IMG/VR virus record: IMGVR_UViG_3300020213_001053
Location: 1-22,632 of that record
Source of the DNA: a virus
Direction: 5' to 3' (one strand)
DNA: 22,632 nucleotides
The notes beneath the pieces are model-generated. The model was not told the origin of the DNA and ran no database searches. It saw nothing but the letters and a program-made list of their open reading frames with translations. Below, piece by piece: positions 1 to 22,632 of the stretch. The translations under genes and the position numbers were made by a program. How positions within the stretch are numbered: the stretch's first letter is position 1; each line of letters opens with the position of its first letter.

Positions 1-198
1 GTGACCGCTCTTGAAGGAACATTCAGCAAGGCAACAACCACAATCGATGGTGGCTGGCGCATCTCATTCGACATCGACGAACAACAAGCAAAAGAAATTA
101 CTGAAATCAGCAAGTTACGAGACAAAGCCCTGTTCATTTGCGTCATGACCAAGGCCGAACGCAGGGCGCAAGAGCAGCGTGTAAACAGCGATGGCTAA
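1..198 (+). CDS. Small hypothetical phage protein, possibly 5'-truncated
   Basis: The frame is open from the first base of the window, where a GTG stands, to a TAA at 196-198. The start may therefore lie upstream. The visible 65 residues are soluble and mixed in charge, with a beta-like opening around GGWRISFDI (residues 17-25) and a helical, charged end rich in K, R, E and Q. No signal peptide or membrane segment is seen. The last bases overlap the ATG of the next gene at 191, so the two are probably translationally coupled. I do not recognise the family. Position just before the terminase genes fits the many small ORFs found there in podoviruses. Function is unknown. Confidence 0.55.
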   Translation: MTALEGTFSKATTTIDGGWRISFDIDEQQAKEITEISKLRDKALFICVMTKAERRAQEQRVNSDG

Positions 199-559
199 AA
201 AAGGCGGAAGAAATTTTAAAAAGGGGCAAAGCGGAAACCCCAAGGGCCGCCCACCAATGCCTCCCGAAGTGAAGGCGCTGAAGTCTCTCACCAATGAACA
301 CATTAAAGATGTGATGGATATCCTGTTGTTTGGCGACATCGCTAAGCTAGAGGAACTAGCAGAAGGATCTGATGGACCACTCAGGGCACTCTATGCTGCC
401 GGTATTCTGCGGGCTATTAGGGAAGGCGATCCAGGCCATCTAGAAGTTGTTCTAAATAGAATTCTTGGCAAACCCAAGGAATCTATCGAGCACTCGGGAA
501 AGATCTCCTTAGAAGACTTGGTGGCGGGAGCAAATGACCCCGGCGCAACAAAAGATTAA
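191..559 (+). CDS. DUF5681-type protein, candidate small terminase subunit
   Basis: This 122-residue protein opens with a very basic segment and the motif FKKGQSGNPKGRP at residues 9-21, the signature of the DUF5681 family. Genes of this family often sit immediately before large terminase genes in phages and prophages. The rest looks helical and acidic, with leucine-rich stretches (about residues 36-95) that could form an oligomerisation bundle. The ATG lies inside the end of the preceding small ORF, and the 3' end overlaps the terminase large-subunit start by 26 bases. The position and a basic N-terminus suited to DNA contact suggest the DNA-recognition subunit of the packaging motor. The small-terminase role is inferred from neighbourhood and not shown by a specific catalytic motif. 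Confidence 0.7.
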   Translation: MAKKGGRNFKKGQSGNPKGRPPMPPEVKALKSLTNEHIKDVMDILLFGDIAKLEELAEGSDGPLRALYAAGILRAIREGDPGHLEVVLNRILGKPKESIEHSGKISLEDLVAGANDPGATKD

Positions 560-1985
560 ACTCTGGCGGGAGAACCCCGTTCAGTTCGTTTACGACAACT
601 TCAAGGCGGATCCAGATGAGTGGCAGGCCGATACCTTAAGGAAGCTTGCCGGCACCACGCACAACCCTAGACGCAGGATAGGGATGAAGAGCTGCACGGG
701 GGCGGGTAAATCCACCGTCCTGGCTTGGATTGGCTGGCACCGTCTCGTGTGCTTTGCCAACAAGGGGAGGCACCCTAAAGGCGCGGCACTGTCTGGACAG
801 GGGAGGGAGAACCTTCGCGATACCCTCTGGGCTGAGCTATCGAGCTGGCAGCAGAGGAGTGAATTCCTAAAGACCGCCTTTAAGTGGACGGGGGAGAGGA
901 TTGCCTCGGTTGACCATCCCGAGACTTGGTTTCTCTCGGCTAGGTCTTACGCAAAGGATGCCGACACTGAAGCTATCGGCCGCTCCCTATCGGGATTGCA
1001 TTCCGAATTTCCCTTCATCCTCCTTGATGAAGCAGGGGATATGCCGGTTACAGTGGGGCAGAAGGCGTCCCAGATCTTTACGGGGGGTGTGGTAGACGGG
1101 CTCATTATAGGAGCTGGAAACCCGACCTCCACCGATGGTCTGCTCTATCACATGTCAGTAACGGAGCGGGACCTGTGGGATGTGGTTACGATCACTGCGG
1201 ACCCAGATGATCCAAGAAGGACCCCTCGCGTGGATATCGAGCACGCCAGGGAACAGATAAGGTTATACGGCAAAGAGAACCCCTGGATCATGTCCACGAT
1301 CCTCGGGCTCTTCCCCCTCACCGCCACCAATAGCCTATTTAGCGTGGCTGAAGTCGAGGCGGGGCTCGGCAAGCACCTTCAGGAACCGCAGTACAATTTC
1401 ATTCAAAAAAGAATTGGCGTGGACGTTGCCTTATACGGAGATGATCGTACCGTCCTATTCCCTCGCCAGGGCCTCGCCTCCTTCATGCCCACCGTCATGA
1501 GAACGCAGGAGCCAGCGGACATTTCCGCTGCCCTTATGACCCTCAAGCAAAAGGAGAACTCGGAACAGGAGTTCATTGACGACACAGGAGGGTGGGGCTC
1601 GGGCGTGATCAGTCATTACCGAGCAGCGGGATACCATCCCCTTGGAGTACAGGCCGCGGGCTCTGCCATTGATCCGAGGTACTTTAATAAGCGAGCCGAG
1701 ATGTGGTTCGCCATGCGGGATTGGCTGCGAGCGGGCGCTGCCCTTCCTAAACTCCCCGAGATTGTGGCTGAACTGACCACAACGGAATACACCATGAAGA
1801 ATGGCAGGCTCCTTCTCCAGCCCAAAGAGATAGTAAAGAGGAAGCTCGGAAGATCCCCGGACTTAGCCGATGCCCTGGCTCAGACATTTGCGCTGCCAGA
1901 TAGACCAATGAATAAGTACGGCGTGGCTCACGGCAGCGTTGGTAAAGCCGCTACGGAATACGATCCGCTTGCAGAGGGTCGGTAG
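534..1985 (+). CDS. terL: Terminase large subunit (packaging ATPase and nuclease)
   Basis: This 483-residue protein has both halves of a large terminase. The N-terminal ATPase shows a P-loop CTGAGKST at residues 54-61 (K59), a Walker B segment FILLDEA at 161-167 (D165, E166), and a GAGNPTST stretch at 193-200 that fits the coupling motif. The C-terminal RNase H-like nuclease shows candidate metal-binding acids in GVDVA (D297), FIDD (D349, D350) and SPDLADAL (D443, D446). Length is normal for the family. The start at 534 overlaps the previous gene. A GGGAG lies just three bases upstream, which is tight spacing, so translation is probably coupled. It would cleave concatemeric DNA and pump it through the portal encoded downstream. 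The gene ends with TAG, followed by the largest non-coding gap of the window. Confidence 0.96.
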   Translation: MTPAQQKIKLWRENPVQFVYDNFKADPDEWQADTLRKLAGTTHNPRRRIGMKSCTGAGKSTVLAWIGWHRLVCFANKGRHPKGAALSGQGRENLRDTLWAELSSWQQRSEFLKTAFKWTGERIASVDHPETWFLSARSYAKDADTEAIGRSLSGLHSEFPFILLDEAGDMPVTVGQKASQIFTGGVVDGLIIGAGNPTSTDGLLYHMSVTERDLWDVVTITADPDDPRRTPRVDIEHAREQIRLYGKENPWIMSTILGLFPLTATNSLFSVAEVEAGLGKHLQEPQYNFIQKRIGVDVALYGDDRTVLFPRQGLASFMPTVMRTQEPADISAALMTLKQKENSEQEFIDDTGGWGSGVISHYRAAGYHPLGVQAAGSAIDPRYFNKRAEMWFAMRDWLRAGAALPKLPEIVAELTTTEYTMKNGRLLLQPKEIVKRKLGRSPDLADALAQTFALPDRPMNKYGVAHGSVGKAATEYDPLAEGR

Positions 1986-2125
1986 TTCACCAAAGCTACA
2001 GCGCAGGCAGCGCAGCAGAACTTGTTAACAAGCGGAGCCACGAACCTACTCCGTTCGCCACAGAACCTACGGGTGTAGACGGGATAGAGAATGATCAGTT
2101 CGCCCATCCCATTTTTGTACCGCTA

Positions 2126-2138
2126 ATCCATGGGAAGT
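2126..2138. promoter_or_regulatory. Imperfect copy of the 2155-2168 palindrome
   Basis: The sequence AATCCATGGGAAG matches the perfect palindrome at 2155-2168 apart from one missing C in the left half. Its CCATGGGAA (2128-2136) is the exact reverse complement of TTCCCATGG at 2156-2164, so the two could also pair as a 9-bp stem with a 19-base loop. Centre-to-centre distance to the second site is about 31 bp, close to three helical turns, which would place both on the same face of the DNA. Confidence 0.4.
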
Positions 2139-2154
2139 CACGGGCAGGTGGGTT

Positions 2155-2168
2155 ATTCCCATGGGAAT
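2155..2168. promoter_or_regulatory. Perfect 14-bp palindrome, candidate operator
   Basis: ATTCCCATGGGAAT reads identically on both strands. It sits about 50 bases before the acetyltransferase start, in the main non-coding gap, next to a one-base-shorter copy upstream. The symmetry, size and spacing fit binding of a dimeric helix-turn-helix regulator. No such regulator is encoded in this window, and no binding is demonstrated. Confidence 0.45.
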
Positions 2169-2186
2169 TATAGCACCTTACTATGC

Positions 2187-2207
2187 ATTATGCTTATCCC
2201 GCATAAT
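2187..2207 (+). promoter_or_regulatory. Recurrent dyad element, copy 1 (candidate phage promoter or operator)
   Basis: ATTATGC and GCATAAT form a perfect 7-bp inverted repeat around a 7-base spacer. The same element, identical at 17 of 21 positions, occurs at 20702-20722, the other main intergenic site, again just upstream of a gene start. This copy ends 10 bases before the acetyltransferase ATG. That leaves no room for a strong ribosome-binding site if transcription begins at its right edge. The shared core is ATTATG, one variable base, TTAT, two variable bases, then CGCATA. Confidence 0.5.
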
Positions 2208-2216
2208 CTTCTCTGA

Positions 2217-2681
2217 ATGCTCTTTCAGAGATCTAATGTAGCGGTTCGCCGCGCTCGTCTAGCCGACATTGATTGGATCGTCTCTGAATTAAGGGAGTTC
2301 GCCGCCCATTACAATACCAAAAAGCCCCTGTTCCCTGACGAAATGCACGCCCACCAAGTCATCTCCAGCATGATCGATGGGCATGTAGTCTTCGTGGCCG
2401 AGCGCGGCACTGAACTCCACGGGTTCATTGGCGGCATCATCACCCCTCACTTCATGAACCCCACCATTAAAACCATCGCGGAGATGTTTTGGTGGGTCGC
2501 CAAAGAGCACAGGGGGTCCCGCGCCGGCCTCCTCCTCCTCAATGAGTTTATAGCTTTTGGTGAGAAGAACGCCGACTGGATCACCGTATCCCTAGAGAAC
2601 CGATCTCCCGTACACGAGAAGTGCCTACTTAAAAGAGGGTTCATTGGCCAGGAGCGCAGCTACCTACGGGAGGTTGTCTAA
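2217..2681 (+). CDS. GNAT-family N-acetyltransferase
   Basis: The 154 residues read as a compact GNAT fold. An N-terminal VAVRRARLADIDWI strand-helix pair (8-21) leads to a beta segment VVFVAER (57-63) and the acetyl-CoA pyrophosphate-loop region EHRGSRAGLLLLNEF at about 97-111, where RGSRAG (99-104) replaces the usual R/Q-x-x-G-x-G/A. The C-terminal half ITVSLENRSPVHEKCLLKRGF (122-142) matches the family's later strands. GNAT genes between terminase and portal are seen in other podoviruses of this type, but the substrate is unknown; a host or virion protein is possible. No Shine-Dalgarno is evident before this ATG, and no other in-frame start exists nearby. The stop overlaps the next ATG (TAATG). 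Confidence 0.8.
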   Translation: MLFQRSNVAVRRARLADIDWIVSELREFAAHYNTKKPLFPDEMHAHQVISSMIDGHVVFVAERGTELHGFIGGIITPHFMNPTIKTIAEMFWWVAKEHRGSRAGLLLLNEFIAFGEKNADWITVSLENRSPVHEKCLLKRGFIGQERSYLREVV

Positions 2682-2995
2682 TGGCAGTAGCGACCGCTAC
2701 AGTTATTGCACTTGGCATTGCCGCTGCTGCCGCAACCGCCACGACAGTTACAGCTTCTCAGCGCCAGAGCGATGCCTCTGATCAGCAAAAGAAACTCTTG
2801 GGTCAGAAGGAAGCCGAGGACGCGCGAGAAGCCAAGATCCAAAAGGATAAGCAGGACAGACTCGGCCTCAATTCTCTCGCTTCACTGGAAGCAAAGCGCA
2901 AAGCCGTGAGTGGTGCCACCCTTCCAGGCGCAACCCCCGACCAACAAATAGGCGTTGGTGCCAGCGTCGCCACCAAACAGGTGATCGGCGCGTGA
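2681..2995 (+). CDS. Small alanine-rich helical protein upstream of portal
   Basis: This 104-residue protein begins with a hydrophobic Ala/Thr-rich stretch (residues 2-24, one possible membrane helix). A strongly charged helix rich in Q, K, D, E and R follows at about 28-62, then a small-residue tail. The layout resembles the first part of phage internal virion proteins of the gp14 type and small ORFs often found before connector genes. No enzyme motif is present. It overlaps the upstream GNAT stop by one base and the downstream portal GTG by four, so it is part of the same coupled operon. A holin-like or internal head role is possible but not supported by specific residues. Confidence 0.7.
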   Translation: MAVATATVIALGIAAAAATATTVTASQRQSDASDQQKKLLGQKEAEDAREAKIQKDKQDRLGLNSLASLEAKRKAVSGATLPGATPDQQIGVGASVATKQVIGA

Positions 2996-4701
2996 GTTTC
3001 TTATCTAAAATGCAGAGATACGAAACGCTCCGCTCTGATCTAGACGCGGATTATAAGACGTTTGAGCTCCAATACAGGGACCTCAACGACTTTATCCTTC
3101 CCTCGCGTGGTCGGTTTCAAACCCAGGATAGGAATAGAGGGGACCGTCGCAACCATAAGATACTCGACATCACCGCCTACCTCTCGGCTCGCACCCTTTC
3201 AAGTGGCATGGTTGCCGGCGTCATGTCTCCCGCACGTAACTGGAAGAGACTAACCACTCCAGATCCTGAATTGGGAGAGTTCGGGCCCGTTAAGGAATGG
3301 CTCCACATCGTTGACACGCGGATGTCTAACGCCTTCCTTAGATCGAATTTATACAACGTAACCCCGACCGCCTTTGGTGATCTCGGGGTTTTCGGAACGC
3401 CCGCCATAATGATGGAGGAGGACAACCTAGAAATATCCAGGTTCTACTCCTTCCCCGTTGGTTCCTTTCGCATTGCTAAGGATAGACGAGGCCGGGTCAA
3501 CCGCTTCGTGCGTGAGTTCGGCATGACGGTAGCCAACATCGTAGCTGAGTTTGGTCAGAAAGATGACCAAGGCGACCCCGATTGGTCAAATATTTCACAG
3601 CACGTTCGTAGTATGTATGAGCGCGGTAACTACGAATCATGGATTGATGTCATCCACGTTATAGAGCCAAATCAGGACTACGCTTCTAGGAAGCTTGATT
3701 CCAAGTTCAAACGGTTCGGCTCCTGTTACTACGAGAAGGGATCGGGCGACTCAAGGCTCGATGCCCAGAAGTTCCTAAGGGAACGTGGATACGACTACTT
3801 CCCCGTGTTCTGTCCTAGATGGAGCGTTACGGGTCAAGACGTATACGCCACCGACTGCCCCGGCATGGCGGCGATCGGGGACATCAAACAGCTTCAGCAC
3901 GGTGAACGTAGAATTGCCCAGGCCATCGATAAGATGGTGAACCCCTCAATGATCGCGAGCTCTGGTCTTAAGACCGCGAAAGCCTCCATCATCTCTGGCG
4001 ACATTACGTACCTAGAAGATCAGAACCGCGACTTCTTTAAAGCCGCCCATGAAGTCCGCATTGATCTCTCTCATATCGAAAACAAGCAGACGCAAGTTCG
4101 TCAAAGAATCCAGAGGGCCTTCTTTGAAGACCTCTTTCTGATGCTCGCTCAAAGCGACAGGCGCGAATTCACCGCTACCGAAATCATGGAGCGTAAGGAA
4201 GAGAAGCTCCTGGCGGTCGGTCCAGTATTAGAGCAGCTCAATCAGGACTTTCTCGATCCCCTGATCGACGCTCAATTCCTTCTTATGAGCCAGCAAGGGC
4301 TGTTTCCTCCCGCTCCACAGGAGCTTCAGGGGCAGGACCTTAAGGTTGAATACATCTCTATCATGGCCCAAGCCCAGAAAATGGTTGGTATTGGGGGCCT
4401 CGACAGGCTCCTACAGATCGGCACTCAGATCATGTCTGTGAGCCCCGGCACCGCGGTCAAGTTCGATTTCGACCAGATCGTTGACGAGTACGCCGAGGCC
4501 CTTGGGACTTCTCCTCGCGTGATCCGCTCCGATGAAAAAGTGGAAGAGATTCGCAACGCCCAGGCTGAAGCCGCGGCCGCGCAGCAAAAAATGCAGATGA
4601 TCGAACAGGGGGCCGCTGTTGCCAAGAACTTGGCGGGCGCAAACATGGAAGGCGACAACGCGCTTTCACGCCTCTCTGAAAGATTAACGGGTCAAGTTTA
4701 G
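2992..4701 (+). CDS. Portal (head-to-tail connecting) protein
   Basis: The 569-residue product matches the podovirus head-to-tail connector family (Pfam Head-tail_con type). Recognisable features are the N-terminal helix with FELQYRDLNDFILPSRGRF (24-42), the conserved TLSSGMVAGVMSPARNWKRL block (68-87), NVTPTAFGDLGVFGTPAIM further on, and a late YISIMAQAQKM helix. The C-terminus is alanine- and glutamine-rich and probably forms the barrel. It would form the dodecameric ring at one vertex, serving as docking site for the terminase and entry channel for DNA. The start is a GTG overlapping the previous stop. TAG at 4699-4701 runs directly into the GGGAGG ribosome-binding site of the next gene. 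Confidence 0.95.
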   Translation: MSFLSKMQRYETLRSDLDADYKTFELQYRDLNDFILPSRGRFQTQDRNRGDRRNHKILDITAYLSARTLSSGMVAGVMSPARNWKRLTTPDPELGEFGPVKEWLHIVDTRMSNAFLRSNLYNVTPTAFGDLGVFGTPAIMMEEDNLEISRFYSFPVGSFRIAKDRRGRVNRFVREFGMTVANIVAEFGQKDDQGDPDWSNISQHVRSMYERGNYESWIDVIHVIEPNQDYASRKLDSKFKRFGSCYYEKGSGDSRLDAQKFLRERGYDYFPVFCPRWSVTGQDVYATDCPGMAAIGDIKQLQHGERRIAQAIDKMVNPSMIASSGLKTAKASIISGDITYLEDQNRDFFKAAHEVRIDLSHIENKQTQVRQRIQRAFFEDLFLMLAQSDRREFTATEIMERKEEKLLAVGPVLEQLNQDFLDPLIDAQFLLMSQQGLFPPAPQELQGQDLKVEYISIMAQAQKMVGIGGLDRLLQIGTQIMSVSPGTAVKFDFDQIVDEYAEALGTSPRVIRSDEKVEEIRNAQAEAAAAQQKMQMIEQGAAVAKNLAGANMEGDNALSRLSERLTGQV

Positions 4702-4714
4702 GGAGGTCCAAACA

Positions 4715-5257
4715 ATGAAACATAAAGGAAACATCATGAACCAAGTAATCGTAATCACTCTCCTCGCGTTTGGATTTGCCTCCAGCGCACAGGCATCTAT
4801 GCGTGTGTTCAATCAATCTGGAACGAACCTCGGCAATTACACCGACATGAAAGTGATCGGCGGGCTGACGGTAGCCGCTGTGAGTGGCAAGGCGCAGATT
4901 ACCAAGGTCGGTGCGCTTGAGAACAAGATCACGAACATCGGCCAGGCTGCCGTAACCCTCGTTTCGTCTCAGTGCGGAAGCACGGTATCGAACGACTCGA
5001 CTGCCGTATACACCCTTCCTCTTGCCTCCTCGGCTCAGGGTTGTCGCTTTACGTTCGTAGTAGGCACCGGAGTCGCCAACCTCACCTACGTTCATGTGAA
5101 TCCCAACACCGCCGATACCATCCTCCTCCTCGCCAACGCCGCAGGGGATGCCATCAGTGCCGACGCTACGGGAGAATCTGTAGTTCTTGAGGCCGTATCC
5201 CCCGTTATCTGGGCTCCCATTGGCTCGGAAAAAGGCACCTGGACGGACGTTAACTAA
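4715..5257 (+). CDS. Beta-rich phage structural-type protein with Sec signal peptide
   Basis: The first 27 residues look like a classical signal peptide: a basic start (K2, H3, K4), a hydrophobic core VIVITLLAFGFA (11-22) and an AQA cleavage site at 25-27. The remaining 153 residues are Thr/Val/Ala-rich beta structure with TLPLASSAQGCRFTFV (100-115) and a GTWTDVN end, typical of small virion or decoration proteins next to portal genes. C87 and C110 could form a disulfide after export. I chose the ATG at 4715 because GGAGG at 4702-4706 is well spaced and it supplies the positive n-region. An alternative ATG at 4736, with AAAGGA before it, gives 173 residues without those charges. A secreted product in a head operon is odd. 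Role unknown. Confidence 0.8.
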   Translation: MKHKGNIMNQVIVITLLAFGFASSAQASMRVFNQSGTNLGNYTDMKVIGGLTVAAVSGKAQITKVGALENKITNIGQAAVTLVSSQCGSTVSNDSTAVYTLPLASSAQGCRFTFVVGTGVANLTYVHVNPNTADTILLLANAAGDAISADATGESVVLEAVSPVIWAPIGSEKGTWTDVN

Positions 5258-5259
5258 CA

Positions 5260-5562
5260 ATGAAAAAGCCGCTGATACAGAACGCCGCAGACGAATCTCA
5301 GGTTAAGGAAGCGAAGGAAACCATCCGCATTAGCCGGATGGCGGAACTCAATGCCCTGCGTGCGGCTATGTCGGTCGAAGCATTCCGTAAATGGATCTAT
5401 CCGCGCGTGAATGTCTGCGACCGGATCAGCGTCGATCCCTCTGGGTCCATGACCTATTTCAAAGAGGGAGAGAGAAACGTCGCCCTCAAGATCAAAGCCG
5501 ATCTCTTAGAGGCCGACCCCCAAGCCTACCTATTAATGATGCAGGAGAATTTTCAGAAATGA
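5260..5562 (+). CDS. Bbp19-like phage structural protein
   Basis: This 100-residue protein carries a pattern I associate with the Bbp19 family, found between connector and scaffold genes in BPP-1-like podoviruses. Near the C-terminus, a YFKEGERNVALKI block (66-78) is followed by LLEADPQAYLLMMQEN (82-97). The N-terminal half is helical and charged. There is no signal peptide, in contrast to the gene before it. The gene starts two bases after the upstream stop, with only a weak purine stretch as ribosome-binding site, and its TGA overlaps the scaffold ATG (ATGA at 5559-5562). Its exact place in the virion is not known to me. A head-assembly role is inferred from position. Confidence 0.75.
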   Translation: MKKPLIQNAADESQVKEAKETIRISRMAELNALRAAMSVEAFRKWIYPRVNVCDRISVDPSGSMTYFKEGERNVALKIKADLLEADPQAYLLMMQENFQK

Positions 5563-6191
5563 GTGAACTCACCAACGCAGCTGACGCCACAGCCACCGCT
5601 GCCGAAGTACAACCGACCGCCGAAGTTAAGACTGAATCAACCCCAGTTGAAACGCCTGCGGCCGCAGAACCGGAAAAGAAAGTTGAAGAAGCAGCGGCCA
5701 AGCCAGCAGTACCCGAGAAGTACGAGCTGAAGCTTGCCGAAGGATCGAAGCTAAGCGCCACCGCCGTAGAGGAAGTGTCCGCCCTTGCTAAGGCAAAGGG
5801 CTACACCAACGAACAGGCACAAGAGCTCTTAGATCAGAGACAGACTGCGGTGAGCAGCTACCAAGAACAACTACAACAAGAACTAGCTACGCTTAACGAC
5901 AAGACTTGGAAACAAGAGTTAATTGCGGATAAGGAATTTGGCGGTGCCAAGTTTGACGAGAACATGATTCTCGCTCACTCGGCGGCAGAGAAGTGGTTCG
6001 GCAAGGAATTTGCCGACAGCCTCAAAGCAGCAGGCCTCAATCACAATCCACGACTAATGAAGGGTCTACATCGAATCGCCATGGCGGGCGCAAACGATAC
6101 AGCTGTTTTGCCTGGAAACCAGGATTCCCGAGGGAAGGTCCCTCTGGAGAGGCAGATGTATCCAAAAATGTTTGATAACAAGGAGAGTTAG
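5559..6191 (+). CDS. Scaffolding protein
   Basis: I place the start at ATG 5559, overlapping the previous stop, which gives 210 residues. The frame is open further upstream, but that part only shadows the Bbp19-like gene. The N-terminus is a disordered A/T/E/P-rich segment (about residues 1-50). A long helical, coiled-coil-like region rich in E, Q, L and A follows (about 65-125, including EEVSALAKAKGYTNEQAQEL), and the C-terminal part is helical, ending PLERQMYPKMFD. Acidic low-complexity N-terminus, central coil and position immediately before the major capsid gene fit podovirus scaffolds that direct procapsid assembly and then leave. No protease is seen nearby, so removal by exit rather than cleavage is the simpler guess. 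Confidence 0.85.
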   Translation: MSELTNAADATATAAEVQPTAEVKTESTPVETPAAAEPEKKVEEAAAKPAVPEKYELKLAEGSKLSATAVEEVSALAKAKGYTNEQAQELLDQRQTAVSSYQEQLQQELATLNDKTWKQELIADKEFGGAKFDENMILAHSAAEKWFGKEFADSLKAAGLNHNPRLMKGLHRIAMAGANDTAVLPGNQDSRGKVPLERQMYPKMFDNKES

Positions 6192-6193
6192 AA

Positions 6194-7195
6194 ATGGCCG
6201 TATTAAATTCAACCCTAGACACCCTTCTAGACCACGCAAAGCAATGTGGCCCCGATGGCAACATTGCTGATTACGTGGAAGCCCTCGCGCAAGAGAACGA
6301 AATCGTAGCCGACATGCCCTATGTTGAAGCCAACAAGGGACAGTCGCACCAGTACACTGTGGAAGTGGGACTGCCTTCCGTTTACTGGAAGATGCTCGGT
6401 GCCGGTGTTCTCGCTAGCAAAGGTCAATTCGCCCAAATCGAAGACGCCTGCGCCATGCTGGAATCCTGGTCGATCGTTGAAAAGGAATTGGCTCTTCTTG
6501 GTGGCAACCCCGCTAAGTACCGCTTGAACAAAGCACGCCAACACCTTTCCTCGATGGGCATCGAAGTTGCTCAAACGATGTTCTACGGCGCTGCTTCCAG
6601 CCCCGAAGAGTTCATCGGTTTGGCCCCTCGCTACTCCAGCCTCTCGGCTGTGAACGCGGAGAACGTCATCAATGGCGGCGGCACCGGTTCGGACAACTGT
6701 TCGATCTGGCTCCTCGGCATGGGTGAAGGCAAGATCCACGGCACCTACGCGAAAGGTACCAAAGCCGGTATCGATCGTCAGGACCACGGTGAGCAAATTG
6801 AACAGAACTTTGGCGGCACCACGGGCGCTCAAGCCGTTGTGTACAAAGAGCAGTTCAAGTTCAAGACCGGTCTAGCGGTTGCCGATTGGCGCTATGGCGC
6901 TCGTTTCTGCAACATCGACGTATCCAACCTCGTTGGAAAGACGTCTGCTGCCGATCTGCTAGAGGGAATGATCAAGATGATCTACCGCATCCCCAACAAC
7001 GGGAACGGCAGTCGCTTGAAGTTCTACATGAACCGCACCTGTCAAGAGTTCCTGGATCTCCAGGCTCGTGACGTTATTATCGCAGGTGGCGGAATCAACT
7101 ACGAAAACATTAGTGGAAAGCGCGTAATGAGCTTCCGTGGAATTCCCATCGGCCGCTGCGATGCACTAATTGAAACCGAAGCCACCGTAGCCTAA
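6194..7195 (+). CDS. Major capsid protein
   Basis: The 333-residue product fits the HK97-fold capsid proteins of BPP-1-like podoviruses. Recognisable blocks are YWKMLGAGVLASKGQF, FIGLAPRYSSLSAVNAENVINGG with GSDNCSIWLLGMGEGKIHGTYAKG, then LEGMIKMIYRIPN and the SFRGIPIGRCDALIETE strand at the C-terminus. A strong AAGGAG ribosome-binding site lies at 6180-6185, eight bases before the ATG, as expected for the most abundant virion protein. It follows the scaffold stop by two bases. No prohead-protease delta domain or signal is visible. The coding frame uses common, GC-ending codons more strictly than its neighbours, which suggests high expression. Confidence 0.95.
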   Translation: MAVLNSTLDTLLDHAKQCGPDGNIADYVEALAQENEIVADMPYVEANKGQSHQYTVEVGLPSVYWKMLGAGVLASKGQFAQIEDACAMLESWSIVEKELALLGGNPAKYRLNKARQHLSSMGIEVAQTMFYGAASSPEEFIGLAPRYSSLSAVNAENVINGGGTGSDNCSIWLLGMGEGKIHGTYAKGTKAGIDRQDHGEQIEQNFGGTTGAQAVVYKEQFKFKTGLAVADWRYGARFCNIDVSNLVGKTSAADLLEGMIKMIYRIPNNGNGSRLKFYMNRTCQEFLDLQARDVIIAGGGINYENISGKRVMSFRGIPIGRCDALIETEATVA

Positions 7196-7219
7196 CCAAT
7201 TATTTAAAGGAGATTGAAT

Positions 7220-7660
7220 ATGATTCTAGATGCGAACTTGAAGTTTTCTGATGCTCAGTCGGTGATTACCGCCGATCCTGATTCCACTAACATCGTTGAC
7301 CAGGGCATGGCCTTGAGAGATGCCGGCACCGGCAAGCCTCTCTTTGTTGTGACCGTGGTTACTACGGCGTTTACGGATTCCGGCAGCAACTCGACCGTTA
7401 CTGTAGCCCTCCAGGGCGACAGTACGAGCACGATCACCCCTGATGCTACGAGGACTTTGTTTATCATCCCGGCCCTTGCGGCCGTGGGCGATACGTTCAT
7501 CTCTCCCCTTCACCCTCGCGGGAATGTGGAGCAGTACCAATATATTAACCTTAAGTACACCTTGACGAACGGCGATCTAACGACTGGGAAAGTATCATCT
7601 TACCTCGTGCAAGACGTGCAGGCTTGGGTAGCTAAGGCGAACAACTACACCATCAGCTAG
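7220..7660 (+). CDS. Bbp16-like capsid decoration protein
   Basis: The protein is 146 residues from ATG 7220. A TTG at 7214 would add two residues, but AAAGGAGA at 7206-7213 is better placed for 7220. The sequence MILDANLKFSDAQSVIT, then STNIVDQGMALRDAGTGKPLFVVTVV, a Thr/Ser-rich strand region and ISPLHPRGNVEQYQYINLKYTL follow the pattern of the Bbp16 family, which lies after the major capsid gene in BPP-1-like phages. That family forms the capsid cement or stabilising protein. The product is beta-rich, without signal peptide or membrane segment. The next gene follows after ten bases, with its own TAGGAG at 7658-7663. Confidence 0.88.
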   Translation: MILDANLKFSDAQSVITADPDSTNIVDQGMALRDAGTGKPLFVVTVVTTAFTDSGSNSTVTVALQGDSTSTITPDATRTLFIIPALAAVGDTFISPLHPRGNVEQYQYINLKYTLTNGDLTTGKVSSYLVQDVQAWVAKANNYTIS

Positions 7661-7670
7661 GAGTTAAGTA

Positions 7671-7958
7671 ATGGCTAAAGTTAAGGCGATCAAAGTTGGT
7701 TACTACAATCACCGCAGGGTGAAAGTGGGCGAAGTTCTCGAAATGGAGGGAGTGGACAAGGACGGATACTACCTCGACGTGGACGGGAAAAGGGCCAAGT
7801 TCAAGTTGAAGGATAAGAAGGGCGAGGAGACGGGCAAGTCCGAAGAGCGTAAATGCAAATGGGTCGAGAACGTAAACCACAGCGCCGGCCTTGAGGTTGA
7901 TCCCTTTGAAGTAGCCGCAGTCCTGTCGGGTAAGCACCCAGGCAAGGGCAAGAAGTAG
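7671..7958 (+). CDS. Small basic hypothetical phage protein
   Basis: This 95-residue protein is very rich in lysine and glutamate. It opens MAKVKAIKVGYYNHRRVKVGEVLEM, a beta hairpin pattern, has a KCKWVENVN segment near residue 63 and ends in a GKHPGKGKK tail. Similar short ORFs with a GYY...R/KVGEVFE start and a KWVE end occur after Bbp16-type genes in other podoviruses, usually unannotated. TAGGAG ends seven bases before the ATG. The charge suggests contact with packaged DNA or the acidic capsid surface, but there is no specific motif. It is the last gene before a strong hairpin at 7969-8000, so it may end a transcription unit. Confidence 0.7.
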   Translation: MAKVKAIKVGYYNHRRVKVGEVLEMEGVDKDGYYLDVDGKRAKFKLKDKKGEETGKSEERKCKWVENVNHSAGLEVDPFEVAAVLSGKHPGKGKK

Positions 7959-7968
7959 TAGCCACGGT

Positions 7969-8000
7969 CTGGAGGGGGTCCACGGAAGGACCCCCTCTGG
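7969..8000 (+). terminator. Strong hairpin without T-tract, possible attenuator or processing site
   Basis: GAGGGGGTCC at 7972-7981 pairs perfectly with GGACCCCCTC at 7988-7997 across a six-base loop (ACGGAA). Two G-T pairs and one C-G pair extend the stem to 13 bp. The bases that follow (CCACAGATCT) are not a T-run, so this is not a classical intrinsic terminator. It separates the head genes from the tail genes and could reduce, terminate or process the transcript, or protect the capsid mRNA 3' end. Confidence 0.55.
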
Positions 8001-8022
8001 CCACAGATCTTTAGAGGTTAAA

Positions 8023-8385
8023 ATGAAACCGCTTGTTGCTTGTCTAATGATTCTCTCCGCTAATGCTTTCGCGGCCGAGATGCCGAGAACGGATTACGAG
8101 GTTATTGCCGCATCCCAAACGAACCAGAAGCTTGGTCCGGTTGGTGGAGCGGGGGATGTCTTGTCTCGCCTCATTATTGTTCCCGAGACCGCCGGTGCCG
8201 GAACGGTATCCATTCGCGATGGTAACGGGGCCGCTGTAACCCATAATTCAAACGTATTCGTGGCCGGAACGTTGTCCGACCTTCACCCAATTATCATTAA
8301 TTTAGATGCCCGCAGCGTGTCGGGAGACTGGTCGGTTACGACTGGCGCAAACGTTCACGTTATAGCGGTTGGTCGATTTAAATAG
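8023..8385 (+). CDS. Small phage structural-type beta domain behind a Sec signal peptide
   Basis: The 120-residue protein starts with a short but credible signal peptide, MKPLVACLMILSANAFA, with K2, a hydrophobic core and an AFA cleavage site at 15-17. The rest is a beta-sandwich-like phage domain: LGPVGGAGDVLSRLIIVPETAG, then VSIRDGNG, and a closing GDWSVTTGANVHVIAVGRFK. Domains of this style, with a GD-x-L-x-x-L start and a VIAVGRF end, are familiar from small podovirus structural genes, where I would not expect a leader peptide. AGAGG at 8013-8017 sits five bases before the ATG. There is no lipobox. The gene lies between the hairpin and the tail adaptor. Export would separate the product from cytoplasmic assembly, so its role is unclear. 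Confidence 0.75.
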   Translation: MKPLVACLMILSANAFAAEMPRTDYEVIAASQTNQKLGPVGGAGDVLSRLIIVPETAGAGTVSIRDGNGAAVTHNSNVFVAGTLSDLHPIIINLDARSVSGDWSVTTGANVHVIAVGRFK

Positions 8386-8393
8386 GGGGTTAA

Positions 8394-9014
8394 ATGTCCT
8401 CTGCTGTAGACATCTGCAACCTCGCCCTGTCTCACCTGGGGGTAGCAAAAGAAATCTCCGATCTTGATGACGGGAGCAAAGAGGCTCAGGCGTGTAATCG
8501 TTTCTATGAAAAAGCTAGAGACGAAATGCTTCGGGGATTCGTTTGGCCCTTTGGGAAAAAAAAGGCCGCCATCGGTCTTGTCTCAAGTGCTGGGGATAGC
8601 GGGCACGCGGATAATAACTACGCCTATGCGTATCGGTATCCCTCGGACTGTCTCATCGCTCGGAGAATCGACAGCGGTATACGTACCGACTACCGACAAG
8701 CCAGGGTATCTTTTGAGATCATGGGAGACGAGCAGGGTTCCCTCATCCTGACGGATAAAGAGGGGGCGGTATTAGAGTACACTTCTACCCTGGCCCAGAA
8801 CCCAGCCCGATGGCACGCAGACTTCCAGATGGCCCTCTCTTTTAGGCTGGCGTCTTATATCGCGCCACGAGTGACGAGCGGAGATCCCTTCAAGATCGGT
8901 CAAACGGCTATCAGATTCTGGAACGCCAGTAATGCAAAGGCTCAAGCCAATGCGGGAAATGAAGTTCAAGCAGACCAAGACCCAGACGGTGAATTAGTTT
9001 TATCGAGGTATTAA
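8394..9014 (+). CDS. Tail adaptor, T7 gp11-like (tail tubular protein A)
   Basis: The 206 residues open with SSAVDICNLALSHLGVAKEISDLDDGSKEAQACNRFYEKARDEML, cut here to its blocks: DICNLALSHLG (6-16), EAQACNRFYEKARDEML (30-46) and FVWPFGKKKAAI. This is the hallmark of the gp11-type adaptor family, which forms the ring below the portal. The C-terminal part has an ISYIAPR-like helix (RLASYIAPRVTSG) also typical of it. A GGGGG at 8385-8389 precedes the ATG. The stop TAA at 9012-9014 is directly followed, in the same frame, by the CTG that seems to start the nozzle protein, so readthrough would give an in-frame adaptor-nozzle fusion. Confidence 0.88.
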   Translation: MSSAVDICNLALSHLGVAKEISDLDDGSKEAQACNRFYEKARDEMLRGFVWPFGKKKAAIGLVSSAGDSGHADNNYAYAYRYPSDCLIARRIDSGIRTDYRQARVSFEIMGDEQGSLILTDKEGAVLEYTSTLAQNPARWHADFQMALSFRLASYIAPRVTSGDPFKIGQTAIRFWNASNAKAQANAGNEVQADQDPDGELVLSRY

Positions 9015-9017
9015 CTG
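9005..9017 (+). promoter_or_regulatory. Ribosome-binding site that decides a CTG start
   Basis: GAGG at 9005-9008 lies six bases before CTG at 9015-9017, normal Shine-Dalgarno spacing. The adaptor stop TAA (9012-9014) sits between them. There is no ATG, GTG or TTG in this frame until 9312, yet the intervening translation is clearly conserved coding sequence. Confidence 0.65.
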
Positions 9018-11621
9018 TCTACCCTCATTCAAAGAAGCTTAGCGAGCGGTGAAATATCCCCTGCCCTGTATCAGCGCACGGATATCTCGAAGTATTCCTC
9101 CGCGCTCCGTCGTGCTCTGAATGGGTATATCAAAAAGGGCGGGGGGTTCACTAACAGGGGTGGGCTCAAGTACGTATACGGAGCCCAGGATATTCAAGAG
9201 ATTGGACCGTATGATGACGCTGGACCTGTTATTGGCGCGAACACCCGGGCCATTTCCTGGGACGCCCTCGATAGCACTTCCTCCTATGTAATTGAACTCG
9301 GCAATGGGTTCATGCGATTCATTAAAAATGGATCCCTCATCACCGTAGACAGCGTAAGCGACTGGTCTTCAGTTGCTCTCTATCCGTATGTAGTTGGAGA
9401 TCTAGTAAACGTTGAGGGGATCAACTACTACTGCATCCTCAATCACACGGACCACTCTCCTCCCAATGCCACCTATTGGTATCCTCTTTCGGGATTCGAG
9501 TATTCGATTCCCACTCCTTATACTACAGCTCTTCTGGCAGACAGGGGCGCATTCAGCTGGAGCCAGAACACCTCTGAGATGAAGATCGCACACACGAGCC
9601 TTCTTCCTCGTAAGCTAGTTCGGACATCAGACACCAATTGGACGCTCACAGCGTGGAACGTGGATGTTTCTAGTCCCACGAGATACGGCATACCGACAGT
9701 GAATCAGCCGGGCAGCATTGCGGCTGGATCTACGGGAACCGGGACCCAACACAGCTGGACTGTAACCGCCGTGACCGACGCGGGTGAGGAAAGTCTCGTA
9801 GTCAATGACGTTAACGCCAATTCTACAGGAACGGTAATCACCTGGGCGGCGGCGACGTTTAAGACTGGTTACTTTGGGACCATTCGTGGTTACAACATAT
9901 ATCACCGGTATGTCGCCAATGGAGATTACTACCTAGAGGGATTCAGCCAAGCCACAAGCTTTACTGCACCCGCGGCAGTCATTCCCCCCGCCGACACTCC
10001 GACATATCCAAAATCACGCGCTGAATTGAATACGACACCAGGAGTTGGGGCGAGTGCCGGGGGGCTTCCTAAAAGGGTAGGGGAGTTCCAGCAGCGAACA
10101 CTTCTAGGAAATTTCACTTTCAATACTCAAGCCGGGTACGCATCGCAAACCGGAGTTCCTCAACTTTTCACCCGGCGATACCCGGCTCTTGATACCGATT
10201 CCATTCTATTTCAAGTGAGGGGCGCGATCCGCCACTTCCTAGATATCGGTGCCCTCGTTGTGTTTGCCGATACTGGGGAGTGGATTGTTGAGGGAAATTC
10301 CAATGGGTCTATCACCCCGACCGCCGCATATCCGAAGCAATTCTCCTATTACGGCGCTCACCCCGACATTCCCCCTGTAGTAATTGGAGCGGATGCTATT
10401 TACGTCCAATCCCAAGGGAGCATTGTTCGGGCTCTAGGGTTTGACAGTCAGTCGGGCGGCAGGGAAGGACTTCGGGATACCGACCTCACGGCATTCGCGG
10501 AGCATTTATTTGAAGGCCGCTCCATTCGCTCCATGGCATATCAGAAAACGCCCCACTCGATTATCTGGGTAGTACTAGATAACGGGGATCTTTTGTCCTG
10601 CACCTATATTAAGGATCAGCAGATCTTAGCTTGGTGTCGGCATGAGACGGACGGCGATTTTGAAGAGGTCTGCTGCGCTACTGAGGGGACGGAGCACGTA
10701 GCCTATGTAATCGTGAAGCGGTCCATCAATGGATCAGACGTCCGGTACATGGAGAAGATGACGTCTAGGGAATTCGATGATTTAGAAGACGGTATTTTTG
10801 TGGACAGCGCGATTACGTTCGACGGTCGCAACACCGGCTCTGCCACCATGAAGCTGACCAAGGGAACGAATTGGGACAACACAGAGGATCTAAATATATT
10901 TTGCTCAGAGATCATATTTTCCGAATTAGAAGTGGGCAACGAGATCTGGCTTACCGGGTCAGACAAAGTTGTGTACCGCTGTGCCGTTAAAGCGTTCGTA
11001 GACAATAACAACGCTACGGTAAGGGTGAATGCCACCGTGCCGGTTGCTGCTGGGTTGCGCGACACGGCGGTTACTACGTGGGCTCGGGCCGTAGATGACT
11101 TGTCGGGACTAGATCACCTGGAGGGCAAAAAAGTCTCTGTACAGGGGGATGGGTATACCGTAGCCAATCCTAATCTCGCGAGCCTAGGCACTGCTCTTAC
11201 TGTAACTACGGGGGCCATAACCCTCCCGCAATGCCATGCTGTTATTCACGTTGGGTTACCCTACCTCTCAGATATCGAGACACTCGACGTTGATACGGCA
11301 CAGGGAGAATCCCTAATCGGGAAGAAGAAGCTAGTCACTACCGCGCACATGCACGTTCAGGATACGGGCAGTGTTTGGGTTGGCGCAAAGCCGCCCACTA
11401 ATGACTCTAGTGATCCATTAGAGGGGCTCGCCGAACTCAAGATCCGGGAAACCGAAGACTGGTACACGCCGAACGACTTGGTGACCGACGTCGTTGAGGT
11501 TTGTATTGAGGGGCACTGGAATTCAAACGGCAGAGTTTTCATTCGCCAGGTGAATCCAGAGCCCATGACCATTTTGTCTATAGCACCTTCGGGATTGTTC
11601 CCGTTTAGGGGGGGGAATTAA
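9015..11621 (+). CDS. Tail nozzle / tubular protein B-like, with CTG start
   Basis: An ATG-based call would begin at 9312 (769 residues), but the family's N-terminus lies upstream. From CTG 9015 the translation begins (M)STLIQRSLASGEISPALYQR, followed by TDISKYSSALRRALNGYI and GGFTNRGGLKYV. This matches the usual start of podovirus proteins of 700-900 residues that form the tail tube or nozzle. The full product is 868 residues. A fibronectin-III-like segment (about 230-320, WTVTAVTDAGEES to GYNIYHRY) lies in the first half. The C-terminal third, with VSVQGDGYTV and HVGLPYLSDIETLDV, is typical of the family. The gene ends in a G8 run before TAA, overlapping the next ATG by one base. CTG initiation is inferred; readthrough or a sequencing error are alternatives. 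Confidence 0.85.
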   Translation: MSTLIQRSLASGEISPALYQRTDISKYSSALRRALNGYIKKGGGFTNRGGLKYVYGAQDIQEIGPYDDAGPVIGANTRAISWDALDSTSSYVIELGNGFMRFIKNGSLITVDSVSDWSSVALYPYVVGDLVNVEGINYYCILNHTDHSPPNATYWYPLSGFEYSIPTPYTTALLADRGAFSWSQNTSEMKIAHTSLLPRKLVRTSDTNWTLTAWNVDVSSPTRYGIPTVNQPGSIAAGSTGTGTQHSWTVTAVTDAGEESLVVNDVNANSTGTVITWAAATFKTGYFGTIRGYNIYHRYVANGDYYLEGFSQATSFTAPAAVIPPADTPTYPKSRAELNTTPGVGASAGGLPKRVGEFQQRTLLGNFTFNTQAGYASQTGVPQLFTRRYPALDTDSILFQVRGAIRHFLDIGALVVFADTGEWIVEGNSNGSITPTAAYPKQFSYYGAHPDIPPVVIGADAIYVQSQGSIVRALGFDSQSGGREGLRDTDLTAFAEHLFEGRSIRSMAYQKTPHSIIWVVLDNGDLLSCTYIKDQQILAWCRHETDGDFEEVCCATEGTEHVAYVIVKRSINGSDVRYMEKMTSREFDDLEDGIFVDSAITFDGRNTGSATMKLTKGTNWDNTEDLNIFCSEIIFSELEVGNEIWLTGSDKVVYRCAVKAFVDNNNATVRVNATVPVAAGLRDTAVTTWARAVDDLSGLDHLEGKKVSVQGDGYTVANPNLASLGTALTVTTGAITLPQCHAVIHVGLPYLSDIETLDVDTAQGESLIGKKKLVTTAHMHVQDTGSVWVGAKPPTNDSSDPLEGLAELKIRETEDWYTPNDLVTDVVEVCIEGHWNSNGRVFIRQVNPEPMTILSIAPSGLFPFRGGN

Positions 11622-12175
11622 TGCCAGCATCAGCAATGTACGCAGTCATGGGGGCGAACTCCCTCATTTCATCTAACGCTCAGGCCAATGCCATGGAGGC
11701 ACAGGGTGAGTACCAGAAAAAAGTCGGGGAGATGAATGCCCGCTCGCTTTCCAGCCAAGCCGAGGACGTTGAGCTCAGGGGTAATGCCGCAGCACTGAGG
11801 CGGCAACAGCAGACCCTGAAGCTCGACGCCTCCCAGAGGGTAGCCATGGCGGCCAGTGGCGTCTCAGTAGAATCCGAGATGGCGCAAAACGTGAGCGATG
11901 ATACCGCGGCTATCGGAATGGCCGACGCAGATGCCATCCGCACCAATGCCTGGCGACAAGCGTGGGGAATGAAATCGGACGCCAGCAACAGCGCACTTCA
12001 GGGGGAGTTTCAGAAAATGGCTTCCCAGAATACCGCGAGAAACACCATGACCACTGGAGTTAATGAAGCCGCTGGGTACGGGCTTAAGGCTTACGTTGCC
12101 GAGGGCGACAGAAAAGAGCTCAAGAAGCGCAAGGCCAATCAATCCCAAGGTGGGAATTACGAGGGCGAGGTTTAA
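11621..12175 (+). CDS. Internal virion protein, T7 gp14-like ejection protein
   Basis: This 184-residue, Ala/Gln-rich, largely helical protein has a short hydrophobic N-terminus (AMYAVMGANSLISSNAQAN) followed by a long heptad-like region with QKKVGEMNARSLSSQAEDVELRGNAAALRR and LDASQRVAMAASGVSVES (about 72-89). That layout is typical of gp14-type internal proteins in podoviruses, which insert in the outer membrane during DNA ejection in T7. The C-terminus is basic (KELKKRKANQ). The ATG overlaps the nozzle stop (TAATG) behind an eight-G run at 11608-11615 that can serve as ribosome-binding site. The next gene follows with no gap. It is the first of three ejection-type genes in the T7 order. Confidence 0.82.
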   Translation: MPASAMYAVMGANSLISSNAQANAMEAQGEYQKKVGEMNARSLSSQAEDVELRGNAAALRRQQQTLKLDASQRVAMAASGVSVESEMAQNVSDDTAAIGMADADAIRTNAWRQAWGMKSDASNSALQGEFQKMASQNTARNTMTTGVNEAAGYGLKAYVAEGDRKELKKRKANQSQGGNYEGEV

Positions 12176-13876
12176 ATGCCGCAAGTGCCTATAGCACAGA
12201 GGCAGGTTGAGATCGGCGCAGCGCCAGATCTGCGCAGCAACGTCAACGCTCCCATAGAAACCTTTGGCGGTGGGGCGAGCGCTGCCGCTGCGGCGAAGTC
12301 ATCTAATGCTTTGCTTGAGGGTACGACGAAACTCTATGAACAAGAGAGAGACGCGGCGAATGAACGTGTGTTCTTTGACAATGATTTATTGGCTTCACAA
12401 CTCCAGACTAAGATTGAACTCGCAGTAAAGAACATGCACGGGAAGAACGCCGCCGCGGCTCCCGATTATGCGACCAAAGAGTGGAAGGGGGGCATAGATG
12501 AAATCACCAAGGGAATGGACGATACCCAGAAAGGCCACATTCTCGCGGCCGCTCGTGTGAGACGCGCCAACCTATTTAAGTCCACGAACTACCACGTCTC
12601 AACGGAACTCAACAAGTACGACGACGACCAAACGGAAGCCTACGTAAAGCAGGCGAAATCGGAAGCTATGCTGCATCCGAATGATCCGGATCGCGTGTCT
12701 CTCTCTATCTTTCAGCAGGAATCGGCCATTGAAAAGAACGCCATGAAGTATGGCCTCTCGACCCAGGACATCGCGATCAAAAAAGAAGTGGCGAGAAGTA
12801 GCACGCACCTAAGCGTTCTAGATACCATCGCGGAGAGTGATGATCCCGACAAGGACCTCAAGGCCAAGAAGTACTACGACACGCACAAAGATTCCTTTCG
12901 CTTCGATGACATTGAGAAGGCCGGCAAGAGAGTAGAGGCCGCAACGAAACTAGGGCAAACTTATAGGACATCTGACACCATTTTTTCTAAAGCCCGCAAC
13001 CTCACGGATGCCGTAAAGCAAGCCGGGCAGATTCAGGAACCGTCCTTAAGAAAGGCCGTTACGGAAGAGCTCAGCTCCCGGTTCTCCCTTAAAGAGAAGG
13101 CCGAGAAACAGCACGAGGAAGACCTAGAGGACCATTCCGGTAACGTGATCGATAAGACGGGCGACTACGAGAAGATTCCGGAATCGATCAAGCAGCAGCT
13201 TTCAGTGACCGCCAAGTCTCGCCTCAAGGCGTACGCCAAGCAGAAGCGTGAGGGAACGCAGCTTCCCTCTAATACCGACAAGTATCTTGATTTGAGATTG
13301 CTCGCCGCCAATCCCGCCACGAGGGATGACTTTGCCAAAATGTCCATGTCGCAGCTCCGCGGAGAGTTACCGGGGGCCGAGATACTGGCCCTCACGAAAC
13401 TACAGGAGGGGATCAATAAGGGCGACGGGAAAACAAAAGAGACCTTAGGCGGGATTGAAACCACGAATCAGATCGTGATGCGCACTCTTGGGAACGCCGG
13501 CATTAAGGCGGTATCCGACGAGGGGCGCGAGTTCTTTCGTAAGCTCAACCGCTCAGTGGACGAGCAACATGCGGCGACCGGCAAGAAACCATCAGGGCAA
13601 GAGATCCAAGCCCTCATGGATGGGTTCCTTGTGGAAGGAATAGCGGAGAAGAAATCCCTCTTTGGGTTTGATTCCCTCTGGCCCGATTCCAAAAAGAAAG
13701 CCTTTGAATTGGAAGAGGGTAAATCTTTTGTGGACGTTGAGCCCGACAAGATCCCAGCCACCGAGAAGGCCAAGATCACCGACTTCCTTAAGCGGAGCGG
13801 CAAGCCCATTACAAACGAAAACATTCTGAAGATGTTTAATCTAAAGTTCGGGGGCCGTAGTGCCAATCGTTCCTGA
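12176..13876 (+). CDS. Internal virion protein, T7 gp15-like ejection protein
   Basis: The 566-residue product starts MPQVPIAQRQVEIGAAP, a start often seen in gp15-type internal proteins of BPP-1-like podoviruses. Next comes a low-complexity Gly/Ala stretch (31-44), then an almost wholly helical, highly charged body rich in K, D, E and A, including long coiled-coil-like parts (about 60-250). There is no membrane segment, signal or enzyme motif. In T7 the equivalent protein builds the periplasmic tunnel with gp16, and the order gp14-, gp15-, gp16-like is kept here. It starts at the base after the previous stop and overlaps the giant gene downstream by 17 bases, so the three are likely translated as a coupled set. 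Confidence 0.82.
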   Translation: MPQVPIAQRQVEIGAAPDLRSNVNAPIETFGGGASAAAAAKSSNALLEGTTKLYEQERDAANERVFFDNDLLASQLQTKIELAVKNMHGKNAAAAPDYATKEWKGGIDEITKGMDDTQKGHILAAARVRRANLFKSTNYHVSTELNKYDDDQTEAYVKQAKSEAMLHPNDPDRVSLSIFQQESAIEKNAMKYGLSTQDIAIKKEVARSSTHLSVLDTIAESDDPDKDLKAKKYYDTHKDSFRFDDIEKAGKRVEAATKLGQTYRTSDTIFSKARNLTDAVKQAGQIQEPSLRKAVTEELSSRFSLKEKAEKQHEEDLEDHSGNVIDKTGDYEKIPESIKQQLSVTAKSRLKAYAKQKREGTQLPSNTDKYLDLRLLAANPATRDDFAKMSMSQLRGELPGAEILALTKLQEGINKGDGKTKETLGGIETTNQIVMRTLGNAGIKAVSDEGREFFRKLNRSVDEQHAATGKKPSGQEIQALMDGFLVEGIAEKKSLFGFDSLWPDSKKKAFELEEGKSFVDVEPDKIPATEKAKITDFLKRSGKPITNENILKMFNLKFGGRSANRS

Positions 13877-16800
13877 AGAGAGATCGGCATCGGCCAAGAA
13901 GCTGGGGCTCACGAGTAAGCTCGATGACATCGATTCCATTCCTGTTCCGGCGCATCAGGCATCTCCAGGGTCCACGAACATACAAGGCGGGGAGATTGAG
14001 CCCCCTTCTATTAAGGTCGTCGAGGATGTTCCCGAGTACCGTCAACCCTCTGGCAGGAATGAATACGATACGCTGGCTAAAGGCGTGGAGCTCGGCAACG
14101 AGTACGACGCACTAGCGGCCGAGGAGAATGAAGTTAAGAAGGGCATCGTTGCCCAATCCATGTATCTCGGCACGGGGAAAGACCCCGACCGTATGGCTAA
14201 GGTCATGGAGCTATCCCGGCAGGTGAACCTCCCCCCCGACGTGGTAGAGAGAAACTTCGATATGGTTTCCCGGAAGCAGAAACTTGCTTCTAATGATTAC
14301 GATTCCTTGGTGGCAAAGACCCCCGCGTTGGCTCAGTGGCTCGCGGAACCAAATAACGCAGCCGTGGCGCACGACGACGTTGAGGGACTGACCAAGATTG
14401 AGCAGGCGGTTCAGGACCATGGGTTTGCCTTTAAGGCTCTGTCCACTTTAAACCAGGGAATAACTCAAGGGGCAGCGGGAATCGCCCGCATTCCCAACCT
14501 TGCCGGAGCCATCGCGTACGCGCCCTATAACGCCTACCAGAAGTATACTGGCGGGCAGCAAACGCAGTATCCCGCAAGTAACCCGGTAGCCGACTACTTG
14601 GACAAGCAGGCATCTGTTTATAGTGGCGCGGTTCCGGAACTGTCCGGGGATGTCGTTAAGGAATTGTCGGAAGGAAACTACGCCCGCGCGGGGAAGGTGG
14701 CGGGCTACCAGGTCATAGGCCAGATCCCGCAGATAGCCGCAGTTATGATGAGCGGCGGGTCGACCAAGGTTCTCGGCGTATTGGGCGGGATTGCTGCCGC
14801 AGATAGGAACAAAGAATTAACAGACCAAGGGGTAGACCCGTCTACCGGCCTCCCGCTCGCCGTCGCCACGGGCGCGGTTGAGGTTGGCACAGAAGCGCTA
14901 GGAACGTTTCGTTTTATCGAGACCATGGGCAAGGCCCTCGTTAAGAAAGCCGGCAAGCAGGGGGCACTGGAAGTCTTTAAATCGATGGGCAAGGTCATGC
15001 TATCGGGCGGGGCGACAGAAGCCACCGAGGAATCGGTAGGGCAGTTTGCCAAATCCATGATGGATTACTCAACGGGTGTCGATCCCGATGCCTTAAAGAA
15101 ACTCCCTAAAGACGTAGCCAACGCGGGGATACTCGGGTTTCTCACGGGCGGCGCCGCCATGGGGCCAGCCGTAACAACGCAAGCCGCCAAGCGGGTAGCG
15201 CAGAATCAGCAGACCACTCTTGCAAAAGAGCTGTACCTGTCGCTAGGCCAGTCCATAGGCGAAACGAAGACCAATAAAAGATTAAAGCCCGCGATGAAGG
15301 AATTCGTTGAGGGCGTGGTTAAGAATGGCCCGGTCGAATTCGTTTACGTTTCCCCGGAAGCCATGCAGACGTACTTCCAGAACCAGGGCGAAAGCCCCGC
15401 TGGAATGCTGAATGAACTCGGAGTGGGCAGCTTGGTGGATGAGGCTCGGGATACGGGCCAGCCCATAAAGATTCCTCTTTCTACTTGGGTTGAGAAGTTT
15501 GTTGATACCGAGCATTACCTTGGTCTTCAGGACGACATTAAGTTCGACCCTAACGGCGAATCGATCAACGAGCGTAAAGCCAATGACGAGCAAGCCAAGA
15601 CGCAATTAGAGGCGACCGACAAGGAAGCGAATCCCGAGGCGGAAGACAAGCCCGACGAATCGGGCAATGCCGTGCGGAAGATTGTCGAGGATCAGCTTAA
15701 AGCCATTGGGAAGGATCCCAAAGAAGCCGCGCTCGTTGGCTCGCAATTCGACAGGCTTGCACTCGTGGACCCCGCCGGACGCACGGCTCTTCAGATCTTT
15801 AAAGGGTATGGCTTGACCATCGGGGATGGATCGCAACCCATGGCGGCAGAGGCGTCTGCGGCGCAGTCACTCTCGCAAGACTACACTAAGCCCGCCGACA
15901 TCGCGCTTGATTACACTCCTAACGGGGTAGAGCTCAACGATTCGCAGAGGAAAGCCGAGGAATCTCTTGGCCGCACTTTAAGCCAGCCAGATGCGGAAGA
16001 AAAATACGCAGCACTGCCCGAGTCGATGGGCGGCAAGTTCTTAGATACAGATGCCGCGCGAAGCCTTTCGCCCGACTACGCCTCCGGTCGCGAGGGTGCC
16101 ATGCTACATACTCAGAGCACGCACGCGCCGGCCGGACAATTCATCTGGAACCTTTATAAAAAGAAATTGAAGGCAGCGCCCACTGGCTCGGTTGTCCTCA
16201 TGGGCGGTGGCGGCGGTAGCGGCAAGTCTACTTTCTACAAGCCCGATAGCCCAATCGTTAAGGCCGTGAAGGCAGCAGATATTGTTTACGACGGAACGGG
16301 CCAACGCTTTGATGATCAAGATAAAAAGATTAAGCTCGCGCTAGATTCTGGTCGTCCCGTAGTGAACGTGTTTATTTACGCTCCGCTAGATGTAGCGGCG
16401 CCTAGAGCCGTTAAACGATTTGATAAGTCTGGGCGCACGATCCCTCCTAAACAATTTGCCGAGGGGCACGTGAATGCTCTAGCAAATTTCCTGTCTCTCG
16501 CTGAGAAATACAAAGGTCAAAAAGGTTTAATATTTAAGGCGTTTGACAACTCCGGCAAGGCTCCCGTCGAGATCAGTCTGGAAAAACTTAATGAACTGCG
16601 TTATGATAAGGATGTATCGGGAGATGATGCCATCAAGGCGCTCCTCCCGAAAGCGGAAGAGGCCCTAAAAGATGTCGAACGAGAAGTCGAACAAACGCGA
16701 AATAAGTCCCGATCTTCTGAAGAAGCACGAGGAGTTCGTCGACGCCTTTACCAAAGCGGGGCTAGCGAACCTACAGGCAGCAGCGGACCGAGCAGCGTCG

Positions 16801-19800
16801 GAAGAAGCAGCGGCCAAGCCCAAAGCGACCAAAGCCAGCCAGCCCTAAAAGAAGCCGCACTCACGGAGGGCTTCTCTCTATTTCAGGACGGGAAGGACGA
16901 GCCGCGGGGCCGAATCAACTTCGGGAAGAACCGCCAGTTCAACATCGAACTCCTCCGTAAGGCCAATAAATCCACCTTCGCCCACGAGATGACCCACTTC
17001 TATGTAGAAGTAATGGCGGATGTCGTGGCGGATGTCGGCAAGATCCCGGAAGCAGACAGAACCGCTGAGCAGCAAAAGTTCATAGCAGATCAAGAACACC
17101 TAATGGAATGGGCCGGCAATACGGGGACGGGGATCTCCGTTGAGGCCCACGAGAAGATCGCAAGAGGGTTTGAGAAGTACCTATATGAAGGTGTTGCCCC
17201 TACTCCGAGACTGAGGGAGATCTTCGCGCGGTTCCGCACCTGGCTACTCCATGTCTATAAGATGTTCGGCCCCAATGCAGAGTTAACCCCCGAAGTGCGG
17301 GATATCATGGACCGCTGGGTGGCCTCTGACGCCGAGCTGGAATCGGCTCGTCACGAGCAGAATCAATCCCCACTCTTCTCTGATCCTAAATTCCAGGGGA
17401 TGAGCGTAGAGAAAACGAAAGCCTACCTGCGGGCAGCGGAAGAGGCCAAAGAGTACGCCACGACAGAGATCAACAAGAAGCTCCTGGCCCACCATGAAAA
17501 GGTGAGATCAGAGGAATGGGCCAGCGAGAAAGCACTGCTGCTCCCCGAGATTGACGCGCAGGTAAGCGCACAGCCCATCTATATGGCCATTGAATCCCTC
17601 CGCACGGGAACAATGGCGGATGGCTCCCCCTTGAAACTATCCGCTGCGTCTGTCGCAGAGTTCGGGAAAGACGTAGGCAAGGGATTCCCTAAGGGCGTGG
17701 TTGCCACTAAGAAGAGCGGAGCGGGGCTAGGCGTTGCGGTGGCGGCGGAACTCCTAGGATTCGATTCGGCCAATGACTTAATCACAGATCTCACGAATGC
17801 CGAAGATAAGGTAAAGCTAATAGACCGCATGGCCGAGGAAGAAATGGCTCGCCGGTTCCCGGATCTCTTGACGGACGGAACCCTGCCGCAAGAAGTAATG
17901 GAAGTCGTTCATAACCAATCCCGCGCCAAGATGCTGCGGATGGAACTAGAGCACCTGGCATCCAATAACATGCCCGTGCTCAAGGAAGCCATTCGCCGGG
18001 TGGCCCGCCGTGTTCCGACCGAAAGAGCAGTAAGGGAACAGGCCCAAAGAATCATCGGCGGGAAATCCATTAAAGAGATTTCTCCCTATTCCTACCAGAG
18101 ATCGGAAGCAAGATCAGCTAAAGAAGCCGGGATACTCCTCGCTAAAGGAGATATCGATGGGGCGTTTCAAGCCAAGCAAAGGGAACTCTTAAGCCACGAG
18201 TTGTTTCTTGCCGCTACCCAGGCGAAAGAGAACTTCGATAAAACTCTAGAGAAGTTCAAGAAGATTTCCAAGGCCGACGAGAAGCTCGCCAAGACCCGCG
18301 ACATGGATCTGGTTAACGCAGCCAGGGGAATCCTCGCGCAGTTTGGGGTAGGGAAAACGGACGGGACGGTTGAGCAAAGCCTAAAGCAGATCAAGGCCTA
18401 TGACCCGGAAACCTACGCGGCCATCTCTGCATTGGTAGAGGACGCTACGCAGAACGTAGGCCCCATTGACCAAATCTCCTATGACGATTTCGTGGCACTC
18501 AGTGATTCCGTCAACGCCATATGGGACATCTCCCGCTCTATTAAACAAGTAGAGATCGATGGCAATCGCATGGATCTGGAAGAGATTCTCGATATCGGTA
18601 AAGAGAGAATCAAGGAGCTCGCTGGTAGCGGTCCTACCCCTGGAACCAATCAAGCCATCTCGGATGAAGAAAAACGTTCCCTGGGATTAAGGAGCCTCGT
18701 AAGCATGGCCTCAAGGGTCGAGCACTGGGGCTACGCCATGGATAAGGGGAACATCAACGGGTTCTTTACCAAGTACTTAATCCGTCCCATTCTGCAAGGG
18801 ACCACGCAATACCGCTTGAAGCGGATCGATACCATGAAGGCGCTCGCCGAGATTGTTCGGGGGATTGAGATCCTCAACGACAAGCAGGTAATCGACGCCA
18901 CGGAACTCGGTTACAAATTCACGAAACCTGAATTAATCATGGCCATCCTGCATTCCGGAAACGATAGCAACCTTAGAAAACTACTCGACGGTAGACGCTG
19001 GGGAGAGATCGAGGACGGGGAACTCGACCGCTCCAGCTGGGACGCCTTCACCGCTAGAGCCTATGCGGAGGGGATCATCACCAAGTCCGATATGGACGCT
19101 GCCCAAGCGATCTGGGATTTAAACGAGAAGTTAAAACCAGACGCGCAAAAAGCCCATAAGGATATGTTTGGATACTACTTCAATGAGATCACGGCAGATC
19201 CCATTATCACTCCGTGGGGCGAGTACCGCGGCGGGTACATGCCTGCACTTGCCGATCACCATCTGTCGGTGGATTCAAGCATCAGGGAAGGCCAGAGTTC
19301 CATAGAGGAAAGCCCCGCGCAGATGTTCCCGACTACGGGAAGGGGATTCACGAAATCCCGCCAGGAGAGATACACCACTCCTTTATCTCTCGACTTCTCG
19401 AAACTAAAGAACCATGTCGATAAGGTTCTGAAGTTCTCCCATATTGAACCCCGGATTAAGGACGCCACCAAGATCCTCAACAACCGCGGATTCCGTTCCG
19501 AGATCAACCGCTATGACAATGGCGTGGTGAATAATCTTTTGATGCCGTGGCTAAAGCGTGCGGCCACACAGAAAGCATCCGCTCCGGGAGGTAGCAAAGA
19601 GTGGGATAGGATCACTAGCGTTCTCCGTAAAAGCACTTCAATTCAGTTCATGGTTTTGAACGTGACTAACGCCATTCAGAACACGACTTCCATCCTGCCG
19701 TCCATGGTGCGGGTCGGTCCCACTCATTTAGCGGGATCGATGAAGCGGTATGTGTTTTCTCCCAAACGGTACGCCGAGACAGTCATAGAAACGTCTGATT

Positions 19801-20702
19801 ACATGAAGTCCAGGATGGGAGAAAATACACAGGAGATCGTTAAGGACATAGACGATTTCACGCTTAACCCCTCGAAATTCTCTGAGCTAAAAGATTCCGC
19901 CATTCATCACGGATACGCACTAGACCGCATGACGAACGGAATGATGGAGGTTGTTATATGGGGAGCGGCTTTCGATCAGCACATGAGCGAGACGCGGAAC
20001 CACGCGGAATCGGTGCAGTTCGCAGACGCGACCGTAAGGCAATCTGTAGCGGGGATGAACCCCGAGGACATTTCAAGGTTTGAAGCTGGTACTCCCTTTG
20101 TTCGGCTCTTCACTATGTTCTCCACGTTCTTTAATACCCAGGCCAACCTACTTAAGGCTGAACTCGCCATTGCTAAAGAAGAGGGCGGAGTTAGTGGTGC
20201 GGCTCGCGCGGCCAGGGCCGGCGCACTAATTGTCATGTTACCTGCTATCGCGAGCGCCCTCATTTACCGACTTATGAGCGGCAAGGGATTAGATGAGGAT
20301 GATGACGGGGAGTACTTCGACGACTTCCTTGATATCGTTTTTGGCTCCCCCTTCCGGTACATGATCGCCATGGCTCCGGGCGGATCGATTGTAAATTTAG
20401 TGGTGAACCGTTTTAACGATAAACCCTTTGACGATAAGCTCAACCTCTCCCCCGCGTTCTCTGGACTAGAAAAGGCAGCTGGCGCAGTGCCGTCCATTTA
20501 CAGCGCAGTGGCCGAGGGCGGCAGCGCATCCAAAGCATTGCGCGAGGGATTGGTCGCCCTAGGATTGGCAACCGGTTTACCGCTCGCTCCCATAGGAAAA
20601 CCCCTCGGGTACATCGCGGATGTGGAAAGTAGAAAGGCCAAACCCACTGGTCCCATCGACTATTCACGCGGCCTCATTACAGGACAACCTGGGAAAAAAT
20701 AA
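13860..20702 (+). CDS. Giant ejection protein (gp16-like, polyvalent) with zeta-toxin-like and zincin modules
   Basis: The 2280 residues start at GTG 13860 behind GGGGG at 13850-13854. Order of parts: a leader with three NxYDxL repeats (67, 80, 145); Gly/Ala-rich hydrophobic segments near 200-215, 286-315 and 419-440; a polyvalent-type region (about 490-565, FVYVSPEAMQTYF and IPLSTWVEKF); a zeta-like kinase (about 716-940, P-loop 782-791, K789, D811, R853, R859); an S/G/Q-rich linker (940-1000); a zincin with HEMTH at 1042-1046 and E1105 as possible third ligand; a long helical middle; and a C-terminal polyvalent region with one membrane helix (about 2118-2140) and a GPIDYSRGLITG end. It is the third ejection gene, where T7 has gp16. 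I see no transglycosylase motif. Virion location is inferred from gene order. Confidence 0.9.
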   Translation: MPIVPEERSASAKKLGLTSKLDDIDSIPVPAHQASPGSTNIQGGEIEPPSIKVVEDVPEYRQPSGRNEYDTLAKGVELGNEYDALAAEENEVKKGIVAQSMYLGTGKDPDRMAKVMELSRQVNLPPDVVERNFDMVSRKQKLASNDYDSLVAKTPALAQWLAEPNNAAVAHDDVEGLTKIEQAVQDHGFAFKALSTLNQGITQGAAGIARIPNLAGAIAYAPYNAYQKYTGGQQTQYPASNPVADYLDKQASVYSGAVPELSGDVVKELSEGNYARAGKVAGYQVIGQIPQIAAVMMSGGSTKVLGVLGGIAAADRNKELTDQGVDPSTGLPLAVATGAVEVGTEALGTFRFIETMGKALVKKAGKQGALEVFKSMGKVMLSGGATEATEESVGQFAKSMMDYSTGVDPDALKKLPKDVANAGILGFLTGGAAMGPAVTTQAAKRVAQNQQTTLAKELYLSLGQSIGETKTNKRLKPAMKEFVEGVVKNGPVEFVYVSPEAMQTYFQNQGESPAGMLNELGVGSLVDEARDTGQPIKIPLSTWVEKFVDTEHYLGLQDDIKFDPNGESINERKANDEQAKTQLEATDKEANPEAEDKPDESGNAVRKIVEDQLKAIGKDPKEAALVGSQFDRLALVDPAGRTALQIFKGYGLTIGDGSQPMAAEASAAQSLSQDYTKPADIALDYTPNGVELNDSQRKAEESLGRTLSQPDAEEKYAALPESMGGKFLDTDAARSLSPDYASGREGAMLHTQSTHAPAGQFIWNLYKKKLKAAPTGSVVLMGGGGGSGKSTFYKPDSPIVKAVKAADIVYDGTGQRFDDQDKKIKLALDSGRPVVNVFIYAPLDVAAPRAVKRFDKSGRTIPPKQFAEGHVNALANFLSLAEKYKGQKGLIFKAFDNSGKAPVEISLEKLNELRYDKDVSGDDAIKALLPKAEEALKDVEREVEQTRNKSRSSEEARGVRRRLYQSGASEPTGSSGPSSVGRSSGQAQSDQSQPALKEAALTEGFSLFQDGKDEPRGRINFGKNRQFNIELLRKANKSTFAHEMTHFYVEVMADVVADVGKIPEADRTAEQQKFIADQEHLMEWAGNTGTGISVEAHEKIARGFEKYLYEGVAPTPRLREIFARFRTWLLHVYKMFGPNAELTPEVRDIMDRWVASDAELESARHEQNQSPLFSDPKFQGMSVEKTKAYLRAAEEAKEYATTEINKKLLAHHEKVRSEEWASEKALLLPEIDAQVSAQPIYMAIESLRTGTMADGSPLKLSAASVAEFGKDVGKGFPKGVVATKKSGAGLGVAVAAELLGFDSANDLITDLTNAEDKVKLIDRMAEEEMARRFPDLLTDGTLPQEVMEVVHNQSRAKMLRMELEHLASNNMPVLKEAIRRVARRVPTERAVREQAQRIIGGKSIKEISPYSYQRSEARSAKEAGILLAKGDIDGAFQAKQRELLSHELFLAATQAKENFDKTLEKFKKISKADEKLAKTRDMDLVNAARGILAQFGVGKTDGTVEQSLKQIKAYDPETYAAISALVEDATQNVGPIDQISYDDFVALSDSVNAIWDISRSIKQVEIDGNRMDLEEILDIGKERIKELAGSGPTPGTNQAISDEEKRSLGLRSLVSMASRVEHWGYAMDKGNINGFFTKYLIRPILQGTTQYRLKRIDTMKALAEIVRGIEILNDKQVIDATELGYKFTKPELIMAILHSGNDSNLRKLLDGRRWGEIEDGELDRSSWDAFTARAYAEGIITKSDMDAAQAIWDLNEKLKPDAQKAHKDMFGYYFNEITADPIITPWGEYRGGYMPALADHHLSVDSSIREGQSSIEESPAQMFPTTGRGFTKSRQERYTTPLSLDFSKLKNHVDKVLKFSHIEPRIKDATKILNNRGFRSEINRYDNGVVNNLLMPWLKRAATQKASAPGGSKEWDRITSVLRKSTSIQFMVLNVTNAIQNTTSILPSMVRVGPTHLAGSMKRYVFSPKRYAETVIETSDYMKSRMGENTQEIVKDIDDFTLNPSKFSELKDSAIHHGYALDRMTNGMMEVVIWGAAFDQHMSETRNHAESVQFADATVRQSVAGMNPEDISRFEAGTPFVRLFTMFSTFFNTQANLLKAELAIAKEEGGVSGAARAARAGALIVMLPAIASALIYRLMSGKGLDEDDDGEYFDDFLDIVFGSPFRYMIAMAPGGSIVNLVVNRFNDKPFDDKLNLSPAFSGLEKAAGAVPSIYSAVAEGGSASKALREGLVALGLATGLPLAPIGKPLGYIADVESRKAKPTGPIDYSRGLITGQPGKK
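16005..16679 (+). other. Zeta-toxin-like kinase module inside the giant ejection protein
   Basis: The segment begins YAALPESMGGKFLDTDAARSLSPDY (shown here as residues 716 onward), the same opening used by free-standing proteobacterial zeta-type proteins. It continues with a HAPAGQFIWNLYKKKL helix, VVLMGGGGGSGKSTF (P-loop 782-791), IVYDGTGQ (D811) and RFDKSGRTIPP (R853, R859). Zeta toxins phosphorylate UDP-N-acetylglucosamine and stop cell-wall synthesis; some relatives use other nucleotide sugars. Lysine, aspartate and two arginines expected for catalysis are present, so it looks intact. Several rows here (16321, 16501, 16561) count 38-43% GC, against 50-65% in the flanking rows I counted, which hints at acquisition. 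Activity is not shown. Confidence 0.8.
16672..16848 (+). CDS. Nested 58-residue ORF overlapping the zeta/zincin linker
   Basis: In another frame from the giant gene, ATG 16672 to TAA 16846-16848 gives 58 codons, with GGAAGAGG at 16655-16662 nine bases upstream. The product begins MSNEKSNKREISPDLLKKH and continues EEFVDAFTKAGLANLQAAAD, then ends in an AEEAAAKPKATKAS-like tail. It reads as a charged helical protein. By contrast, the giant frame over the same bases is low-complexity S/G/Q/R with five CGA codons and about ten AGC codons, as if shaped by the other frame. It may be a real overprinted gene, a relic of a small gene that accompanied a free-standing zeta gene, or a chance ORF. It is too short for many gene finders. 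No family recognised. Confidence 0.4.
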   Translation: MSNEKSNKREISPDLLKKHEEFVDAFTKAGLANLQAAADRAASEEAAAKPKATKASQP

Positions 20703-20722
20703 TTATGTTTATTACGCATAGT
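20702..20722 (+). promoter_or_regulatory. Recurrent dyad element, copy 2
   Basis: This copy matches the element at 2187-2207 at 17 of 21 positions: ATTATG, one different base, TTAT, two different bases, CGCATA, then one mismatch and a T. Its halves (ATTATGT and GCATAGT) still pair, with two G-T pairs, around a 7-base spacer. It starts on the last base of the giant gene's stop and ends 26 bases before the tail-fibre ATG, leaving room for AAGGGG at 20734-20739. A TACAAT at 20726-20731 could act as a -10 box. Confidence 0.5.
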
Positions 20723-20748
20723 GTTTACAATAGAAGGGGAATACACCT

Positions 20749-22248
20749 ATGACTTTGCCGGTTTCTACCAGACGAAACGACTATACGGGGACCGCGCTCC
20801 TCCACGTCTACGCCTATGGCTGGAAGATCTTCAATCAAGCCGACATCAAGGTAATCGTTGCTGACACGAACGGAGTGGAAGCCACTCTAACGATCACCAC
20901 GGACTATACAGTTTCCGGAGCAGGGGAAGCCTCTGGCGGAAACATTACTCTCGTTAACGCAAGTCAGGCGTGGCTAACTGCGGGTGAATTAAAAACCGGC
21001 TACCGCCTTACGCTTCTCGGAAATAAAACGTACCTCCAAGAACTCAGCATTCGCAATGGTGGCCCTTACTTCCCGAATCGCGTAGAGGATCAGCTGGATA
21101 AGCTGGCTGTACAGGTCCAGCAGATAAATGAAAAATCCAAGCGTTCTATAAAGTTCGTCGAGACTTCCACAAATACAGACGTAAGTATTCCCTCCTTAGT
21201 GGCCCTCTCCGTTCCCATGGTGAACACCGGCGCGACGAGTTTCGAGTGGATCACTCGCGCCAGCCTTATTGGAGCAACGGGAGCTACGGGAGCTACGGGA
21301 GCCACTGGCGCGACCGGGCCCACGGGTGCCGCGGGAGCTGCGGGTGCCGCGGGAGCAACGGGAGCTGCGGGAGCAACGGGAGCTGCGGGTGCGGGTGCCT
21401 CGGACGGAGACAAGGGAGATATTACTGTCTCCAGCTCCAGCACCGTCTGGACCATTGATAACGACGTCGTGACATACGCTAAGATGCAGAACGTCTCGGC
21501 GACGGATACGCTTCTTGGCCGGTCCACAGCTGGCGCGGGCGACGTTGAAGAGATTGCCTGTACCGCAGCGGGGAGGGCGCTGCTTGATGACGCGGCGTCA
21601 TCGAACCAGAGGGCAACGCTCGGATCGACTTCCGTTGGGGATGCGGTTTTTATCGCCGCGAACACCGCTGCCGCAAGAACCGCGATTGGTGCCGTAATTG
21701 GCACGGACGTTCAAGCTTACGATGCGGAGCTTGCCGCCATCGCTGGACTAACGAGCGCTGCGGATAAGGGCATTCAATTTACCGGGACTGGAACGGCGGC
21801 TGTGTTTGACCTCACTACAGCAGGGAAAGCGCTTCTGGATGACGCTTCTGCGTCGGCGCAGAGGACTACCCTTGGTTTAGCTATCGGCACGGACGTTCAA
21901 GCCTACGATGCTCAATTGTCCTCCCTCATTCGCCAGAATTCTCAGAGTGCAGCGTACACCACGGTACTGGCGGATGGAGGCAAACACCTTCTCCATCCTT
22001 CAGCAGACACCACTGCCCGTACTTTTACGATCGATAGCAACGCAAACGTGGCCTACCCAATCGGCACTGCGATTACCGTCGTGAATCAGAACGGTGCCGG
22101 AGTAATTACCATTGCCATCACATCAGACACGATGCGCCTCGCTGGGGCAGGCACCACAGGAAGCCGAAGCCTTGCGGCAAACGGCGTGGCCACGGCCTTA
22201 AAGATCACTAGTACGGAATGGATAATCTCGGGCACTGGAGTTACTTAA
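20749..22248 (+). CDS. Tail fibre protein with T7 gp17-like N-terminus and collagen-like stretch
   Basis: The 499 residues open [28 protein letters not shown], then [29 protein letters not shown] near 117-145, the pattern of the T7 fibre N-terminal domain that attaches to the tail. A collagen-like run of 13 G-x-y triplets spans residues 175-213. The C-terminal half has two copies of an LLDDA...QR-TLG unit (278 and 362 onward) and two of GTDVQAYDA, common in phage fibres. No chaperone domain or receptor-binding head is recognisable, so receptor recognition may lie in the downstream glycine-rich protein. AAGGGG ends nine bases before the ATG. The gene follows the recurrent dyad and may start its own transcript. 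Confidence 0.9.
21271..21387 (+). repeat. Collagen-like triplet repeat region
   Basis: Thirteen consecutive 9-base units encode G-A-T, G-P-T or G-A-A triplets (residues 175-213 of the fibre). The 9-base units differ at silent positions, so the repeat is stronger in protein than in DNA. In phage fibres such stretches form a trimeric collagen-like stalk. Copy-number change by slippage or recombination is plausible here. Confidence 0.85.
21700..21725 (+). repeat. Direct repeat in tail fibre, first copy
   Basis: GGCACGGACGTTCAAGC followed by TTACGATGC encodes GTDVQAYDA. It matches 21886-21911 at 25 of 26 bases. The near-identity at silent positions points to recent duplication or gene conversion within the fibre gene. 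Confidence 0.8.
21886..21911 (+). repeat. Direct repeat in tail fibre, second copy
   Basis: Second copy of the 26-base unit at 21700-21725, with one silent T to C change. Recombination between the two would delete 186 bases, a multiple of three, so the frame would be kept. Confidence 0.8.
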
Positions 22249-22251
22249 GCC

Positions 22252-22632
22252 ATGGCGTCTATAACCCAACAAGCACTTCTGGGAATTTCGGGAGCGGCCA
22301 CCGACTTGATTACCGCTACGGGCGGGACGATCGCGACGGACGGAAACTACAAGGTTGCTACATTCAATACTAGCAGCTCCTGGGTGCCAAGCTCGGTAGG
22401 CGCTACGGCAACCATTGATTATCTCATTATCGCAGGCGGCGGCGGGTCTTCCGGAAACAACGGCGGACGCTACCCCGGGAGCCCCGGAGGCGGCGCGGGT
22501 GGCTTTAAGAAAGTAACCGGGCAAACCGGGATCACGGCGTCCACGTATACGGTAACTATTGGCGCAGGTGGCGCAGGTGGCGCATCCGGATTGAATAACG
22601 TTGGTGGAGACGGTTCGACATCGAGTATTGCT
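22252..22632 (+). CDS. Glycine-rich tail or adhesin protein, 3'-truncated by window end
   Basis: The frame is open from ATG 22252 to the last base, 127 codons. It starts MASITQQALLGISGAATDLI. A beta segment IDYLIIAGGGGSSG then leads into a glycine-rich core (GRYPGSPGGGAGGFKKV) and YTVTIGAGGAGGASG. This is the layout of phage glycine-rich domain proteins found at tail tips and in adhesins, where polyglycine sandwiches can bind receptors. The ATG follows the fibre stop by three bases, and GGAG at 22236-22239 is rather far upstream, so coupling to the fibre gene is likely. It probably provides host recognition, but the C-terminus is not visible and the role is inferred. Confidence 0.75.
   Translation, partial: MASITQQALLGISGAATDLITATGGTIATDGNYKVATFNTSSSWVPSSVGATATIDYLIIAGGGGSSGNNGGRYPGSPGGGAGGFKKVTGQTGITASTYTVTIGAGGAGGASGLNNVGGDGSTSSIA

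What the first reader, a model, noticed from the sequence alone, without database searches (positions are those of the whole stretch)
16672..16848. Overprinted 58-codon ORF in the linker after the zeta module
A short ORF with a good ribosome-binding site lies in another frame exactly where the giant protein becomes low-complexity. The alternative product looks like a normal helical protein, while the main frame is S/G/Q/R-rich with unusual CGA and AGC codons. This suggests the other frame shaped the sequence: either an active small gene (perhaps a zeta partner) or a relic carried in with a zeta gene.
Basis: partly seen in the sequence, partly recalled or inferred. Interest (0 to 1): 0.75.

Follow-up and report, generated by a model that had tools for sequence, protein, structure and literature searches.

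The report
Hidden antitoxin-like gene inside phage toxin
A 58-codon gene lies in a second reading frame inside a giant phage protein, just after its toxin-like kinase domain; related phages carry a small second-frame gene at the same spot and preserve it, so it is probably a hidden antitoxin that annotation has missed.

Summary
ORF 16672-16848 (58 aa, +1 frame of the 2280-aa protein) is ordinary in length (P about 0.96 under synonymous shuffling), but codon preference switches frame exactly over it (z = 5-6). The main-frame linker there is CGA/AGC-loaded.

The interpretation 'zeta partner' is largely supported. Of 119 distinct zeta-kinase loci, 113 carry an ATG-started +1-frame ORF across the zeta 3' end. 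Where zeta is fused into longer proteins, 33 of 37 keep it (12 expected), including L127 and L147, long homologues of this giant. In close fused pairs the nested frame is under purifying selection (pN/pS 0.42) and the main frame is not (1.50). Giants with the same zincin module but no zeta mostly lack the signal.

The window's zeta models as a near-match to gonococcal zeta-1 (Z 21.5, next about 10). That toxin's antitoxin, epsilon-1, is a 61-aa, extended, two-helix peptide listed after zeta-1. I conclude the ORF is probably a nested, epsilon-1-like antitoxin gene, and the polar linker is its out-of-frame shadow.

Antitoxin activity is inferred, not tested. Similarity of the 58-mer to the other partners is not significant (p about 0.03 at best).

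The parts
16672..16848 (+). Nested 58-codon ORF (+1 frame): putative epsilon-1-like antitoxin or zeta partner
   Evidence: Intact ORF; codon-usage switch; same frame and near-identical start position as partners in relatives
16655..16662 (+). GGAAGAGG, candidate ribosome-binding site, 9 nt before the ATG
   Evidence: Read directly; RBS-like motif before 73% of relatives' starts
15999..16746 (+). Zeta-1-type kinase domain of the giant (region modelled)
   Evidence: Pfam Zeta_toxin; AF2 pLDDT 90; PDB 6EPH Z 21.5; invariant residues kept
16734..16845 (+). Main-frame S/G/Q/R-rich linker, the out-of-frame shadow of the nested ORF
   Evidence: AGC/CGA excess; low main-frame codon score
16848..17399 (+). 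Zincin-like module (HEMTH) following the linker in the main frame
   Evidence: Homology in 43 phage records and viral contigs
14157..14438 (+). LPD22 domain of the giant
   Evidence: Pfam PF18834, residues 100-193
13860..20702 (+). Host gene: 2280-aa giant polyvalent protein
   Evidence: ORF; phrog_9880; between an endolysin-like gene and a tail fibre gene

Best explanation
The 58-codon ORF is a real gene nested out of frame in the giant protein. It encodes the small antitoxin-like partner of the zeta-1-type kinase domain that ends over its first codons. Ancestrally the pair was an ordinary overlapping operon (zeta gene, then a 50-75 aa partner starting about 20-30 codons before the zeta stop). 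When zeta was fused to downstream modules the zeta stop was lost, the zeta frame read on through the partner gene, and the polar linker is that read-through. Proposed mechanism, inferred: the partner is made from the same mRNA by internal initiation, binds zeta as an extended helical peptide and blocks its kinase site in the producing cell; the virion-borne giant is then ejected without it, so that zeta can act on UDP-sugar cell-wall precursors in the next host.
For: Codon preference switches frame exactly over the ORF. 113 of 119 distinct zeta loci have an ATG +1 ORF across the zeta 3' end, with starts clustered at the same place. 33 of 37 fused loci keep it against 12.2 expected with the main protein fixed. 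Long homologues of the giant, L127 and L147, have it at the same junction. In fused pairs nested-frame pN/pS is 0.42 and main-frame 1.50 (frame-neutral check). Zincin giants without zeta mostly lack the signal, and Pfam-type zetas lack a consistent one. The zeta model matches gonococcal zeta-1 far better than any other fold, and its antitoxin epsilon-1 is a 61-aa extended peptide listed after zeta-1.
Against: No significant sequence similarity of the 58-mer to the partners (0.9 bits; p = 0.025; 5 of 112 at p <= 0.05) or of the partner profile to epsilon-1 in the PDB. Nested sequences in relatives fall into more than one class. Selection was measured in relatives, not in the window's own lineage. 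Relatives are not independent samples. Polar linkers can inflate the codon score (about 5 of 45 controls exceed 3). No expression, binding or toxicity data exist.
Confidence: 0.62

Rival explanations
1. The nested ORF is a real, translated overlapping gene, but not an antitoxin: a chaperone or assembly factor for the giant protein, or a co-packaged small protein.
For: Same evidence for a real gene. Arc1, the downstream partner of the zeta-like AvrRxo1, was first named a chaperone. The giant is encoded among virion genes.
Against: The partner also accompanies free-standing zeta genes that are not part of giants, and it follows zeta rather than the zincin.
Confidence: 0.2
2. It is a relic: the partner gene came in with the zeta module and is no longer used in this phage.
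For: Sequence similarity to other partners is lost, and the window zeta is a divergent member (about 35% identical). No close relative shows conservation in this lineage.
Against: The frame is intact with start, stop and RBS-like site, and its codon signal is among the stronger ones (z 6.0). The zeta keeps the family's invariant residues. Relatives keep the nested frame under selection.
Confidence: 0.12
3. Chance ORF in a polar, GC-rich linker; the composition only looks like coding.
For: Length is unremarkable, and about half of zeta-less zincin giants also have a +1 ORF of at least 40 aa near that junction.
Against: Codon signal, conserved start position and frame, excess over synonymous resampling, frame-specific selection in relatives, and low scores of control linkers (median z about 0.7).
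Confidence: 0.05

Closest known systems
Gonococcal epsilon-1/zeta-1 toxin-antitoxin (PDB 6EPG/6EPH/6EPI; PMC5923241, PMC2848598)
   Same: Same kinase fold (Z 21.5 over 216 residues). A small partner (58 aa here, 61 aa for epsilon-1) placed after the toxin domain.
   Different: Here the partner is nested out of frame inside a longer, multi-module phage protein. No sequence similarity to epsilon-1 was found, the OB domain of zeta-1 is not seen, and inhibition is untested.
AvrRxo1-Arc1 (PMC4938570)
   Same: Zeta-like kinase with its small antitoxin gene downstream of the toxin gene.
   Different: Arc1 is about 98 aa and the paper describes a separate downstream gene; the fold match is much weaker (Z about 10).
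Classical epsilon/zeta and PezAT
   Same: Zeta kinase inhibited by a small protein.
   Different: Epsilon is a three-helix bundle forming a heterotetramer, and the fold match to these zetas is weaker (Z about 10). That their antitoxin gene is normally upstream is stated for such systems.
Polyvalent proteins of phages (Iyer et al. 2017, PMC5512222)
   Same: Giant multidomain protein with LPD22, zeta and zincin; the paper notes zeta-toxin-like kinases in such proteins and fused to MuF domains in phages.
   Different: Text searches of that paper for overlap, frame and antitoxin gave no small overlapping gene after zeta.

Membership tests
Epsilon-1/zeta-1 type toxin-antitoxin | Toxin with the rewired zeta-1 kinase fold | tested here: met
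   AF2 model of the window domain matches 6EPH at Z 21.5, rmsd 2.3, 216 residues; next folds about 10
Epsilon-1/zeta-1 type toxin-antitoxin | Small antitoxin gene of about 60 codons after the toxin | tested here: met
   58 codons, starting under the zeta 3' end; epsilon-1 is 186 bp and listed after zeta-1
Epsilon-1/zeta-1 type toxin-antitoxin | Antitoxin related in sequence to epsilon-1 | tested here: inconclusive
   Partner profile A11 found no epsilon-1 chain in the PDB, but partners are very divergent among themselves
Epsilon-1/zeta-1 type toxin-antitoxin | Partner binds zeta and blocks its kinase; toxicity rescued | not testable with these tools
   Needs co-expression or a complex structure; the frameshift-read chain model was uninformative
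Phage zeta partner family defined here | +1 frame, ATG at the conserved place, spanning the zeta 3' end | tested here: met
   Window start at -68 against mode -65/-62
Phage zeta partner family defined here | Sequence match to the partner profile | tested here: inconclusive
   0.9 bits to free-standing profile, no better than shuffles; 6.1 bits to fused profile, p = 0.025
Classical epsilon/zeta (PezAT) | Epsilon or PezA-type three-helix antitoxin | not tested
   No antitoxin of that type was searched for upstream; Pfam gave none for the 58-mer
AvrRxo1-Arc1 | Separate downstream antitoxin gene of about 98 aa | tested here: not met
   58 aa and nested in the same coding region
Polyvalent protein (host gene) | Giant multidomain phage protein with LPD and zincin-like domains | tested here: met
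   LPD22 and Zeta_toxin; HEMTH zincin region

The most novel reading that the evidence does not exclude
Phage giant virion proteins commonly carry a zeta-1-type toxin domain with its own antitoxin gene nested out of frame inside the toxin's coding sequence. The producing cell is protected by obligatory co-transcription, while the ejected toxin arrives without its antidote.
Probability: 0.45. Interest if true: 0.87.

Novelty: new variant of a known kind. Interest (0 to 1): 0.74.

Why it matters
It would be a toxin-antitoxin pair whose antitoxin gene is nested, in another frame, inside the toxin's own coding sequence. The arrangement recurs across diverse phage contigs, and neither the 58-mer nor the partners tested have a significant family match. 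It offers an explanation for how a virus can make a cell-wall-poisoning virion protein without killing its factory too early, and for the odd polar linkers in these giants. It is also a concrete example of domain fusion by read-through of an overlapping gene, which supplies new linker sequence, and it can be tested directly in laboratory E. coli.

Tried and rejected
ORF length as evidence: rejected, chance explains it. tblastn of the 58-mer against phages, plasmids and viral contigs: nothing. Pfam, PHROG and NCBIfam on the 58-mer and partners: no significant match. A first partner profile from free-standing zetas did not recognise the 58-mer; a fused-only profile gave p = 0.025; pairwise tests gave no excess. 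Two compensating frameshifts or assembly errors: rejected, because relatives show the same nested arrangement with start and stop, and free-standing zetas show it as an overlapping operon. Nested ORF tied to the zincin rather than zeta: not supported by zeta-less giants. Same pattern in Pfam-type zetas: not consistent; 9 of 18 have some +1 ORF near the 3' end, about 5 straddling the stop, with no shared motif. Docking by a frameshift-read zeta+partner chain (L113): partner tail pLDDT 36-50, uninformative. Sphingomonad plasmid zetas have a 67-aa +1 ORF at the same place, but one divergent pair gave no frame-specific selection signal. PADLOC was not completed (coordinate error).

Full report
What was checked. 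The window is an IMG/VR virus record of 22632 bases. It carries terminase, head-tail adaptor, major head protein, two tail proteins, an internal virion protein, an endolysin-like protein, a 2280-aa giant (13860-20702) and a tail fibre. The giant has LPD22, a zeta-toxin kinase domain and a zincin-like module (HEMTH), and matches phrog_9880. The nested ORF 16672-16848 is real as described, in the +1 frame between zeta and zincin.

Is it more than chance? Its length is not: 96% of synonymous shuffles of the giant contain a +1 ATG ORF at least as long. Its coding signature is. Codon log-odds switch from the main to the +1 frame over about 16650-16800 and back. Among 1170 windows of 58 codons in the +1 frame of the window's genes, only two score as high, and they sit on a true gene overlap at 5260-5562. 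The main frame there contains 10 AGC and 5 CGA codons where 0.85 and 1.4 are expected.

Relatives. No relative of the 58-mer was found by sequence in phages, plasmids or viral contigs. A zeta alignment (A2) recovered 80 viral loci and one bacterial contig, and a second alignment headed by the window's zeta recovered 80 viral loci, some of them the same contigs. In the first set, 82 of 83 loci have a +1-frame ORF of at least 35 aa at the zeta 3' end and none has a +2-frame one. In the merged set, 113 of 119 distinct loci have an ATG-started +1 ORF spanning the zeta end. Starts cluster at -65/-62 relative to the zeta profile end, with others at -101, -86 and -80; the window's is at -68. In free-standing zetas it is a 3'-overlapping gene of about 49-77 aa with a C-terminal motif like LAxxLxxALNxAV.

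Fused relatives. In 37 loci zeta is followed in frame by further protein. 33 of them keep an ATG-started +1 ORF of at least 45 aa starting in the same region. Resampling synonymous codons with the main protein fixed predicts 12.2. This is conservative in one way (the main linker itself was shaped by the overlap) and generous in another (loci are related). In 33 fused loci the nested frame's codon score is on average 5.0 sd above the gene's own +1 background, and the main frame is 1.6 sd below its own. Two homologues of the window giant, L127 (24% over 2278 aligned positions) and L147 (25% over 1764), have the nested ORF at the same zeta-zincin junction.

Selection. In close fused pairs, past the zeta core, pN/pS is 0.42 in the nested frame and 1.50 in the main frame. 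A frame-neutral DNA alignment shows the third-position excess in the nested frame for the two closest groups, L105/L110/L124 and L115/L119/L130. The more divergent pairs L121/L157 and L148/L132 do not show it.

Controls. Among giants with the same zincin module but no zeta, +1 ORFs near the junction are common (40 of 78), but their codon scores are low (median about 0.7). Five of about 45 exceed 3, two of them copies of one sequence, and none exceeds the window's 6.0, the highest being 5.9. Pfam-type zetas from bacterial genomes lack a consistent 3' +1 ORF.

What the zeta domain is. AlphaFold2 with 32 sequences gave pLDDT 90. The best PDB match is zeta-1 of gonococcal epsilon-1/zeta-1 (6EPH): Z 21.5, 216 residues, rmsd 2.3. 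Classical zetas, polynucleotide kinases and AvrRxo1 are at about 10. Invariant residues of the family, Walker A included, are kept. In the gonococcal system zeta-1 phosphorylates UDP-activated sugars and lyses E. coli, a P-loop lysine mutant does not, and epsilon-1 rescues. Epsilon-1 is unrelated in fold to classical epsilons and lies as an extended peptide with two helices over the putative ATP site (PMC5923241). Epsilon-1 is 186 bp and is listed after zeta-1 in a putative operon (PMC2848598).

Best explanation. The nested ORF is the zeta partner, most likely an epsilon-1-like antitoxin, and the polar linker is its out-of-frame shadow left when zeta was fused to downstream modules. Shown: ORF, coding signature, positional conservation in relatives, selection in some relatives, zeta subclass by predicted fold. 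Inferred: that the window's ORF is translated, that it binds and inhibits zeta, and that the giant is ejected without it. Sequence similarity of the 58-mer to the partners is not significant, nor was similarity of the partners to epsilon-1 found, so homology rests on position, frame, size and coding signal.

Comparison and novelty. Iyer et al. describe zeta-toxin-like kinases in polyvalent proteins (PMC5512222); text searches of that paper gave no overlapping small gene. Literature searches for nested or overlapping antitoxins of zeta toxins returned nothing equivalent in the open-access library held, which leaves out most subscription journals. I rate it a new variant of a known kind: a type II toxin-antitoxin pair whose antitoxin would be nested out of frame in the toxin's coding sequence inside a phage giant.

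Noticed in passing
window 5260-5562 and 5391-6191: ORF 5260-5562 (phrog_528) overlaps the listed start of ORF 5391-6191; codon scores favour the former up to about 5480, so the second gene probably starts later than listed.
   Followed up: partly
L105, L110, L124 about 5665-5892; L164 2147-2374: A second class of nested partner (GYPxAxxxEIQxLxxAEKxxGYPPxDLxHAxxIL) occupies the same slot after zeta, in phage and bacterial loci.
   Followed up: partly
L247 3129-3332, L248 3129-3332, L249 2383-2586: Sphingomonad plasmid zeta-like genes carry an unannotated 67-aa +1-frame ORF nested near the 3' part of the gene, the same length in diverged plasmids.
   Followed up: partly
L227 3928-4194: A 2478-aa giant has zeta, a nested +1 ORF ending WAQSIVDNLNRQTAVK, then what looks like an ADP-ribosyltransferase-like stretch (YHGTPHEVERF...), then the zincin: a different module order with the nested ORF still next to zeta.
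   Followed up: no
L183/L184 about 4753-4944; L234 4642-4986: Zeta-less zincin giants with high-scoring +1 ORFs in other linkers (z 4.5-5.9); other modules may have nested partners too, or this may be linker composition.
   Followed up: no
L010, L015, L045 and others, about 80-400 nt after the zeta stop: Free-standing phage zeta genes are often followed by a small Cys-rich protein (CxxCxFF...GSCRRYP...DWCGE) right after the partner, suggesting a conserved cassette.
   Followed up: no
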